This document shows positions 1 through 64,000 of a stretch of 64,000 nucleotides of DNA, in pieces. The stretch's first letter is position 1, and each line of letters starts with the position of its first letter. The DNA is taken from NCBI RefSeq assembly GCF_020164495.1, contig NZ_JAIQYZ010000004.1, positions 62,001-126,000 on the forward strand. Reading direction: 5' to 3'. A program made the translations under genes and the position numbers. Source of the DNA: Psychroflexus lacisalsi (lineage in GTDB: Bacteria > Bacteroidota > Bacteroidia > Flavobacteriales > Flavobacteriaceae). The notes under the pieces are model-generated. The model was given only the letters and a program-made list of their open reading frames with translations, had not been told where the DNA came from and made no database searches.

Positions 1-78
1 TATTCATTGTTTGAAATTTTAGGTTTAATCTTAATTGATAAGGTGGAATACTGTCTTTAGAGAAGTACCCTTAAACGA

Positions 79-513
79 TTAACCTAAAGATGGTGGACCT
101 CGCGAATTGAGGGATGAGAGATATTGCTCAAAATAAATATGAGGTGGATGGTAATCCATAACATTTTCCGCTTCATTATAGTTTATAGAAATGCTATAAT
201 GATAATCCGAGGCAGGCGAGCTTATATCTTTTTTAAGATTGAAGTGTTTGACACCAATTTTATTGGTCACCAAAATATCATTAGAAGCCACAGAGTGTGC
301 ATGGCTTACTAAAAACAAATCTAAAAGCCCTTTATTTGAACTTTCTTTTTCTGGGACATTTTGATTGTGGCTATGACTCTCACTATGTGCAATAGCTTTA
401 TGCGAATGCTGAACTTCATCCTGGTGATGCCAATGAGGTACTACCTGATGCAAAAAAAATAGGCTAAATATGCCTAAAAAGAAAAGAGCCTTTATGTGAT
501 TGTTTTTTTGCAT
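79..513 (-). CDS. His-rich small exported protein, probably metal related
   Basis: A protein of 144 residues with an N-terminal hydrophobic segment (about residues 8-25) followed by a His-rich stretch containing HWHHQDEVQHSH and SESHSH, then a polar region ending in RGPPSLG. Short Bacteroidetes proteins with this layout and an RGPP-type C-terminus are often found beside heavy-metal efflux genes, so exported metal binding is a reasonable inference; the downstream neighbour lies outside the window. I chose the ATG at 511-513. A TTG nine bases upstream would fall inside the promoter box at 520-527, which sits only 6 bases before this ATG. No catalytic motif is visible. The coding region is real on the grounds of its signal-like N-terminus and promoter; the function is a guess. 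Confidence 0.7.
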   Translation of the reverse strand: MQKNNHIKALFFLGIFSLFFLHQVVPHWHHQDEVQHSHKAIAHSESHSHNQNVPEKESSNKGLLDLFLVSHAHSVASNDILVTNKIGVKHFNLKKDISSPASDYHYSISINYNEAENVMDYHPPHIYFEQYLSSLNSRGPPSLG

Positions 514-519
514 TAAATG

Positions 520-527
520 CAAATGTA
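520..527 (-). promoter_or_regulatory. Bacteroidetes -7 promoter box TACATTTG
   Basis: On the minus strand this reads TACATTTG, an exact match to the TAnnTTTG -7 consensus of Bacteroidetes housekeeping promoters. Only 6 bases separate it from the ATG of the His-rich gene, so the transcript would be leaderless or nearly so. No strong -33 TTG is evident. Confidence 0.55.
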
Positions 528-652
528 GTATTTTATAATTGGTTTATAGATTTCATTTTTTTTAAAGAAATAATTTCTCAGTAAAAGTCGAAAACGGGTC
601 TCTGTTTATTGTTGATTGATGTTTTGCACTAGGAGATAATAAATATATCCTT

Positions 653-781
653 TGTGAACAAAATAAGAAAAAGAAGCTAGCCTTAATCGCCGTAGACAAT
701 AAGCTGCTCAATCAATGTTTTGCTATCGCAAAATCAGGTTTGATCTACAATGAAAGTTATGCTTCTGTATTGTCTAAATAA
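653..781 (+). pseudogene. IS110-type transposase, C-terminal remnant
   Basis: One reading frame gives about 42 residues including KKKLALIAVDNKLL, FAIAKSG and YNESY before a stop at 779-781. This matches the C-terminal end of IS110/IS116/IS902-family transposases, where a KK(V/L)AL(I/V)AV-NKLL motif is followed by FAIA-SG. No upstream transposase domain and no start codon exist here, so it is a decayed end fragment. The rest of the gap 514-962 holds A/T tracts and no supported gene. Confidence 0.5.
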
Positions 782-962
782 ATAGAGAAAAATCAAATAA
801 AAAAGCTCAAAGAATCAGTTTTATGAATCCATGAGGCTAGACTACTAGTGTTTCAAATTAAAGTAGAAAAGAGTTGTTTTTTACCTCAGTTTTTTTTTTG
901 GCGTGTCGTTATTTTTTAATTTCAGAAGATTTAAAATTCAACTACATTTCGTTAGTTTGAAA

Positions 963-1430
963 TTATTCACAATATTTTTTTATAAAGTCATAAGCTTCAT
1001 CATTACCTAATTTAGCGGCCTTATTCCAATCATTACAAGCTTCCTTTATATTTCCTAACTTTTGTCTAGCTAGACCTCTGTTATAAAAAGAATGTGGGTC
1101 TTTAGAGTTTATTCCAATAGCCTTATCAAAGTCTTCTATCGCACCTTTAATATCTCCCAAAGTACTCTTAGCATAACCTCTGTATTTATATACCCTTGAA
1201 TCTTGAGAGTCGAGTTCAATTGCTTTATTGTAATCTAGAATTGCATCATTTAAATAACCTAATTGCTTTTTTGCCCAACCTCTATTAAAGTATCCTCTTT
1301 TATCTTCTGGATTAATTTCAATAATCTCATTAAAGTCTTCAATTGCTGATTTGTACTGTTTTAAATACTGCTTTGAAGTCCCTCTTAAATCATAAAGCGT
1401 TGGATTTTTTGGCTCTAATTTTATTGCCAT
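963..1430 (-). CDS. TPR-repeat protein, possibly 5'-truncated
   Basis: A protein of 155 residues made almost entirely of 34-residue tetratricopeptide repeats: at least four copies of the pattern YxxRGxAKxxLGxxxxAIxDxxKAIE, ending in a Sel1-like KEACNDWNKAAKLGN segment. TPRs are protein-protein interaction scaffolds. The start is doubtful. The same frame stays open for 19 codons upstream of the ATG and encodes the first helix of another TPR (NYEGAIEDF) before a stop. No ATG, GTG or TTG lies in that stretch, and no signal peptide is present, although family members in this phylum are usually exported. It may be a truncated copy or a gene decaying in this disturbed region. Confidence 0.6.
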   Translation of the reverse strand: MAIKLEPKNPTLYDLRGTSKQYLKQYKSAIEDFNEIIEINPEDKRGYFNRGWAKKQLGYLNDAILDYNKAIELDSQDSRVYKYRGYAKSTLGDIKGAIEDFDKAIGINSKDPHSFYNRGLARQKLGNIKEACNDWNKAAKLGNDEAYDFIKKYCE

Positions 1431-1657
1431 TGTAAAGTCCTCAATAGCTCCCTCATAATTTTTTAATCTATTTTTGAATTTTACAAATTAAAGTTGCAGT
1501 TATAATTAAAAATATGACTTAGAATTTATCAAAAACCAAAATATGACTTGACAAATCAATTAAATAAATTAGAAATTAAAATCTTTATATTTGAAATCTG
1601 GTTAGTAAAATGTAAAATAAATTCATGATAAATAGGTTTTATTCACAAAATATTCAC

Positions 1658-1697
1658 AAAAAAAAGGGGAGCTACAGAATATATATCTGTAACTCCC
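1658..1697 (-). terminator. Rho-independent terminator after a tRNA-Pro 3' fragment
   Basis: On the minus strand a 12-bp stem (GGGAGTTACAGA pairing with TCTGTAGCTCCC, one wobble) is followed by eight T residues. It lies about 10 bases downstream of a tRNA-Pro-like 3' end (CACCCCGAC), as a terminator would sit behind a tRNA gene. Confidence 0.6.
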
Positions 1698-1700
1698 TCA

Positions 1701-1896
1701 TTTTCAAGTCGGGGTGGCAGGATTACCTCCTGAAAGTCGGTGATCCTGAAAATGAGGTTGTTGCTCATTAAAAGCCAAAACACCTATAGCGTTTATAAGG
1801 TATTTTTGTGTTCTCTTCGTTTTTGAAGCAAGCTTCAGCCTCTAGAAAACAAAAAAGCCTTACACTTTCGTGTAAGGCTTTTGATGGTCGGGGTGG
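1701..1896. repeat. Direct repeat copy 1 (tRNA-Pro 3' fragment and terminators)
   Basis: This stretch of about 196 bp recurs at 1980-2175 at a constant offset of 279 bp with only about eight differences. It starts with GTCGGGGTGGCAGGATT, identical to the 3' end of the tRNA-Pro gene at 2164-2241 read on the plus strand, then departs from the tRNA. It ends with a terminator hairpin and GATGGTCGGGGTGGC, again tRNA-Pro 3' end. A central hairpin (around 1772-1800) carries mutations relative to copy 2, so copy 1 looks like the more decayed copy. Confidence 0.8.
1850..1882 (-). terminator. Terminator hairpin, older copy
   Basis: Stem AAGCCTTACAC/GTGTAAGGCTT with a TTTC loop and a T run on the minus strand. 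It is identical to the tRNA-Pro terminator at 2129-2161. It lies directly behind a tRNA-like 3' end (CACCCCGACCATC on the minus strand) whose gene body has been lost. Confidence 0.7.
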
Positions 1897-1949
1897 CTGC
1901 TCCGAAGCATCGGAGGAACCTTTGACCTCTTATTTTGAGAATTTTAAAC

Positions 1950-1982
1950 AAAAAAAAGCCACTTAGTAAACTAAGTGACTTT
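1950..1982 (-). terminator. Terminator hairpin of second tRNA-like fragment
   Basis: On the minus strand GTCACTTAG pairs with CTAAGTGGC around TTTA, followed by eight T residues. It differs in sequence from the neighbouring hairpins. It follows the tRNA-Pro 3'-end fragment at about 1985-2005 read on the minus strand. Confidence 0.6.
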
Positions 1983-2175
1983 TCAAGTCGGGGTGGCAGG
2001 ATTACCTCCCAAAAGTCGGTGATCCTGAAAATGAGGTTGTTGCTCATTAAAAGCCTAAACGCCTATAGCGTTTATAAGGCTTTTTTGTGTTCTCTTCGGT
2101 TTTGAAGCAAGCTTTAACCTCTAGAAAACAAAAAAGCCTTACACTTTCGTGTAAGGCTTTTGATGGTCGGGGTGG
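1980..2175. repeat. Direct repeat copy 2, overlapping the 3' end of tRNA-Pro
   Basis: Partner of the repeat at 1701-1896. Its right end runs into the acceptor and T-arm end of the functional tRNA-Pro gene. It also holds a strong plus-strand hairpin at 2051-2086 (AAGCCTAAACGC / GCGTTTATAAGGC then six T). The intervening 1897-1979 contains a second tRNA-like fragment that diverges after GGGGTGGC, and a terminator. Confidence 0.8.
2129..2161 (-). terminator. Terminator of the tRNA-Ser/tRNA-Pro operon
   Basis: The stem AAGCCTTACAC/GTGTAAGGCTT with a four-base loop and a T run on the minus strand starts three bases after the encoded CCA of tRNA-Pro. It is a textbook factor-independent terminator. 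Confidence 0.8.
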
Positions 2176-2241
2176 CAGGATTCGAACCTGCGACCTCCTG
2201 CTCCCAAAGCAGGCGCGATGACCGGGCTACGCTACACCCCG
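2164..2241 (-). tRNA. tRNA-Pro (anticodon TGG)
   Basis: The minus strand folds into a standard cloverleaf: acceptor CGGGGTG/CACCCCG, D-arm, anticodon stem CCTGC/GCAGG around loop TTTGGGA (anticodon TGG), and T-arm GCAGGTTCGAATCCTGC. The discriminator A is followed by an encoded CCA. It is the second gene of a two-tRNA operon behind tRNA-Ser. Fragments of its 3' end recur downstream at about 1710, 1887 and 1989, which marks it as a repeated recombination target. Confidence 0.95.
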
Positions 2242-2295
2242 AGTGTAGATTTTGTTTGAGTTTAGATGGATCTCGCTTCATCTAAAATATATCAG

Positions 2296-2379
2296 CGGAG
2301 AGACAGGGACTCGAACCCTGGCGACACTTACGCGTCGACAGATTAGCAATCTGCTCCATTACCACTCTGGCACCTCTCC
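2296..2379 (-). tRNA. tRNA-Ser (anticodon GCT)
   Basis: Minus-strand cloverleaf with acceptor GGAGAGG/CTCTCC, anticodon loop TTGCTAA (GCT, reading AGC/AGU), a long class II variable arm (GTCGACGCGTAAGTGTCGC) and T-arm CAGGGTTCGAGTCCCTG. Discriminator G is as expected for serine; CCA is not encoded. It is the first gene of the operon, with tRNA-Pro 54 bases downstream. Confidence 0.95.
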
Positions 2380-2412
2380 AATGTTTATAAGAACATGCGC
2401 TTTTTGCGGTTG

Positions 2413-2443
2413 CAAATATAACTGCAATTTTGATTTTGACAAA
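2413..2443 (-). promoter_or_regulatory. Promoter of the tRNA-Ser/tRNA-Pro operon
   Basis: On the minus strand TTTG, a 19-base spacer and TATATTTG form a full Bacteroidetes housekeeping promoter about 33 bases before tRNA-Ser. The box and the following CAACCGCAAAA are identical to the promoter of tRNA-Asn at 54874, suggesting a shared initiation region for stable RNA genes. Confidence 0.75.
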
Positions 2444-2472
2444 GCGAATTGAGATTATTTTCTAGTTTCTTT

Positions 2473-2778
2473 TTAACTCATTGGAGTCTGCTCTTCTAGA
2501 ACAACAATAAGTTCATTCGCCTCTTTCTTTCCGCTCTCTCTCCATACCATTTCACCCAAATTATAGAGCATATAGGTAGGAAGGTTCTTTACTTTTAAGG
2601 CTTCAACGAGCTGAGGATTTTTTTCAGCATCAATTTTAATAATCTTTAACCTATCTCCTAAAGCAGCACTCACGTCTTTCAACCGATCGTGGATACCTTC
2701 ACAGTCTTCGCTCCAATCTGCAAAAAAATTGAGCAGGATAGGTTTTTTCTCATCGATAAGCTCACCAAACTTTGTCAT
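2473..2778 (-). CDS. Thioredoxin-fold protein lacking the first active-site Cys
   Basis: A cytoplasmic thioredoxin-like domain of 101 residues without signal peptide. The landmark FFADW precedes the active site, and the cis-proline loop reads NLPTY. The redox motif normally WCxxC is here W-S-E-D-C (about residues 22-26), so only the second, buried-type cysteine remains and dithiol exchange is not possible in the usual way. A monothiol, binding or chaperone role is more likely. It lies 53 bases downstream of the RND efflux pump gene on the same strand and could be the last gene of that operon. The fold assignment is secure; the function is unknown. Confidence 0.85.
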   Translation of the reverse strand: MTKFGELIDEKKPILLNFFADWSEDCEGIHDRLKDVSAALGDRLKIIKIDAEKNPQLVEALKVKNLPTYMLYNLGEMVWRESGKKEANELIVVLEEQTPMS

Positions 2779-2831
2779 CGAATTCTAATTTTGATTAAAT
2801 TTAGTTCAAAATACTTCAGCTTCCAAATCTT

Positions 2832-5800
2832 TTAGGATGAGGTATTTACAGGGTCTGGTGATTTTTTAAATCTCAATTTAGCTCTTAGGACCAAATAAAA
2901 CATCACAGGAACTATAATTAAGGTTAAGAAGGTTGCGAAAATCAATCCAAAAATCACTGTCCATGCCAAGGGTCCCCAAAAAATCACGTTATCTCCACCC
3001 ACATAAACATTTGGTGCGTAATCTACAAAGAGTCCAAAGAAATCGATGTTCAAACCTACCGCTAGCGGGATTAATCCAAGTACTGTGGTGATCGCTGTAA
3101 GCAATACAGGTCTAAGTCTAGATTTCCCTCCAGCAACAATTTCTTCAAAATACTGCTGTCTGGTAAGCATCTCTTCATCCTCTAAGTCTAACTTTTCTTT
3201 TCGTCGGTCGATAAGGATTTGAGTATAATCCACCAGGACAATCGCATTGTTAACAACAATACCCGCCAGTGAAATAATTCCCATCATGGTCATGATAATC
3301 ACGAAGTCCATTTGGAATATGCCAAGTCCAAAGAAAACCCCACCTAAACTCAAGATCACCGCCATCAAAATGATAATTGGCTTAGAAATAGAGTTGAATT
3401 GTGCTACGAGAATAAGCAGAATCCCTCCTACGGCAAGCAGAAGTGCTTTAAGAAGAAAATCTAAGTTTTCTTCTTGTTTTTCCTGTTCTCCAGTAAATTT
3501 ATAAGTCATACTTTCTTTCAAGTCAAAATACTGAAGCTCGCTTTCTATTTGCTGAACAATTTCATTGCCGTTATAGCCGCCGAGGACGTTAGAGTAAAGG
3601 GTAATGACTCTCTTTAAATCTTTCCGTTTGATAGAGGAGAAGGTCGATGTCTGGGTCTTATCTATTAAAGTAGAGATAGGCGTTTGTATAATCTCGCCTT
3701 TATTGTTTCTGAAGGTCACTGGCTGGTTAAAAATCGTGTTTTCATCGTACCGGGTTTCTTCATTAAATCTTACATTGATCTGGTAGTCGTCATCCTCATC
3801 CTTGTAAGTGGACGCTTCTTCTCCAAAGACAGATCGTCTTATGACTTGACCCACCTGAGCGGTAGATATGCCAAGTTTACCAGCTTTTGCTTTATCGACT
3901 CTAATGTCCATTTCAGGTTTGGATTTATTGATGTCGATTTTTAATTCTTCAATCCCATCGATTCCAGCATCGTCGATAAATTCCCTCATGCGCTCTGCTT
4001 CAGATAACATCTGATCGTAATTCTCACCCTTCAACTCAATATTGATAGGATATCCTGAAGGAGGTCCTGCGGCGTCTTTTTCAACAACAATGGATACTCC
4101 TGGGAAACCTCTTACAGACTCTCTTACTTCGTCTAGAACTTTGCTACTTCTTACGCCTCTTCGGAGTTTAAACTGTCGCATAGATAGCGTGACTTTTCCG
4201 CGATGAGGCATTTCGTTGGCTTGCCCAGCATCTGTATTAGGGTTTCCAGAGCCTTTACCGACTTGCGATATAGCAGACTCGACCATAAAGTTATAGCCGT
4301 TTTCATCTTCGTATTTTTTTAAGGTCTCAAAAATACGTTCCTCTACCTTCTTGGTCAGTTTGTTGGTCTTATGAATGTCTGTCCCTTCAGGATATTCAAT
4401 ATAAGCCATAATTTGATTGGGCTGATTTTCGGGAAAGAACAAAACCTCTGGCTGAATAATGCCAATAAATACAAAAGAGGAAAATAAAATACCTAAAGTT
4501 CCAAAAAAGAAGAGATAGGCTCTCTTTTTATAAATCGCAAACTTGAGGAATTTCTCGTAGAAGTTTTCCAATTTCTTTAAAGATCGGAACTGAAAGAAAT
4601 AAATTGCTTTCACTAAAAATAACTTATAAATCCAAAGTAAAATAGAGGCTAATATGGCAAGATTTCCCAAACCGCGTAAGCCTCCAATATCTAAAATAAA
4701 CCCTAAACTCAAGGAAATAATACCTATTCCAAGGAGGATAAGACTCCACCGAATGGTTTGTTTATTTTTTAATTTCTTTTCCTCAACTTTCATGAATTTT
4801 GAGGTTAACATCGCGTTGATGATCAGCGCCACAAACAGTGACGAGCTTAGGACTACCGAAAGGGTAATGGGAAAGTAGATCATAAATTTACCGATGGTTC
4901 CCGGCCATAATCCCAAGGGGAAAAAAGCGGCAAGCGTCGTTGCCGTAGAAGCGATGATTGGCCATGCAATTTCTCCAATTCCTTGTTTTGCTGCGGCGGT
5001 TCTACTCATGCCTTGGTCCATGAGTGAGTACACATTTTCTACAACCACTATACCATTATCCACCAGCATACCTAGCCCCATAACCAAACCAAATAGCACC
5101 ATTGTGTTGAGCGTAAACCCAAGTCCCGATAAAATGATAAGCGCTAATAGCATAGACATTGGGATAGCTACCCCTACAAAAAGTGCATTTCTAAAGCCTA
5201 AAAAGAACATCAAAACGATAATAACCAAGAGTACACCAAAGATGATGTTATTCACTAGGTCGTTCACTTGGTTTTCAGTCTTTATAGATTGGTCGTTGGA
5301 TAGGCTGATGTTTAAAGCTTCTGGGAAATAGTTTTCTCTTTCATCATCGACGATGGTTTTAATTTTTTCTACCGCCTCAATCATATTTTTACCAGCTCTT
5401 TTCTTCACATCGAGCATGACTACTGCCTCACCGTAATTTCTAGCAAAGGTTGTAGGATCCTTGGTGTGGAAATTCACTTTAGCAACATCCCTTAAATAAA
5501 CTTCACCTCCATCATCTTTCACCACGATGTCGTAAAGCTCATCTGGAGACTCAATCTCTCCTAAAATCCTGATGTTCTTTTCAAATCCGTTGGATATGAT
5601 ATTACCTCCAGAGATGGTTTTGTTTTCATTACGAATAGAAGTGATAATATCGGTAAAGCTCACCTCCATGGCGGCCATTTTGTAAATGTCTACCGCAACT
5701 TCTACTTCTTTTTCATCTACACCTCGAACCGTAGCCTCTTTAATTTCAGGTAGCAACTCTATCTTATCTTGAAGGTATTCTGCAAAATCTTTTAATTTCT

Positions 5801-6296
5801 GGATATTATAATTCCCCGTAAAGCTAATATTCAGTATAGGAATCATCTCAGATATATTAAGGTCGAACACGTTGGGCTCTACCTTTGCACCATTGTCTAG
5901 AGTTGGCCAAGTGGTTTCAGACTTAACTTGGTCTACCTTGTCTTTGATGAGTTGCTTGGCGTTTTGTACTTCTACATCTTCTTCAAACTCGACAATCACC
6001 ATAGAGTAATCCTGCAAAGTAGAAGAGGTAATTTCTCGAACGCCCTTCACATCCTTAAACACTTCCTCTAATGGTTCCGTGATAAATTTTTCAACATCTT
6101 CTACAGAGGTGCCAGGCTCTATAGAACTCACGTATATCTTGGTTTCAACAATCTCTGGGAAATCCTCCCTTGGCATTCCGTAGTAAGCCATTATTCCTCC
6201 AATGAGTATAATAAGGCTTATCACATATACGGTCATCTTATTATCTATTGCCCAAGACGATAAGGCAAATTCTTTATAAGTGTTCTTTTTGGCCAT
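2832..6296 (-). CDS. RND efflux transporter, inner-membrane pump subunit
   Basis: A proton-driven AcrB/MexB-like (HAE-1) pump of 1154 residues that forms a tripartite exporter with the adaptor and TolC proteins encoded just upstream. Two repeats of six membrane helices and two large periplasmic porter loops can be followed. The TM4 motif reads LVDNGIVVVEN: the first of the two classic proton-relay aspartates is present and the second is Asn. An insert of about 100 residues between TM6 and TM7 adds two hydrophobic helices (about residues 508-560), which makes the protein longer than AcrB (about 1050). The gene starts 3 bases after the adaptor gene. The substrate cannot be read from sequence. 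Confidence 0.93.
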   Translation of the reverse strand: MAKKNTYKEFALSSWAIDNKMTVYVISLIILIGGIMAYYGMPREDFPEIVETKIYVSSIEPGTSVEDVEKFITEPLEEVFKDVKGVREITSSTLQDYSMVIVEFEEDVEVQNAKQLIKDKVDQVKSETTWPTLDNGAKVEPNVFDLNISEMIPILNISFTGNYNIQKLKDFAEYLQDKIELLPEIKEATVRGVDEKEVEVAVDIYKMAAMEVSFTDIITSIRNENKTISGGNIISNGFEKNIRILGEIESPDELYDIVVKDDGGEVYLRDVAKVNFHTKDPTTFARNYGEAVVMLDVKKRAGKNMIEAVEKIKTIVDDERENYFPEALNISLSNDQSIKTENQVNDLVNNIIFGVLLVIIVLMFFLGFRNALFVGVAIPMSMLLALIILSGLGFTLNTMVLFGLVMGLGMLVDNGIVVVENVYSLMDQGMSRTAAAKQGIGEIAWPIIASTATTLAAFFPLGLWPGTIGKFMIYFPITLSVVLSSSLFVALIINAMLTSKFMKVEEKKLKNKQTIRWSLILLGIGIISLSLGFILDIGGLRGLGNLAILASILLWIYKLFLVKAIYFFQFRSLKKLENFYEKFLKFAIYKKRAYLFFFGTLGILFSSFVFIGIIQPEVLFFPENQPNQIMAYIEYPEGTDIHKTNKLTKKVEERIFETLKKYEDENGYNFMVESAISQVGKGSGNPNTDAGQANEMPHRGKVTLSMRQFKLRRGVRSSKVLDEVRESVRGFPGVSIVVEKDAAGPPSGYPINIELKGENYDQMLSEAERMREFIDDAGIDGIEELKIDINKSKPEMDIRVDKAKAGKLGISTAQVGQVIRRSVFGEEASTYKDEDDDYQINVRFNEETRYDENTIFNQPVTFRNNKGEIIQTPISTLIDKTQTSTFSSIKRKDLKRVITLYSNVLGGYNGNEIVQQIESELQYFDLKESMTYKFTGEQEKQEENLDFLLKALLLAVGGILLILVAQFNSISKPIIILMAVILSLGGVFFGLGIFQMDFVIIMTMMGIISLAGIVVNNAIVLVDYTQILIDRRKEKLDLEDEEMLTRQQYFEEIVAGGKSRLRPVLLTAITTVLGLIPLAVGLNIDFFGLFVDYAPNVYVGGDNVIFWGPLAWTVIFGLIFATFLTLIIVPVMFYLVLRAKLRFKKSPDPVNTSS

Positions 6297-6299
6297 TAC

Positions 6300-7475
6300 T
6301 TACTTTTTTTGAAAGTTCAACACTCTTACTTTATCATCTTTTTTGATTGTTCTGGCACCTTCAGTGACCACAACATCTGTAGCTTTTAGGCCTTCTAAAA
6401 CTTCTATTTCCCCTTGATAACTTTTGCCGAGTTTCAACTCACGGAAATTAGCAATACCAATACTATCGTTTTCCATCTGAAGAGAAAACGTAAAGGATTG
6501 TCCCGATGCATTCTCTTGCAAAATATTTTCTGGGATAACGATAGCTTGTTTGGAAGTGTAGTCATTTAGTTTTAAAGTAGCAATTAAGTTGGGCTTTACA
6601 AAGTCTATACTGTCTGGAATAGAGACTCGCACTCTAAAGTTTCTATTGCTTTCTGAAATATTACTAGAGACTTGAGAAACCTTCCCGATAAAGCTTTTTC
6701 CAATAGCACTTAGGGTCACAATAGCTTCGGAGCCTTCGTTGATATTACCAACATAATTTTCTGGAACATTTGCACTAACGTACATCTCTCCTAAATTCAA
6801 AATTCTAAAGATTGGCGTTTGACCAGGGGAAACCACTTGGCCTTGATCTGTGATCACTTCATCTATTTTCCCAGAAAAAGGAGCGTAAATTACAGATTTG
6901 TTGAGTTGGCTTCGCATTTGGTCAACGGCATTATCAATTTGCTCAAAGGCCGTTTTAGCTTCAAGATATTGTATTTCTGAACCTATATTCTCATCCCAAA
7001 GTCGCCCTTGTCTTTCGAATATCGTTTTGGCAAGCTCTCGCTGTGCCTTCATTTCCTCTAGTTGGCTCGATTGTCCTCCATCATCAATTTTGGCTAATTT
7101 TTGCCCTTTCTTAACCTGGTCACCCTCTTTGACGTAGATATCTTTTAATACACCTGAAAACTGAGGGTAGATCATGATATTTTGATCTGTAGTGACATCG
7201 CCTTGGACAGTGACATAGTGATTAAAATCTTTTGGAACTAGACTTAAAGCTTCCACTAAGGCATACTTTGAAGTATCTTCAAAATCAGCCAATTTTTTAT
7301 CTAAGGTTTTAATCTGGCTATTGAGTTTCCTCATCGAGGTATTCAATTCCTCACGTTTTTGATTCAGTTCTGCTTTAGATCCATTTTCGACAATATCTTC
7401 AATAGATTTTTCTTTGGGACCACAAGACACAATAATAACAAGGGAAAGTAGAGTGAGGTAAGATATATATTTCAT
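6300..7475 (-). CDS. RND periplasmic adaptor (membrane fusion) lipoprotein
   Basis: A membrane fusion protein of 391 residues bridging the RND pump and TolC. The signal sequence ends in a lipobox (LVIIVSCG), so the protein is lipid-anchored. A coiled coil (ELNQKREELNTSMRKLNSQI region) precedes a split barrel-sandwich/lipoyl domain (DIYVKEGDQVKKGQKLAKID), a helical hairpin and the returning half-lipoyl (IYAPFSGKIDEV), then a beta-barrel domain. I prefer the ATG at 7475, four bases after the TolC stop; the TTG at 7490 would overlap tolC and lengthen the signal peptide unnaturally. Second-to-last gene of the TetR-TolC-adaptor-pump operon. Confidence 0.92.
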   Translation of the reverse strand: MKYISYLTLLSLVIIVSCGPKEKSIEDIVENGSKAELNQKREELNTSMRKLNSQIKTLDKKLADFEDTSKYALVEALSLVPKDFNHYVTVQGDVTTDQNIMIYPQFSGVLKDIYVKEGDQVKKGQKLAKIDDGGQSSQLEEMKAQRELAKTIFERQGRLWDENIGSEIQYLEAKTAFEQIDNAVDQMRSQLNKSVIYAPFSGKIDEVITDQGQVVSPGQTPIFRILNLGEMYVSANVPENYVGNINEGSEAIVTLSAIGKSFIGKVSQVSSNISESNRNFRVRVSIPDSIDFVKPNLIATLKLNDYTSKQAIVIPENILQENASGQSFTFSLQMENDSIGIANFRELKLGKSYQGEIEVLEGLKATDVVVTEGARTIKKDDKVRVLNFQKK

Positions 7476-7479
7476 GGGT

Positions 7480-8847
7480 TTAGTTTTCAAAATTTGTAAA
7501 TGGAGTATTGATGATCTTTTCGATTTCTGCTTTGGAATTGATAATATCTAGCATAGATTGTAGCAATTCGTTTTGTGCAGTGTAGAGTTGTAACTGAGCT
7601 TGTCTAAGTTCAAAACTCGTACCGACACCTTCTTTAAATTTGATTTGGTTTTTGCGCTCAATGCGTTCTGCAAGTTTCAGGTTGTCTTTCGATAATTCAT
7701 AATTGTCTACGGCAAATTCAAAATTGCTTTTTGCATTATTCAATTGAAGGTTAATTTGGTTGATGGCTTCCACCTTTTGGGTTTCTGCTTTTTCCATTTC
7801 AATTTTAGCTTTTTGAGTTCGAGCACTTCGTTGAAGAGAACTGAAAAGGGGAACATTCAGGCTTACCCCAATCGTGGAGAATTCAAACCATTCTGCCCGT
7901 GAACTAAAGAATTCAAAATTCTCTCCAAAACTGGTTTGTCCATAGTTGGCAAACGCAGATAGGCTTGGCAAAGCTTTGCTTTTTTCTAGTTTCATTTCCA
8001 ACTCTCGTTGCTTTACCAGATTGTCTGCAATCTTAAATTGGATGGTATTTTCGACTTGAAGATCTTCCGTTATAAGTTCTGCTTCCAAAGCATCTCTATT
8101 GGCTAAGTTTTCTAGATCTTCCAGTAATTCGACTTCAGTAGAAATAGGTAAACCCAGCACCATATTGAGACTTTCTTTGGAAATATCTTCCATACGCTTG
8201 GCATTATTGAGCTGACTTTGTAATTGCTGGTAAGTAATCTGAAGTTGCTCTACATCTTCTTCTTCGGCAAGGCCATTTTCAAAAGTGATTCGCGTTTCTC
8301 TTAGATTTTCTTTTGCAGTCTCTAGGTTGCTCTCTACAATAACAATAGAGTTTTGAGTTAGTAAAACATTACCATAGGCACTCACCACATCTTTTCTTAC
8401 TTCTAGCTTAGTGCGCGTTTCATTATTGTCTGAATACTCTAAGAAGGTTTTAGCAGCTTGAAGAGCAACGATGTAAGAGCCGTCAAAAATAATTTGGTTA
8501 AGAGTCACCGAGGCATTCATGTTTTGTCTAGGTGAAAACTCTACTGGAATAAAAGTTCCTGGCTCGCCATCGACAAGTTCTGCTGGCAGTGGCGTTTGCC
8601 TTATGATAGGGTTATATTCATAAGTCAAACCACCATCGATTTGAGGTAAACCATCGGCAGTGGTTTCCCACTTCTGTTTTAGGGCAATAGCCACATCGCG
8701 TCTGGCGTTGATGGTAGCATAGCTACTATCTATGGCAAAATCTATAGCTTCTTGTAAGGTGAATCTATAGCTCTTCGGCTCATTTTGGTCCTGAGCATAT
8801 ACACTCATACTCATTATGGCAATGAGACTGAAAATTAACTTTTTCAT
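7480..8847 (-). CDS. TolC-family outer-membrane efflux channel
   Basis: Outer-membrane exit duct of the tripartite exporter, 455 residues. A signal peptide (MKKLIFSLIAIMSMSVYAQ) leads into the FTLQEAIDFAI motif typical of the family, then two homologous alpha-helical/beta-strand halves with long coiled segments; a repeat such as LRETRITFENGLAEEEDVEQ is the usual helix-turn signature. The start overlaps the TetR stop by four bases (ATGA), which indicates translational coupling. Confidence 0.92.
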   Translation of the reverse strand: MKKLIFSLIAIMSMSVYAQDQNEPKSYRFTLQEAIDFAIDSSYATINARRDVAIALKQKWETTADGLPQIDGGLTYEYNPIIRQTPLPAELVDGEPGTFIPVEFSPRQNMNASVTLNQIIFDGSYIVALQAAKTFLEYSDNNETRTKLEVRKDVVSAYGNVLLTQNSIVIVESNLETAKENLRETRITFENGLAEEEDVEQLQITYQQLQSQLNNAKRMEDISKESLNMVLGLPISTEVELLEDLENLANRDALEAELITEDLQVENTIQFKIADNLVKQRELEMKLEKSKALPSLSAFANYGQTSFGENFEFFSSRAEWFEFSTIGVSLNVPLFSSLQRSARTQKAKIEMEKAETQKVEAINQINLQLNNAKSNFEFAVDNYELSKDNLKLAERIERKNQIKFKEGVGTSFELRQAQLQLYTAQNELLQSMLDIINSKAEIEKIINTPFTNFEN

Positions 8848-9449
8848 TCTAGTTGTTGTTTTTCTAGTTCTATTAAGCGTTGCTTTCCTTTGGTATCTAC
8901 AATACTCCTTAGATGGTATTTTAAAAATTCTTCGTAAAGTTCTTTAGGTGTAAGTTGGCTGTCCTTAAAGAGCTCTTCATCTTTAAGATTTAACATGCCT
9001 GAGATGTAGATCTTGCAGGTGAAAACCTTGTGTAAATCTTTTCTATAATAATCATCTTTTACACCACGATCTATATTTTTGCTGATGGATTCTTCCATTT
9101 TGCAAACTTGAGATTGTCGCATTTTATCGTAAATCCTTGGATAATACTTTTGAAACTGAAATTGAGGCGAGGATTTTTCATTCTTAAGCCTTTTCATCAC
9201 TACTCTTTTAATCTCGAACATTTCCTCAATAGGATCTAGCTGCTGAATCTGGACTTCGTCTATTTCCTTGTGAATGCGATCTCGAATGTAATAGGCGACT
9301 TGCTCGACTAAGTCCGACTTGTTTTTGAAATAACCGTAAAGGGTTTTTTTGGACACACCAAGCTCCTGAGCCAGATGGTCCATGGTGACGCTCTTGAAAC
9401 CGAATTCCAAAAACAAATCTCCAGCCTTATGTAAAATATCTTCTTTCAT
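8844..9449 (-). CDS. TetR-family repressor of the efflux operon
   Basis: A regulator of 201 residues with an N-terminal helix-turn-helix (DHLAQELGVSKKTLYGYFKNK, a textbook TetR recognition helix) and a variable ligand-binding C-terminal domain. It is the first gene of the operon, so it controls itself and the pump. I place the start at 9449: a TAGATTTG promoter box lies at 9459-9466, only nine bases upstream, which would leave an upstream in-frame start at 9509 untranscribed. A 10-bp perfect inverted repeat at 9472-9499 overlaps the -33 region and is the likely operator. The inducer is unknown. Confidence 0.92.
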   Translation of the reverse strand: MKEDILHKAGDLFLEFGFKSVTMDHLAQELGVSKKTLYGYFKNKSDLVEQVAYYIRDRIHKEIDEVQIQQLDPIEEMFEIKRVVMKRLKNEKSSPQFQFQKYYPRIYDKMRQSQVCKMEESISKNIDRGVKDDYYRKDLHKVFTCKIYISGMLNLKDEELFKDSQLTPKELYEEFLKYHLRSIVDTKGKQRLIELEKQQLE

Positions 9450-9458
9450 TTCAGGCTG

Positions 9459-9492
9459 CAAATCTAAACACGGAAACTTTTTATACAAGAAA
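9459..9492 (-). promoter_or_regulatory. Promoter of the efflux operon
   Basis: Minus-strand TTG, 19 bases, TAGATTTG (box at 9459-9466) matches the Bacteroidetes promoter consensus. The start codon at 9449 follows almost at the expected transcription start, giving a very short leader. Confidence 0.65.
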
Positions 9493-9499
9493 AGTTTCC
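9472..9499. promoter_or_regulatory. Palindromic operator for the TetR repressor
   Basis: GGAAACTTTT, 8 bases, AAAAGTTTCC is a perfect 10-bp inverted repeat of 28 bp total, the size usual for TetR-family operators. It covers the -33 element of the operon promoter, so binding would block RNA polymerase. A further AAGTTTCA half-site-like sequence lies just beyond at about 9500. Confidence 0.7.
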
Positions 9500-9594
9500 A
9501 AAGTTTCACTTTAGTTTAACTTTGAAAGACGGCAGAAAAAACAAATCCAGCTTAAAAAAGCTGGACGATAATAAATTACTATTATATTTCTTAT

Positions 9595-10746
9595 TTATTT
9601 CCCTGAAAAATGTTTCTCCCTTTTTAAATCAGTAATTCTTCTGGACATCAAAGGTTTGAACTCAGCATATTCGTAATCACCAAATTGATCTTCATATTGA
9701 TCATAAAAGGACAGTTTTTTGTCGACATCCTCATAAAGCCGATCTGCTGTCAAAGCCATTTCTACATAAGCACGCTCAAACATAGGAGCTTCTTCGATCA
9801 CAAGCCCAAACACTTTTATAGCTGCTTTCAATTTTCCGTTTTCCTTCATAGCGATTGCTTTGGTAAAACGTTCGCCGCTAAGACTTACATCTTTGTATAG
9901 AATGGCCAGTTGGGCATTATATTCCGATTCTTTGAAGTTTTCTTTTTTAGCGTAAAGCAGAGCTAGCTGCAAATGATATTTACTGCTTCTTTGCTCAATT
10001 TTTAATAGTTGTTCGTATTTCTGAATTGCCTTATCGAGTTGATTGGTGCCGTTGTAACCAATCGCCATTTTTTGTAAAACAAACTTAGGTGGAGATGTTA
10101 ATTTTTCAAGACTTTCAAATTGCTCTAAAGCGAGTTTGAATTTCTTTTGAGCATAATAAATCTGACCTAAAAGCCCAATTATTCTTTTGTTTTTAGGATT
10201 GAATTGAAGTGCGTCCAGATTAATAGTTTCTGCCTTTTCATAACTCTTTATTCTGAAATAAAACTTAGAAAGTTCATAGGCAGCTCCTTGATGAGATGGG
10301 TCTTGTTCTAAAGCCTTTTCAAAACTAATCTCCTCAGATTTATTTTTCAGTTCGGCTTTGGCTAAGCCAAGTTGGTATAAGAATTCCGGATTGGTGGGGT
10401 AGTTGTAACTCAAAAGCGTTAGTAAGCTATCAGCTTCTTTGTATTGAGTATTCGACTTTAAGAGTTTGGCGTAAGTAAATTGATCGACAGGTTGATCTTT
10501 TTTATCAATAAGCGCATCATGATAACTATCAATTGCTTTTTTATTGAAGTTTTTGGATTGGAGGCTTTTGGCTTCCAGAATTTTATTTTTGAAACTAGAG
10601 GGCGGATAAGTTTCAAAATACATTAAAACCTTAGAGTATTCTCCAACAGCATATAGACTGTCGAGGTTTTGCCCATAAATATATTGTGCACCTACAAACA
10701 GGTGCACAATAACTAGGATGAAATGTAACTTATTTTGACTATTCAT
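9595..10746 (-). CDS. Exported TPR protein of the BlaI/BlaR1 operon
   Basis: Protein of 383 residues with a signal peptide (start MNSQNKLHFILVIVHLFVG, cleavage near QYIYG-QN) followed by tetratricopeptide repeats across most of the chain, including KAIDSYHDALIDKK, AAYELSKFYFR and KYHLQLALLYAKKENF. I chose the ATG at 10746, which overlaps the stop of the upstream BlaR1 gene (ATGAATAG). An in-frame start 60 bases upstream would bury the signal peptide. Third gene of the BlaI-BlaR1-TPR operon; it is likely a periplasmic partner of the signal protease, an inference from context only. Confidence 0.85.
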   Translation of the reverse strand: MNSQNKLHFILVIVHLFVGAQYIYGQNLDSLYAVGEYSKVLMYFETYPPSSFKNKILEAKSLQSKNFNKKAIDSYHDALIDKKDQPVDQFTYAKLLKSNTQYKEADSLLTLLSYNYPTNPEFLYQLGLAKAELKNKSEEISFEKALEQDPSHQGAAYELSKFYFRIKSYEKAETINLDALQFNPKNKRIIGLLGQIYYAQKKFKLALEQFESLEKLTSPPKFVLQKMAIGYNGTNQLDKAIQKYEQLLKIEQRSSKYHLQLALLYAKKENFKESEYNAQLAILYKDVSLSGERFTKAIAMKENGKLKAAIKVFGLVIEEAPMFERAYVEMALTADRLYEDVDKKLSFYDQYEDQFGDYEYAEFKPLMSRRITDLKREKHFSGK

Positions 10747-12352
10747 TGATTTGGAAAGTAATGGGTAAAGAATAAAGTACCCCCACTTTTTTACCTTTTT
10801 GTTCACCTGGTTTCATTTTTGGGAGTTCATTAATCACGCGCTCTCCCTCAGCCTGGAGGTCAGGATGGGGTGCTCTGGCTTGCACATTCACGACATCGCC
10901 GTTTTTATCGATTTTAAACTGGACATAAACTCTGTTTGTGCCTTTTAGCCCTAAGTTTTCTGCCAGGTTAACATCAAAATTTTCATTGATAAACTGACTG
11001 ATTTTTTTGCTCATACATTCTTTACGCTCTTCATTCGTGGCTAAACCTTTACAGCCTGGAAATACAGGAACTTCTTCAATGACAGCAAAAGGTACACTGC
11101 CTGTAGTTTCTTCCTCTCTTACTTCAGTAATTTCAGTTTTAGGATTGTTTCTTTCCTGCAAGTACTCTTCATAAGTTTGAGTTTTGAACTTTCTAAATAC
11201 TTCTGTATCTGTCATGATCATTTTAGTTTTACCAGAATCCCCTTCATCCATTTTTTCACCTATATAGATCATTATTGAATTTCTTCTGTAAAAATCCTCT
11301 TTTGAGTTGATCTTCCTGTAAGTTGTGATTTTAAATTTGTTTGGCATATCTTCAGAGAACATACCATATTCAGCAACTGCTTCTTCCAGCTCTTTCATGT
11401 ATTGAGTGCGTAACTTTTCAGCTTCTGCTTGTTCCGAGAGTTCCTGGATTTCTTCCTGCGAATCTTCTTTACAGGCCGTATAGGTTAGCATCAAGCCAAG
11501 CAATGGCAAAATCAGCAGATATTTTAATAAATTTTGTGGGTGGGAATTTCTTTTTTGTAACATCATAAGTCTTTGTTTTAATTGTGAATGGTTAAAAAAT
11601 GAATGTGAGAATTTTAAATTTTCAGTACCAAAGGCCTGGTTCAGTAAGCTTTGGGCATAATCGCGTTTGTTTAGGTTTTTTGCGGCAACCTGGTCGGCCT
11701 GCAGTTCGTGCACCAACATGAGTTCTTTTTTGAGCCAGTGGTGGGCTGGACTTATCCAAAAGATTAGTCGAAATAGTTCAACTATCATAAGGTCTAGTCC
11801 GTGAAAGGCTTTAGCGTGTTCTAGCTCATGGGGCATGATTTTTTGACGTTGCTCGTTTGAGATCTGGTCTCCAATAAACACAGATCGCCAATAGGTAAAA
11901 GCATTTTCAGAGCCGCTTAATCGATAACATTTCACATGGTCGATCATGCAATCGAAGCTTGCGTTTTGGGTTAGCTGTTTCAGTTTCCAGTAGCCTATAC
12001 TGAATTTAATAGCGAAAAAACCTATACCTAAAAGATATATAAGCTTAAGCATTGTAGTCAGACTCCAGGAAAACGTCTGGGTTTCTATGTTGCTCGCTGA
12101 AGAGGTTAAGTTCACTTCCTTACCCATAATAAAATAAGACTGAAACTGTTGGGCGACTTGGCTTGTGCTTTCTTCTGTACCGAAGCTAAACGCCAGGAAA
12201 CCAAAGTCGAGGAGTGGAATCACAAACGAAAATACCGCTGTGGCCAGTAAGTACAACCGATTATGTTTGTAAAACGTCTCTTTTTTAAAGAGCAGGTAAA
12301 GCCCCAAAAAGCAAGTTTGAAAAAGGATAATATCGACAAGATACCACCACAT
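10739..12352 (-). CDS. BlaR1-type M56 metallopeptidase with TonB C-terminal domain
   Basis: Membrane-bound signal protease of 537 residues. Four N-terminal membrane segments carry a cytosolic zinc protease site HELEH (residues 175-179) with a downstream glutamate in HELQAD (about 215-220). A hydrophobic segment near residue 280 (LLILPLLGLMLTYTACKE) is followed by a periplasmic linker and a C-terminal TonB-like domain (RVYVQFKIDKNGDVVNVQAR). In place of the penicillin-binding sensor of classic BlaR1, this phylum commonly carries TonB. By family precedent it cleaves or inactivates the BlaI repressor encoded one base upstream (TAATG overlap). The signal is unknown. Confidence 0.9.
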   Translation of the reverse strand: MWWYLVDIILFQTCFLGLYLLFKKETFYKHNRLYLLATAVFSFVIPLLDFGFLAFSFGTEESTSQVAQQFQSYFIMGKEVNLTSSASNIETQTFSWSLTTMLKLIYLLGIGFFAIKFSIGYWKLKQLTQNASFDCMIDHVKCYRLSGSENAFTYWRSVFIGDQISNEQRQKIMPHELEHAKAFHGLDLMIVELFRLIFWISPAHHWLKKELMLVHELQADQVAAKNLNKRDYAQSLLNQAFGTENLKFSHSFFNHSQLKQRLMMLQKRNSHPQNLLKYLLILPLLGLMLTYTACKEDSQEEIQELSEQAEAEKLRTQYMKELEEAVAEYGMFSEDMPNKFKITTYRKINSKEDFYRRNSIMIYIGEKMDEGDSGKTKMIMTDTEVFRKFKTQTYEEYLQERNNPKTEITEVREEETTGSVPFAVIEEVPVFPGCKGLATNEERKECMSKKISQFINENFDVNLAENLGLKGTNRVYVQFKIDKNGDVVNVQARAPHPDLQAEGERVINELPKMKPGEQKGKKVGVLYSLPITFQINE

Positions 12353-12714
12353 TAATCTTGGGTTTTGTCAAGTTCTTTTAAGATGCTTTCCAAATCTTTG
12401 GCGCTCATGTTTTTTTCTTTGACGAAAAAAGAAACCATGTTTTTAAACGATCCTTCAAAATAAGAATTGACCATTTTCTTCATCGATGCTTTCTGGTAGG
12501 TCTCCTTATCGACCAAAGGATGGTATTTAAAACCTCTTCCGGCTCTTTCATGCCCTACAAAGCCTTTGTCTTCCAGAATTCTTACAATAGTAGAGGTAGT
12601 GTTGTAGGCTGGCTTAGGCTCTGGCATGTCTTCAATAATCTCTGCAACTCTGGCTTGTCCTTTTTGCCATAACAGCTGCATTACTTCTTCTTCTGCTCTT
12701 GTTAATTGTCTCAT
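12352..12714 (-). CDS. BlaI/MecI/CopY-family transcriptional repressor
   Basis: A protein of 120 residues with the winged-helix domain of the family: MRQLTRAEEEVMQLLWQKG at the start and the recognition region TTSTIVRILEDKGFVGHERAGRGFKY; the dimerisation tail follows. It represses its own operon with BlaR1 and the TPR protein. Two inverted repeats upstream (12739-12758 and 12758-12773) are suitable operators. Stop and next start overlap by one base. Confidence 0.93.
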   Translation of the reverse strand: MRQLTRAEEEVMQLLWQKGQARVAEIIEDMPEPKPAYNTTSTIVRILEDKGFVGHERAGRGFKYHPLVDKETYQKASMKKMVNSYFEGSFKNMVSFFVKEKNMSAKDLESILKELDKTQD

Positions 12715-12738
12715 GATCTTATGTATTTACCACGAATG

Positions 12739-12773
12739 TAAACTATTATATTAGTTTAACTATCAGAATAGTT
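12739..12773. promoter_or_regulatory. Tandem operators of BlaI
   Basis: TAAACTA-TTATAT-TAGTTTA at 12739-12758 is a perfect 7-bp inverted repeat, followed directly by AACTAT-CAGA-ATAGTT at 12758-12773. Both share the core AACTA/TAGTT. They lie 25-60 bases before the repressor start and overlap a near-consensus minus-strand box TACATTCG. Confidence 0.65.
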
Positions 12774-12833
12774 GTTAAAGTTTTGGCTTCATTCTTTACT
12801 ATTTTTTGTAAAACTCTATTAGAGTGAAATAGA

Positions 12834-12954
12834 TGTCAGGGCGCTGCCCCTCAGTTTTATCGAAGTTTTTTAATTACTAAGATTACAAGGCTCTGCCTAT
12901 TTGTTTCTTTTCCAAGTTGTTTTATTACGAAGATGTCAGGGGGTTGCCCCTGAT
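12834..12954. repeat. REP-like palindromes, first pair
   Basis: GTCAGGGCGCTGCCCCTCAG (12835-12854) and TCAGGGGGTTGCCCCTGA (12936-12953) are short GC-rich palindromes in otherwise AT-rich DNA, each preceded by GATG. Three more relatives occur before the next gene. Confidence 0.6.
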
Positions 12955-12979
12955 TGACATTTAGAAAGAGAAGTTTTTT

Positions 12980-13222
12980 ACCGCGACGAGCAATCTCATT
13001 GTTATTTCGGCTACAAGAGAAATCTTATGAGCGCTTGGAAAGGTTGAGATTCGAAAGTCTCCGAAATGGCTCCTTCTGAATGACAGAGTGGTTGTCATTC
13101 CGACGATAGGAGAAATCTTTCATGTTTCTCATTGTTAGACTTGATGCAAAGGCAGGGAATCTTTTGGTTTTTCGATAGGAGAGATCCTTCACTGCGTAGA
13201 CTGCGTTCAGGATGACAGATTG
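12980..13222. repeat. Intergenic 'GTCATTCCGA...GGAGAAATCT' repeat cluster
   Basis: Degenerate copies of a dispersed intergenic family: GTTATTTCGGCTACAAGAGAAATCTTATGAG, GTTGTCATTCCGACGATAGG followed by AGAAATCTTTCAT, and TTTTCGATAGGAGAGATCCTTCACTGCG with CTGCGTTCAGGATGACAG as the inverted end. Together with the palindromes they fill the gene-free 12715-13580. I see no ORF there. Confidence 0.55.
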
Positions 13223-13385
13223 ATCAATTTTAAATTACGAAATAAAAATTTTGAATTGTAAGAAGCTTACCTCTCAAAAACTAATTAATTCAAAAACTGA
13301 GTTGCCTAATTCTTAAAACCTAAAATCTAACAGTGAGGAGAAAAAATCTTTAATACCTAAACTTTGTTCCTCCCAAAGGCTGTTT

Positions 13386-13543
13386 ACTCAGGGCGCTACC
13401 CCTTATTTTAGATATCAAACAAAAAAGGTTCCAGCCAGTAATTTTCATAAATTATTACGATGTGAAATATAAGGGGCGTTAGCCCAGGCATGTTCGTAAT
13501 TCCGTGCAAAATGAAAACAAAAAGGGGCTTTAGCCCTGACATC
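13386..13543. repeat. REP-like palindromes, second group
   Basis: CTCAGGGCGCTACCCCTTAT (about 13388), ATAAGGGGCGTTAGCCCAGGC (about 13469) and AAAGGGGCTTTAGCCCTGAC (about 13521) share the GGGG-C-TTAGCCC core with the pair near 12.9 kb; the last two are in opposite orientation to the first two. The last ends some 40 bases before the PhzF-like gene. Confidence 0.6.
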
Positions 13544-13580
13544 TTCCTATTTAAATACATAAATTTGATCAAAAAAAAAT

Positions 13581-14372
13581 ATGTCTACCATATATCAAGT
13601 CGATGCGTTTACCGATCAGATGTTTAAAGGGAACCCAGCAGGGGTGATGCTTTTAAAAAATGAATTTCTGGAGGAGGACCTAATGCAAAACATAGTTAAG
13701 GAAATGAATGTGTCTGAAGTTGCCTTTGTTGTGCCTAAAGAAAATTTTTTCAATATTCGATTTTTCACTCCTAAGGCCGAAGTTCCACTTTGTGGCCATG
13801 CGACCTTGTCGGCAGCACATATTTTGTATGAACTAAATGTGGTTTCAAAAACAGAGTCGATCATTTTTAAGGCCCCTAAAGATCAATTGGAAATTAGTCT
13901 TACCACCGATGGTTATCTAATGAAATTTCCAGAATATACTTTGAATCCCATTTCAACTTCCAACTGGGCTGAAGTTTTAGACCTTAACATCAAACAAGCT
14001 TTTGAAGTGACCAATGACTGGACCATGCTGGTTTTAGAAACTGAAGATGAACTTCAAGATTTTGCTCCCAATGCAAGTCAATTGCAAAGTTTAGGTCTTG
14101 GGCAAAGTATTTTTACTGCTATATCAGCTTTAGAAGAAAGAGATATTGTTTGCAGGTGTTTTGTCCCCAACCTTAACATTTTGGAAGATCCGATGACAGG
14201 TTCTGCACATTGTGCACTCGGCGTGTATTGGTCTAAAATTTTGAGTAAAAACGAATTGAAATCAGAACAAATTTCGGAGCGGAAGGGTCAGCTCAAGGTA
14301 GAGATGAAAAATGACAGCGTTTATATATTAGGTCAAGCCAAAACGGTGTTTAAAGCTGAGTTTTATTTGTAA
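13581..14372 (+). CDS. PhzF-family isomerase
   Basis: A protein of 263 residues with the two-lobed diaminopimelate-epimerase fold of the PhzF family. Signature segments are YQVDAFTDQMFKGNPAGV at the N-terminus, the catalytic acid in NVSEVAFV (Glu46), PLCGHATLSAAHIL (about 70-83) and EDPMTGSAHCALGVYW near residue 205. Length matches the family (about 260). The natural substrate of most PhzF homologues is unknown. No phenazine genes are nearby, so phenazine synthesis should not be assumed. It stands alone between two repeat-rich or empty gaps. Confidence 0.9.
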   Translation: MSTIYQVDAFTDQMFKGNPAGVMLLKNEFLEEDLMQNIVKEMNVSEVAFVVPKENFFNIRFFTPKAEVPLCGHATLSAAHILYELNVVSKTESIIFKAPKDQLEISLTTDGYLMKFPEYTLNPISTSNWAEVLDLNIKQAFEVTNDWTMLVLETEDELQDFAPNASQLQSLGLGQSIFTAISALEERDIVCRCFVPNLNILEDPMTGSAHCALGVYWSKILSKNELKSEQISERKGQLKVEMKNDSVYILGQAKTVFKAEFYL

Positions 14373-14563
14373 ATTTTGAGATATAATTTTCAATAAATAA
14401 ATTCCTGGATTAATCCACTACAGTAACAGAGGACATAAAATTAATCTTCTAGTATATATAAACTTCTCTATTTTCAATTTTGATTTGACCTTCAGATAGT
14501 TAAGCTTAAGTCTATTTTCTTAAAGTGAAGCGGTCTAATATTTTTTACCGGGCATTACCGATT

Positions 14564-14914
14564 CTATTTATAAACCGACCGCCAATACACTTTCTGATAG
14601 CTACGTTCCACAACCCTGTGTATGAGGCGATCCAGGAAATCATCATGAGCCATTAATCGCTGTATTTCATTTTCATGGATATCGATTCTGTAAAGCAAGT
14701 GAATAAAACTTGAAGTCTTTTGGTGAATCAAATCAGAAAAAATAGGGTTAAGACCCCGCCATAATTCGTCAGGTGTAATATTGGTTTGCAATTCAATTTC
14801 TGTCAGTCCTACCAGAGCCAGGTCTTTATTTAGTTGTAGAATTAACTGTTTCCAGGCTTCAGCATTTTTTTCTGGCGCACTGATGATCTCGGAAAGCTTT
14901 TGAGGAAGACTCAT
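14564..14914 (-). CDS. Hypothetical protein linked to prenyl diphosphate synthase
   Basis: I do not recognise this protein of 116 residues. It is predicted soluble and mainly helical, with no signal peptide, cysteines or known catalytic motif. Its ATG follows the stop of the prenyl diphosphate synthase gene directly (TAAATG), so the two are translated from one message. The hydrophobic/acidic pattern of the N-terminal half (KNAEAWKQLILQLNKDLAL) and the basic C-terminus (RVVERSYQKVYWRSVYK) look like a small folded protein rather than a spurious frame. Confidence 0.7.
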   Translation of the reverse strand: MSLPQKLSEIISAPEKNAEAWKQLILQLNKDLALVGLTEIELQTNITPDELWRGLNPIFSDLIHQKTSSFIHLLYRIDIHENEIQRLMAHDDFLDRLIHRVVERSYQKVYWRSVYK

Positions 14915-15889
14915 TTACACCTCCCGATTCATGAGATTTGTCCCAAAAGCCTTTAGAAATGCTTTTCCTTTTTCAGACACTTCCATCTGTTCCAGATGTT
15001 CAAACGCCTCCTCGGTATAGGCTTTTATCCTTTCAGTAGTTGAAGCTTTGGCACCAGAATCCTCAAAAATTTGTTTGGCAGTTTCAATTTTACTGGAAGG
15101 ATCTTCAGGTGAAATGGTGTACAAATGTCTCAGTTGATCGGCACTGCTGGAATCTGCTAGTTCGAGTGCTTTTAGGTACAAGTAAGTTTTTTTATTCTCA
15201 ATAATGTCACCACCAATTTGTTTCCCGAAAACAGCCTGATCTCCAAACGTATCTAAATAATCATCCTGAATCTGAAAGGCGATCCCAAGCATTCTGCCAA
15301 ACTCATAAATTTTGTCTTGCACTACTTCAGAAGCATCACTGACGATAGCCCCCATCTTTAGAGCTGCTCCTACCAAGACGGCGGTTTTAAATTCGATCAT
15401 CTTTAGATATTCATCGATGGTCACGTCTTCACGTTCTTCAAAATCAACATCGTATTGTTGGCCTTCGCAGACTTCAATAGCAGTTTTAGTGAAAAGTTTG
15501 GCTAAAGGTTTAAAATGTTCTGCCGGATAATTTTCAAACAATTGATAGGCATTGATCAGCATCGCATCTCCAGATAAAATACCGGTATTGATGTTCCACT
15601 TTTCATGCACGGTTTCCTTACCTCTTCGCAAGGGCGCATCGTCCATAATATCATCATGAACCAATGAGAAATTATGGAAAATTTCTATCGCTAGGGCAGC
15701 ATCCATAGCTTTTTCTCGGCCTCCGCCAAAGATATCTGCACTCATCAACACCAGAACAGGCCTTAGGCGCTTACCTCCAAGTTGAAGAATATACTCAATA
15801 GGCTCGTAAAGGTTTCTTGGCTCTTTTTGTGGGAGTCGAGAGTCCATATAAGACAAGAAAGTGGTTTTGTAAGCTTCTAAATCCAGCAT
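14915..15889 (-). CDS. Polyprenyl (farnesyl/geranylgeranyl) diphosphate synthase
   Basis: Trans-prenyltransferase of 324 residues that chains isopentenyl units for quinone, carotenoid and cell-wall lipid carriers. The substrate-binding GGKRLRP motif (about residues 38-44), the first Asp-rich motif DDIMDD (79-84) followed by RRGKETVHEKW, and the second Asp-rich motif QIQDDYLD (about 205) are all intact. The residues before the first Asp-rich motif (FSLVHDD) leave the product length open. I start at the ATG at 15889; a TTG one codon upstream is less likely. It would use the product of the mevalonate genes at 48.9-51.1 kb. Confidence 0.93.
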   Translation of the reverse strand: MLDLEAYKTTFLSYMDSRLPQKEPRNLYEPIEYILQLGGKRLRPVLVLMSADIFGGGREKAMDAALAIEIFHNFSLVHDDIMDDAPLRRGKETVHEKWNINTGILSGDAMLINAYQLFENYPAEHFKPLAKLFTKTAIEVCEGQQYDVDFEEREDVTIDEYLKMIEFKTAVLVGAALKMGAIVSDASEVVQDKIYEFGRMLGIAFQIQDDYLDTFGDQAVFGKQIGGDIIENKKTYLYLKALELADSSSADQLRHLYTISPEDPSSKIETAKQIFEDSGAKASTTERIKAYTEEAFEHLEQMEVSEKGKAFLKAFGTNLMNREV

Positions 15890-16043
15890 CAATTTTTTTG
15901 CTAAAATAAATCATTCAGAAGAACTACCTTCTTATTTTGAGAATTGTTACGTCTGGATGCTAAGATTTTGTTTAAGATATTTCTCTTGAAGACTGCACAT
16001 TTATAAAATTAATTCAAAGAAGCCCTGTTTTAGATAGAAATCG

Positions 16044-16051
16044 TAATTTTG
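16044..16051 (+). promoter_or_regulatory. Promoter box TAATTTTG of the odhAB operon
   Basis: An exact TAnnTTTG match 30 bases before the E1 start codon in the divergent gap 15890-16081. No convincing -33 element at ideal spacing. Confidence 0.45.
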
Positions 16052-16081
16052 TAAATACACATTACAAGATGTAATTTCAAT

Positions 16082-18907
16082 ATGGACAAATATTCATTTT
16101 TAAATGCGATGCACCCATCGCAATTAGCCGACCTCTATAATCAATACTTACAAAATCCCGATGCCACTGAACCAAGTATGCGAGCCTTTTTTCAAGGCTT
16201 TGATTTTGGTATGGAATCTGGCGGATTCGAAGATGAGTCTTCCGAGAATTCCACAACTACAGTAAAGTTAAAAGATGCTGAAACCAAAGAAACTCAGCAG
16301 GTTCAAGTCCCGGAAAATGTCCAGAAGGAATTTCAGGTCGTCAATTTGATTGACGGCTACAGACATCGAGGTCATTTATTTACAAAAACAAACCCAGTAA
16401 GAGAACGCAGGAAGTATTCACCAAGACTAGATGTTGAAAACTTCGGTTTGTCAAAATCAGATTTAGATCTGGAATTTGAAGCTGGAGAAATCATTGGTAT
16501 TGGTAAAGCAACATTAAGACAAATCATAGATTTTCTTGAAAATGTCTTTTGTGATTCAATTGGTGTAGAATACGCTTACATCAGGAATCCTGAAGTCATT
16601 AAATGGATACAAGAACACATTTATAAAAATCAAAATAAGACCAACTTTTCTGAACCTCAAAAGAAAAATATATTACGCCGCTTGAATGAAGCTGTCATTT
16701 TTGAAAGTTTTCTTCATAAAAGTTATGTTGGTCAAAAACGTTTTTCACTTGAAGGTAACGAATCTTTAATTCCCGCTTTGGATACTCTGATCGAAGGTGC
16801 AGCAGATATGGGTGTGAAAGAATTTGTGATGGGAATGGCTCATCGTGGCCGACTCAATACTTTGGTAAATATCTTCGGTAAAAGTGCTAAGGATATTTTC
16901 AACGAGTTTGAGGGTAAAGATTATGACGTAGATGGATTTGATGGTGATGTAAAATACCACTTGGGCTGGACGTCTGTCCGTAAAACCGACTCTAATAAAG
17001 AAATTAATTTAAACATAGCCCCTAATCCTTCGCATTTGGAAACCGTAGGTTCTGTAGTGCAAGGTATTGCTAGGGCAAAACAGGATGATCATCACCTTGG
17101 TGAAGAACAAAATGTTCTACCAATCGTGGTTCATGGTGATGCTGCCATAGCTGGACAGGGAATTGCTTACGAGATTGTGCAAATGGCACAGCTAGATGGA
17201 TATAAGACGGGCGGAACCATTCATATTGTTGTCAATAATCAAATCGGTTTTACTACCAATTATATAGATGGGAGATCATCAATCTATTGTACAGATGTTG
17301 CTAAGGTGACTTTGTCTCCAGTATTACATGTGAATGCAGACGATGTTGAAGCGGTAGTTCATGCAATGAATTTTGCATTGCAATACAGAATGGAATTTGG
17401 AAGAGATGTGTTTATTGACCTGTTGGGTTATAGAAAGTATGGCCACAACGAAGGTGATGAACCAAAATTTACACAGCCAAAACTGTACAAAGCGATCTCA
17501 GAACATAAAAATCCAAGGGATATTTATGGTGATAAATTGATGGAAGAGGGTGTTATTGATAAAGAATATCTGGATCAATTAGAGGAAAAAGTTAAGTCTA
17601 AACTTAACGAAGAATACGAAGTTTCGAAAAAAGAAGAAAAATCTGTGGTTTCCAAAATCCTACAGGAAGAGTGGGAAGGCTATGAGCCTGCCAACAAGCA
17701 AAAAATGCTTGAGCCAGTAGATACTAAGTTTGACCTGGAGAGACTTTCGGAATTGGCAGAAGCCATCACGACATTGCCTGAGGATAAAAATTTTATGAGG
17801 AAGATAAAAAAACTCATAAAAGCACGTCATACCATGTACTTCGAGAAGAACGAACTGGACTGGGCGATGGGTGAAATTTTAGCTTATGCCACTTTACTTG
17901 ATGAAGGTCACGACGTGCGAATTTCAGGACAGGACGTGGAGCGAGGAACTTTTTCTCACAGACATGCTGTTATCAAGACAGAAAACAGTGAAGAAGAATA
18001 CGTGCCTCACAACAATATAAAAGATGATCAAGGTCATTTCTATATATACAATTCCTTACTTTCAGAATATGCAGTCGTTGGTTTTGACTATGGTTACGCG
18101 ATGGCAAGTCCTTCAACTTTGACCATCTGGGAAGCTCAATTTGGAGACTTCAGCAATGGGGCTCAAATTATGATTGACCAGTACATATCATCGGCAGAAG
18201 ATAAATGGAAAACACAGAATGGTCTTGTTTTGCTATTACCTCACGGGTATGAAGGTCAGGGTTCCGAGCATTCTTCAGGAAGAATGGAAAGATACCTTCA
18301 GTTATGTGCCAAAGACAATATGTTTGTTGCCAACTGTACCAGCCCAGCCAACTACTTCCACCTGTTGAGAAGACAGCTTAAAACAGATTATAGAAAACCT
18401 CTTGTCGTTTTCACACCTAAAAGTTTGTTGAGACATGCTGAGGTGATTTCGCCAAAAGAGGATCTGGCTGAAGGAAGCTTCCAAACGGTTATTGACGATC
18501 CAAAAGCCAAAGTAAAAGACATTAAAACCTTAGTATTCTGCTCAGGTAAGTTCTATTTTGATCTAAAGAAAAGAAGAGAAGAAGAGGGGAGAAAGGATGT
18601 TGCTCTAGTGAGAATTGAGCAATTGTTTCCGGTTCCAGAAGAAGAAATAGATAAAGTAATCAAGAGATATAAGAATGCTGAGGACATCGTTTGGGCTCAG
18701 GAAGAACCAAGAAATATGGGTGCTTATACACACTTATTGCTCCAATATCATAAGACCAAAGACTTTAGAGTGTGTAGCAGACGTTTTTACGGCTCTCCTG
18801 CTGCAGGTAGTCAGGCAAGATTTAAGAAAAGACACGAAGGAGTTATCGATTATGTATTCGACCCTTCAAAAGATAACAACATAAGAGATTATAAAAGTAA
18901 AAATTAA
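16082..18907 (+). CDS. sucA: 2-oxoglutarate dehydrogenase E1 component
   Basis: Thiamine-diphosphate-dependent decarboxylase of the citric acid cycle complex, 941 residues, matching the family (about 930). The N-terminus MDKYSFLNAMHPSQLADLYNQYL is the E1 segment that docks with E2. The substrate/ThDP region contains GMAHRGRLNTLVN and NPSHLE; the ThDP-Mg motif starts with HGDAAIAGQG and ends in NNQIGFTT. The transketolase-like C-terminal half contains LPHGYEGQGSEHSS and the C-terminal cap FYGSPAAGSQARFKKRH. E2 follows 20 bases downstream in the same operon; E3 is not in this window. Confidence 0.97.
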   Translation: MDKYSFLNAMHPSQLADLYNQYLQNPDATEPSMRAFFQGFDFGMESGGFEDESSENSTTTVKLKDAETKETQQVQVPENVQKEFQVVNLIDGYRHRGHLFTKTNPVRERRKYSPRLDVENFGLSKSDLDLEFEAGEIIGIGKATLRQIIDFLENVFCDSIGVEYAYIRNPEVIKWIQEHIYKNQNKTNFSEPQKKNILRRLNEAVIFESFLHKSYVGQKRFSLEGNESLIPALDTLIEGAADMGVKEFVMGMAHRGRLNTLVNIFGKSAKDIFNEFEGKDYDVDGFDGDVKYHLGWTSVRKTDSNKEINLNIAPNPSHLETVGSVVQGIARAKQDDHHLGEEQNVLPIVVHGDAAIAGQGIAYEIVQMAQLDGYKTGGTIHIVVNNQIGFTTNYIDGRSSIYCTDVAKVTLSPVLHVNADDVEAVVHAMNFALQYRMEFGRDVFIDLLGYRKYGHNEGDEPKFTQPKLYKAISEHKNPRDIYGDKLMEEGVIDKEYLDQLEEKVKSKLNEEYEVSKKEEKSVVSKILQEEWEGYEPANKQKMLEPVDTKFDLERLSELAEAITTLPEDKNFMRKIKKLIKARHTMYFEKNELDWAMGEILAYATLLDEGHDVRISGQDVERGTFSHRHAVIKTENSEEEYVPHNNIKDDQGHFYIYNSLLSEYAVVGFDYGYAMASPSTLTIWEAQFGDFSNGAQIMIDQYISSAEDKWKTQNGLVLLLPHGYEGQGSEHSSGRMERYLQLCAKDNMFVANCTSPANYFHLLRRQLKTDYRKPLVVFTPKSLLRHAEVISPKEDLAEGSFQTVIDDPKAKVKDIKTLVFCSGKFYFDLKKRREEEGRKDVALVRIEQLFPVPEEEIDKVIKRYKNAEDIVWAQEEPRNMGAYTHLLLQYHKTKDFRVCSRRFYGSPAAGSQARFKKRHEGVIDYVFDPSKDNNIRDYKSKN

Positions 18908-18927
18908 GATAAGAAACACATAATATT

Positions 18928-20208
18928 ATGGCTTTAGAAATGAAAGTCCCTTCACCGGGAGAGTCAATTAGCGAAGTTGAAATCGCAGAATGGTTAGTTA
19001 AAGACGGAGACTACGTAGAAAAAGATCAGGCAGTCGCTGAAGTTGATAGTGATAAAGCAACCTTAGAACTGCCAGCTGAAGCTTCAGGCATCATTACGCT
19101 CAAAGCTGAGGAAGGCGACGTCGTCCAGGTGGGCGAGGTGGTTTGCTTAATTGACACAGATGCTGAAAAGCCATCTGGCGGTAAGGATAAAGAAGATAAA
19201 TCTGAATCTAAAGAATCTTCAGACGATAAAAAATCTGAGGACAAAAAAGAGGAAAAGAAAAAAGAAGATAAATCTTCTTCTAAAGATAAAGAAGAAAAAT
19301 CCTCTTCAGATTCTAAAGAAACTTATGCTACGGGAAGCCCATCTCCAGCGGCTAAGAAAACTTTGGACGAGAAAAATATCGATTCTAAAGACGTTAAAGG
19401 AACTGGCAGAGACGGTAGAATTACCAAAGAAGATGCGGTGAATGCAGAATCTAAACCATCTATGGGTTCTCCAGGTAAAGGCAAACGCAGCGAGTCTCGA
19501 AGCAAAATGTCAATGCTGAGACGTAAAGTTGCCGAACGTTTGGTAAGTGTCAAAAATGAAACAGCGATGTTGACGACTTTCAATGAAGTTGACATGAAGC
19601 CTATTTTTGATCTGAGAGCAGATTATAAAGAGAAATTCAAAGAAACCCACGGCGTGAGTCTTGGATTTATGTCCTTCTTTACGTTGGCAGTAGTTCGTGC
19701 ATTGGACAAATTCCCAGCGGTCAACTCTATGATCGACGGTAAGGAAATGATCACTTACGATCATAAAGACATCAGTATTGCGGTTTCAGGGCCTAAAGGC
19801 TTGATGGTTCCGGTGATGCGTAATGCCGAAAACTTAGGCTTTAGAGGAGTTGAGCAGGAAGTGAAACGTTTGGCTTTAAGGGCTAGAGACGGAAAAATCA
19901 CTGTAGATGAAATGACAGGCGGAACCTTCACCATTTCCAACGGAGGTGTATTTGGTTCTATGCTATCGACCCCAATTATCAACCCACCACAAAGTGGAAT
20001 TTTGGGCATGCATAATATCCTCGAGCGTCCAGTTGCGATCGACGGCAAAGTAGAAATCCGCCCAATGATGTACGTGGCCTTATCTTACGACCACAGAATC
20101 ATCGACGGCAAAGAATCTGTTGGATTTTTGGTAGCGATCAAAGAAGCGCTGGAAGATCCAAAAGAACTCTTGATGGATGGTAACATAGAAAAAGCCCTAG
20201 AGCTTTAA
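18928..20208 (+). CDS. sucB: 2-oxoglutarate dehydrogenase E2, dihydrolipoyl succinyltransferase
   Basis: A protein of 426 residues with E2 architecture: lipoyl domain with the acceptor lysine in SDKATLE (Lys43), a long charged linker rich in Lys, Glu, Ser and Asp (about 75-132), a peripheral subunit-binding domain ([32 protein letters not shown] region, about 138-172) and the catalytic acyltransferase domain ending in [11 protein letters not shown] with its His and Asp. It transfers succinyl from lipoamide to CoA. It is co-transcribed with E1 and closed by the terminator at 20234. The linker is more charged than the usual Ala/Pro type. Confidence 0.97.
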
Positions 20209-20233
20209 GCTAGAAATCATCATAATTATAGCA

Positions 20234-20266
20234 ACCCTGAAGTTTTCATAGCTTCAGGGTTTTTTG
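20234..20266 (+). terminator. Terminator of the odhAB operon
   Basis: The perfect stem ACCCTGAAG/CTTCAGGGT with a nine-base loop is followed by six T residues, 25 bases after the E2 stop. Confidence 0.85.
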
Positions 20267-20403
20267 TTTTATAATGATTTTGCTTTAGTTAGCTTTCAAG
20301 GGTTTTGATACATTTCTTAAAGGTTTTGAGTCGGCTTGGAGATCCAGCTTGGTGAGGATGATAAACTGAAGGGGTTACGTTGGATTAGATTAATTTAATT
20401 TAT

Positions 20404-20436
20404 TTTGTAACTGTTTGATGTAAAAGTGTAAATTTG
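20404..20436 (+). promoter_or_regulatory. Promoter of the secreted hypothetical gene
   Basis: TTTG (20404-20407), 21-base spacer, TAAATTTG (20429-20436): a full match to the Bacteroidetes promoter, 49 bases before the start codon. Confidence 0.65.
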
Positions 20437-20485
20437 TGAGACTGAGACTTTGATCTTAGAAAATAGATAGAATTATTAAATTCAA

Positions 20486-21547
20486 ATGAATAAATTTTTT
20501 CTCTTAGTCTTAACTTTCTGGTTTAGCATTATTTTCTCCCAAGAGAGTCCAGTCGACCGCTATATCTCAAAAATTGAGAATATCGATCATAATGATTGTG
20601 TAAAATCAATGCTTATTGAAGACACGAAATACGATAATAATGAAGAGAGGAAAGATCATTTATCTGAAAAATTTGAAGTGAAATTTGATAAAAATAGTAA
20701 TATTTTAAAGCATATAGTCTACAGTAAGGTTTTAAATAAACCCTTTAAAATAACTACTTATGATGATCAAAATAGAATTTTAAAAGTTGAGATTTATAAA
20801 GGGAATGGGAATGGAGAAGCTTTAATTCAATATTTCAGAGATGGTTTAAAAAAACCTGATTCAATTAAGATTTTTTCTTTAGATATGGTGGAAAGAAGAA
20901 AGTATATCAACTACTTTAAAAATAAATTAGTTATAAGACGTGATCTTATTGAAAATGACATATTAAGATTTTATAGACTATATAAATACGATTCGAAAAA
21001 CCATTTAACGAAAGAACTTAATATTAATACCGAAAACGGGTTCGGCGTTAAAAATAAATTGGGTGGTAACACAACCATAAAGTTGAATTCAAACGATTCA
21101 ACTTTATATAATACTAAGATTATTGGTGATACAATTATCAAGAAAAGAGAAACGTATGAAGGCCTATTAGTAACTGATAAAACTTATAAAGATGAAAATC
21201 TAGAATTTAAAATTCAGGAACAAACTTCTAGGCAAAGTGGACTCACGTTTCAAACAAGGGCCCATTATAAATGGAAAGATTCTATCAAAATAGAACATAA
21301 ATATTATAAAGACGATAACGCTATAAAAAGTTATTTTCAAACCTACATTTATGAAGATAAAATAGTTTCCAAATGGGTAGATTCAAGAATGATGAAAAAT
21401 GGAGAATCAGAAAAAAGCGACGTCATCTATATTAAAACAATTTATGACAAAAATGAGAATTGGATTAATAAAACATATTTCAGGAATGACCTGATAAAAA
21501 GAAAAATTGGAAGAAAAATCGAGTATTATTGTCAAGACTCTTATTGA
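20486..21547 (+). CDS. Secreted hypothetical protein
   Basis: A protein of 353 residues with a clear signal peptide (MNKFFLLVLTFWFSIIFSQ). The mature chain is rich in Lys, Asp, Asn and Tyr, with repeated Y-D/K-D segments (YDDQNRILKVEIY, YKYDSKNHLTKEL, YKDDNAIKSYFQTYIYED, IYDKNENWINKTYF) that look like short beta hairpins resembling YD-type repeats. I do not recognise a family and see no catalytic motif. It sits alone with its own promoter. Base composition is more AT-rich than the upstream metabolic genes. Confidence 0.75.
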   Translation: MNKFFLLVLTFWFSIIFSQESPVDRYISKIENIDHNDCVKSMLIEDTKYDNNEERKDHLSEKFEVKFDKNSNILKHIVYSKVLNKPFKITTYDDQNRILKVEIYKGNGNGEALIQYFRDGLKKPDSIKIFSLDMVERRKYINYFKNKLVIRRDLIENDILRFYRLYKYDSKNHLTKELNINTENGFGVKNKLGGNTTIKLNSNDSTLYNTKIIGDTIIKKRETYEGLLVTDKTYKDENLEFKIQEQTSRQSGLTFQTRAHYKWKDSIKIEHKYYKDDNAIKSYFQTYIYEDKIVSKWVDSRMMKNGESEKSDVIYIKTIYDKNENWINKTYFRNDLIKRKIGRKIEYYCQDSY

Positions 21548-21575
21548 TTCAAATCGGTGTATTACCATTTAATAA

Positions 21576-21719
21576 ACCTGTAAAATAGAGCACGAACTTA
21601 ACGAACCTAAACTAAGAGAATGCAATGAATCCATAAAAACAACCCCTTCTAATTCAGAATTACCATCGCCACCTCTGACAACAGCTCCCGATTCAGAAAA
21701 TACTGAAGAAGAGTTTTAG
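21576..21719 (+). pseudogene. Orphan C-terminal coding remnant
   Basis: An open frame of 47 codons with no ATG, GTG or TTG ends in an acidic, Pro-rich tail (LPSPPLTTAP, then ENTEEEF and stop). The composition is protein-like, but nothing identifies a family. It may be the leftover end of a gene lost between 21548 and 21728; chance openness cannot be excluded. Confidence 0.2.
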
Positions 21720-21746
21720 TAATGCGATGTGATCAAGTTTAAACCT

Positions 21747-22028
21747 ATGGCCCACGGAAGTTTATCACATTTTAAAGCAACCTTAGCAAGAAAACAAGAA
21801 CGCAATCAAAAACGGCAAGCGAGGTCTGATAGAAAAGCAAATTATAAGAGTTCAAATTCTAAAACTAAATTGAAGGAACCTGAGCTATCTGTGTCTGAGC
21901 TCAATAAAGTAAAAGCAGATATCAGAGCAAAACTAAAATCAGAGAGCAAAAAACGTCTTATTAAAGTGTTTATCATTATGCTTTTACTTACTTCACTTTT
22001 ATTGTCCTTAGCTTTCTTTTTCGGTTAG
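21747..22028 (+). CDS. Small basic membrane protein
   Basis: A protein of 93 residues: a strongly basic, Arg/Lys-rich N-terminal half (ARKQERNQKRQARSDRKANY), a short helical segment and one C-terminal membrane helix (VFIIMLLLTSLLLSLAFFFG), so it should be tail-anchored with a cytosolic basic domain. I use the ATG at 21747; a GTG at 21729 in the same frame would add six residues. It is followed after 51 bases by another small membrane protein in the same direction. No function is known. Confidence 0.6.
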   Translation: MAHGSLSHFKATLARKQERNQKRQARSDRKANYKSSNSKTKLKEPELSVSELNKVKADIRAKLKSESKKRLIKVFIIMLLLTSLLLSLAFFFG

Positions 22029-22079
22029 AACAGATTTTATAAATTAACTATTAACACAACTATTTTAAAAACAGTACAA

Positions 22080-22313
22080 ATGGAACAAGTAACTCCTGCC
22101 GTCTCCAAAGGCGATCAACCCGAAAAGGATAAGGATGCGAAAAAGTCCAAAATTATAAGTGCCCTGGCGATTGGATTTCTTGCAGGCGTTGTGATGTTTG
22201 GACTCATTTCAGTGATCTATTCAGAAAACTATGTGGTAATTCTACCTCTGCTTTTCCCCATTTTTTTTATTTATAAAATTTTGGACAAGTCGAAAAAGAA
22301 GACCTCTAATTAA
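22080..22313 (+). CDS. Small two-helix membrane protein
   Basis: A protein of 77 residues with a charged N-terminus (SKGDQPEKDKDAKKSK) and two hydrophobic helices (about 26-45 and 52-68: ALAIGFLAGVVMFGLISVIY and VVILPLLFPIFFIYKIL), ending in lysines. It looks like a conserved small inner-membrane protein. Function unknown. Its end converges with the retropepsin-like gene 15 bases away. Confidence 0.6.
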   Translation: MEQVTPAVSKGDQPEKDKDAKKSKIISALAIGFLAGVVMFGLISVIYSENYVVILPLLFPIFFIYKILDKSKKKTSN

Positions 22314-22328
22314 CTCAGATAGGCTGAT

Positions 22329-22766
22329 TTACTTCAAATACAAATAATCCGTCTTATAATCAATCACAGCTTTGCCTTTTTTGAGAATATCAGCACCGAT
22401 GATGCCATGAACCAATTCTGCATCATGGTCGCTTAAGGCTTTGTTGACGTGCGACAAGTCAAATAAAATCAAATCCACTTTCTTTTTGGTCCATTTTCCA
22501 ATGCTCACTTTGTTGTTGGTTGAGGCCTTGGTGAGCATATTGGTGGCGCCAGCGCCGGCCGCTTTGATATTGCTGTCTTCAGAAAACAAATTGAAATGTT
22601 CTGCATAGGTAAAATCGATGCACGAACTCGAGGCGCCAGTATCTATTAGAAAACTGCCTTCCACACCATTAATAATCACTTTACACTCAAAATGATTGGT
22701 TTCGGTGCTATTCATTTTAAGGGCTTTGTAGTTTTTTTCTTTCAGAAAAGATTTTAAAGAAGACAT
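22329..22766 (-). CDS. Retropepsin-like aspartic protease
   Basis: A protein of 145 residues with a single aspartic-protease domain of the clan AA type. The active site reads FLIDTGASSSCID (about residues 38-50), followed by the flap-like GAGATN segment and the second hydrophobic Gly motif HGIIGADILKKGKAVID. These bacterial single-domain proteins act as dimers by family analogy. No signal peptide is present, so it is probably cytoplasmic. It is transcribed divergently from tatD, with 50 bases between the two starts. Confidence 0.85.
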   Translation of the reverse strand: MSSLKSFLKEKNYKALKMNSTETNHFECKVIINGVEGSFLIDTGASSSCIDFTYAEHFNLFSEDSNIKAAGAGATNMLTKASTNNKVSIGKWTKKKVDLILFDLSHVNKALSDHDAELVHGIIGADILKKGKAVIDYKTDYLYLK

Positions 22767-22804
22767 TTATTGATTTTTCGGCAAATATAAAGTTTCGTTT
22801 TAAA

Positions 22805-22812
22805 TAAATTTG
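22805..22812 (+). promoter_or_regulatory. Promoter box TAAATTTG of tatD, near-leaderless
   Basis: An exact TAnnTTTG box ends four bases before the tatD ATG, so the predicted transcript start lies at the start codon itself. Confidence 0.55.
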
Positions 22813-22816
22813 CTCC

Positions 22817-23584
22817 ATGATAATAACAGATACTCACACCCATTTATATTCTGAAGCTTTTAACGAAGATAGAGCGGAAGTCATACAGAGAGCGATCGAT
22901 AACAACGTTAAGCGTTTTTTTATCCCTGCGATAGATTCAGAAACCACACAAGCTATGTACGATCTGGAAAAGCAATTTCCAGAACACATATTTTTAATGA
23001 TGGGATTGCATCCTACTTCAATTTCAGAAACAGTGGAGCAAGAGCTTCAGCATATCGAGGAGCAACTTCAGAAGAGAAGTTTTTACGCTATTGGAGAAAT
23101 CGGCATTGATTTATACTGGGATAAAAGTTTTTTTGAAGCTCAGCGTAAAGCCTTCAAAAGGCAGATCCAGCTGGCAAAAAAATACAAACTTCCAATTGTG
23201 ATTCACTGTCGGGAAGCTTTTGATGAGGTATTTGAGGTTTTGGAAGAAGAAAAAGGAGATGACTTGTATGGGATTTTCCATTGTTTTACCGGGACCAAAG
23301 CGCAAGCAGAACAAGCTATAAGTTATAATATGAAATTGGGAATAGGAGGTGTGGTGACCTTCAAGAATGGAAAGATTGATCAATTCATTAACGAAATAGA
23401 CTTAAAGCATATCGTTTTGGAAACCGATGCGCCTTATCTTGCACCAAAACCTTACAGAGGAAAGCGCAATGAAAGTGCTCACGTTTTAAAAGTTGCCGAA
23501 AAACTTTCAGACTTATATAATGTAAGTTTGGAAAAAATAACAGAGCAAACTACACAAAATTCTAAAGACGTCTTCGGAATTTAA
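22817..23584 (+). CDS. tatD: TatD-family metal-dependent DNase
   Basis: Amidohydrolase-superfamily deoxyribonuclease of 255 residues, in line with the family (about 260). Metal ligands are visible in DTHTHLY (residues 5-11), the glutamate of IGEIGIDLYWD, IVIHCREAF, FHCFTGT and the late ETDAPYL. It probably takes part in DNA turnover or repair in the cytoplasm. L-asparaginase follows 13 bases downstream, suggesting a two-gene operon. Confidence 0.93.
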   Translation: MIITDTHTHLYSEAFNEDRAEVIQRAIDNNVKRFFIPAIDSETTQAMYDLEKQFPEHIFLMMGLHPTSISETVEQELQHIEEQLQKRSFYAIGEIGIDLYWDKSFFEAQRKAFKRQIQLAKKYKLPIVIHCREAFDEVFEVLEEEKGDDLYGIFHCFTGTKAQAEQAISYNMKLGIGGVVTFKNGKIDQFINEIDLKHIVLETDAPYLAPKPYRGKRNESAHVLKVAEKLSDLYNVSLEKITEQTTQNSKDVFGI

Positions 23585-23597
23585 TACAGTTCACTTT

Positions 23598-24617
23598 ATG
23601 TCAAAAATTCTATTAGTATATACGGGGGGTACCATAGGGATGATCAAAAATCCAGAAACCGGTGCGCTTACTGCATTCAATTTTGACGAATTACTATCTA
23701 ACATTCCTGAACTTAAACTCTTGGAGCACGAGATCAGTACTGTAAGCTTTGAAAAGCCAGTTGATTCCTCGGATATGGACACAACCGATTATGTGAAACT
23801 CGCAAACCTCATTGAAGAAAATTTTGAGGACTATGATGGTTTTGTTGTACTTCATGGTAGCGATACAATGTCTTACACTGCTTCTGTGATTTCTTTTATG
23901 TTTGAAAACCTAAAAAAACCAATCATTTTCACGGGGTCTCAACTGCCGATTGGAGATCTAAGGACAGACGCCAAAGAAAACCTGATTACCAGCATTCAAC
24001 TTGCCGGCCTCAAAGAGCAAGGCAAAACTGTGATAAAAGAAGTTGGGCTTTATTTTGAGTATAAGCTTTATAGGGCCAATAGAACTACAAAGGTAAATGC
24101 CGAGCATTTTGAAGCCTTTGAATCTGCAAATTTTCCACCAATTGCGGAGTCTGGTGTAAACCTGAAAATCAATTACGAGAAGCTGTTGAAGCCAAATATG
24201 AGGAAGAAAATGGTTATTCATAAATCATTAAACGATAATATTTTAATCCTGAAGCTTTTTCCTGGTATAAATTACGATACACTGCATCATATTTTTAACA
24301 CACCTCATGTAGAAGGAATCATATTGGAAACTTTTGGCAGTGGTAATGCAAAAACAGATAAATGGTTTGTAGATCTTTTGAAAGATCTTGTTGGTAGAGG
24401 TGTTTACGTGGTAAATGTCACTCAATGTGTTGGTGGAGGCGTATTAATGGGAAAGTACGCTGCGAGTGAAGGCTTAAAAAGGCTTGGTATAATAAGTGGT
24501 GGAGACATAACGACAGAGGCGGCTGTAGGAAAAATGATGTATCTTTTGAACAAAAATCTTGGTCCAAAAGTATTTAAAACTATATTTGAAACCTCTTTAC
24601 GAGGTGAAATGAATTAA
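23598..24617 (+). CDS. ansA: Type I (cytoplasmic) L-asparaginase
   Basis: A protein of 339 residues hydrolysing asparagine to aspartate and ammonia. The first catalytic threonine is in YTGGTIGM (about residues 7-14); the second triad segment reads VLHGSDTMSYTAS, with FTGSQLPIGDLRTDA next. No signal peptide is present, which fits the type I enzyme. It follows tatD closely and ends about 80 bases before a tRNA-Ser gene. Confidence 0.93.
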   Translation: MSKILLVYTGGTIGMIKNPETGALTAFNFDELLSNIPELKLLEHEISTVSFEKPVDSSDMDTTDYVKLANLIEENFEDYDGFVVLHGSDTMSYTASVISFMFENLKKPIIFTGSQLPIGDLRTDAKENLITSIQLAGLKEQGKTVIKEVGLYFEYKLYRANRTTKVNAEHFEAFESANFPPIAESGVNLKINYEKLLKPNMRKKMVIHKSLNDNILILKLFPGINYDTLHHIFNTPHVEGIILETFGSGNAKTDKWFVDLLKDLVGRGVYVVNVTQCVGGGVLMGKYAASEGLKRLGIISGGDITTEAAVGKMMYLLNKNLGPKVFKTIFETSLRGEMN

Positions 24618-24696
24618 AAATTAACGTTCAATTCCTGCTATAAAAGTATTTTTTTTTATTTATTTGCTAAGTATTAGTTAACGTTCATTAATATAA

Positions 24697-24786
24697 AGAG
24701 AGGTGACCGAGCGGTCGAAGGTGTACGCCTGGAAAGCGTATGTTCCGATTGTATCGGAACCGAGGGTTCGAATCCCTTCCTCTCTG
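24697..24786 (+). tRNA. tRNA-Ser (anticodon GGA)
   Basis: Cloverleaf with acceptor AGAGAGG/CCTCTCT, discriminator G, anticodon stem ACGC/GCGT region around loop CTGGAAA (GGA), a long variable arm GTTCCGATTGTATCGGAAC and T-arm GAGGGTTCGAATCCCTT. CCA is not encoded. The second tRNA-Ser in the window is at 2296. Confidence 0.95.
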
Positions 24787-24841
24787 CTTTTTCAAACTAA
24801 AAATCATTAAACACTAATTATTAATTCTAAGACAGACAACA

Positions 24842-25630
24842 ATGAAAAGATTATTTTCAATTTTAACTATTTTAGCCATCATGGCGGTTGGTAACACAAC
24901 TTTAACAGCAGCAAATTCTTCTGACATTTTTACTGAAGCAGCTGTGAATTTTGTACAAGATGATGTAGATGCGTCTGGTGAAGAAGCCGAAGAAAGTGTA
25001 GGTTTTCACCAAGAATTAAAAAAGCGTTTCATTGAAGGTGGACCTGGATTTATGGGTATCGTTCTTCTATGTTTAATTCTTGGGCTTGCAATTGCTTTTG
25101 AAAGAATTATTTACTTAAACTTAGCGACAACCAACTCAAAGAAACTTGCTGAAAGTGTTGAAGAAGCAATGAAGAGTGGTGGTGCAGAAGCTGCAAAGGA
25201 AGTTTGTAGAAATACAAGTGGACCAGTAGCCTCTATCTATTATCAGGGTATTGATAGAATGGATGAAGGTATTGAAGCTTCAGAAAAGGCTGTAGTGGCT
25301 TACGGTGGTGTTCAAATGGGACAACTGGAAAAAAATGTTTCTTGGGTGTCTTTATTTATAGCACTTGCTCCTATGCTTGGTTTCATGGGTACTGTTATAG
25401 GTATGATTCAAGCCTTCGATAAGATTGAAGCAGCTGGTGATATGCAGCCATCTTTGGTAGCTGGAGGTATTAAAGTAGCCTTATTAACAACTGTATTTGG
25501 TTTGATAGTAGCTATTATACTTCAGGTTTTTTATAATTATATCATCGCTAAGATTGATAGTATTGTAAATGATATGGAAGATGCTTCGATTACTCTTATC
25601 GACATCTTAGTTGCACACAAAAACAAATAA
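24842..25630 (+). CDS. exbB: ExbB/TolQ/MotA-type proton channel subunit
   Basis: Inner-membrane proton channel of 262 residues that, with ExbD partners, energises TonB-like or surface machines. A signal-like hydrophobic N-terminus and acidic segment precede the first helix (GFMGIVLLCLILGLAIAFERI, about 64-84), and the conserved core is present: ISxxLGFMGTVIGMIQAF and a final helix (VFGLIVAIILQVFYNYIIA). It is the first gene of a run exbB-membrane protein-exbD-exbD-porT. In this phylum such runs sit near PorT and are thought to power envelope functions. Confidence 0.92.
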   Translation: MKRLFSILTILAIMAVGNTTLTAANSSDIFTEAAVNFVQDDVDASGEEAEESVGFHQELKKRFIEGGPGFMGIVLLCLILGLAIAFERIIYLNLATTNSKKLAESVEEAMKSGGAEAAKEVCRNTSGPVASIYYQGIDRMDEGIEASEKAVVAYGGVQMGQLEKNVSWVSLFIALAPMLGFMGTVIGMIQAFDKIEAAGDMQPSLVAGGIKVALLTTVFGLIVAIILQVFYNYIIAKIDSIVNDMEDASITLIDILVAHKNK

Positions 25631-25635
25631 TCAAT

Positions 25636-26070
25636 ATGAATAAGATATTTAATATTATAAAAATTGTTTTCGGTGTTGTAGGAGCTATTCTCTTTGTGAG
25701 AATCCTGAATGCTGGGGATGATGCGATAGAAGCTGATGCAGCGATGCAAACAAGCGTGCTAGCTCCGTTTATGTATGTTTCCTACGTGATATTGGCAATT
25801 ACTATTCTTGCGGTTTTGATTTTTTCAATCAAAGCCCTTTTTACAGGTAATGTAAAGAAAACGCTTATATCCTTAGGGGGTTTTATTTTAGTCATTGTAA
25901 TTTCATACGCAGTGTCTAGTGGAACAGAAACAGCTTTAAGGGATGGTGACATGCTATCTGCTAACGGTTCCAGATTGGTCAGTACAGGATTGACAGCTTT
26001 CTATATATTAGCAGCTTTAGCGGTATTAGCAATGCTATTATCGAGTGTTAGAAAAATTATAACTAAATAA
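25636..26070 (+). CDS. Membrane protein between ExbB and ExbD
   Basis: A protein of 144 residues with four predicted hydrophobic helices: an N-terminal one with FNIIKIVFGVVGAILFVRIL, two in the middle (PFMYVSYVILAITILAVLIF; LISLGGFILVIVISYAVSS) and one at the C-terminus (TAFYILAALAVLAMLLSSV). No catalytic motif. It is fixed in position between exbB (5 bases upstream) and exbD (2 bases downstream), a conserved arrangement I believe is common in Flavobacteriia, so it may be an accessory subunit. That role is an inference from order alone. Confidence 0.75.
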   Translation: MNKIFNIIKIVFGVVGAILFVRILNAGDDAIEADAAMQTSVLAPFMYVSYVILAITILAVLIFSIKALFTGNVKKTLISLGGFILVIVISYAVSSGTETALRDGDMLSANGSRLVSTGLTAFYILAALAVLAMLLSSVRKIITK

Positions 26071-26072
26071 TT

Positions 26073-26681
26073 ATGGCAAAAAGATCAGCACCAGAGGTAA
26101 ATGCTGGATCCATGGCGGATATAGCTTTCCTTTTGCTTATCTTTTTCTTGGTGACTACTACCATTGAAACAGATAGCGGAATTACAAGGAAGTTACCTCC
26201 AATTGACGATTCAGAAGAAGAGCCACCAATTTTGAAAGAACGTAATATTTTTATTGTTCTTGTGAATTCTAACGGTGACTTGTTTGTTGAAGATGAGAAA
26301 ATGGAATTTAGAGATTTGAGACAGTCAGCTATAGACTTTTTAGATAATGGTGGAGGTACTGGCGACGAAGCATGCGATTATTGCCAAGGAGCTAAGGACC
26401 CAAAATCCTCTGATAATCCTATAAAAGCTGTTATTTCTTTGCAGAATGATAGAAAGACCCAATATGGTAGATACATAGCTGTTCAAAATGAGCTAGTGGC
26501 TGCCTATAACGAATTGAGAAATAGAGAAGCGAATAGACTTTATGATACTGATTTTGTAGATATGGAAGCTGCCTTTAATGACTCTGAATGGCGAGGTGAT
26601 AAAGAAAAGCTTAAAGAGAGAATTGGTATCATAAAAGAAATGTATCCACAGAAATTATCTGAAGCGGAACCTAAAAAATAA
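26073..26681 (+). CDS. ExbD/TolR-family biopolymer transport protein 1
   Basis: A protein of 202 residues with one N-terminal membrane helix carrying the proton-path aspartate (SMADIAFLLLIFFLVTTTIE, about 12-31) and a periplasmic domain. It is longer than E. coli ExbD (141); the extra region includes a Cys-containing insert (DEACDYCQGAKD), possibly a disulfide or metal loop. It partners with the ExbB encoded upstream and a second ExbD encoded 12 bases downstream. Confidence 0.9.
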   Translation: MAKRSAPEVNAGSMADIAFLLLIFFLVTTTIETDSGITRKLPPIDDSEEEPPILKERNIFIVLVNSNGDLFVEDEKMEFRDLRQSAIDFLDNGGGTGDEACDYCQGAKDPKSSDNPIKAVISLQNDRKTQYGRYIAVQNELVAAYNELRNREANRLYDTDFVDMEAAFNDSEWRGDKEKLKERIGIIKEMYPQKLSEAEPKK

Positions 26682-26693
26682 AACTGAAAACTT

Positions 26694-27176
26694 ATGTCAA
26701 AATTTAAAAAGAAAGATGATGGTGGGACTCCTGCGATTTCTACCGCATCCTTACCAGATATTGTTTTTATGCTTTTGTTCTTTTTTATGGTTGTTACCGT
26801 AATGAGAGATACTTCACTTAAGGTTCAAAATATTCTTCCTTTTGCTGACCAAGTTGAAAAGTTAGATAAGAAAAATTTAATTATGTATATCTATGCTGGG
26901 AAACCATCACCTAGATATCAGGAAACTTTTGGTACAGAAGCTAGAATACAATTGAACGATAAGTACGCAAGTGTGAATGACGTTCAGCAATTTATTAAAG
27001 AAGAACGCCTGTCTAAACGTGAAGAGTTGCAGGATAAATTGACGACTGCCCTAAAAGTTGATAAAGAAACTAACATGGGTCTTGTATCCGATATCAAGCA
27101 AGAATTGCGTAAAGCTGAGGCATTAAAAATTAATTATACAACTAAGGAAGGGGCAGCAGAGCTCAATCTTGAGTAG
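26694..27176 (+). CDS. ExbD/TolR-family biopolymer transport protein 2
   Basis: A protein of 160 residues with a single N-terminal helix holding the conserved aspartate (SLPDIVFMLLFFFMVVTVMRD, about 18-38) and a short periplasmic domain. It probably forms a heteromer with the preceding ExbD-like protein around the ExbB pentamer, as suggested by the paired genes. A terminator follows 24 bases after the stop. Confidence 0.9.
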   Translation: MSKFKKKDDGGTPAISTASLPDIVFMLLFFFMVVTVMRDTSLKVQNILPFADQVEKLDKKNLIMYIYAGKPSPRYQETFGTEARIQLNDKYASVNDVQQFIKEERLSKREELQDKLTTALKVDKETNMGLVSDIKQELRKAEALKINYTTKEGAAELNLE

Positions 27177-27200
27177 GTTGTCTGACATTATAATGTTTAA

Positions 27201-27229
27201 AAGGCACTCTTTCTAAGAGTGCCTTTTTT
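27201..27229 (+). terminator. Terminator of the exbB-exbD-exbD operon
   Basis: AAGGCACTCTT/AAGAGTGCCTT with a short loop followed by six T residues; porT lies beyond it and must be read through or have its own promoter. Confidence 0.85.
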
Positions 27230-27271
27230 ATTTGCTTCAACCTGTTTAACTTTCCCTACTTTTAATATGAG

Positions 27272-27970
27272 ATGAAAATTATTTACTTAAGTGTCTTTTT
27301 GCTTTATTTCTGTGCCATTGAGGCACAAGATCTCTCTTGGCTTAAACAGAACGAATCTGATTCTCTCTACAGAGAAGATCAATTCTACGTTGGGTTTAGT
27401 TTTAATTTTTTAACTGATCTTCCTGAAAATGTAGAACAATCTGGATTCTCAGGAGGCCTTATATTTGGTTTTATCCGTGACATGCCTATTAATAAAAGAA
27501 GGAATCTCTCTCTTGGTGTAGGTTTAGGTTTAAATCTCAATACCTTCGGACAAACCTTAAAAATATCCAGAGACACGGATCAGGATAATTTTTCTGTATT
27601 GGATCCTGAGGTGAATTACGATACCAATCGTTTTACTACTAACCTTGTCGAAATACCCTTAGAGTTGAGATGGAGAACTTCTGATGTTGACAAACTGTCT
27701 TTTTGGAGAGTATACTTAGGAGTGACTTTTGGGTATGTCATAAGTTCTAAGTCCATTTTCCGCAGTCCTGAAGAAAGCTATGAATTCAGTTCTATAGATG
27801 GTCTAAATGATTTCAGAACAAACTTGAAACTCACCTTTGGTTATGGGGCAGTCAATTTTTTTGTAGATGCAAGTCTAAATCCATTGTTTGAAGAATCACA
27901 GATGGAAGTTACAGGTGAAGACGTTGGAATAAAACCTATAAAGGTAGGACTGGTCTTTTTCTTCTTGTAG
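27272..27970 (+). CDS. porT: PorT-family outer-membrane protein of type IX secretion
   Basis: A protein of 232 residues with a signal peptide (MKIIYLSVFLLYFCAIEAQ) and a beta-barrel pattern of alternating strands, many Gly/Phe pairs and a C-terminal strand ending in VGLVFFFL. The position behind two exbD genes and the size match PorT/SprT, a membrane component needed for type IX secretion and gliding in Bacteroidetes. The family call rests on the pattern and on gene order, which I know to be conserved; no catalytic residue is expected. It ends two bases before a convergent gene. Confidence 0.8.
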   Translation: MKIIYLSVFLLYFCAIEAQDLSWLKQNESDSLYREDQFYVGFSFNFLTDLPENVEQSGFSGGLIFGFIRDMPINKRRNLSLGVGLGLNLNTFGQTLKISRDTDQDNFSVLDPEVNYDTNRFTTNLVEIPLELRWRTSDVDKLSFWRVYLGVTFGYVISSKSIFRSPEESYEFSSIDGLNDFRTNLKLTFGYGAVNFFVDASLNPLFEESQMEVTGEDVGIKPIKVGLVFFFL

Positions 27971-27972
27971 AC

Positions 27973-28587
27973 CTAAACCCAATAACTAAAGAAATATAAT
28001 TGAGGTAAAACTCCTCCTACAATACCTAATACAACTTCAGGAAAGGTATGTGCTCTTTCAAAAAGTCGTGATGCGCTTACAAGTCCAAGAAAAATAATGA
28101 ATAGGCTAATTGAAAATATCATGGGTTCCTGAAAAGATAAGCTTAGACCAATGATAAAACAAACAAGTCCACTTATTCCCAAAGCATGTAAACTTATTTT
28201 CACCCTAAACATACTGAAAAGTAGCGATATAATGCCAGAAAAGAGTATCCCAGAAAAGAAATAAAATAGCGTTCGGTAATTGTAGACGTCCAGTATGTTG
28301 TTGAGTAAAATAAGAACTAATAATATAAAAAACATTATAAAAAAACGTCTTTCCTTAACATCAGAGAGAGTGTAGTTCTTGATCAGTCTCAAGTTTTTTG
28401 CAATAAATAAAAATACTATAGGCAAGAAGATGGTGAGGATAATCACTGCCACAAGTTTGGCAGTTATAATTTGCTGGTCCAAGTAATTTGGGATGGCATA
28501 AAAATAAAATAAACAACCTATTACAGGCATCCATAATGGATGTCCTAAGATAGAGAGAAGCTTTGAGCCTCTTTCTATCAACCTCAT
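27973..28587 (-). CDS. PAP2-like polytopic membrane protein
   Basis: A protein of 204 residues with about six membrane helices. The end (SASRLFERAHTFPEVVLGIVGG) resembles the last part of the phosphatidic acid phosphatase type 2 motif, with an Arg-x6-His spacing, but the earlier K-x6-RP and PSGH signature parts are not visible, so enzymatic activity is doubtful. It overlaps the rpoN stop by four bases (ATGA) and must be co-transcribed with it. Function unknown. Confidence 0.7.
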   Translation of the reverse strand: MRLIERGSKLLSILGHPLWMPVIGCLFYFYAIPNYLDQQIITAKLVAVIILTIFLPIVFLFIAKNLRLIKNYTLSDVKERRFFIMFFILLVLILLNNILDVYNYRTLFYFFSGILFSGIISLLFSMFRVKISLHALGISGLVCFIIGLSLSFQEPMIFSISLFIIFLGLVSASRLFERAHTFPEVVLGIVGGVLPQLYFFSYWV

Positions 28588-30032
28588 ATTTCTTTTCTCA
28601 ATCTTGCGACAGGCACATCCAATTGTTCTCGGTATTTTGCTATTGTCCTTCTCGCGATTGGATAGCCCTTTTCTTTAAGTATTTGAGCTAATTTAGCATC
28701 AGTATGTGGTTTTTTCTTGTTTTCAGACTCAATCGTCATTTCCAGAATCTTTTTGATTTCTCTTGTCGACACATCCTCGCCTTCCTCATTCTTCATCGAT
28801 TCTGAAAAGAAACTTTTAATGAGAAATGTACCGTAAGGTGTTTCAACATACTTACTATTAGCTACTCTGGACACAGTACTGATGTCCATATCTATTTTTT
28901 CAGCAATATCTTTTAGTATCATAGGCTTTAGAGACCTTTCATCTCCCGAAAGGAAGTATTCTTCCTGATGCATCATAATAGAATACATCGTAGAGTATAG
29001 GGTTTCCTGCCTTTGTTTAATGGCATCAATAAACCACTTTGCAGAATCTAATTTTTGTTTGATAAAGAAAACAGCCTCCTTTTGCTCTTTTGTCTTAGTT
29101 TTAGCTTCTTTATAGCCTTTCAGCATATTGGAATAATCTCTGGAAATATGCATTTCTGGTGCATTTCTACCATTTAAAGTCAATTCTAATTCGCCATTTT
29201 TAATATGAATTGCAAAATCAGGAATAACATGTTCGACTGATTTGCTATTTCCAGAATACGACGCACCAGGTTTTGGATTAAGGTGCTCTATTTCTTCAAC
29301 TGCTTTTTTCAGTTTTTCTTCTGTAATGTTGAATTTCTGAATAAGTTTATCGTAATGTTTTTTACTGAATTTATCAAAAGCCTCGTCTATAATTTTGTAG
29401 GCTAAATCTACACTCTCCGTCTTGTCCTTCCTTTGTAATTGTATAAGTAAGCACTCTCGAAGATCCCGAGCACCGACTCCAGCTGGATCTAAAGATTGTA
29501 CAATTTTTAATGTTTTCTCGACAGTTTGTTCTTCTGTGTATATATTTTGAGTAAAAGCTAAATCATCAACAATATCTACCAAAGATCGTCGTATGTATCC
29601 ACTATCATCTACGCTACCTACCAGAAAAAATGCAATTTCTTCTTGATCGCCTTTAAATGAAAACGTTTGTAACTGAGTTTTTAGATATTGTGAAAATGAA
29701 GTTCCAGAGGCATAGGGCACTTGTTTGTCTTCATCGTCTGCACTGTAATTGTTGGCTTTTAGCTTGTAATTTGGGATTTCGTCATCGCTTAAATAATCAT
29801 CAACATCAAATTCAGTTTCAATAACATCACGTTCATCTACATCTGTTTCATTTTTGAATTCGTCTTCAAATTCATCTTTCTCTTTTTCAGCATCAAGAGC
29901 TGGATTTTCTTCATATTCCTGCTTTACCCTTTGTTCAAAAGCTAAAGTAGGAAGCTGTATCAACTTCATCAACTGTATTTGTTGCGGTGATAACTTCTGG
30001 GATAATTTAAGGTTAAGCCTTTGTTTTAGCAT
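28584..30032 (-). CDS. rpoN: RNA polymerase sigma-54 factor
   Basis: A protein of 482 residues with sigma-54 organisation: a Gln-rich activator-contact region (LKLSQKLSPQQIQLMKLIQLP at the start), an acidic linker (about 45-100), the core-binding domain with SLDPAGVGARDLRECLLIQL, a helix-turn-helix (KDIAEKIDMDISTVSRVANSKYVETPYGTF) and the C-terminal RpoN box (ARRTIAKYREQL). It directs transcription from -24/-12 promoters with enhancer-binding activators. It is followed by a PAP2-like gene and preceded by rluA and asnS on the same strand. Confidence 0.96.
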   Translation of the reverse strand: MLKQRLNLKLSQKLSPQQIQLMKLIQLPTLAFEQRVKQEYEENPALDAEKEKDEFEDEFKNETDVDERDVIETEFDVDDYLSDDEIPNYKLKANNYSADDEDKQVPYASGTSFSQYLKTQLQTFSFKGDQEEIAFFLVGSVDDSGYIRRSLVDIVDDLAFTQNIYTEEQTVEKTLKIVQSLDPAGVGARDLRECLLIQLQRKDKTESVDLAYKIIDEAFDKFSKKHYDKLIQKFNITEEKLKKAVEEIEHLNPKPGASYSGNSKSVEHVIPDFAIHIKNGELELTLNGRNAPEMHISRDYSNMLKGYKEAKTKTKEQKEAVFFIKQKLDSAKWFIDAIKQRQETLYSTMYSIMMHQEEYFLSGDERSLKPMILKDIAEKIDMDISTVSRVANSKYVETPYGTFLIKSFFSESMKNEEGEDVSTREIKKILEMTIESENKKKPHTDAKLAQILKEKGYPIARRTIAKYREQLDVPVARLRKEI

Positions 30033-30104
30033 GGTTCTGAGTCAATGGTTTATGCTGAATTTTATTTTAGATCAACTAATTCAACATTAATCAAATCTAA
30101 AATT

Positions 30105-30983
30105 TTACTTCAAGCCATCAATAAATTTAACGAATTTATGTGGTAACTCAGTTTCAATAAATAATCTTTTTTGAGTTTTGGGATGAACAAATCTCAGGGA
30201 GCTAGCGTGCAGCAGAAGACTATTGTTTTTATTTTTCTCTCCATAAATAGCATCTCCCACGATAGGATTTCCTTGTGAAGAAAGATGAATCCTGAGCTGA
30301 TGTGTTCTTCCTGTTTCAGGCCATAAATCTACTAAGCTAAAGATTTTATGCTCTTTTTGAAATGCCTTTCTAACCTGAAATTTTGTCAAGCTCCTTTTTC
30401 CGTCAATATCTGTATTGATTTCGCCTTGCTCATGATCAAAACCTCCAGAAACTACAGCTGAATATTTTTTCTGAATTTTATGATGTTCAAAAAGAACCGA
30501 TAAAAGTGATTTTACCGATTGTGTTTTAGCAATCAATAGAATGCCAGAGGTAGGATTGTCCAATCTGTGAACCGGTTGCGGAAATGGAAGCTTATCTTTT
30601 TCCGGACTTTCCTTTAGATTGAATGGCAAAGCATTCTCAATGGTCTTGAAATAGTTTCCATTGGTTGGATATCCGGCAGGTTTATGAATGACAGCCAAAA
30701 AATTATCTTCATATAGAATGTCAATTTTTAGATTAAAAACTTTTTTATTACCCTGAGTTTCTTCAGCAAAAAGTTTTATAACCTGCCCATTCTCAACCCA
30801 ATTTGAAGTGTTGGCTATATTTCCATCAATTGTGATAAGCTCTTTTTTAAGAGTCTTTTTCAAAGCACTTTTAGTCTGGATAGACTGAAAAATGTCTATG
30901 CCGTACTCTTGTAAGCGAGTTTTTTCTTTTAAGTTTCCAACTACATGAGTTTCAATGCAGGTTTTTGGTTTAAAATTCTGCAT
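30105..30983 (-). CDS. RluA-family RNA pseudouridine synthase
   Basis: A protein of 292 residues with an N-terminal S4-like RNA-binding segment (QSIQTKSALKKTLKKELITIDG) and the synthase domain. The catalytic aspartate lies in PVHRLDNPTSGILL (about 142-155); ETGRTHQLRIHL and GDAIYG are the other family motifs. The exact rRNA or tRNA site cannot be told. The start overlaps the asnS stop by 14 bases, indicating one transcript. Confidence 0.92.
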   Translation of the reverse strand: MQNFKPKTCIETHVVGNLKEKTRLQEYGIDIFQSIQTKSALKKTLKKELITIDGNIANTSNWVENGQVIKLFAEETQGNKKVFNLKIDILYEDNFLAVIHKPAGYPTNGNYFKTIENALPFNLKESPEKDKLPFPQPVHRLDNPTSGILLIAKTQSVKSLLSVLFEHHKIQKKYSAVVSGGFDHEQGEINTDIDGKRSLTKFQVRKAFQKEHKIFSLVDLWPETGRTHQLRIHLSSQGNPIVGDAIYGEKNKNNSLLLHASSLRFVHPKTQKRLFIETELPHKFVKFIDGLK

Positions 30984-32412
30984 TTTGAGGCGTTCTTGGA
31001 TAAGGAATTACGTCCCTTATGTTTGACATTCCTGTTGCAAAAAGCACCAGACGTTCAAAGCCAAGACCAAAGCCAGAATGTTTACATGTTCCAAGCTTTC
31101 TGGTTTCCAGGTACCACCATAGCTCCTTTTCGTCTACACCACCTTCTTTCATTTTGGAAAGTAGGACATCATAACGCTCTTCCCTCTGAGAACCCCCTGC
31201 TATTTCTCCAATCCCTGGGAAAAGAACATCCATGGCTCTTACTGTTTTTTCATCATCGTTGAGGCGCATGTAGAATGCTTTTATATCGGCAGGATAATCA
31301 TAAAGAACTACAGGACAACCAAAGTGTTTTTCAACCAAATACCGCTCGTGTTCACTTTGTAAGTCAGCGCCCCATTCTTCAATGATGTAGTTGAATTTCT
31401 TTTTCTTGTTTGGTTTTGAATTTTTCAAGATCTCAATGGCTTCTGTATAAGAGACTCTTTTGAAATTGTTTTTTAATACAAAATCAATTTTCTCTCTCAG
31501 TGGCATTGGTGATCTATCCTTTTCTGGTTTAGACTTCTCTTCTTGTAGAAGTCTATTTTCTAAAAATTCTAAATCAGCTTGACAATGTTTTGAAATGTAA
31601 TTTAAAACATACTGAATAAAATCTTCAGCTAAATCGATATTCCCTTCCAAATCGCAAAATGCCATCTCTGGTTCTATCATCCAGAATTCAGCTAGATGTC
31701 TGGAAGTGTTGGAGTTTTCTGCTCTGAAGGTTGGTCCAAACGTGTAAACCTTTCCTAGGCCAAGGGCATAAGTTTCGGCTTCAAGCTGTCCACTAACCGT
31801 CAGGTTGGTTTCCTTTCCGAAAAAATCTTTAGAGAAATCAATTTCACCCGCATCATTTTTTGGAATGTCCTTCATATTTAAACTTGTCACTTTAAACATT
31901 TCTCCAGCGCCTTCAGCATCACTTCCTGTTACAATCGGAGTGTTGACGTAGTAGAATCCGTTATCATTAAAATATTGATGAACTGCAAAAGCGAGTTTTG
32001 ATCTCACCCTCATCACAGCTCCAAAAGTGTTGGTTCTTACTCTGAGGTGAGCTTGTTCTCTGAGTTTTTCCAGAGAGTGTTTTTTTGGCTGAAGTATCGT
32101 TTTCTTAACATCTTCAGGATCGGCTTTTCCTAAAATTTCAATTGATTTGACATCAAGTTCAACTCGTTGACCCTTTCCTTCGCTTTCCTTTAAAGTTCCG
32201 ATGACCGATACTGATGCTCCAGTAGTTATGCTTTTCAAAACTTCCTCGTCAGTATTTTCAAAATCCACAATGCATTGCAAATTATCCAGGCAGGATCCAT
32301 CATTCAAAGCGATAAAGCGATTACTTCTAAACGCTCTCACCCAACCGTTTACTTTATATTCTTGTAAAATATGATCACTTTCCAGAAGCTCAACTACGTT
32401 TTTTATCAGCAT
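30970..32412 (-). CDS. asnS: Asparaginyl-tRNA synthetase
   Basis: Class IIb synthetase of 480 residues with an N-terminal OB-fold anticodon domain (VNGWVRAFRSNRFIALNDGS) and the catalytic core: motif 1 around FAVHQYFNDNGFYYVNTPIV, motif 2 FRAENSNTSRHLAEFWMIEPE region and motif 3 GFGLGFERLVLFATGM. It charges the tRNA-Asn encoded at 54920. I start at the ATG at 32412; a TTG two codons upstream is less likely. First gene of the asnS-rluA pair, with rpoN next on the same strand. Confidence 0.96.
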   Translation of the reverse strand: MLIKNVVELLESDHILQEYKVNGWVRAFRSNRFIALNDGSCLDNLQCIVDFENTDEEVLKSITTGASVSVIGTLKESEGKGQRVELDVKSIEILGKADPEDVKKTILQPKKHSLEKLREQAHLRVRTNTFGAVMRVRSKLAFAVHQYFNDNGFYYVNTPIVTGSDAEGAGEMFKVTSLNMKDIPKNDAGEIDFSKDFFGKETNLTVSGQLEAETYALGLGKVYTFGPTFRAENSNTSRHLAEFWMIEPEMAFCDLEGNIDLAEDFIQYVLNYISKHCQADLEFLENRLLQEEKSKPEKDRSPMPLREKIDFVLKNNFKRVSYTEAIEILKNSKPNKKKKFNYIIEEWGADLQSEHERYLVEKHFGCPVVLYDYPADIKAFYMRLNDDEKTVRAMDVLFPGIGEIAGGSQREERYDVLLSKMKEGGVDEKELWWYLETRKLGTCKHSGFGLGFERLVLFATGMSNIRDVIPYPRTPQNAEF

Positions 32413-32586
32413 TATCAATTGTTTTAGTAAGTAGCAAAGGTAATTTTTTCCTTAAGGCTTTACAATAGCTTTTGAAAAATACAACCTCATTTTATTTAGG
32501 TTCGTTGAGTGAATTTTAAATATTTCTATATTATTCCAGATTTAAGTAAAAAGCTTCTTATTTTTGTTTAAAATTAATCTAAATAG

Positions 32587-32820
32587 ATGATGACTGTAGC
32601 TAATTTAAAGAAGGGACAGAAAGCTATCATAGGAGAAATGACCTCTCAGGATATTCCTCTCAAGCTTTTAGAAATGGGGTGTTTGCCAGGAAATCATGTT
32701 GAACTGATACAGATAGCTCCATTTAGAGATCCACTTTATCTCAACATCAATGATACTTACTTATCAATTAGAAAAGAGACTGCCAAGCTCATCAACGTAG
32801 AACTTATTGAGGATGAGTAA
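32587..32820 (+). CDS. feoA: FeoA ferrous iron transport accessory protein
   Basis: A small SH3-like protein of 77 residues that regulates the FeoB channel at the membrane's cytosolic face. The core follows the family: A-x-L-K-K-G-Q-K, LKLLEMGCLPGNHVELIQIAPFRDPLYLNI. Two ATGs stand in tandem at the start. It overlaps feoB by 8 bases (ATGAGTAA). The upstream 32419-32586 holds no convincing iron-repressor box. Confidence 0.92.
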   Translation: MMTVANLKKGQKAIIGEMTSQDIPLKLLEMGCLPGNHVELIQIAPFRDPLYLNINDTYLSIRKETAKLINVELIEDE

Positions 32821-34915
32821 ACAAATAAATGTGGCTTTAGTTGGCAATCCGAATACAGGCAAAACTTCAGTCTTCAATAACCTTACAGGACTAAATCAGA
32901 AGGTTGGTAATTATCCAGGAATCACTGTAGAAAAGAAAGAAGCTATAGTTAAGCTTTCAAGAAACCTTAAGGCCCATATTCTGGACTTACCTGGGACCTA
33001 CAGTCTCAATGCGACTTCGATGGATGAAAATGTGGTTGTCGAATTGCTGTTGAATAAAAATGACAAAGACTATCCAGATGTTGTGGTCGTGGTTAGCGAT
33101 ATTGAAAATCTCAAAAGGAATCTTCTTTTGTTTACTCAAATAAAAGACCTTGGATTGCCAACCATCCTAGCAATAAACATGGCTGATCGTATGGATAGGA
33201 AAGGAATTGAACTTGATATTGAACTCCTAGAAAAGCGGTTGAATACTAATGTAAATCTAATAAGTGCAAAGAAAAATAAGGGATTTGAGGGTTTAAAACA
33301 ATCCATCATTGATTATAATAAAATTTCTTTGAAACCTTGTTTGGATGCTTCAGCAATAGATAAAGATTATTTTGATTCCTTAAAAAAGGCGTATCCTAAC
33401 CAAGATCTTTATAAATTATGGTTGGTAATCACTCAAGATGTTAACTTCGGTAAAACCAACAGGAAAAGAATTCCTTCTGAAAGCGGATTTAAACCAAAAT
33501 CAGATTCAGAAATAAAACGACTTCAGCAAAAGGAAACCATTAAAAGGTATCAATTTATCAATAATACCCTGAAGGAAACCCTAACAAAGGATCTGGCTTT
33601 AGCAAAAGGACTCAGAGCTACAATTGATCGATTGCTGATCCATAAAGTCTGGGGCTATGTCATCTTTTTAGCAATTTTATTCTTGATTTTCCAGGCGATT
33701 TATGACTGGTCCACTTATCCAATGGATTTTATTGATGAGAGCTTTCTCTTTTTGAGCGAGTTTGTAAAACAAAGTTTGCCAGCAGGAATGCTGACCAACC
33801 TTATTTCTGAAGGTATTATTCCCGGTATAGGAGGGATTGTAATTTTTGTCCCTCAAATTGCCTTTTTGTTCCTATTCATATCTATTTTGGAAGAGACTGG
33901 ATATATGAGCCGAGTCGTTTTTCTTATGGATAGAATAATGCGCAAATTTGGAATGAGTGGTAAAAGTGTTGTGCCTCTGGTTTCTGGAACGGCATGCGCT
34001 ATTCCCGCTGTGATGGCTGCAAGGAATATTGAAAGTTGGAAAGAGAGACTGGTCACAATTTTGGTCGTTCCTTTTACCACCTGTTCTGCCAGGCTTCCAG
34101 TGTATTTAATCATTATCAGTCTGGTAATTCCAGACGAGCGCTGGCTTGGAATTTTTAATTATCAGGCTGTAACGTTGATGCTGCTTTATTTACTGGGATT
34201 CGTGACAGCAGTTGCTTCAGGCTGGTTAGCGAGCAAGATGCTTAAGATTGACTTCAAATCTTATTTTGTGGTAGAAATGCCGAATTATAAACTTCCGATT
34301 TTTAAAAATGTGGCCCTTACAGTAGTAGAAAAAACAAAATCTTTTGTGTTTGGAGCTGGGAAAATAATTTTAGCTATTTCTATTATTCTTTGGGTTTTGG
34401 CGAGTTATGGCCCAACAGATAAATTCGAAAATGCGGAGGAAATCGTATCCTCTACCATTGACCATTCGGAAATGACAGCAGAAGAGCTTGAAACAGAAAT
34501 TTCCTCTTACAAGTTAAAGAATTCTTACATTGGATATGCCGGTAGAGCAATAGAACCCGCTGTAACTCCTCTTGGCTACGATTGGAAAATAGGTATAGCC
34601 ATTATAAGTTCATTTGCAGCTCGGGAAGTTTTCGTAGGTACTTTGGCAACTATTTACAGTGTTGGGAGTGAAGATGAACAAACCATAAAAAGCAGAATGG
34701 CTGCTGAAACTAACCCAGTCCTTGGAGGACCTTTATTTACTTTTGCAAGTGGAATTAGCTTGTTGTTGTTTTACGCCTTTGCCATGCAGTGTATGAGTAC
34801 TTTGGCAATAGTGAAGAGAGAGACGGGAACTTGGAAATGGCCTATGATTCAATTATTTGGTATGTCCGGTTTCGCTTATGTAGTTGCTTTAATTGCTTTT
34901 CAAATTTTAAAATAA
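32813..34915 (+). CDS. feoB: FeoB ferrous iron transporter
   Basis: A 700-residue GTP-dependent Fe(II) importer. The N-terminal G domain shows G1 GNPNTGKTSVFN, G3 DLPGTYSLN and G4-like NMAD; a helical spacer region follows, then the membrane domain of about eight helices with Gate motifs, including SGKSVVPLVSGTACAIPAVMAAR and PFTTCSARLPVY, whose Cys residues belong to the permeation path. The start is the ATG at 32813 inside the end of feoA; the TTG at 32807 is not needed. A small Cys-rich partner gene follows four bases downstream. Confidence 0.96.
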   Translation: MSKQINVALVGNPNTGKTSVFNNLTGLNQKVGNYPGITVEKKEAIVKLSRNLKAHILDLPGTYSLNATSMDENVVVELLLNKNDKDYPDVVVVVSDIENLKRNLLLFTQIKDLGLPTILAINMADRMDRKGIELDIELLEKRLNTNVNLISAKKNKGFEGLKQSIIDYNKISLKPCLDASAIDKDYFDSLKKAYPNQDLYKLWLVITQDVNFGKTNRKRIPSESGFKPKSDSEIKRLQQKETIKRYQFINNTLKETLTKDLALAKGLRATIDRLLIHKVWGYVIFLAILFLIFQAIYDWSTYPMDFIDESFLFLSEFVKQSLPAGMLTNLISEGIIPGIGGIVIFVPQIAFLFLFISILEETGYMSRVVFLMDRIMRKFGMSGKSVVPLVSGTACAIPAVMAARNIESWKERLVTILVVPFTTCSARLPVYLIIISLVIPDERWLGIFNYQAVTLMLLYLLGFVTAVASGWLASKMLKIDFKSYFVVEMPNYKLPIFKNVALTVVEKTKSFVFGAGKIILAISIILWVLASYGPTDKFENAEEIVSSTIDHSEMTAEELETEISSYKLKNSYIGYAGRAIEPAVTPLGYDWKIGIAIISSFAAREVFVGTLATIYSVGSEDEQTIKSRMAAETNPVLGGPLFTFASGISLLLFYAFAMQCMSTLAIVKRETGTWKWPMIQLFGMSGFAYVVALIAFQILK

Positions 34916-34919
34916 AACT

Positions 34920-35045
34920 ATGTTACAGGAGATATTTGTACTTATTATATTTTTATTGGCGGTGAGTTATCTGGTAAAGAAATTCTTCTTCAAGTCAAAA
35001 AACAAGAGCGCAGCCTGTGGCTCTGGCCAATGTGGGTGTGATTAG
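34920..35045 (+). CDS. FeoB-associated Cys-rich membrane protein
   Basis: A 41-residue protein: one N-terminal membrane helix (LQEIFVLIIFLLAVSYLV), a basic stretch (KKFFFKSKNKS) and a Cys cluster CGSGQCGCD at the end. This is the layout of the small FeoB-associated Cys-rich protein family encoded right after feoB in many Bacteroidetes and Firmicutes, proposed to handle iron at the exit of the pump. It starts 4 bases after feoB and overlaps the end of the convergent gene by 4 bases. Confidence 0.85.
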   Translation: MLQEIFVLIIFLLAVSYLVKKFFFKSKNKSAACGSGQCGCD

Positions 35046-35608
35046 TTTGATTTGAATTTGTGTATATTTTCTGGAGTAATACAATAGTCAAGTGCTACGT
35101 CATGGTCAGAAACTTCTATGTTTTCTTCTTCAGGTTCAAAAAAAGACAAGCCAATTTTTAAAGTTTCAGGTCGGCAGTCCACGAGGAATTTATCATAAAA
35201 GCCTTTACCGTATCCAATTCGGTTGCCTTGTTTGTCGTAAGCTAATAAGGGTAAAAATATGACATCAATTTGATTGGGTTCAATTTTGATTCCCTTTACA
35301 GGTTCAGGAATATCCCATTTACTCAGTTTTAGTTTTGTAGTGTCTGTGAGCAGAAAATGCTCGAGAGTTTTTCCATTTACTTTAGGTACAACTGCATTGG
35401 CATCTTTGCCAAATATGATTTGTAATAGGTATTCCGTATTTATTTCTTTTTGATTAGAAATGCTTAAAAATAAATGGTAAAATTCAAAATCCCAAATATC
35501 CAGCTGTAAAGCCTGGTTTGCTATCTTAAGGCTCATATCATCCATTTCAGAAATAGAGAGTTCTTTCCTGAAGATGATATACTTTTTTCTTAAGTCCTCT
35601 TTATTCAT
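35042..35608 (-). CDS. 5-formyltetrahydrofolate cyclo-ligase
   Basis: ATP-dependent enzyme of 188 residues converting 5-formyl-THF to methenyl-THF in folate one-carbon metabolism. Family marks: MNKEDLRKKY at the start, the nucleotide/folate motif VIFLPLLAYDKQGNRIGYGKGFYDKFL (about 124-150). I place the start at the ATG at 35608, overlapping the previous stop (ATGAATAA); the ORF can be extended 22 codons upstream but that part has no family match. Last gene of the RimK operon by position. Confidence 0.9.
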   Translation of the reverse strand: MNKEDLRKKYIIFRKELSISEMDDMSLKIANQALQLDIWDFEFYHLFLSISNQKEINTEYLLQIIFGKDANAVVPKVNGKTLEHFLLTDTTKLKLSKWDIPEPVKGIKIEPNQIDVIFLPLLAYDKQGNRIGYGKGFYDKFLVDCRPETLKIGLSFFEPEEENIEVSDHDVALDYCITPENIHKFKSN

Positions 35609-36581
35609 TTGTGCTTTCCTTGGAAATGTGGAAAATAGCGTCTCCCTGGTAAACGATAGGGGATTGGTTAGCATTGATAATGTAACCGTTATTACTGGCT
35701 TTCACTTTATGTCTAAAGCTTCCATAGGGGTCTGTTATTGTAGCAATAAACTCACCTTTTTCAACGAGTTTACCTATTGGAATCTTTATATGAAGCAATC
35801 CACTGTATTTTGCTCTCATCCAGTAAGTGCTCGATATAAATTTGGTGTTTTCCTCAGGGTCTTCGATCTCAAAATTTGATTTAAGCATATCAAAATACTT
35901 CATGATGCGTTTCAACCCATCAACTCCGTGTTTTGAAATTTCCTTATTGTTATCCTTGGATTTACCACCTTCAAACAATAAGACTGTTTTTCCATGTTTC
36001 ACACAAGTCATCCTATACGAATTTTTGATTGTTGAGGAGTAAACAGTAAATGGTGCATTGAAAACTCTAGCTAACTCTTCGCCTCTTTCATCTGTTTTAT
36101 CAATTCGAATTTGCGCAGCGTTAAACCGGCTAGCACCACCAGTATGGAAATCAAAACAATAGTCGGCAGCAGGTAATATTTCAGAAGCAAATTGGTAAGC
36201 AAATCTACTGGCCAAGGCGCCTGTTTTAGATCCAGGGAACATTCTGTTAAGATCTCTCCCATCTGGGAATTCACGGGTCATGTTGAGAAATCCAAATACG
36301 TTTAAGACTGGGACGCAAATAACAGTTCCTCTTGTGGGCTTATTGATTCCTTTCGAAATAAACTGCCTTACGGTTTCCACTCCATTGACTTCATCTCCAT
36401 GGATACCTGCTGTTATGAGCAGAACAGGCCCAGGTTTTTTGGCTCGCTGTATAATAACAGGAACTTCAACAGAAGTAGTCGTGTAGAGCTTGGCTGTATT
36501 AAAATTTATTCTTGCTTTTTCACCAGGAAAGACTTTTCTGTCCAAGATGTGAAGGACATTTTTAGAATCTATATGGGGCAT
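35601..36581 (-). CDS. Succinylglutamate desuccinylase/aspartoacylase-family zinc enzyme
   Basis: Zinc carboxypeptidase-fold protein of 326 residues. Zinc ligands are in TAGIHGDEVNG (His and Glu, about residues 57-67) and in the later DFHTGG (about 144). A C-terminal barrel-sandwich part follows (YSGLLHIKIPIGKLVEKGEFIATITDPYG). Members of this branch occur next to RimK-type ligases and may remove or trim amino-acid tags; that role is inferred from gene context. Start and preceding rimK stop overlap by one base (TAATG). Confidence 0.88.
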   Translation of the reverse strand: MPHIDSKNVLHILDRKVFPGEKARINFNTAKLYTTTSVEVPVIIQRAKKPGPVLLITAGIHGDEVNGVETVRQFISKGINKPTRGTVICVPVLNVFGFLNMTREFPDGRDLNRMFPGSKTGALASRFAYQFASEILPAADYCFDFHTGGASRFNAAQIRIDKTDERGEELARVFNAPFTVYSSTIKNSYRMTCVKHGKTVLLFEGGKSKDNNKEISKHGVDGLKRIMKYFDMLKSNFEIEDPEENTKFISSTYWMRAKYSGLLHIKIPIGKLVEKGEFIATITDPYGSFRHKVKASNNGYIINANQSPIVYQGDAIFHISKESTNE

Positions 36582-37453
36582 TATACATTTTTTTCTATGT
36601 ATTGAATAATACTTCTTGCAATGTCTTTGCCAGTAGCTTTTTCAATACCCTCAAGGCCTGGAGAAGAGTTAACTTCCAAAATTAATGGACCTCTAGAACT
36701 TTGTAAAAGGTCAACTCCAGCAACACCAAGTCGCATAGCCTTTGCTGCTTTTATAGCAGCTATCTCTTCTTCATCTGAAAGTTCAATCACTTCTGCCGAT
36801 CCACCTTGATGTAAATTCGAACGAAATTCCCCTTCTTTTCCTTGTCTCTTCATCGCTCCAACTACATGGCCATCAACTACAAAAACACGTATATCCGCAC
36901 CTTTAGCTTCTTTGATAAATTCCTGAACAATGACTCTTGCCTGCAATCCATTAAAGGCTTCAATAACCGATTTTGCAGCATTTTTTGTTTCTGCCAATAC
37001 AACACCAAGTCCCTGAGTTCCTTCCAAAAGCTTAATGACTAAAGGAGTTCCTCCAACTTGTTGTATAACACCATTTACATCTCTGGAATAGTTGGTAAAC
37101 ACTGTTTTTGGTAAACCAATTTTAGCTCTGGAAAGCACTTGCAAGCTTCTTAATTTATCTCTACTTCTTACCAAAGCTTCAGAGTCGATAGTACTAAATG
37201 CACCCATCATTTCAAACTGTCTAACCACCGCAGTACCGTAAAAGGTTACAGAAGCACCAATACGAGGAATAATGGCATCTGTGTCTAAAATATATTCACC
37301 TTTATAATATATGTTGGGGTTACGCTTTTCAATCACCAAGTCACATTTAAGTGGATCAATGACTTGCACATCATGTTTCCTTTTCTTTGCAGCTTCAACT
37401 AGGCGTTTTGTAGAATAGAGATTTGGATTTCTCGATAAAATTTTAATGTTCAT
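36581..37453 (-). CDS. rimK: RimK-family ATP-grasp alpha-L-glutamate ligase
   Basis: A 290-residue ATP-grasp ligase that in E. coli adds glutamates to the C-terminus of ribosomal protein S6. The N-terminal [25 protein letters not shown] segment is typical. The ATP-grasp core includes [16 protein letters not shown] (phosphate loop), [21 protein letters not shown] and the Mg-binding end [17 protein letters not shown]. Size matches the family (about 300). Its start overlaps the end of the RimK-type protease gene by 11 bases. The conserved neighbours suggest a tag-addition/removal system. Confidence 0.94.
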
Positions 37454-37874
37454 GGTAATGGGTGTTATGAGATAGATTTTGTAATTCTGGGTCTACTATA
37501 AATTTTTTATTTAAAAATTTACGGCCTAGAAGAACCGGGTGTTTCATTTCTTTTCTATTGCTCAAAGAAAGTGAAATTTTATAAACTTTACCAAAAATTT
37601 CAATGTTAGACTTTATTTCATATCTACTTTGGGCAATACCGTTGCTACTCTTTACTCTTATCTTGTTGTAAGTTTTGAAAACAAAGGGTTTATGATCGTA
37701 TTCTGGATGTTCTTGATCTAGAAAAATGCAATGTAAACCATCTTCTTTTTCTTCAATATTTTCGCAGTGAATAGATGATGTATAAGCGCCTGTGTCAATT
37801 TTGATGGAAATGTCTTTCAGATTTAACTCAGGAAAGTTAGCCTTATCCAGTCTGCCGATAATTTTTTTCTTCAT
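37443..37874 (-). CDS. RimK-associated retropepsin-like (ATP-dependent zinc protease family) protein
   Basis: A 143-residue protein of the PF05618 family often annotated as ATP-dependent zinc protease. The aspartic-protease-like motif reads [12 protein letters not shown] (about 26-37), and the second half has the hydrophobic [17 protein letters not shown] motif. Despite the family name the fold is retropepsin-like. It is the first gene of the operon with rimK, a desuccinylase-like enzyme and 5-FTHF cyclo-ligase, and probably acts in the same modification pathway. Confidence 0.88.
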
Positions 37875-37957
37875 ATTTATGCAAATTACAAAAATGAATG
37901 TATCCAGAATTTTCTCGCGAAATTAATATTATATTTATCATTATAAATAATTAAAAA

Positions 37958-38389
37958 ATGTCCAAAGAAGATTTTTACGAAAACATAAGGAACTCTACGA
38001 AATTAAACCATTTTGCAAATCTAGTTAACCTTGCAGCTATCGATGGTGACATCAAACCCATAGAAGAAAAACTCTTAAAGCGTTTTTCAAAGAAATTTGA
38101 TGTTTCCAAAGAAGATTACGAACGGATATTAGAAAATCCGGCTTCATTTCCTGTTCATGCTATCAATTCTAAACACCAACGCCTGGAATTCCTATTCGAC
38201 CTTCTCCGCATTATCTACGTTGATAATGTAATGGATGAAGCTGAAGAATTTCTGATTTCTAAGTATGCAGTAGGGCTTGGTTATTCCGATGAACAAGCAG
38301 AGGCTATTTTAGAAAAGTCTAAGAAATTATTTTCAAATAATTTCTCGTTTGATCTCTATCTCCACTTCATAGAGTCTCAAGATTACTAA
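37958..38389 (+). CDS. TerB-like helical protein
   Basis: A 143-residue cytosolic all-helical protein with two repeats resembling the tellurite-resistance TerB domain (LVNLAAIDGDIKPIEEKLLKRFSKKF and LRIIYVDNVMDEAEEFLISKYAVGLGY). The acidic residues in AAIDGD and YVDNVMD may bind a metal, as proposed for TerB-like proteins. Real tellurite resistance is unlikely, as no other ter gene is nearby. Convergent with fbp, 10 bases apart. Confidence 0.75.
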   Translation: MSKEDFYENIRNSTKLNHFANLVNLAAIDGDIKPIEEKLLKRFSKKFDVSKEDYERILENPASFPVHAINSKHQRLEFLFDLLRIIYVDNVMDEAEEFLISKYAVGLGYSDEQAEAILEKSKKLFSNNFSFDLYLHFIESQDY

Positions 38390-38399
38390 AACTTTAAAT

Positions 38400-39416
38400 T
38401 TATTGAGTTGGATGAGCCGCTTTCATGAAGGATTCGGCTTGTTCAACCATTTTTTTGCTCCCACAGAAGAAAGGTACACGTTCATGTAGCTCTGTTGGTT
38501 TGATGTCTAGAATTCTCTGGAACCCATCAGATGCTTTCCCGTTTGCCTGCTCTGCAATAAAGGCGATAGGATTGCATTCATAAAGTAACCTCAATTTCCC
38601 TTTCTCCGCACTTGAACTTTTCGGATACATATAAATTCCCCCTTTGATCATGTTTCTATGAAAGTCGGATACCAAAGAACCGATATATCGGGATGTGTAA
38701 GGATCTTCGTCACGCTGATTTTGACAGTACTTGATATAGTCTTTAACTCCCTGTGGAAAGTGAATATAATTCCCTTCATTGATGGAGTATATTCTTCCAT
38801 CATCAGGAAATTTCATATCTGGATGTGATAAATAATAGGTTCCTATCGCTGGGTTAAGCGTAAAACCGTTTACTCCATGGCCGGTTGTATATACCAGCAT
38901 TGTCGAGGTTCCATAAATAATATATCCTGCTGCCACTTGCTGGTTGCCAGGTTGTAAAAAATCTTCCATTTCTACAGGCTGACCTACAGGTGTAACCCTA
39001 CGATAAATAGAAAAAATGGTTCCTACAGAAACGTTAACATCTATATTTGAACTCCCGTCCAGAGGGTCCATCAAGACGACATATTTGTTCTTGTGATCTT
39101 TGTTGTTTCCCTGTATAGTGATGTAATTATCATTTTCTTCTGAAGCTATTCCGCATACAATTTCTCTATTGATGAGGGTTTGTATAAAGGTTTCGTTCGC
39201 ATAAACATCCAGCTTTTTTTGATCCTCTCCCTGAACGTTTTTACCACCGTAATCTCCTACTATATCTACAAGTCCAGCCTTGTTGACTTCGTGGTTGACC
39301 ACTTTTGCGGCAAGTCTTATGGAGTTAATGAGTCTGGAAAGTTCGCCAGAGGTATATTTAAAGGATTTTTGATTTTCAATAATAAACTCACCTAGAGTTT
39401 GATTGGTATTTTTCAT
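38400..39416 (-). CDS. fbp: Class I fructose-1,6-bisphosphatase
   Basis: Gluconeogenic enzyme of 338 residues. Metal and substrate motifs are intact: the early acidic segment, [23 protein letters not shown] (about 119-141) and the late [33 protein letters not shown] region. Length fits the family (about 330). Allosteric regulation cannot be judged. It is divergent from the GNAT/aspartate kinase operon, with a 107-base gap between starts. Confidence 0.95.
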
Positions 39417-39523
39417 AACGAAAACGTTGTAGTTTTCGCAAAAATAGAAAAAATCGCAAAGTGGTTATCAAATACCTTCATTATTATTACTACTTGACTA
39501 TTTTTACTCCAAAATACTGAGTT

Positions 39524-39994
39524 ATGGATTTTAAAATCAGATTTGCCACACCAGAGGACTTGGAAGATATGCTAGAGCTCATCCAGGAACTAGCAGTTTA
39601 TGAAAATGAACCCGACGCCGTACAAGTTACTCTGGATGATTTGTACCGTTATGGATTTGGTGAGGAAGCCATTTATAAATGTTTCGTTGCAGAAGTAGAT
39701 TCCAAAGTCATGGGAATGGCTTTATTTTATTCAAGATTTTCTACCTGGAAGGGAGAAACAGTGCATTTGGAAGACCTCATCGTTACAAAACCTATGCGTG
39801 GTAAATCATTGGGTAAAGCTTTATTCGAATCTGTAATTATGTATGCTAAAACCCGAAAAATTAAGCGAGTGGAATGGGTAGTCCTAGACTGGAATACCAA
39901 TGCAATCGACTTTTACGAAAAGTATGGAGCCACAGTGTTTAAGGAGTGGAGAACAGTTCAGTTAGGAGAAGATCAAATCAATAATTTAAATTAA
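39524..39994 (+). CDS. GNAT-family N-acetyltransferase
   Basis: A 156-residue acetyl-CoA-dependent transferase. The acetyl-CoA loop is VTKPMRGKSLGKALFESVI (about 87-105), close to the R/Q-x-x-G-x-G/A signature. N-terminal FRFATPEDLEDMLELIQELAVYENEPD-like residues match the spermidine/diamine acetyltransferase branch. Substrate cannot be told. It sits 11 bases before the aspartate kinase gene, a gene order (fbp / GNAT / aspartate kinase) I recall from other Flavobacteriia. Confidence 0.9.
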   Translation: MDFKIRFATPEDLEDMLELIQELAVYENEPDAVQVTLDDLYRYGFGEEAIYKCFVAEVDSKVMGMALFYSRFSTWKGETVHLEDLIVTKPMRGKSLGKALFESVIMYAKTRKIKRVEWVVLDWNTNAIDFYEKYGATVFKEWRTVQLGEDQINNLN

Positions 39995-40005
39995 TTAGTG
40001 TAAAA

Positions 40006-41256
40006 ATGCAAGTATATAAGTTTGGTGGCGCCTCTGTGAAAGATGCCAAAGGAGTGAGAAATGTCGCTAAAGTTCTGGAAACTACAGATCCAAAACAAAA
40101 GGTTGTAGTTATTTCAGCAATGGGAAAAACTACAAATAAGTTAGAGGATATTATTTCCCTTTATTTTGAAAAAAGCAAAGAATTATCTGAAGCGATATCA
40201 TCTTTAAAACAGGATCACTACGACATTTTAGACGAGCTTTTTGATAATTCTTCTCATCCAGCTTATACTAAGACTAATTATTTTTTTGATGAGCTTTCAA
40301 TTTTTTTCGATAGAAATAAATCGCCAAACTATGATTTTGTCTACGATCAAGTGGTTGGTTTTGGAGAATTGATAAGTACAAGTATTGTAAGTTATTACCT
40401 GAAATCTGTAGGCATAGAAAACGTCTGGCACGATTGCAGAAATCTTATTGATACCGACAGTATCTATAGGGATGCAGACGTTAACTGGGAAAATACCCAG
40501 CAAAAAATACTGAATCATATAAACGAAGACGAATTAAGCATAACCCAAGGGTTTATAGGTTCCGATTCCAATAATTTTACAACCACTTTAGGTCGTGAAG
40601 GATCCGATTATACAGCAGGAATTCTCGCTTACTGTCTCAATGCTGAGAATGTGACCATTTGGAAAGATGTCCCTGGGGTTCTTAACGGAGATCCAAATGT
40701 TTTTGATGACACCAGTCTTTTAGAGCAAATATCTTACGAAGAGGCGATTGAACTAGCTTTTTACGGAGCTTCTGTAATTCACCCTAAAACTTTGCAGCCT
40801 TTACAACAAAAGGAAATACCGCTCTTTGTAAAGTCTTTTTATAATCCTAAAGACCAGGGTACTAAAGTTGGCAAGGGCAAATTGCTCAACCCTCTACTAC
40901 CATGCTATATCGTTAAAAAAGATTTAGTATTTCTATCGTTATCAACTTTAGACTTTTCATTCTTTGTGGAAGAAAACATCAGTGAAGTCTTTGCCTTATT
41001 TCATAAACATCAAATTAAGGTAGATTTGATTCAAAATTCCGCAATTAGTTTTTCAGTGTGTGTGGATAATAAATTCAAAAACGTAGATAAACTGATTGAA
41101 ATACTTAAAGCTAAATTCAAAGTAGATCATCAAAAGGGAGTATCCCTTTTTACAATAAGACATTATGATGATGTGGCGATACAGCGCATCGAAAAAGACA
41201 AGACTGTTTTATTAAAACAACTGCATAAAGAAACCATACAATTTGTGACGGCCTAG
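40006..41256 (+). CDS. Aspartate kinase
   Basis: Phosphorylates aspartate in the first step of the lysine, threonine and methionine pathway; 416 residues. The N-terminal motif is YKFGGASVKD, with the catalytic segment TTLGREGSDYTAG (about 194-206) and DVPGVLNGDP. The C-terminal half carries degenerate ACT regulatory domains (IKVDLIQNSAISFSVCVD), so feedback inhibition is possible. No fused homoserine dehydrogenase. The stop overlaps the GTG start of the next gene by one base (TAGTG). Confidence 0.92.
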   Translation: MQVYKFGGASVKDAKGVRNVAKVLETTDPKQKVVVISAMGKTTNKLEDIISLYFEKSKELSEAISSLKQDHYDILDELFDNSSHPAYTKTNYFFDELSIFFDRNKSPNYDFVYDQVVGFGELISTSIVSYYLKSVGIENVWHDCRNLIDTDSIYRDADVNWENTQQKILNHINEDELSITQGFIGSDSNNFTTTLGREGSDYTAGILAYCLNAENVTIWKDVPGVLNGDPNVFDDTSLLEQISYEEAIELAFYGASVIHPKTLQPLQQKEIPLFVKSFYNPKDQGTKVGKGKLLNPLLPCYIVKKDLVFLSLSTLDFSFFVEENISEVFALFHKHQIKVDLIQNSAISFSVCVDNKFKNVDKLIEILKAKFKVDHQKGVSLFTIRHYDDVAIQRIEKDKTVLLKQLHKETIQFVTA

Positions 41257-42254
41257 TGGATTCTCTTACGCAAATAGTTCTTGGTGCGGCAGTAGGGGAA
41301 GTTGTTCTTGGGCGAAAAGTAGGTAACAAAGCTATGGTTTATGGTGCTATTGCTGGCACCATACCGGACTTAGATGTTTTTGTAGGAAATTTTTACGATA
41401 CAGTCACTGCCTTAGAAATTCATAGAGGATTCTCTCATTCATTAGTCTTTTCACTTTTAGCTGCACCAATTTTTGGATTTATTATCTCCAAAATCCATGA
41501 ACAAGCCACCTGGAAAGATTGGTCCTTACTCATGTTTTGGAGTTTGTTCACCCATCCGCTATTGGATTGTTTCACCACCTGGGGTACACAATTATTCTGG
41601 CCTTTGGATCTTAGAATTGCATTCAAGTCAGTCTTTGTGATTGATCCCCTATATACCCTTCCATTTTTAGTGTGTCTTATTGCCGCCTCTCGATTGAATA
41701 GAGCTTCAGTAAAGCGAATGAAGCTTAACAGATTGGGTTTAATTTTAAGTACAAGTTATTTGCTGATAACTTTAGTAATGAAGGGAGTAACGTTTTCAAA
41801 ATTTGAGGAGTCTCTGCGAGATCAAAATATTTCATATTCCGAAATTGAAACTAAGCCAACGCCGTTCAATACTTTACTTTGGTCTGCCAACGTAAAAACT
41901 GAAGACAACTTTCTTATAGGTGAGTATTCTATTTTTGATACAAAACCTGTTGAGTTTAGAGCTTATCCTAAACATCATGAGAAGATTGATCACCTGCGTG
42001 AATATGAAAACTTGGAAAGGCTAATCAATGTAACTCAGGGATGGTATACTATTTCTGAAATTGAAGGCGAGTTATTTCTGAATGATCTCCGGTTTGGATT
42101 ATTGAGTCTAAATCCAAAATCTAAACGATTTGCGTTTACCTATAAATTAGAAGAAGAAAATGGAGCTCAGTTAAACATTATAGAGGAACCCAAAACCAGG
42201 GGGGATGCTAAGAAACTTTTCTCTGAGTTATGGACTAGATTAAAAGGCAACTAA
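41256..42254 (+). CDS. YdjM/DUF457-type membrane-bound metal-dependent hydrolase
   Basis: A 332-residue membrane protein that starts with GTG in translational overlap with the aspartate kinase gene. The family's metal residues are in GAIAGTIPDLDVFVG (residues about 31-45), HRGFSHSLVFSL (about 57-68) and HPLLDCFTTWGTQLFWP. About four helices are followed by a soluble C-terminal domain of some 150 residues. Distant relatives act on membrane lipids, but the reaction here is unknown. It overlaps a convergent gene by four bases. Confidence 0.88.
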   Translation: MDSLTQIVLGAAVGEVVLGRKVGNKAMVYGAIAGTIPDLDVFVGNFYDTVTALEIHRGFSHSLVFSLLAAPIFGFIISKIHEQATWKDWSLLMFWSLFTHPLLDCFTTWGTQLFWPLDLRIAFKSVFVIDPLYTLPFLVCLIAASRLNRASVKRMKLNRLGLILSTSYLLITLVMKGVTFSKFEESLRDQNISYSEIETKPTPFNTLLWSANVKTEDNFLIGEYSIFDTKPVEFRAYPKHHEKIDHLREYENLERLINVTQGWYTISEIEGELFLNDLRFGLLSLNPKSKRFAFTYKLEEENGAQLNIIEEPKTRGDAKKLFSELWTRLKGN

Positions 42255-42961
42255 TCTTCACTAAGTTCAATGATATTTACTTTTTCTTCATTGAGGATTC
42301 TCCTTTTTAGAACATAAGAATTGTCATTATAATTAGTGTAAACATTGTCTTTATTTAAAGTATCACTTTTATATATATAAATATAAGACTGTGCTGGATC
42401 TTCATCGAGCATAGATAAATGTATGATCTTAGATTCCTTTTTCACAAACGGCAAATACCCGGGGAGTTTTTCGTTTCTGATGCGTTGGTCCATAGTCATA
42501 TTTAATGCCACGGATTCCACAAATCTTAAGTCATTTTCTCTGTAAAACCTGTCTTTGGGACTTAAAGTGTTCCAGTAGGAAATAAGTGAATTGTATTGAT
42601 CCAATACATTTTGATTGATGTCAATTCCGTCATAATTAGTTATAATTTTGCGTTGAAGATTGATGATCTGGATAGGTGTAGACCTGATCTGGTATTTGAT
42701 ATTTTCTATGCTATTCTCTGACACAGAAGGGTTTACAATTAGAGTAATGCTGGGAATATCATTTTGATTGAGATTGGATTCATTGTAAAGCTGACTTACT
42801 TTTTTGAGCGTAGAGTTTAAGGATATGGTGTCTAAGTCAATGACAACAAAACTATCATTGAGTATCTCGACAATAGCTATGGTTTCAATTTTATTGTTAT
42901 CTTGAGCTGTCGAATTGAAAGTGACATTTAACAATAAAAAGAGGAGTATATAATATTTCAT
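42251..42961 (-). CDS. Secreted hypothetical protein
   Basis: A 236-residue protein with a clear signal peptide (MKYYILLFLLLNVTFNSTAQ). The mature part has a TonB/ExbD-like beginning (VVIDLDTISLNSTLKKVSQLYNE, ITLIVNP) and then a polar region ending in an acidic tail, but I do not recognise a family. It stands alone, convergent with the YdjM-like gene. Function unknown. Confidence 0.7.
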   Translation of the reverse strand: MKYYILLFLLLNVTFNSTAQDNNKIETIAIVEILNDSFVVIDLDTISLNSTLKKVSQLYNESNLNQNDIPSITLIVNPSVSENSIENIKYQIRSTPIQIINLQRKIITNYDGIDINQNVLDQYNSLISYWNTLSPKDRFYRENDLRFVESVALNMTMDQRIRNEKLPGYLPFVKKESKIIHLSMLDEDPAQSYIYIYKSDTLNKDNVYTNYNDNSYVLKRRILNEEKVNIIELSED

Positions 42962-43088
42962 AATTAACTTTTAAACAAAAATAACTATTTTCAATTTAAA
43001 CCGTTCTTATGTGTGTAAGTCGTAAATACATAAAATTGTATTGTTTAGTTGCTTTAATTTGAATATTTTTTCAGAAAAATAGAGTTGC

Positions 43089-43111
43089 TAAATTTGAATA
43101 ACTTAAATTTG
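43089..43111 (+). promoter_or_regulatory. Two tandem TAAATTTG boxes
   Basis: TAAATTTG occurs at 43089-43096 and 43104-43111, both exact -7 consensus matches, 47 and 32 bases before the small signal-peptide gene. Either or both could drive it. Confidence 0.45.
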
Positions 43112-43142
43112 CTAATTAATTGAACTCTACCAGAGTGCATTT

Positions 43143-43352
43143 ATGAGAATAAAAAAACCAATCTTATCTATATTTTTTTTCCTGTTGGGCTTAGCTACTA
43201 CATTTGCTCAAGGTGGAGGCCCTCCAAGTCCACCTGATTTTGAAGGTGATATACCTGTCCCAATAGACGATCATGTTTGGGTTTTGATTGTAGTAGCAAT
43301 CGTAGTTGGTGTTTTCATTCTCAAATTTCAGAAAACTCAAACTTCCAAGTAG
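43143..43352 (+). CDS. Short exported Pro-rich protein with C-terminal membrane helix
   Basis: A 69-residue protein consisting only of a signal peptide (KPILSIFFFLLGLATTFAQ), a Gly/Pro-rich stretch (GGGPPSPPDFEGDIPVPID) and a membrane helix (VWVLIVVAIVVGVFILKF) with a basic tail. The P-I-D motif before a C-terminal helix recurs in many short flavobacterial proteins and resembles a sorting-type tail. Function unknown. The 3' end overlaps the convergent glycosyltransferase gene by 16 bases. Confidence 0.65.
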   Translation: MRIKKPILSIFFFLLGLATTFAQGGGPPSPPDFEGDIPVPIDDHVWVLIVVAIVVGVFILKFQKTQTSK

Positions 43353-44704
43353 TTCGTTTTGTTTCTTTTTCTAAAGTCAAAAACTATTATTCCAATAACT
43401 ACTACATATTCGATAGCTATCAATAGGTAATTTTCTTCCACTCCATAACCATTGTAAGCTGAGTAACTTAAAAACACCAGCCAACTCCAGACTAGCATAT
43501 ATTTATATGTTGTAAAAATGCTTAAAAACAAGGGCAACATCAGATACCAGGGATGTACAGTGGTTGATAGTAAATAATATGCTGTTGCCGCAAAAAGCAT
43601 ATAAGTCATCAATGTTTGGAAATCAATTCTCCTATGTCTAAAGCTGAGAAAAAGGATACTTAGTAAAGTCACTATAGTCAGTGAGATTCCAATAATTTCA
43701 ATTTGATTATACCCTGTCCACCAATAGCCAATTTCTCGAAGCACATAATAGATGCTTGCATTAAACTCAAAAGAAGTAAAGTATAAGCTCAAAGTCTTAG
43801 AACTCTTAGAGAGAATTTCAGGATTCCAGAAAAAACTATAAGATATGATAAGGCCCAACATCAGTAGGGCTATATATTTCAGGTAATTCAAAATTTGGTC
43901 CCGATTCAAAACCTTCAATTTCTTATTGAAATAAGGTAAAACCAGCGGAAGAAACATTAGTGGAAGCATTTTAGAAGCGACGGCACCTGCAAGTCCTAGA
44001 GCCGATAAATACACTTTTGAAGTGTATAGATAGTATAAACTTAAAGCCAGAAAAAATAACATCACCACTTCAAAATGCAAATTGAATGTGGATTCTAAAA
44101 TCACTAGGGGATTTAGGATAAAAAACAAAATCTGGGATTTTGGCAGCTTTAAATGCGATAAAATTTTAAGTCCAAACCAAACGATGCCGATTTCTGCTGC
44201 GATATTAAAAAGTCTTAGGACAATAATGTTCAGAATAAGACTAGACTGTCCAATAGCATAACTTAAAGTGTAAATCAATTGTGCAACAGGCGGATAAGTA
44301 GAGTAATTTGAAGCGTTTAGATCTCCCATTCTATCATAAAGCAGGCCTTGAAAGTCTTCCATCTCGATCGTATGGCTTTCAACAAGTTCCTTAGGCAGAT
44401 GCAAATAAGGATTGATACCTTGGTTGTAGAGCATTCCATCCCAAACAAACCGATAAAAATCCTGAGATAATTCTGGGATTGAGAATAGGAAAATGAACTT
44501 TAATAGAAAACTCAATAAAATCAGATAGCTAAGTCTTATACCACTTTTATAGAGATAGAAGGAGAGACCAAAAGCTGCCGTATATAAAGAAAAAAGTAAC
44601 CAAAATTGAGACCTTTCCAATTCGTAACCCAGCCAGTAATAAATGAAACAAAGCGAGATGATGCTTAAAACCTTTGTCCATGTATTTAGTGCCTCAGCTC
44701 TCAT
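43337..44704 (-). CDS. GT-C fold membrane glycosyltransferase (GT87-like mannosyltransferase)
   Basis: A 455-residue polytopic protein with about eleven helices and a lipid-phosphate-sugar-dependent transferase layout. The first periplasmic loop holds the acidic pair in SQDFYRFVWDGMLYNQGINPY (about 80-100), followed by YSTYPPVAQLIYTLSYAIG. These match DUF2029/GT87-type mannosyltransferases that use a polyprenyl-phosphate sugar. It is the third gene of a glycosylation operon whose first gene encodes a likely polyprenyl-phosphate sugar synthase, so the pathway makes sense. Confidence 0.82.
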   Translation of the reverse strand: MRAEALNTWTKVLSIISLCFIYYWLGYELERSQFWLLFSLYTAAFGLSFYLYKSGIRLSYLILLSFLLKFIFLFSIPELSQDFYRFVWDGMLYNQGINPYLHLPKELVESHTIEMEDFQGLLYDRMGDLNASNYSTYPPVAQLIYTLSYAIGQSSLILNIIVLRLFNIAAEIGIVWFGLKILSHLKLPKSQILFFILNPLVILESTFNLHFEVVMLFFLALSLYYLYTSKVYLSALGLAGAVASKMLPLMFLPLVLPYFNKKLKVLNRDQILNYLKYIALLMLGLIISYSFFWNPEILSKSSKTLSLYFTSFEFNASIYYVLREIGYWWTGYNQIEIIGISLTIVTLLSILFLSFRHRRIDFQTLMTYMLFAATAYYLLSTTVHPWYLMLPLFLSIFTTYKYMLVWSWLVFLSYSAYNGYGVEENYLLIAIEYVVVIGIIVFDFRKRNKTNYLEV

Positions 44705-46170
44705 TAAGCATTTGAGAAAATCGTTTTGAAGGATATAAATCCAAAACCAAACACAAGCATCAAGTGAAAAATCACTAAGCCGAAATCTTGTGTGATGTAG
44801 GCGCTATAAAGTCCGTAAATGAAATAACCAAATAACAAAACTTCAATACCGTTGAGTATCGAAAGTTTTTTATTGATGTAGGTTTTGCCCTTCCAGGTAT
44901 CGGTATCCGAAGAAATATCAAATTTTGGAGTACGGATAAAGGCTGATTTTTTATTGAAGTGTCCTTCCAGAATGGCTAATGTATTATGAACAGATAATCC
45001 CATCGCGATAGAAAAAAAGGTAATAAATAAACCTGTAAATTTCAAAAGGGATAATGAATTTCGGTTATGAATCTCTTTATAACTCGTCCAATAACCATAA
45101 ATGAAAAAGACAGTACTGATTCCCATAGCTGCCAAAATATAAAAAATGCTATCCCAAGAACCTTGCTGGAATTTGATATACAAAATAGGAATACTGAGGA
45201 TCGCGACAAGCAAAATCAGTAAAAACATACTTGAGTTGAGCAAATGAAAACAGCTGTGAAGTTTGGACATAAAACTTAAGTCTTTACTTTGAACAACAGA
45301 TTTGAAGTTTTTTCTGAAATTTTCTGCGGCTCCTTTATTCCAGCGAAATTGTTGTGACCTTGCCGCGCTCAAAACTACGGGAAGCTCTGCGGGAGTTACT
45401 ACATCTTTAAGATAGGTGAATTTCCAGCCTTTAAGCTGAGCCCTATAGCTCAAGTCCAGATCTTCAGTTAAAGTGTCACCTTGCCAATTTCCAGCATCTT
45501 CAATGCAAGATTTTCTCCAAACTCCGGCAGTTCCGTTGAAGTTAATAAAATGACCTCCAAACGATCGTCCTACTTGTTCAATAAGAAAATGAAAATCCAA
45601 TGCGAACGCCTGGATTTTGGTGAGAATGCTATAGTTTCTATTAACGTGCCCCCAGCGCGTTTGCACAACGCCTACATTTTCCTTGTTAAAGTGTGGTATC
45701 GTCAATTTTAACCAATCTGGTTGAGGTAAAAAGTCTGCATCAAAGATCGCTATAAAATCACCCTCCGCTATTTTCAGACCTTCTTTGAGAGCCCCAGCTT
45801 TAAAGTTTTTACGATCAGTTCTATGAATGTATTTGGCATTGACTCCCTTTTCTATCAGCTCTTGAGTGAGTTGTTCAGTGTAAGTTTTAGAAGAATCTGT
45901 AGAGTCATCAAGAACTTGAATTTCTAATTTTGATGAGGGATAATCTAGTTTTGATATGTTTTCAAGTAAACGTTTTACTACATATTTTTCGTTGTAAAGG
46001 GGAAGTTGAACTGTCACTTTTGGCCAGTGAGTTGGATTAGCAACAGGTTTTACTTTTTGTTTTTTCGTTTTCTTATAGTTAAGAACAAGCTGAAGCTGTA
46101 ACAAGCTGTAGATGAGAATCACCAGGAGTGCAAAACTGTAAAGTCCAACGATGATGTAATCTAAAATCAT
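44704..46170 (-). CDS. Membrane-bound processive family 2 glycosyltransferase (CesA-like)
   Basis: A 488-residue GT2 enzyme with one N-terminal helix, a cytosolic catalytic domain and four C-terminal helices. The D, D, D, QxxRW motif set is present: VLDDSTD, FDADF, TEDLDLSYR and QQFRWNKGA. Such enzymes make or extend glucan, mannan or glycolipid sugars. It shares one base with the following gene and overlaps the preceding one by four bases, so the three are one operon. Confidence 0.9.
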   Translation of the reverse strand: MILDYIIVGLYSFALLVILIYSLLQLQLVLNYKKTKKQKVKPVANPTHWPKVTVQLPLYNEKYVVKRLLENISKLDYPSSKLEIQVLDDSTDSSKTYTEQLTQELIEKGVNAKYIHRTDRKNFKAGALKEGLKIAEGDFIAIFDADFLPQPDWLKLTIPHFNKENVGVVQTRWGHVNRNYSILTKIQAFALDFHFLIEQVGRSFGGHFINFNGTAGVWRKSCIEDAGNWQGDTLTEDLDLSYRAQLKGWKFTYLKDVVTPAELPVVLSAARSQQFRWNKGAAENFRKNFKSVVQSKDLSFMSKLHSCFHLLNSSMFLLILLVAILSIPILYIKFQQGSWDSIFYILAAMGISTVFFIYGYWTSYKEIHNRNSLSLLKFTGLFITFFSIAMGLSVHNTLAILEGHFNKKSAFIRTPKFDISSDTDTWKGKTYINKKLSILNGIEVLLFGYFIYGLYSAYITQDFGLVIFHLMLVFGFGFISFKTIFSNA

Positions 46171-46856
46171 TTGAAAGTGTATTTAAAAATCCAGCCTAGT
46201 ATTTTTACCCCAGCCATAACAGCTCCTTTTATGGTTCCAGAAACTTTGGATGTTCCAATCCTGTTTCTATAATTCATTTTAACCTCGGTGTAGCTTAAAT
46301 TTTGTTTCAAAGCTTTCAATTGCATTTCTACGGTCCAGCCGTAGGTTTTATCTTCCATGTTCAAATCTAAAAGCTTTTCATATTTAATAGCCCTAAAAGG
46401 TCCCAGATCTGTAAATTTCGAATTAAAAAATAAGCGCATCAAACTTGTAGCTAACCAATTTCCGAAAATTTGAGGAAATGTCATAGAGCCAGGTTCTCGT
46501 TTAGACTTTACTCTGGCACCAATCACAAGGTCTATATCATCTTCAGTAATTGGTTTCAAAAGCTTATCCATTTCATCGGGATAATCGCTGTAGTCTCCAT
46601 CGAGAAAAACTACTATATCGGTAATGTCTTCCAAGTTTTGCAAATAAGAAAGTCCATTTAAGCAGGCATATCCATAACCCATATTGGGCTCGTAGAGAAT
46701 AGTTGCCCCAGCTTCCTTCGCATTTTTAGACGTCTGGTCTGTTGAGTTATTATCCACTACAATAACTTCAGAAATATGCGAAGGAATATCGTTGACGACC
46801 TTCGCTATAGAGCTTTCTTCATTATAGGCAGGGATGATGACACGGACTTTATTCAT
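46167..46856 (-). CDS. GT2 polyprenyl-phosphate glycosyltransferase (DPM1/GtrB-like)
   Basis: A 229-residue cytosolic GT-A fold enzyme. The nucleotide-sugar site starts with VIIPAYNEE, VVDNNSTDQT and the DXD-like FLDGDYSDYPDEM. It is shorter than GtrB and without added membrane helices except a weak C-terminal amphipathic end. By family it loads a sugar onto a polyprenyl phosphate, which the GT-C enzyme encoded downstream could use. First gene of the three-gene operon. Confidence 0.88.
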   Translation of the reverse strand: MNKVRVIIPAYNEESSIAKVVNDIPSHISEVIVVDNNSTDQTSKNAKEAGATILYEPNMGYGYACLNGLSYLQNLEDITDIVVFLDGDYSDYPDEMDKLLKPITEDDIDLVIGARVKSKREPGSMTFPQIFGNWLATSLMRLFFNSKFTDLGPFRAIKYEKLLDLNMEDKTYGWTVEMQLKALKQNLSYTEVKMNYRNRIGTSKVSGTIKGAVMAGVKILGWIFKYTFK

Positions 46857-46986
46857 AGGTCGCGAAAATACATTTTTAAAGGTTAGTCGTTTTACATTCA
46901 GCTTTATTTCATGAGTAATTAAACCTTAATTAACTTATTTTCGTAAATATCTATAAGCGAGTTTTTTATAAAATTGTAGATAAAAC

Positions 46987-46994
46987 TAGATTTG
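46987..46994 (+). promoter_or_regulatory. Promoter box TAGATTTG of the sigma/anti-sigma genes
   Basis: An exact TAnnTTTG box 40 bases before the ECF sigma gene, in the divergent gap 46857-47034. Confidence 0.5.
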
Positions 46995-47034
46995 CATAAT
47001 AAATTTAAAGAGGTAGATTTAGAAAAAATTTCGA

Positions 47035-47562
47035 ATGCAACCAGATGAGCTTATTTTACAGTTAAAGCAAAAGAATGAAGTCGCTTTTTCCCAGATTTAC
47101 GATATGTATTCTGAAAATATTTTTGGAATTATAAATACTATAGTCAAAGATGCAGAGATAGCAGAGGAGGTGCTGCAGGATGTATTTATCAAAGTATGGG
47201 ACAAGTCTGACTCCTATTCTAGTGAGAAAGGTCGCTTTTTTACTTGGCTTCTGAATATTTCCAGAAACGCTGCTATAGATAAAGTAAGATCTAAAGCTTA
47301 TAAGAACAAACGTAAAAATTCAGATTTTGATGATTTTTCGTTTTTCATAAAGGACGACATGGATCTTGACAGCATAAGCGATGGGTATGGAATCAAAAAA
47401 TTTGTGGATAAGTTGAAGCCTATGTGTGTGAAGTTGATCGACTTGTTATTCTTCAAAGGGTATACCCAAAAAGAAGCTTCAGAAACTTTGGAAATCCCCT
47501 TAGGAACTGTAAAATCCAGGAATAGAACTTGCTTAAATTCATTAAGAGATACATTACAATAA
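47035..47562 (+). CDS. ECF-family RNA polymerase sigma factor
   Basis: A 175-residue alternative sigma factor with region 2 (FSQIYDMYSENIFGII ... EEVLQDVFIKVWD, then FFTWLLNISRNAAIDKVRSK) and region 4 (LLFFKGYTQKEASETLEIPLGTVKSRNRTCL). The coding end lies two bases before the anti-sigma start, so the pair is co-expressed. Target promoters cannot be told here. Confidence 0.94.
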   Translation: MQPDELILQLKQKNEVAFSQIYDMYSENIFGIINTIVKDAEIAEEVLQDVFIKVWDKSDSYSSEKGRFFTWLLNISRNAAIDKVRSKAYKNKRKNSDFDDFSFFIKDDMDLDSISDGYGIKKFVDKLKPMCVKLIDLLFFKGYTQKEASETLEIPLGTVKSRNRTCLNSLRDTLQ

Positions 47563-47564
47563 TT

Positions 47565-48362
47565 ATGACTACAAAAGAATATATAGAATCCGGATTACTT
47601 GAGCTTTACGTTTACGGAACGCTTTCTGGAAAAGAGCAAGCCCAAGTTGCCAGGGATGTTGCTCAAGATTCGGAATTGCAAGCTGAGGTAAAAGCCATTG
47701 AAAAAACTTTGTTAGAACTTTCTAAGGCAACATCTTCTGGTGTTAATCCTTCTGTTAAGAAAGAGATTTTTAGAATTGTTACAGAAAAATCTACAGTGCT
47801 AAAACCTAAGGTGAAAATAATAACGTCCAATTATTCATACTTTGGCTGGGCTGCTGCCATACTACTTTTAGGTGGTATTTTATGGATGATGAAATTAAAT
47901 CAAGATCTCGAAGAACAGATCAATCTTGTTAATGAACAACTAGAAACCAAAGAGATTCAGGTAGCAAATTCCAATCAAAACGTGCAAAAACTCGAGGACT
48001 TGCTTATACAAATGGCTCAGCCTGGGACTCGTAAATTCATACTTCCAGGCAACGAACTCAACGCACCCAATTCCTCTGTAGCCGCATTTTATGATAAAGA
48101 CACAGGTGAATTAATTCTAGACATTAGTCGTTTGCCAGATGCGCCGGAAGGAATGGTTTATCAAGCGTGGTCACTGAAGTTTGAACCACTTACTCCTAAT
48201 AGTATTGGACTTTTGGCTGCATTAAATTCTCCTGGAAACAAAATTTTCAGACTGGGTGATATACCGGAATCTGAAGGTTTTGGAATCACTTTAGAGCCAG
48301 CAGGCGGAAGCGAGCAACCCAATCTAAATCAACTTTTTGCCTTAGGAACAGTTTCATCTTAA
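47565..48362 (+). CDS. Anti-sigma factor (RskA-type) membrane protein
   Basis: A 265-residue protein. A zinc-finger-like N-terminal anti-sigma region lacks the His-Cys-Cys set (EYIESGLLELYVYGTLSGKEQAQVARDV), a single membrane helix is at about 85-105 (FGWAAAILLLGGILWMM), a coiled segment follows, then the extracytoplasmic RskA domain with MVYQAWSLKFEPLTPNSIGLLAAL and GFGITLEPAGGSEQP, a family hallmark. I start at the ATG at 47565; the frame extends upstream into the sigma gene. It should hold the sigma factor at the membrane until a signal triggers release. Confidence 0.92.
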   Translation: MTTKEYIESGLLELYVYGTLSGKEQAQVARDVAQDSELQAEVKAIEKTLLELSKATSSGVNPSVKKEIFRIVTEKSTVLKPKVKIITSNYSYFGWAAAILLLGGILWMMKLNQDLEEQINLVNEQLETKEIQVANSNQNVQKLEDLLIQMAQPGTRKFILPGNELNAPNSSVAAFYDKDTGELILDISRLPDAPEGMVYQAWSLKFEPLTPNSIGLLAALNSPGNKIFRLGDIPESEGFGITLEPAGGSEQPNLNQLFALGTVSS

Positions 48363-48835
48363 TTCAGCCTCCAAATTTCAAAATTGAGAGCGGCTGCAAA
48401 TATAATCCAGAGAATATAAGGAATAAGCAAGTAGGCAGCAGTATTGCTTACAATCTTAAACCACTTGAAGGTGATTAAAACCAGGACGATGAGTGCTACA
48501 ATGATAAAAAGAGCTACGAGTGGTGACTGGTACCCAAAGAAGGTTACAGACCAAGAGGCATTCAAAACGAGCTGAAAACCAAAATGATACAATGCGGACT
48601 TTACCCAAAGATGATGAAAACCTTTGCTCCATACCAGTCCGGCTGCAACACCCATCAAGACATAAAGCAAGGTCCAAACTGGAGCAAAAAGCCAACTTGG
48701 CGGATTAAAAAAAGGCTTTTCCAAAGTTGTGAACCAAGTGTTAACGCTGGTTTGTGTGGCAATTGAGCCTAAAAAGCCTATGCCCAAACAGACTACAACT
48801 CCAATTAATATCTTAACTACTGTATTTATTTTCAT
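48359..48835 (-). CDS. tspO: TspO/MBR-family membrane protein
   Basis: A 158-residue five-helix protein of the tryptophan-rich sensory/peripheral benzodiazepine receptor family, binding porphyrins and sterols. Conserved residues include the LEKPFFNPPSWLFAPVWTLLYVLMGVAAGLVW stretch (about 37-68) and the later LNASWSVTFFGYQSP and FEIWRLN. I start at the ATG at 48835; an in-frame start at 48874 would add 13 unlikely residues. Convergent with the anti-sigma gene, overlapping by four bases. Confidence 0.92.
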   Translation of the reverse strand: MKINTVVKILIGVVVCLGIGFLGSIATQTSVNTWFTTLEKPFFNPPSWLFAPVWTLLYVLMGVAAGLVWSKGFHHLWVKSALYHFGFQLVLNASWSVTFFGYQSPLVALFIIVALIVLVLITFKWFKIVSNTAAYLLIPYILWIIFAAALNFEIWRLN

Positions 48836-48933
48836 GAGTGTCTTTCTAATAAGCAAAATATTAATATTTTTCAAGATCTACAACCTATTCCAGAACATCT
48901 CGCTTACTTATATTTGTCTCAAACATCAAAAAA

Positions 48934-50001
48934 ATGAACACTAAAGACTTTACTTATAAAACATCACAACTTTTACCAGACTTAGGTTCGTATACAGCTG
49001 AAGCACCTAGCAATATTGCACTTGTGAAATACTGGGGAAAATATGGTGAGCAACTTCCCAAAAATACATCCATAAGTTATACACTCGACAATTGTAAAAC
49101 CAAAACTGAAGTTGTTTTAAAGAAACGAATTGAGGCAGATGATCAGTTTCATTTTGAAGTGTATTTGGATGGTGATTTAAAACCTGCTTTCAAATCCAAA
49201 ATTGAAACTTTTTTAAAGCGCATAGAAACCTATACGCCTTTTTTGAAATCTTTTGAATTTGAGATTCACACAAAAAATACGTTTCCCCACAGTAGCGGAA
49301 TAGCTTCATCTGCTAGCGGTATGGCTGCTCTTTCAAAATGCTTTATGGCTATGGAAAATTCAGTAAAACCTGAACTGACAGATGAATTTCTGGCACAGAA
49401 AACATCATTTTTGGCAAGATTAGGATCTGGTAGTGCCTGCAGAAGCACAGGTGCTAAATTGGTCGTTTGGGGTAAGCACGAAGACATAGAAGGCAGCTCC
49501 AGCTTTTTTGGAATTGATTATCCGCATGAAGTCCATCCAAATTTCAGAGCGTTTCAAGACTCAATTTTACTCATAGATGAAGGCCAAAAACAAGTGAGCA
49601 GTAGTATAGGTCATGATTTGATGCACGGACATCCTTTTGCAGAGCAACGTTTTCAACAAGCAGATGATAATATTTCAAAATTGAAATCTATTTTATCCTC
49701 AGGTAATTTTGATGAGTTTTTTGCTTTGGTAGAATCTGAGGCTTTGTCACTTCACGCGATGATGATGACAAGTTCTCCATATTTCATCCTAATGAAACCT
49801 AATACTTTAGAAGTAATCAATAAAATCTGGGAACTTAGAAGATCTGAAGAGGTCCAGATCGGTTTTACGCTCGACGCCGGAGCCAATGTTCATTTGCTCT
49901 ACCCGAATACTTCTTCTGCCAGGGTCAGAAAATTTATTACCGAAGATTTAATCCAATTTTGCCAGGGAGACAAAGTAATTCATGATCAAATTCAGTTTTA
50001 A
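48934..50001 (+). CDS. mvaD: Diphosphomevalonate decarboxylase
   Basis: GHMP-superfamily enzyme of 355 residues producing isopentenyl diphosphate, the last step of the mevalonate pathway. Family marks: APSNIALVKYWGKYGEQLPKN (about 24-44), the phosphate loop FPHSSGIASSASGMAALSKC (about 113-132), GSACRSTGA and the late TLDAGANVHLLYP. Flavobacteriaceae use this route rather than MEP, which supports the assignment to this group. It is followed after 156 bases by a mevalonate kinase gene. Confidence 0.94.
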   Translation: MNTKDFTYKTSQLLPDLGSYTAEAPSNIALVKYWGKYGEQLPKNTSISYTLDNCKTKTEVVLKKRIEADDQFHFEVYLDGDLKPAFKSKIETFLKRIETYTPFLKSFEFEIHTKNTFPHSSGIASSASGMAALSKCFMAMENSVKPELTDEFLAQKTSFLARLGSGSACRSTGAKLVVWGKHEDIEGSSSFFGIDYPHEVHPNFRAFQDSILLIDEGQKQVSSSIGHDLMHGHPFAEQRFQQADDNISKLKSILSSGNFDEFFALVESEALSLHAMMMTSSPYFILMKPNTLEVINKIWELRRSEEVQIGFTLDAGANVHLLYPNTSSARVRKFITEDLIQFCQGDKVIHDQIQF

Positions 50002-50015
50002 CTTTGTTTATAATA

Positions 50016-50050
50016 TTTGAATTAAAGTTCAACAAAATAAATTAAATTTG
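50016..50050 (+). promoter_or_regulatory. Promoter upstream of mevalonate kinase
   Basis: TTTG, 23-base spacer, TAAATTTG (50043-50050), in the gap between mvaD and the kinase gene; the leader would be about 100 bases. Confidence 0.5.
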
Positions 50051-50157
50051 TAGATATTATTTTTTTGAAGAGATATTTTTTCTTAATTGCCATTATTTAT
50101 CTCTTAATAATCATTAATATTTGCAGAACAGATTGATTTTATCCTAAAGAGACACCT

Positions 50158-51096
50158 ATGAAAGGACCCTTATTTTATTCCAAGATCTTATTATTTGGAG
50201 AATATGGTATTATTAAAGATTCCAAAGGACTTTCTATCCCCTACAACTTCTACAACGGAGCTTTAAAGGTTGACGAGAATCCAGATGAAAAGGCTATTAA
50301 GTCCAATAAAGAATTAAAGCGATTTTCTTCTTACCTGGAGGGACTGAACACAGAAAAAAGTACACCAGTTCGTTTTGATTTAGATTCATTAAATGAGGAT
50401 CTGGACAAAGGAATGTATTTCGATAGCAGTATTCCTCAAGGTTATGGCGTAGGAAGTAGTGGAGCTCTGGTAGCCGCTATTTATGATAAATATGCGTTTG
50501 ATAAAATCACAATTCTTGAAAATTTATCTAAGGACAAACTTTTGAAGCTCAAAACTATTTTTTCCAAAATGGAATCTTTTTTTCATGGAAAATCTTCAGG
50601 CTTAGATCCGCTTAATAGCTATCTAAGCTTACCCATACTTATCAATTCAAAAGACAATATTGAACCCGCAGGAATTCCTTCACAAGCTCAAAACGGTAAT
50701 GGTGCTGTCTTTCTTCTGGACAGTGGCATCGTGGGAGAAACGGCTCCAATGGTTCAGATTTTTATGGACAATATGAAGCAGGAGGGTTTCAGAAATATCA
50801 TGAAAGATAAATTCGTAAAACATACAGATGCCTGTGTAGATAACTTCCTGGAAGGTGATTTCAAATCGCTTTTTGGAAATATAAAGCATCTCTCCAATGT
50901 TGTTTTAGATAATTTCAAACCTATGATTCCTAAGCAGTTCCACGAGTTGTGGAAAAAAGGTATCGAAACCAACGATTACTACCTCAAGCTTTGTGGCTCT
51001 GGAGGTGGCGGCTATATTTTAGGTTTTACTCAGGATTTTGAAAAAGCCAAAAAAGCCCTGAAAGATCACAAATTGGAAGTGGTTTATACGTTTTAA
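50158..51096 (+). CDS. Mevalonate kinase (GHMP family)
   Basis: A 312-residue GHMP kinase of the mevalonate pathway. N-terminal SKILLFGEYGIIKDSKGLSIPY is a mevalonate kinase signature, the ATP loop reads PQGYGVGSSGALVAAIYDKYA (about 93-113) and the late glycine motif is LKLCGSGGGGYILGF. It follows mvaD and precedes a UbiA-type prenyltransferase gene, grouping the supply and the use of isoprenoids. Phosphomevalonate kinase is not present in the window, and a broader substrate range for this kinase cannot be excluded. Confidence 0.9.
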   Translation: MKGPLFYSKILLFGEYGIIKDSKGLSIPYNFYNGALKVDENPDEKAIKSNKELKRFSSYLEGLNTEKSTPVRFDLDSLNEDLDKGMYFDSSIPQGYGVGSSGALVAAIYDKYAFDKITILENLSKDKLLKLKTIFSKMESFFHGKSSGLDPLNSYLSLPILINSKDNIEPAGIPSQAQNGNGAVFLLDSGIVGETAPMVQIFMDNMKQEGFRNIMKDKFVKHTDACVDNFLEGDFKSLFGNIKHLSNVVLDNFKPMIPKQFHELWKKGIETNDYYLKLCGSGGGGYILGFTQDFEKAKKALKDHKLEVVYTF

Positions 51097-51109
51097 AATC
51101 TATTGATTC

Positions 51110-52012
51110 ATGTCTCGAGAGAACAAACGCCTTTGGCTCAAATTTTTGAGTTTGTTCTCCGTCATTCGCGGTTATAATATTCTTATTATTGTTATAGCTC
51201 AGTACTTGGCTTCCATATTTATTATGGCACATCACATCCCCATTAAGCAAGTTGTGCTGGATGTCAATCTTTTTTTAATCGTTGTATCAACAGCATTAGC
51301 CATCGCTTCCGGATACTTAATCAATAATTTTTACGATTCCGAAAAAGACCTGATCAACAGGCCCCAAAAAACCTTACTCGACAACTACGTCAGCCAGAAA
51401 ACCAAACTAGGTGTATATTTTACACTCAACTTTCTCAGCGTCATCATCGCTAGCTACGTAAGTTTTAAAGCCGTTTTATTTTACTCCATTTACATTTTCA
51501 TCTTATGGCTGTATTCTCATAAGCTCAAACGCTATCCTTTTTTAGGAACACTCACTGCCGGAGTGGTAGCTATATTGCCATTTTTCATCATTTTCGTCTA
51601 TTATCGGAATTTTGAAGAAGTGATTATCGTACATGCGGTTTTTCTCTTTTTCATCATTCTTATCAGAGAACTCGTGAAAGACCTGGAAAATCTAAAAGGT
51701 GATTTCACATTAGATTACTCCACAATTCCGGTGAAATATAATGTGAAATTTACAAAGCGACTCATTTCTATATTGGTGATTTCCACCATCATTCCAGCGC
51801 TTATACTCGTGCTTTATTTCGATTCAGGTTACATGGATTATTACTTCCTCTTATGCGTGGTGTTACTCATCATATTTCTATTTCAGCTCTGGCGGTCGGA
51901 GCAGAAAATCCACTATCTGGTTTTACACAATCTTCTTAAATTTGTCATTGTTCTCGGCGTTTTCAGTATCATGCTTATTGATATCGAAGAGGTTTTAAAA
52001 AGAATCTTCTAG
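51110..52012 (+). CDS. UbiA-family prenyltransferase (geranylgeranylglycerol-phosphate type)
   Basis: A 300-residue enzyme with about eight membrane helices. The two Asp-rich motifs are NNFYDSEKDLINRP (about 81-94) and RELVKDLENLKGD (about 187-199), which bind Mg and the prenyl diphosphate. Bacteroidetes members are often annotated as geranylgeranylglycerol-phosphate geranylgeranyltransferase, but the acceptor could also be a quinone precursor or another aromatic. It starts 13 bases after the mevalonate kinase gene in the same operon. Confidence 0.88.
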   Translation: MSRENKRLWLKFLSLFSVIRGYNILIIVIAQYLASIFIMAHHIPIKQVVLDVNLFLIVVSTALAIASGYLINNFYDSEKDLINRPQKTLLDNYVSQKTKLGVYFTLNFLSVIIASYVSFKAVLFYSIYIFILWLYSHKLKRYPFLGTLTAGVVAILPFFIIFVYYRNFEEVIIVHAVFLFFIILIRELVKDLENLKGDFTLDYSTIPVKYNVKFTKRLISILVISTIIPALILVLYFDSGYMDYYFLLCVVLLIIFLFQLWRSEQKIHYLVLHNLLKFVIVLGVFSIMLIDIEEVLKRIF

Positions 52013-52145
52013 AGGTTTTATTTTGAATTTGTATCCGTTGGCCTCAAGCTTTACGATATACAGCTTAAGATAGGAAGCTAACTTAGAATATCCGTCCTGA
52101 GTGTAAAGAACCGATTTAGGTGAACGTTGTCCACTAGTGATAATT

Positions 52146-52555
52146 TGAATACTGAAGTCTTATCGATATTGGACCATTACTATTTTTATAATTTTCAACT
52201 CCAGTCAAAGACCTCACAGGTTTTTGAAACCCGTGAGGTCTCATCGCTTGCTAACAAAAATAATATTTTTCATAGCCTGAGAACACCCAACTTCAGATGA
52301 ACGGTCTCTTCTGGAATAAAATTGAGAACTGAAGATTTATCGACAACGGACCATTACTAAAAGTTAGCTTGATTTTTATAACTTTCCAACTCAAGTCAAA
52401 GACCTCACAGGTTTTCGAAACCTGTGAGGTCTCATCTCTTGCTAACAAAAACAATAATTGCTTTAGCCTAAGAACACTCGTCTTTAGTTGTTCGTTATTC
52501 TTTAGTAATAAACGTATAAATTAAAGTCTTATCGACATCGGGCGTTCACATTTAA
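52146..52555. repeat. Tandem imperfect repeats with GACCTCACAGG hairpins
   Basis: Two units, offset about 191 bp, each contain GGACCATTACT, TTTTTATAA, a perfect hairpin GACCTCACAGGTTT/AAACC(C/T)GTGAGGTC (52210-52240 and 52401-52431), TCTTGCTAACAAAAA and a TAGCCT-AGAACAC segment; a third, degraded start (TCTTATCGACATCGGGCG) follows at about 52530. The stretch 52013-52624 holds no ORF that I can support. Confidence 0.75.
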
Positions 52556-52624
52556 ACTCACTACGTCATGAAAGTTTATTGTCGAAAAATATGGAGTCTA
52601 GCAGTGGTAAATTCCGAAGAAAAT

Positions 52625-53308
52625 TTACTTCTCTTCAGGCAGATACTCCAACCTTAAGATATCGATATCCTCGATGAGTTTTTCTATCTCTTCAGGGTTG
52701 GTGCCGTCGTAGAATCCGCGGATGCGCTTTTCTTTATCCACCAATACAAAATTTTCTGTATGAACGAGGTCGTAGGGTCCGCCATCACCTTCGGTTTTGG
52801 AAGCCAGATATTCTTTTCTCGCCAGATTGTAGATTTGTTTTTTGTCACCGGTCACCAGATTCCATTTGCTGTCGATAACTCCTTTTTCTTTTGCATATTT
52901 TTTGAGCTGAGGAACGTCATCAATTTCTGGCGTTACAGAGTGAGAAAGTAATTTGATGTCATCGTCATTTTTGAACTCTTTTTGAAGAGTTTGCATGCTT
53001 TTGGCCATGTCAATACAAATGCTCTGGCAAGTGGTAAAAAAGAAATCGGCGACATAGATTTTGTCTTTATAATCCTTCTGTGTAATCGTATCACCATTTT
53101 GATTCACCAGCTTAAAATCTTTGACTTTATGATACTTGCGAATGTACTGGACCGTCGTATCCACAAGATCTGCAGTAACCATGCTTGGCTGAAAAACAGG
53201 AAGCTTGGGAGTGGGTTTTAACTGGTTGTAAATGAACGCAATGATGATTGCTGAAAGGATGAGCATCACCACAAAGAAAAACTTGTATCTAGCAAAAAAC
53301 TTGAGCAT
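52625..53308 (-). CDS. SCO1/SenC-family copper chaperone
   Basis: A 227-residue membrane-anchored thioredoxin-fold protein that delivers copper to, or reduces thiols of, cytochrome oxidase. One N-terminal helix (FFFVVMLILSAIIIAFIYNQ) anchors the periplasmic domain. The copper site is intact: CQSIC in FFTTCQSICIDMA and the distal His in DLVHTENFVLVD. I start at the ATG at 53308; an in-frame start at 53362 would precede the promoter box TATTTTTG at 53326-53333. Confidence 0.92.
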   Translation of the reverse strand: MLKFFARYKFFFVVMLILSAIIIAFIYNQLKPTPKLPVFQPSMVTADLVDTTVQYIRKYHKVKDFKLVNQNGDTITQKDYKDKIYVADFFFTTCQSICIDMAKSMQTLQKEFKNDDDIKLLSHSVTPEIDDVPQLKKYAKEKGVIDSKWNLVTGDKKQIYNLARKEYLASKTEGDGGPYDLVHTENFVLVDKEKRIRGFYDGTNPEEIEKLIEDIDILRLEYLPEEK

Positions 53309-53325
53309 AGTTGTGTAATATTTTG

Positions 53326-53333
53326 CAAAAATA
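53326..53333 (-). promoter_or_regulatory. Promoter box TATTTTTG of the SCO gene
   Basis: An exact TAnnTTTG box on the minus strand, 17 bases before the chosen ATG; it supports the shorter start. Confidence 0.5.
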
Positions 53334-53429
53334 ACTCGAATGCATGTCCTGTAATGTCTCATTGGTTACAATTATTTGTTAACTATGCGGCGTAGAGGTT
53401 CAAAAATTTTTTATGCACCGATAAAAGAT

Positions 53430-53437
53430 TACTTTTG
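53430..53437 (+). promoter_or_regulatory. Promoter box TACTTTTG of rseP
   Basis: An exact TAnnTTTG match 20 bases upstream of the rseP ATG. Confidence 0.5.
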
Positions 53438-53457
53438 CGACTGAAAATTTCTGATTA

Positions 53458-54822
53458 ATGGATCCATTTTTTATCAAAGCAGTTCAACTCCTTTTGAGTT
53501 TATCTATACTAATTGTATTACATGAGTTAGGTCATTTTATACCGGCTAAACTCTTTAACACCCGAGTAGAGAAATTCTATTTGTTTTTTGATGTCAAGTT
53601 TTCGCTTTTCAAAAAGAAAATTGGCGATACGGTTTATGGTATTGGCTGGTTACCACTTGGTGGTTATGTGAAAATTTCCGGGATGATAGATGAGAGTATG
53701 GACAAGGAGCAAATGGCAAAACCACCTGAGCCCTGGGAATTTCGTAGTAAGCCAGCCTGGCAACGACTCATCATTATGTTGGGCGGTGTGACCGTGAACA
53801 TTGTATTGGGATTCCTGATTTATATGATGGTTCTTTTTGTTTATGGTGAAAACTATTTGTCTCCAAAAGTTTTTGATAACGGTCTTGAAAGCACCGAAAT
53901 CATGAAAGACTACGGGTTTATGGATGGTGACAAAATTTTAAGCGTTGATGGAGAACCTCTACAAAGCCAGATCGACATTAATAAATATTTATTGCTTAGG
54001 GATATAAGCACCGTAGAAGTGGAGCATCCAACTGGTAGCTCAGAAACTTTATCGATTCCGGAAGATATCGGTCAGCAGTTATTTCAATCTGGTAGTTTTC
54101 AGCCTTTTTCACCGATTAAGAAACCCATGATCGATAGCGTATTGGCAGATTCTCCAGCAGATAAGGCCGGGCTTAAAAAAGGAGACATGATTACGTCCGT
54201 TAATGGTGAAAAGATCAATTACTGGCATGAGTTCAGAAAAAAAATACAAGACAATAAAGGTGTGCCCGTTGAGGTAACTTATACGAGTGCGCCTCAGGAA
54301 AATCCTGGACTGGATAGAGAATTGGCAGCAGAGGGGTTAGGTAAAGTAAATGTGACTGCCGATGAAGATGGTCTTATAGGGGTCATTACTTCAGCTGTAA
54401 GCGCGGATGATATCTTAACTAAGTCCTACAGCTTTGGTGAAAGTATAGGTGCTGGATTTGATTTTGCTTATTGGACGCTTCATGATTACGTCGCACAATT
54501 CAAATACGTGTTTACTAAGAAAGGAGCTACACAAGTGGGAGGCTTTGGAGCCATAGGAAGTTTGTTTCCCGATGCCTGGGACTGGAAAGCCTTTTGGACC
54601 ACCACAGCGTTTATCTCAATTATCCTTGCATTCATGAATATCTTACCTATCCCTGCGTTGGATGGAGGACATGTTATGTTCCTGCTCTATGAGATGATCT
54701 CAGGGCGTAAGCCTAACGAAAAGGTGATGGAATATGCCCAAATGGTTGGTTTCTTCATACTTATAGCTTTGGTATTGTTTGCCAATGGAAATGACGTCTA
54801 CCGCTGGCTGACAGGAGGCTAA
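53458..54822 (+). CDS. rseP: RIP site-2 metalloprotease RseP
   Basis: A 454-residue intramembrane zinc protease that cleaves anti-sigma factors and signal-peptide remnants. The zinc site HELGH is at residues 22-26, the third ligand in NILPIPALDGGH (about 402-413), and two periplasmic PDZ domains lie between (around 145-175 and 222-250, DSPADKAGLKKGDMITSVNG). The RskA-type anti-sigma protein encoded at 47565 could be one substrate; that is speculation. Confidence 0.94.
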   Translation: MDPFFIKAVQLLLSLSILIVLHELGHFIPAKLFNTRVEKFYLFFDVKFSLFKKKIGDTVYGIGWLPLGGYVKISGMIDESMDKEQMAKPPEPWEFRSKPAWQRLIIMLGGVTVNIVLGFLIYMMVLFVYGENYLSPKVFDNGLESTEIMKDYGFMDGDKILSVDGEPLQSQIDINKYLLLRDISTVEVEHPTGSSETLSIPEDIGQQLFQSGSFQPFSPIKKPMIDSVLADSPADKAGLKKGDMITSVNGEKINYWHEFRKKIQDNKGVPVEVTYTSAPQENPGLDRELAAEGLGKVNVTADEDGLIGVITSAVSADDILTKSYSFGESIGAGFDFAYWTLHDYVAQFKYVFTKKGATQVGGFGAIGSLFPDAWDWKAFWTTTAFISIILAFMNILPIPALDGGHVMFLLYEMISGRKPNEKVMEYAQMVGFFILIALVLFANGNDVYRWLTGG

Positions 54823-54851
54823 ATTTTTAAATATTTTTTTTGAAAAAACGT

Positions 54852-54881
54852 TTTGTGAAACTAAATATTGGTTTATATTTG
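54852..54881 (+). promoter_or_regulatory. Promoter of tRNA-Asn
   Basis: TTTG, 18 bases, TATATTTG (54874-54881), followed by CAACCGCAAAA, identical to the initiation region of the tRNA-Ser/Pro operon at 2413. Confidence 0.75.
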
Positions 54882-54919
54882 CAACCGCAAAACACGATAG
54901 TTCATTACATCATATAAAT

Positions 54920-54993
54920 TCCCCCTTAGCTCAGTTGGTTAGAGCATCTGACTGTTAATCAGAGGGTCCAAAGTTCGAGTCTTTGAGGGGGAG
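54920..54993 (+). tRNA. tRNA-Asn (anticodon GTT), integration target
   Basis: Cloverleaf with acceptor TCCCCCT/AGGGGGA, discriminator G, D-arm TTAGCTCAGTTGGTTAGAGC, anticodon loop CTGTTAA (GTT) and T-arm around AAAGTTCGAGTCTTT (a weak T-stem). CCA is not encoded. Its 3' end and terminator are duplicated at 55361-55415 on the far side of a GIY-YIG gene, and an integrase gene follows, so this is the attachment site of the element. Confidence 0.95.
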
Positions 54994-55038
54994 CAAAGTA
55001 AGCCTGATATGAAAATATCGGGTTTTTTTGTTTTTAAA
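54983..55038. repeat. Direct repeat copy A: tRNA-Asn 3' end plus terminator
   Basis: TTGAGGGGGAGCAAAGTAAG and the following hairpin recur at 55361-55415 with one substitution and one deletion. Copy A includes the functional tRNA 3' end. Confidence 0.85.
55003..55029 (+). terminator. Terminator of tRNA-Asn
   Basis: CCTGATAT-GAAA-ATATCGGG stem-loop followed by seven T residues, 10 bases after the tRNA. Confidence 0.85.
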
Positions 55039-55051
55039 GAATAATGTTTCA

Positions 55052-55336
55052 ATGACTTATAGTGTCTACATCCTGAACTCTGAAAAGCTTGATAGGTTCT
55101 ATATTGGATTTACGTCAAACTTGGAAAAACGACTGGAGTTTCATCTTAATGCGGAATCTCACAAGTTCACTTCTAAGGCGAAGGATTGGGAGATCTATTT
55201 AAAGATTGAATGCAAATCTAAGGAACAAGCTTTAGCCATTGAGAAACACATCAAAAAGATGAAAAGTAAAGTATATATCCAGAATCTAAAAAAATATTCT
55301 GAGATGAAAATTAAATTGCTAGATAAATATAGCTAG
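55052..55336 (+). CDS. GIY-YIG nuclease domain protein (YhbQ/UvrC-like)
   Basis: A 94-residue single-domain nuclease. The two strands read YSVYILNS and FYIGFTSNLEKRLEFHL (catalytic Tyr and Arg), and the later Glu is in QALAIEKHIKKMKS. Start is the ATG at 55052; an in-frame TTG at 55028 lies inside the tRNA terminator. In Bacteroidetes such genes are frequently found beside tRNA and rRNA genes. Here it is enclosed by two copies of the tRNA-Asn 3' end, as if carried in as a small cassette. Confidence 0.9.
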   Translation: MTYSVYILNSEKLDRFYIGFTSNLEKRLEFHLNAESHKFTSKAKDWEIYLKIECKSKEQALAIEKHIKKMKSKVYIQNLKKYSEMKIKLLDKYS

Positions 55337-55342
55337 GGTTCG

Positions 55343-55360
55343 CCCCGATAGGTATCGGGG
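55343..55360. repeat. Palindrome CCCCGATA-GG-TATCGGGG
   Basis: A perfect 8-bp inverted repeat directly at the left edge of repeat copy B and downstream of the GIY-YIG gene. It could be a transcription-stop hairpin or part of the recombination site. Confidence 0.7.
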
Positions 55361-55415
55361 TTGAGGAGGAGCAAGTAAGCCTGATATGAAAATATCGGGT
55401 TTTTTTGTTTTTAAA
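55361..55415. repeat. Direct repeat copy B: second tRNA-Asn 3' end and terminator
   Basis: Partner of 54983-55038 (GGGGGA changed to GGAGGA; one A missing). It contains the same terminator hairpin, so it is a displaced att-like end. The integrase gene starts 180 bases to its right. Confidence 0.85.
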
Positions 55416-55513
55416 TTTTTCCTTCCTTAAGTATTGAACTTACTGGTGTTCTACGAGATTTAAGTCAAAGTCAACTTTTTCCTAATAAAAATTAGGGTAC
55501 CTATTTTAGATCT

Positions 55514-55559
55514 AAAAAGGTCGAGAAAAAGGTAACAAGGTTTTTTGAAAAAGGTAACA
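55514..55559 (+). repeat. Direct repeats GAAAAAGGTAACA upstream of the integrase
   Basis: GAAAAAGGTAACA at 55525-55537 and 55547-55559 with a 22-base period, and a weaker AAAAAGGT at 55514. Two helical turns between copies would place them on one DNA face. They are candidates for arm-type integrase sites or an autoregulatory operator. Confidence 0.55.
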
Positions 55560-55594
55560 CATACTGAACTGTATATCAATTAATTAAAATTGAT

Positions 55595-56794
55595 ATGAAA
55601 ACAAACAGCTTAAAAATTAGATTTATACTCTATAAATCTAGGATGACAACTAACGGTAGAGCTCCAATCCATTGTAGGATCACTTACAATAAAATAAGAA
55701 AGAGTTTTGCTACAGGATTATCTGTAAATCAGAAAGATTGGAATTCAAAAACACAATGCTCAAATCAAGACGAAATTATCAATCAAAGACTCAAAATTGT
55801 TCATCATAAATTAGAGGAGATTGAATTGTATTTGAATTTCAAAAAAGATGAATATGAGGTTGAGGCTATCTTGGCCTTATATTTCAATAAACCCATTGAA
55901 GAAAAAGGTGAATCTGTAATTTCCTTTTATAATAAATTCTTGAACAGGCAAAAGGATCTAATCGGTAAGGATATAAAGCAAATTACTTGGAATAAGTATC
56001 TCTACATTTATAATCATCTTGATGAATTTTTAAAATCAAAATCACTGGTTAAGCTTGAATTAAAAAAACTCAAACTAAACTTACTTTATGATTTCGAATA
56101 TTTTCTAAAAGCCAAAAAAGGGAATAAGCAAATCACAGTCAATAAGACTTTGCAGAGATTTAAGAAAGTTATAAAACAAGCTCAAATAGAAGGGCTTATT
56201 GACAGAGATCCATTTTTAGGCTATAAGGTGAAAAAGATAAATAAGCAAATTGTTTATTTAAAGCATTCTGAGTTAAAGAAACTAGAAGAACATAAGTTTG
56301 GGAATTACAGGCTTGAAAAAGTTAGAGATTGCTTTGTTCTATGCTGTTATACTGGTTTAGCTTATAATGAAATGTCTAGATTAAAATCTAAGCATCTCCA
56401 AACTAATGGGGGTGTGAATTGGATAATAATAGACCGTACTAAAACTGAAAAGACCCTAGAAATACCACTTTTGAAAAAAGCTGAAAATCTGATTTCCAAA
56501 TATACTTTTGATAAGGTTTTAGAATTACCAGTTGTTTCGAACCAGAGATTTAATTCTTATTTGAAAGAAATAGCTGAAATAGTTGGGATAGAAAAGAATC
56601 TGACTCATCATGTAGCCAGAAAAACATTTGCTACTACAGTCTTGCTAGAAAATAATATTCCAATAGAAATTGTAAGCCATGTACTTGGACATAGTAGTAT
56701 AAAAGTAACACAGGATCATTACGGTAAAATCTTAAGTAGTAGCGTAGCAAAGGAGTTTAAGTCTCTAAACTCGGGATTGCTGATTTTCTTATAA
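55595..56794 (+). CDS. Tyrosine recombinase (integrase), C-terminus altered by IS insertion
   Basis: A 399-residue site-specific recombinase with Bacteroidetes integrase layout: arm-binding N-terminus (LKIRFILYKSRMTTNGRAPI), SAM-like core-binding domain (about 110-210) and catalytic domain. HVAR (His339, Arg342), LGHSS (His366) and HYGK (Tyr376 nucleophile) are present. At the first catalytic arginine position the sequence is TGLAYNEM, with Ala, as in IntDOT-type enzymes that lack ArgI. The natural end was LNSKL-stop; an IS inserted after LNS now gives LNSGLLIFL. Both versions keep the tyrosine, so activity is likely preserved. Confidence 0.92.
   Translation: MKTNSLKIRFILYKSRMTTNGRAPIHCRITYNKIRKSFATGLSVNQKDWNSKTQCSNQDEIINQRLKIVHHKLEEIELYLNFKKDEYEVEAILALYFNKPIEEKGESVISFYNKFLNRQKDLIGKDIKQITWNKYLYIYNHLDEFLKSKSLVKLELKKLKLNLLYDFEYFLKAKKGNKQITVNKTLQRFKKVIKQAQIEGLIDRDPFLGYKVKKINKQIVYLKHSELKKLEEHKFGNYRLEKVRDCFVLCCYTGLAYNEMSRLKSKHLQTNGGVNWIIIDRTKTEKTLEIPLLKKAENLISKYTFDKVLELPVVSNQRFNSYLKEIAEIVGIEKNLTHHVARKTFATTVLLENNIPIEIVSHVLGHSSIKVTQDHYGKILSSSVAKEFKSLNSGLLIFL
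56766..56772. repeat. Target-site duplication TAAACTC, left copy
   Basis: The 7-bp TAAACTC directly abuts the IS left end and is repeated at 58521-58527 directly after the right end. Confidence 0.85.
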
Positions 56795-58520
56795 TTATCA
56801 TCTATTAAATTAAGCATCAGTGTTTTACGCATAAAAATACACGTTTTTTTCTTGCGTAATTGCATGGTTTTTCGTATCTTTTACTAATAAACCTATGCAG
56901 TTATGATAAAATATACGCCTTCTAATCAGTTAAGTTTATCCGAGTTTTCACATCCCTTCGAACAAGAATTGTTATCTGATAATCGCTGGGTAAAATTATC
57001 ACAACTCATCCCTTGGGATGCTTTGGCAAAGGTATATTCCAATAAACTCAATGCACGTAGTGGTAGAGAGAGTATTGATGTCCGCATGGTTATAGGTGCA
57101 ATTATTGTAAAGCATAAGATAGGGCTAAACGATAGAGAGACCGTTACGATGATTAGCGAAAACATCTACTTGCAATATTTCTGTGGATTAAAGTGTTTTC
57201 AAACCAAACCCCCTTTTCATCCCACTGTACTTGTAGCTATTCGTAAACGAATGGGGGCAGTAAATTTTGACTCTTGGAATACTCTAATCATTGAAAAGGC
57301 AGATAGCTTGAAGCCAAAAAGGGCAAGGAATATTCAAAAGAACACCGAGGAAGATGCCCCTAAACAATGTACCTCTGGTAGTAAACACAAAGGCAAACTA
57401 AAGATTGATGCTAGTGTGGCTGATCAAAGAATAGTGTTCCCTACCGATGCTGGTCTGCTTAATACAGCACGCAAAGAAAGTGAGCGAATTATAGATTTGC
57501 TCTACGAGCAAACCCAAGGAGTTAATAAACCTCGGGATTACCGTCGAGTAGCAAGAACAGAATATCTTGTATTTTCTAAAAAACGCAGAAAGACAACCAA
57601 ACAAATAAACAAGTTCATTCGAAAACAACTAGGATATACTAGGCGTAACCTATCTTATATTGAAAAACTGTTAGACCAAATAGAAGATCAAAAAAAGGAT
57701 GAACACTTGCCTGGCATGTTTACAGATCTTAGCACTGCTTATCCCTGTAAATTCCCTCTACCAAAACGGGACCAAAAGATTTACTGGGTGCTTCAACTCA
57801 TCTATGAACAACAATACTATATGTATCACGAAAAAGTTAATAGTGTAAAAAATAGAATAGTCAATATTTATCAACCTTACGTTCGTCCTATCCCAAGAGG
57901 AAAGGATAAAGCATCAACAGAATTTGGAGCAAAGATTAGTGCTAGTGAGATAGATGGAATGAGTAGAGTAGAACATATAAGTTGGGATCAATTTAATGAA
58001 TCTAAAGATTTAGTATTACAAGTAGAATCCTACAGAACCACCTTTGGTCACTACCCAGAATTACTACTGGCAGACCAAATATACCTCAACAGAGAGAACA
58101 GAAAATGGCTCAAAGAAAAAGGGATTAGAATTGTAGGAAAACCATTAGGGAGACCGCCAAAACAAGAGCTTTCTGCCTATCAAAGGCGAAAACTCAAAAA
58201 AGAGCGAAACCAAAGAAACCTAATAGAAGGAAAGTTTGGACAAGCAAAAAACGCATACGGACTTAGCAAAATAAAAGCCAAAAGAAAAGACACATCAGAA
58301 AGCTGGATTAGTGCCATTTTCTTCATAATGAACTTAATAAACTTATCAAAAATAGCAGATAAATATGCTATTTTTTGTGCCTTATTTAAAAATTGGATAT
58401 ATGCTAAGCTAAATCCCAAAATAAAAGGGTGTTTCTATAATACTGATGTCACTAAACTCTTTTTTATTCAAAATTACACACCTCTTGAACTAAAATAAGC
58501 TTGAGTAAATCAGCAAGCCC
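56773..58520 (+). mobile_element. Insertion sequence, 1748 bp, IS1182/IS5-type, complete
   Basis: Ends are matching inverted repeats: left GGGATTGCTGATTTTCTT, right (reverse complement) GGGCTTGCTGATTTACTC, 15 of 18 identical. The flanks carry the 7-bp duplication TAAACTC. One gene encodes the transposase. The element sits in the last codons of the integrase gene. Removal of the IS and one duplication restores an uninterrupted reading frame ending four codons later. Confidence 0.88.
56903..58498 (+). CDS. DDE transposase of the insertion sequence
   Basis: A 531-residue transposase with the InsH/DUF772 N-terminal domain (SGRESIDVRMVIGAIIVKHKIGL ... TVTMISENIYLQYFCGL) and an RNase H-like DDE catalytic domain: Asp169 (KIDASVADQ), Asp391 (LLADQIYLN) and Glu442 (RNLIEGKFGQAKNAYGL). 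The basic region between 220 and 255 fits DNA binding. The reading frame is intact and the gene lacks decay, so the copy may be active. It stops 22 bases before the right IS end. The IS1182 versus IS5 label is family-level only. Confidence 0.9.
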   Translation: MIKYTPSNQLSLSEFSHPFEQELLSDNRWVKLSQLIPWDALAKVYSNKLNARSGRESIDVRMVIGAIIVKHKIGLNDRETVTMISENIYLQYFCGLKCFQTKPPFHPTVLVAIRKRMGAVNFDSWNTLIIEKADSLKPKRARNIQKNTEEDAPKQCTSGSKHKGKLKIDASVADQRIVFPTDAGLLNTARKESERIIDLLYEQTQGVNKPRDYRRVARTEYLVFSKKRRKTTKQINKFIRKQLGYTRRNLSYIEKLLDQIEDQKKDEHLPGMFTDLSTAYPCKFPLPKRDQKIYWVLQLIYEQQYYMYHEKVNSVKNRIVNIYQPYVRPIPRGKDKASTEFGAKISASEIDGMSRVEHISWDQFNESKDLVLQVESYRTTFGHYPELLLADQIYLNRENRKWLKEKGIRIVGKPLGRPPKQELSAYQRRKLKKERNQRNLIEGKFGQAKNAYGLSKIKAKRKDTSESWISAIFFIMNLINLSKIADKYAIFCALFKNWIYAKLNPKIKGCFYNTDVTKLFFIQNYTPLELK

Positions 58521-58527
58521 TAAACTC
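58521..58527. repeat. Target-site duplication TAAACTC, right copy
   Basis: Second copy; followed by GAAACTTTAA, which supplies the original integrase end (Lys-Leu-stop). Confidence 0.85.
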
Positions 58528-58660
58528 GAAACTTTAATTTTTTTTGGAAAATTTTCAGATGTTTCTTTCATGGAGTTAAGCGCTACATAATTAAGGATCA
58601 ACCCCACTCTTTTTTTACTCTGGGATAGCCCCGTACACATTTAATCTTAAAATTATTATT

Positions 58661-59008
58661 ATGGTAACTATTATTGATTTTAAAGCCAGTGCAAACAAAG
58701 AAACTGGTGAAGAATTCTATTCATTGATTGTTCAAGGAGGAGTTGAATCTGTAAAGAGCAGAGAGACTGGGCGTAATTACTTAACAGCTAGGAAAGCTTA
58801 CGTCACTTCCACATTTAATGAAGTAACCTGCAAGGGTTTAATTGGCTCTCAAATACCTGGGCAAGTTGTAAAGGTAGATTCTGAACCATACAGTTATAAA
58901 ATTCCTAACACTGAGGAAACAGTAACTCTTACTCATCAGTATCGCTATATGGATGATGAAGAAGCAACGGTCAAACAAAACGTTGTAGAATCTGAAATGG
59001 TTAACTAA
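58661..59008 (+). CDS. Small conserved mobile-element protein, possible ssDNA-binding (OB-like)
   Basis: A 115-residue acidic beta-rich protein with no signal peptide: an N-terminal strand set (EEFYSLIVQGGVESVKSRETGRNY), then TARKAYVTSTFNEVTC, IPGQVVKVDSEPYSYKIP and an acidic C-terminal tail (DDEEATVK ... ESEMVN). The size, beta pattern and acidic tail resemble phage single-strand-binding proteins. The position just before a RecA-like/Sak4-type ATPase fits that reading, but I cannot show an OB fold. A terminator hairpin follows. Confidence 0.6.
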   Translation: MVTIIDFKASANKETGEEFYSLIVQGGVESVKSRETGRNYLTARKAYVTSTFNEVTCKGLIGSQIPGQVVKVDSEPYSYKIPNTEETVTLTHQYRYMDDEEATVKQNVVESEMVN

Positions 59009-59061
59009 CCTTTTCAAACGTGTCAACTATGAGTCTCCTATGGGGGCTCATTTTTATTTAT

Positions 59062-59099
59062 AGCCTACTATACTTGAAAATAGTAGGCTTTATACTTTT
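59062..59099 (+). terminator. Terminator after the small conserved gene
   Basis: Stem AGCCTACTAT/ATAGTAGGCT with an eight-base loop followed by TTATACTTTTT; a weaker hairpin (ATGAG...CTCAT) precedes it at about 59028. Confidence 0.7.
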
Positions 59100-59119
59100 T
59101 AAAATTAGAAACTATACTT

Positions 59120-59980
59120 ATGAAATTAGAAATAGCAAAAAAAGAAGCTCTTAAACTTAGAATAGGTTTAAGCGGAGCAAGTGGTTTTGGTAAAACTTAT
59201 AGTGCATTATTGTTAGCCTATGGTATAACTCAAAATTGGTCCAAAATTGCGGTTATAGATACTGAAAATAACAGTGCAAGTCTGTATTCAAATTTAGGGG
59301 AATACAAGACTATAAATTTAAAACCTCCTTATGCACCAGAACGCTTTATAGAAGCCATAGAGCTATGTGAGACTAGCGGAATTGAAGTCGTCATTATAGA
59401 TAGTATTTCTCATGAATGGAATGGGAAAGGCGGTTGTCTTGAAATACATGAGCAATTAGGAGGAAGGTTCCAAGATTGGGCAAAAATAACACCTCGCCAT
59501 GGTTCCTTTATAGATGCCATACTCAGTTCTGAATGTCATGTAATTACAACTACACGTCGTAAAACTGATTATTCTTTGGATGTAGTTGGTAACGGAAAGA
59601 CTAAAGTCATAAAACATGGAACCAAAGAAATTACGCGTGATGGTTTTGAATATGAGCTTACAGTGAATTTTGAACTTATTAATGATAAGCATTTAGCAAA
59701 AGCTTCTAAAGACAGGACTTCATTATTTATAGATAAGCCAGAGTTTATTGTAAACACTCATACAGGAAGAAAACTATTAGAATGGTGTACAGAGTCAAAT
59801 GAGGATAGGCTTAGAGGCGTTTCAAATGAAATAGAGAGATGTGAAACTGTTGATGGCTTAAAACACATATATCAAAAGAACATAGACCTAAAAAGTGAAA
59901 TCGTGCCAAAGCTTCAAATTAAAAAGCAAGAAATAGAAAGCTTAAAAAATCAAATTGTAGAATCTAAAAACATCGACTAA
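59120..59980 (+). CDS. RecA-like phage ATPase (AAA_24, Sak4-like)
   Basis: A 286-residue nucleotide-binding protein. Walker A GASGFGKT is at residues 19-26, Walker B VVIID at 90-94, and the sensor-like TTTRRKTDY at about 143-151. This is the layout of the AAA_24 family of phage proteins, to which Sak4-type single-strand annealing proteins belong. The C-terminus is helical and charged. It would promote strand annealing or recombination during element replication or circularisation. It is followed by the DUF3871 gene two bases downstream. Confidence 0.8.
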   Translation: MKLEIAKKEALKLRIGLSGASGFGKTYSALLLAYGITQNWSKIAVIDTENNSASLYSNLGEYKTINLKPPYAPERFIEAIELCETSGIEVVIIDSISHEWNGKGGCLEIHEQLGGRFQDWAKITPRHGSFIDAILSSECHVITTTRRKTDYSLDVVGNGKTKVIKHGTKEITRDGFEYELTVNFELINDKHLAKASKDRTSLFIDKPEFIVNTHTGRKLLEWCTESNEDRLRGVSNEIERCETVDGLKHIYQKNIDLKSEIVPKLQIKKQEIESLKNQIVESKNID

Positions 59981-59982
59981 TT

Positions 59983-60969
59983 ATGGAACAAGTTATAGAA
60001 AGTCAGCATATTATTAATGAAAATGAATTGGTTGAACCTGACCTAAAGGCTAATAATTTTATAGGAGGAAAGACAGAAGAGGTTACTTTAGAACATTTAA
60101 AACAAGACTGTATTATTCCTGTATTTTCAAAAGATAATGAATCTACAATTTCTCATTATCAGTTTGTAAGTGAAATTCAAGACCTTATAGAGACGGCCAT
60201 TCCTTCTATAAAATTAACCAAGCCTCTTATAAAAGTATCTCACACAATCAAAGGGAGAACACCAAGTGCAATAGGAAAACCTGCTAAAGATTTAGAAGAT
60301 GATGAGAAAACTATCTATTATGAAAGATGTGCTTTTATATTTCAGGCTATCGGTAGAAGTGAAATCGTAAATGGAGACAAACTTAACCTTACTATAGGAG
60401 GAGTAAGAGCTTATAATCAAGAGAACTTGTACAGCACAAAGTCACTTGAAAAGTTTAAAGTGTTTATTGGCTATCAAAATATGATTTGTACTAATCTGTG
60501 TATTTCTACAGATGGCTTTGCTAGTGAAATTAAAGTAGGCTCTGTCCATGATCTTAAAGAGCATGTTCTAGATTTAGTTCAAAACTTTGATGCAAGTAGA
60601 CTCTTAGGAATGATGGAACGGATGAGTAAATTTAAATTAAATGAGCAAGAGTTTGCCCACTTCATTGGAAAACTTAGAATTTATAATCATCTAGATAAAA
60701 CTGCTAAAGCGAAATTGCCAAAAGTCTTAATTACAGACAGTCAAATTAACCATGTGGTAAGATCTTATATAAAAGACTCTCATTTTGGTAAAGATGAAAA
60801 TGGAGAGATAAGTTTATGGCAGTTATATAATTTGCTTACAGACGCTAATAAAGCTTCCTATATTGATAATAACCTAGAGCGTAATGTAAATGCATACGAA
60901 CTAATGAATGAGCTTGGAGATTCTTTACTTTATGAAGATCCTAATTGGTTTGTGCACCAATTTATATAG
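59983..60969 (+). CDS. DUF3871-family protein
   Basis: A 328-residue protein I recognise as DUF3871, found on Bacteroidetes mobile elements: EEVTLEHLKQDCIIPVFSKDNESTISH, DEKTIYYERCAFIFQA, LNLTIGGVRAYNQENLYS and FKVFIGYQNMICTNLCISTDG are its hallmark blocks. It is soluble, with no known enzymatic motif. The family pattern resembles plasmid DUF932/LGT-like proteins. Together with the Sak4-like ATPase it forms a tight pair, so a DNA-processing role is likely but not shown. Confidence 0.8.
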   Translation: MEQVIESQHIINENELVEPDLKANNFIGGKTEEVTLEHLKQDCIIPVFSKDNESTISHYQFVSEIQDLIETAIPSIKLTKPLIKVSHTIKGRTPSAIGKPAKDLEDDEKTIYYERCAFIFQAIGRSEIVNGDKLNLTIGGVRAYNQENLYSTKSLEKFKVFIGYQNMICTNLCISTDGFASEIKVGSVHDLKEHVLDLVQNFDASRLLGMMERMSKFKLNEQEFAHFIGKLRIYNHLDKTAKAKLPKVLITDSQINHVVRSYIKDSHFGKDENGEISLWQLYNLLTDANKASYIDNNLERNVNAYELMNELGDSLLYEDPNWFVHQFI

Positions 60970-60978
60970 CTATTTTCT

Positions 60979-61224
60979 ATGAAATCTAAATATTTCAATT
61001 CTATTTTAAAGTATTGCTCACCTAAAGTTTTATACATCATAAATGCTCACAGAAGATTGGATAAAAGGATTTGTCCGTTTGAAGTTAGAGCTAGATCAGA
61101 TGTTGGAGACCTTAGGCGAGGAGATATCATGTCAGTTGAAAGTATAAAAGTAACACAAGACTTAGTTACAGTGTTTATTGTAAACCGTAAGGCCTACTAT
61201 TACTATCATTTTGATATTCTTTAA
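60979..61224 (+). CDS. Small hypothetical mobile-element protein
   Basis: An 81-residue basic protein starting 9 bases after DUF3871. A helical basic start (KSKYFNSILKYCSPKVLYIINAH) is followed by a beta-rich half (VEVRARSD-like segment EVRARSDVGDLRRGDIMSVESIKVTQDLVTVFIVNRKAYYYYHF) suggestive of a small barrel. No family is recognised. Confidence 0.5.
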   Translation: MKSKYFNSILKYCSPKVLYIINAHRRLDKRICPFEVRARSDVGDLRRGDIMSVESIKVTQDLVTVFIVNRKAYYYYHFDIL

Positions 61225-61320
61225 ATAGCTATATAATAAGTGTTATACTGTATTTTGAATTAAAAACTTTTGAGACGGCTTCACTTCCAAAAAAAGCCAC
61301 TGAAAACGATTGATCAATTA

Positions 61321-61359
61321 AGCCATCTTTAAAATTACAACTTTTAGAGATGGCTTTTA
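61321..61359 (+). terminator. Terminator of the recombination gene cluster
   Basis: AGCCATCT...AGATGGCT stem with flanking A/T pairs, followed by TTTTAT. It closes the run that starts at 59120. Confidence 0.6.
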
Positions 61360-61413
61360 TCAATGTTTTAGGCACTCGTAAAAAATCTATACGAAAAATA
61401 AATGACAATATGC

Positions 61414-61444
61414 TTGCATATTATGTTAAAATTTCGTACATTTG
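61414..61444 (+). promoter_or_regulatory. Promoter TTG-N20-TACATTTG
   Basis: A TTG at 61414-61416, a 20-base spacer and TACATTTG (61437-61444) form a strong Bacteroidetes promoter just before the 47-residue ORF and upstream of the polymerase-like gene. The spacing to the ATG at 61451 gives a near-leaderless transcript. Confidence 0.65.
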
Positions 61445-61450
61445 TGTTAA

Positions 61451-61594
61451 ATGAATGATTTAGTTTACAGAAGAGAGATGATGTTGAATGAAAAAACTAA
61501 TTTTACCATAGGCAAAGCGCCTAATCTTTCCCCTACTATATCCTTTACCCATTCGATTATAAAAAAATTAAACCAGACAGGTAGAGACTGGTAA
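61451..61594 (+). CDS. Small 47-residue ORF behind a strong promoter
   Basis: MNDLVYRREMMLNEKTNF starts six bases after a consensus -7 box and the frame ends at 61594 (GRDW-stop). It is basic and polar, with no recognised family. The position suggests a leader peptide or small regulator for the 491-residue protein 51 bases downstream. Promoter quality is the main reason to believe it. Confidence 0.45.
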   Translation: MNDLVYRREMMLNEKTNFTIGKAPNLSPTISFTHSIIKKLNQTGRDW

Positions 61595-61645
61595 TTTATA
61601 TAAGATTAGTCTGAAATCTAGTCTTACACTTAATTAAAAAAATAA

Positions 61646-63121
61646 ATGAAAGAAAGATTAAATGAAAAAAAAAGATTAAATGAACTTGAACGTCAACCAA
61701 TCCAATCCAATCAATCACCATCAACTATTAATTCATCTCTAACTATCAACTATGTTACTGATGCTTCAGAGTTAGAAAAAACTAATGAAACCCCTAATTT
61801 CATTAGCAATTCAACAACTATTGATAGATTTGAAGAGGTTGATAACAATGTCACTTTACCGATATTTTTTGGTGAGTGTAAAATAATACAAATACCTAAA
61901 GGTATAAGAAGGCGTATTAAAAGGTTACCTAAAGGAATATTAAAAAAGATTGACTTTAATACAGATATGGCAGTTGAGAAGTGTTTTATTATGATTTCGA
62001 ACTTGACTTATACTGTATTTGAAGATGAGAATTATTGGAAAGGATTGTCTTCAGAAATTTTAAAACATCAGTTCAAAAAAGGGTCTGATAATACATTTGT
62101 TTATAAAAAAATTATTGAGGCTTTAAAATATGAGACTAATAATACTGATCCAATTATAGACTGTAAAAAAAATAGTAACAACACAGAAACCTATCGTGAG
62201 AATTATTATGCAAAGCAATATAGGCTTAATAGTAGTTCGAAAAATATAGCTCTAGAATCATATCAGATTAAATTTGAAGACAACATAATTATTAAGGAAG
62301 ATCATTGTTTGGAACAATTCAATAATGCAAGTTCTAATGTAATAGGACGAAACCTAATTAATGTTTATGGCCAAATAACTTTACCATCTAGGGATGTAAT
62401 CTTAAATCATGCAAAAAAACTTGTCAAAGAAAATCACAAAAATAAAAAGGGTAAGAAATTAACTTTTCTAAATAAGAAATCGAAATCTTATTATTCAAGT
62501 TCAAAACCAAGGTCCTTTGTAGAATATAATATCAAATTATATGATTCTTTGGTAGGTAGTAATTATATGATTCCGAAAATTGGTGATTTTAAATCAGGTA
62601 ATCGTGTAGTTGATAGTTTCAATTTAATGCCTTCTTGGATAAGATCATTGATTAAAATAAATAATGAAGAAATTATTGAGCTTGATTTTAAAGCTTTACA
62701 TCCGAATATAGCATTTTCTATTTATGGTGAACCAGAACACCAAATAACTCACGAATATGTTGCTAAAGCCTTAAGCAAACCTTTGTATGAGATAAAAATT
62801 GAACATTTGTCTTTTTTTAATAAGAGAGTAGAAGATATGAAAAAAAGCATCCTCTATGATTTTTATTACGAAAGAGAAAAAGTAATGTTAGAAAATCTAA
62901 TTCGAGAGAAAGAAAAATATAATTACAAGAAAACATCTCAACAATTATTTAAAAAAGAGGTAATTATAATGAGTGATATAATTTATGAATTAAACAGATT
63001 TGGTATTTATGTATTATATGTCTATGATGCATTGTATTGTAGACAAACTCATGAGGGAATAGTAACTGAAATAATGAATAGAGTAATTAAAAAACATGGC
63101 GTTTTTACCAGTATTGGATAA
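61646..63121 (+). CDS. Mobile-element protein with polymerase-like palm motifs
   Basis: A 491-residue Lys/Asn-rich protein; I do not recognise a named family. The N-terminal 120 residues are polar, and the middle part includes YRENYYAKQYRLN. The C-terminal third looks like an A-family polymerase palm: Asp347 in IIELDFKALHPNI (motif A-like), Arg394 and Lys399-400 before LYDFYYE (motif B-like, Lys then Tyr eight residues later as in T7-type RNA polymerase) and Asp461 in YVLYVYDALYC (motif C-like). Order and spacing fit, but identity is low, so a replicase is only an inference. It follows a dedicated promoter and precedes a homing-type nuclease. Confidence 0.6.
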   Translation: MKERLNEKKRLNELERQPIQSNQSPSTINSSLTINYVTDASELEKTNETPNFISNSTTIDRFEEVDNNVTLPIFFGECKIIQIPKGIRRRIKRLPKGILKKIDFNTDMAVEKCFIMISNLTYTVFEDENYWKGLSSEILKHQFKKGSDNTFVYKKIIEALKYETNNTDPIIDCKKNSNNTETYRENYYAKQYRLNSSSKNIALESYQIKFEDNIIIKEDHCLEQFNNASSNVIGRNLINVYGQITLPSRDVILNHAKKLVKENHKNKKGKKLTFLNKKSKSYYSSSKPRSFVEYNIKLYDSLVGSNYMIPKIGDFKSGNRVVDSFNLMPSWIRSLIKINNEEIIELDFKALHPNIAFSIYGEPEHQITHEYVAKALSKPLYEIKIEHLSFFNKRVEDMKKSILYDFYYEREKVMLENLIREKEKYNYKKTSQQLFKKEVIIMSDIIYELNRFGIYVLYVYDALYCRQTHEGIVTEIMNRVIKKHGVFTSIG

Positions 63122-63138
63122 TAAATAAATTTAATAGA

Positions 63139-63804
63139 ATGATGACAGAAGCAGAAGAGAGAAAAAAATTTATAATCTACAAATCAACAAACCAGACAAC
63201 TAATCAAGTATATGTTGGTTCTACGACGTATTCACTTCAACAGAGAAGGTTAGATCACCAAGAAAGAGCTAATAGAACAGAAGAAGGAAAGTTTTATGAA
63301 GCTATATCCACCTATGGATCCAATAATTTTAGTTGGGAAACCATAGATACTACTGAGAACACAGATGAATTAGCCTTAAAAGAGCAATATTATATTGCTG
63401 AATATGATTCTTACAATTCTGGCTATAATTCAGATTGTGGTGGTGGATTTAAGAAAACAGTATTCCAATACTGCAAGGAAACAGGAAAACAAACCGCTAG
63501 GTTTGAATCTTTAGAAGAAGCTGCAAAGTCAGTTAACACTTCTAGATCTAACATAAGCTCAGCATGTTTAGGAGGCTCTAAATCAGCAAAAGGGTTTAGT
63601 TGGTCATACAAAGACCTTGATAGTTTTAAAACTGCTGATAAGCGCTTAAAATACGTTAAGCAGTTAGATGTAGATGAGGTCATTATCAAAGAATATAAGT
63701 CTATAGCTGAAGCTTCCAGACAAACAGGAATAAGCAAATCATGTATTGCAAAGACTGTAAGGGGAGAGAGGCAATATGCAGGAGGATTCTTGTGGATGAA
63801 ATAA
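63139..63804 (+). CDS. GIY-YIG homing-type endonuclease with two NUMOD1 modules
   Basis: A 221-residue free-standing nuclease. The GIY-YIG domain (residues about 10-100) has FIIYKSTNQ and VYVGSTTYSLQQRRLDH, with the catalytic Glu in ALKEQYYI. It is followed by two nuclease-associated modular DNA-binding repeats, each with a helix-turn-helix core (SLEEAAKSVNTSRSNISSAC; SIAEASRQTGISKSCIAKTV). This architecture matches T4 Seg-like and intron-encoded homing nucleases. The neighbouring polymerase-like gene could be its cognate target region. A terminator follows the stop. Confidence 0.9.
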   Translation: MMTEAEERKKFIIYKSTNQTTNQVYVGSTTYSLQQRRLDHQERANRTEEGKFYEAISTYGSNNFSWETIDTTENTDELALKEQYYIAEYDSYNSGYNSDCGGGFKKTVFQYCKETGKQTARFESLEEAAKSVNTSRSNISSACLGGSKSAKGFSWSYKDLDSFKTADKRLKYVKQLDVDEVIIKEYKSIAEASRQTGISKSCIAKTVRGERQYAGGFLWMK

Positions 63805-63827
63805 AGGCTACAATGCCTTATAAAAAT

Positions 63828-63862
63828 AAAACCAGTTCATTTATTTGGGCTGGTTTTTTTTA
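63828..63862 (+). terminator. Terminator after the homing-type nuclease
   Basis: AACCAG...CTGGTT stem with a 13-base loop and a run of eight T residues. The remaining 63863-64000 shows nothing that I can support. Confidence 0.75.
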
Positions 63863-64000
63863 AAACTAATAACAATTGATCATTAAGTATTTATATTTAA
63901 GGTTACAATATTTATTTTACTGTATACATTAAATGTGAAAACTAAAGGATTGGTTAAAGTAAATATAAGAAGAGAGGATTTTTGTTAGAAGACATAAAAA

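Follow-up and report, generated by a model that had tools for sequence, protein, structure and literature searches.

A probable superfamily A-type replication polymerase in an exchangeable slot of a tRNA-Asn-integrated island from Psychroflexus lacisalsi

Superfamily A polymerases of mobile elements have been described as TV-Pols (Iyer, Abhiman, Aravind 2008, PMC2579912), and one of them, CcPol, together with its partner MP, has been demonstrated to be a primase (eLife 2020, PMC7581432), as far as the available excerpts of these two papers go. Here, we report on a window of 64,000 nucleotides from Psychroflexus lacisalsi, the whole stretch of DNA that was analysed. An earlier note had proposed that one of its open reading frames encodes an undescribed, strongly diverged polymerase on a flavobacterial mobile element. 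The reading frame, here called POL1, is present with the limits that had been claimed, on the forward strand and with an ATG start (Table 1). In kind, "undescribed" must be withdrawn in view of these two excerpts. We suggest that POL1 is probably, judging from its modelled fold, a superfamily A-type template-directed polymerase and the replication protein of a tRNA-Asn-integrated island, placed in a slot between the genes for a small conserved protein, P81, and a GIY-YIG endonuclease.

The island is about 24.3 kb long, and 69-bp direct repeats of the 3' end of tRNA-Asn form both of its ends, in agreement with the mobile element that had been postulated. Its genes come in the order integrase, insertion sequence, P115, AAA_24, DUF3871, P81, polymerase, GIY-YIG and then cargo. 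The AAA_24 ATPase matches phrog_1366 in PHROGs (unknown function, E 1.2e-75) and phrog_124 (E 8.8e-6), and by PHROGs it appears to be related to Sak4-like single-strand annealing proteins. DUF3871 is mentioned, in the open-licence literature, in one paper, which deals with iron in Bacteroidetes. The cargo was scanned as far as position 16401 of locus L005 and includes defence genes past the window (L005 9775-16401, C34:126774-133400), where a ThsB-type TIR protein adjoins a caspase-type protease and the same stretch holds a type IIG/ISP restriction-modification protein and a PDC-S39 candidate defence protein. At the other end of the island, a small GIY-YIG/T5orf172 gene (55028-55336) has the tRNA-Asn repeat on one side and, on the other, a third copy of the repeat, 39 bp long (55373-55411), so that it resembles a very small separate insertion.

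Table 1. Features of the island, in window numbering.
Feature	Coordinates	Strand	Remarks
tRNA-Asn	54920-54994
Left attachment repeat	54966..55034	+	last 29 bp of tRNA-Asn + 40 bp
Tyrosine integrase of island	55595..56794	+	PF00589, PF13102, PF17293
DUF772/DDE transposase (insertion sequence), between integrase and island core	56903..58498	+
P115, 115 aa	58661..59008	+	predicted beta1-2-3-alpha-beta4-5, OB-like
AAA_24 ATPase, island core gene	59120..59980	+	PF13479, E 3.5e-14
DUF3871 protein, island core gene	59983..60969	+	PF12987, E 8.1e-113
P81, conserved 81-aa protein, left edge of exchangeable slot	60979..61224	+	no family match
Conserved non-coding element, hairpin and covarying loop-to-upstream pairing (pseudoknot)	61232..61312	+	81 bp
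POL1, divergent superfamily A-type polymerase	61646..63121	+	491 aa, ATG start
GIY-YIG endonuclease, 221 aa	63139..63804	+	starts 17 bp past polymerase stop
Right attachment repeat	79271-79339		past window end

POL1 is hardly visible to sequence libraries. Neither Pfam nor NCBIfam gave a match at E ≤ 1, PADLOC gave none at E ≤ 0.001, the POL1 family profile found no PDB sequence at E ≤ 10, and a sequence-level comparison of the POL1 profile with that of housekeeping PolA gave no match. As a single query, the window protein found no phages by tblastn, no viral contigs and no genome contigs, and its relative L034 found no phage. The sole significant family match is phrog_4756, a phage family of unknown function in PHROGs (E 1.7e-9). 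When an alignment of 16 rows, the window protein and 15 relatives that are 30-45% identical to it, was compared with a phrog_4756-type profile of 7 sequences, motif-pattern filtered from 12 candidates, the result was a probability of 97.4 and E 1e-11; a second polymerase type, POL2, whose profile has 4 rows, two of them being one protein, gave 96.5 and E 7.4e-10, both E-values being for a single comparison. Because the phrog_4756 match, the profile-profile match and the predicted PolA-type fold agree, the family signal is beyond chance. A search of Rfam with 60900-64000 returned nothing at E ≤ 0.1 and no intron. We also considered iterons in the POL1 leader, where the window has 24 9-mer repeats compared with 4.3 in shuffles (reached by 0 of 200). 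This candidate was dropped since the excess is absent in L020 and L033 (112 and 66 of 200 shuffles reach it), is weak in L087 (20 of 200) and is in large part A/T-rich.

Relatives of POL1 are few. A search of 299 genomes of the window's family gave matches in four: the window's own, G010 (51%, broken by three TGA), G215 (48%) and a marginal one (E 8e-4), which we judged to be false as its frame reads like a UvrD-type helicase. A four-sequence alignment then found eight POL1 loci in genome contigs, from Allomuricauda, Flavobacterium (three), Nonlabens (which is G010), Chitinophagaceae, Verrucomicrobiaceae and a Bacteroidia MAG. Nine further loci are on viral contigs, several of them adjoining phage structural genes, as read from open reading frame lists. 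Matches to phrog_4756 itself occur in 10 of 395 genomes of the phylum, including the window's genome. The attribute "flavobacterial" is borne out, with G010 and G451 listed in the same family as the window's genome; the genera of these two, Nonlabens and Flavobacterium (as F. omnivorum), we take to be Flavobacteriaceae. The 20 phage matches listed for L025, a distant relative, are 22.9-27.4% identical to L025, and one of these 20 records, outside the rows of the phrog_4756-type profile, is annotated as a DNA polymerase. On a phage contig (L135 9411-10364), the reading frame after the polymerase reads like a clamp-loader ATPase. The Nonlabens locus (L019 8550-10530, minus strand) has in-frame TGA codons, three in the polymerase and four in the GIY-YIG gene, several of them at conserved Trp positions, and these genes have no TAA, TAG or frameshift; elsewhere in the 20 kb, the long genes are free of TGA apart from two at frame edges. 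These codons may reflect either decay by G-to-A change or local reading of TGA.

What fold does POL1 have? The AlphaFold model, made from the 16 sequences, has a pLDDT of 81 and a pTM of 0.75, with low confidence for residues 17-70. Foldseek against the PDB gave 17 matches at E ≤ 1e-3, all of them PolA-type DNA polymerases, with low whole-model TMq values (0.28-0.38 in the 17 best PDB rows), and the top viral structure was a "Putative DNA polymerase I" (E 2.9e-12). VIA-align, which re-aligns Foldseek's own candidates and is no independent search, gave Z-scores of 12.8-14.0, resting on about 240 residues, for the 50 matches listed; these are DNA and RNA polymerases of superfamily A without exception, mitochondrial RNAP, Pol theta, T7 and Taq-type enzymes among them. 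For 49 of these matches, the aligned stretch is 237-251 residues long and the rmsd 3.5-4.5; the remaining one spans 361 residues with an rmsd of 6.0. These matches, confined to PolA-type and superfamily A enzymes, suggest that POL1 is a diverged member of the superfamily, as the earlier note had held. In the model, Asp347 is on strand 341-348, Lys384 is on helix 380-390, Asp461 is between strands 457-459 and 462-466, and a long helix spans 427-451.

The earlier note had assigned motif A to Asp347 (LDFKALHPN), motif C to Asp461 (VLYVYDALYC) and motif B to Arg394 and Lys399. The two aspartates are identical in 16 of 16 sequences and are profile-aligned with motifs A and C of the phage-type relatives: in the pairing with L024, Asp347 corresponds to LDFSALHP and Asp461 to PVHDSF. 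Motif B was misplaced. Arg occurs at position 394 in 3 of 16 sequences and Lys at position 399 in 8 of 16, and since the profile alignment places the helix-O lysine, the K of RxxxK, at Lys384 (16 of 16), motif B moves about 15 residues upstream. Arg320, Arg333, Tyr407 and LSFFN (388-392) are invariant as well. The arginine of RxxxK, position 380, is Arg in 5 of 16, is missing from the other 11 and is Leu in the window. As for the two outcomes that the earlier note had named as fatal, a fold without a palm and freely varying aspartates, the predicted model appears to contain the palm of this superfamily, and the aspartates do not vary. Only L035 and L037 (76% identical) are similar enough for a measurement; their dN is 0.158 and their dS 0.848, so POL1 is under purifying selection there. 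The window and L087 give dN 0.35 with a saturated dS of 2.1, and the other pairs listed are saturated or have no dS value.

To what kind of genomic site does POL1 belong? At E ≤ 1e-30, the AAA_24 profile had matches in 45 of 397 family genomes; all 51 loci from this search were examined, and the count was made on the 46 whose sequence continues for 5.5 kb or more downstream of the core. A recognised slot protein and a same-strand GIY-YIG gene are both found within 5.5 kb in 19 of these, neither is found in 27, and none has one alone, a table that is partly circular because the slot classes were defined from loci having GIY-YIG. For the same reason, and because the loci are related, the Fisher value of 2.4e-13 is no fair probability. 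Split by P81, loci with it have both in 18 cases and neither in 12, and loci without detected P81 have both in 1 and neither in 15. As for the five shorter loci, L079 has both, L120 and L122 have neither, and L085 and L092 have a slot protein on contigs that stop 813 and 1706 bp after the core. Four loci from other searches (L033, L124, L136 and L137), outside the 46, have both genes, L124 (VapE) having been found via its GIY-YIG gene. At L111 there is a helicase-like reading frame, by reading, and no GIY-YIG. The gap from the slot gene to the first start codon of the GIY-YIG gene is -98 to +191 bp, apart from one fusion.

The slot holds proteins of several kinds. Among the 19 loci, POL1 is found in the window, L019 (broken), L020 and L087, and POL2 in L022; the further classes are AAA_25 ATPases, a DUF5906-type class and, without a Pfam match and named by reading, a helicase-like class and a winged-helix-like protein. 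We take the AAA_25, DUF5906 and VapE types to be replication ATPases or helicases. Locus L137 is the nearest of the set to the window in both P81 (77.8% identical) and GIY-YIG (65.9%), with part of DUF3871 at 70.7%, and its slot holds a protein of the DUF5906-type class to which Pfam gives no match; DNA similarity between the two loci ends 99 bp after P81 and returns 11 bp into the GIY-YIG gene. The window and L137, L081 and L083, and L078 and L123 are reciprocal pairs in which the nearest P81 is also the nearest GIY-YIG and the slot differs. In Mantel comparisons over 21 loci, the similarity of GIY-YIG tracks that of P81 (r 0.29, reached by 5 of 2000 permutations) and does not track slot class (r -0.07, 1637 of 2000); GIY-YIG against AAA (r 0.12, 270 of 2000) and P81 against AAA (r 0.17, 258 of 2000) are not significant. 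The nearest GIY-YIG shares the slot class in 3 of the 21 loci. Thus, non-homologous replication-type proteins are exchanged in this slot while the neighbouring P81 and GIY-YIG genes stay. This setting, in which related islands keep replication-type proteins where the window has POL1, agrees with the role of replicase that had been proposed.

The window GIY-YIG protein matches PF22083 and PF07453 over the cut-off, PF01541 with 20.1 bits (under the cut-off of 22.6) and, in PHROGs, the phrog_314 homing endonuclease (E 1.4e-21). Its residues Tyr14, Tyr25, Arg36, Glu82 and Asn97 are identical in all 22 aligned proteins, itself counted. In L033, a single reading frame joins POL1 to GIY-YIG, which scores 27.4 bits against a cut-off of 22.6, and NUMOD domains match more weakly; in L038, the fusion partner of POL1 is HNH_3, at 41.4 bits against a cut-off of 24.8, with NUMOD4 as a weaker match; and in L022, POL2 is fused to a NUMOD1/GIY-YIG part whose GIY-YIG score, 19.7 bits, stays below the cut-off. 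A GIY-YIG or HNH gene is fused or lies at most 600 bp downstream in 8 of 20 POL1 loci (the window, L019, L020, L033, L087, L038, L129 and L130). Of the remainder, the contigs of L132 and L133 end too soon, and ten were judged by eye from reading frame lists, with one neighbouring frame (after L034) scanned. By this inspection, no GIY-YIG gene was seen beside the polymerase in L034, L035, L037, L039 and L021, so GIY-YIG is no general requirement of the polymerase. In phage J2-1 (L165 1879-2298), a gene annotated as MobE homing endonuclease adjoins a phrog_4756-type polymerase that is labelled as a hypothetical protein.

Is the nuclease then merely a homing endonuclease parked beside replication genes, with accidental fusions and no part in replication, and the polymerase assignment correct? 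Homing endonucleases beside replication genes are common in phages. The window protein has NUMOD-type repeats and matches homing endonuclease families; NUMOD4/HNH_3 genes lie downstream of the polymerase on two phage contigs, by 149 bp in L129 and by 535 bp in L130 with a 108-aa frame without a Pfam match between, and the MobE-annotated gene of J2-1 is a similar case. Elsewhere the polymerase has no nuclease neighbour, elements without a slot protein are also without GIY-YIG, as a cassette carried by homing would give, and neither GIY-YIG nor P81 tracks the AAA gene significantly. However, GIY-YIG follows the slot whatever its content (19 of 19) and is absent from the 27 loci without a recognised slot protein, its similarity follows P81 rather than slot class, and two unrelated nuclease folds, GIY-YIG and HNH, have been joined to one and the same end of the polymerase. 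We retain this explanation as a genuine possibility, short of the favoured one, because the phage relatives also have homing-type genes adjacent.

With POL1 as the island's replication protein, the following course can be envisaged. The integrase would excise the island as a circle, and the GIY-YIG enzyme would cut or nick at a site on it, thereby supplying or controlling a 3' end; alternatively, the polymerase would start by self-priming, as the CcPol-MP complex does. The polymerase would then copy the circle, and the integrase would re-insert the island. We infer that POL1 is catalytic, that it is primed in one of these ways and that it copies the excised island, which would replicate in circular form. 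The replicase possibly works with a nicking nuclease, a role that we infer for the latter. In the earlier note, the core idea of a polymerase was sound, and the place of motif B and the word "undescribed" were not; it had missed the exchange in the slot, the nuclease coupling and fusions, and the ends of the island. A bolder version takes its model from Penelope-like elements, eukaryotic retroelements that have a reverse transcriptase with a C-terminal GIY-YIG endonuclease. In a bacterial, DNA-templated counterpart, the GIY-YIG or HNH part would nick the island or the target, the attached polymerase would extend the 3' end, and the polymerase module could be swapped with helicase-type replicators using the same nick. 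We regard this version as unlikely.

POL1 could also be a primase that makes short primers, like CcPol-MP of the SCC elements, needing an OB-fold partner and leaving the bulk of the copying to host polymerases. The CcPol-MP precedent (PMC7581432; Rice 2023, PMC10061031), in the excerpts available, favours this, as does P115, for whose OB-like model SSB proteins fill the top eight Foldseek rows (E 0.023-0.12). These matches are, however, below significance (0 at E ≤ 0.001; VIA-align Z at most 4.4), P115 is also present in islands with no polymerase in the slot, and the 7 window proteins scanned include no helicase, of the D5 type or otherwise. A primase of this kind seems to us tenable, at the level of a possibility and not of a probability. 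That POL1 is a catalytically dead or non-replicative palm protein with another role, such as defence or regulation, is suggested by the lost RxxxK arginine and by the defence genes of the island and is highly improbable, given that both palm aspartates are kept even in phage-contig relatives, that the measurable pair is under purifying selection, that PADLOC gives no match at E ≤ 0.001 and that POL1 alternates with replication-type proteins.

A separate lead from the polymerase is the structured element after P81, whose pattern occurs in 26 of 38 P81 loci, with the slot filled or empty; L078 and L092 have it in part, and ten are without it. Pairing joins the hairpin loop to the segment that precedes TTATGCTG, and the sequences on the two sides vary together (AAGTG/CACTT, AGCAG/CTGCT, AGGAG/CTCCT, TGACC/GGTCA and others). 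Counted with at least two G/C, the complement averages 5.04, compared with 2.77 for permuted partners, and 0 of 5000 permutations reach it; pairing is weaker in L105 (only 3) and in L085, L090 and L123 (only 4). The window copy has no Rfam match at E ≤ 0.1. The element may be an RNA or an origin.

The results extend the superfamily A polymerases of mobile elements to a Bacteroidota branch that is invisible to sequence libraries, and they suggest that the fingers arginine is dispensable while the palm aspartates and the helix-O lysine stay fixed. The slot amounts to a natural experiment, in which at least three unrelated replication-type kinds (polymerase, AAA_25 ATPase and DUF5906/VapE type), with two more classes that are unclassified, occupy one place between constant neighbours. 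With the nuclease fusions, nick-primed replication of integrative islands can be tested directly.

How does POL1 compare with the known systems? Like TV-Pols, as the available text of PMC2579912 presents them, it is a stand-alone superfamily A protein of 400-600 aa on a mobile element with an integrase, with two aspartates (D347 and D461 in POL1) in an RRM-like palm. The species list in that text includes a Flavobacteriales bacterium. The TV-Pol thumb consists of two antiparallel helices, and the POL1 model has helices 211-229 and 232-241 before the palm. In TV-Pols, the palm is preceded by a beta-hairpin whose arginine is absolutely conserved; Arg320 is invariant in POL1, with only two-residue strands (311-312 and 321-322) modelled near it. 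The RxxxK arginine and the conserved fingers aspartate of TV-Pols, by contrast, are missing in POL1, no Asp between 348 and 460 being invariant or 90% conserved in the 16-row alignment. TV-Pols are linked to D5-like helicases, and here such helicases take the place of the polymerase in the slot. The excerpt further states that TV-Pols never show fusion or linkage to nucleases, a generalisation contradicted by POL1, which is fused in L033 and L038 and linked in the window, L019, L020 and L087. For these reasons, we call POL1 TV-Pol-like and do not file it as a TV-Pol. The open reading frames of phage Ma-LMM01 gave no match to POL1, and its candidate TV-Pol, MAP_030 (the gene was guessed), gave hhalign probabilities of 0.2 with the 16-row profile and 2.8 with the phage-type profile. 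No paper in the open-licence literature had GIY-YIG and TV-Pol together, and a looser search likewise gave no title on such fusions.

The phrog_4756 phage relatives, in Vibrio, Aeromonas, Shewanella and Pseudoalteromonas records, share the order of arginine region, motif A, helix-O Lys and motif C. Their motif C is HDS in the 7 profiled rows, whereas that of the POL1 family is YDA, and L024 keeps the RxxxK whose arginine POL1 has mostly lost. With the PolA-SSB primases such as CcPol-MP, in the excerpts of PMC10061031 and PMC7581432, POL1 has in common an A-family polymerase, an integrating island and small partner genes. There, the gene for an OB-fold protein adjoins the polymerase, whereas P115, whose OB-like model lacks a significant match, is non-adjacent; the small protein encoded next to POL1 is P81. 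A COG3378/D5 or DUF927 helicase shares the CcPol-MP operon; none is among the 7 window proteins scanned, and DUF5906/VapE-type proteins occupy the slot instead in other islands. With no Pfam match, POL1 is also far more divergent than those primases. The protein encoded at 63139-63804 has the catalytic residues and the NUMOD1/I-HmuI-like DNA-binding repeats in common with GIY-YIG homing endonucleases. The Penelope-like elements resemble the L033 fusion in joining a polymerase to a C-terminal GIY-YIG; however, instead of a reverse transcriptase, POL1, which Pfam does not match at E ≤ 1, has a predicted fold of the PolA type and is carried by a bacterial tyrosine-integrase island.
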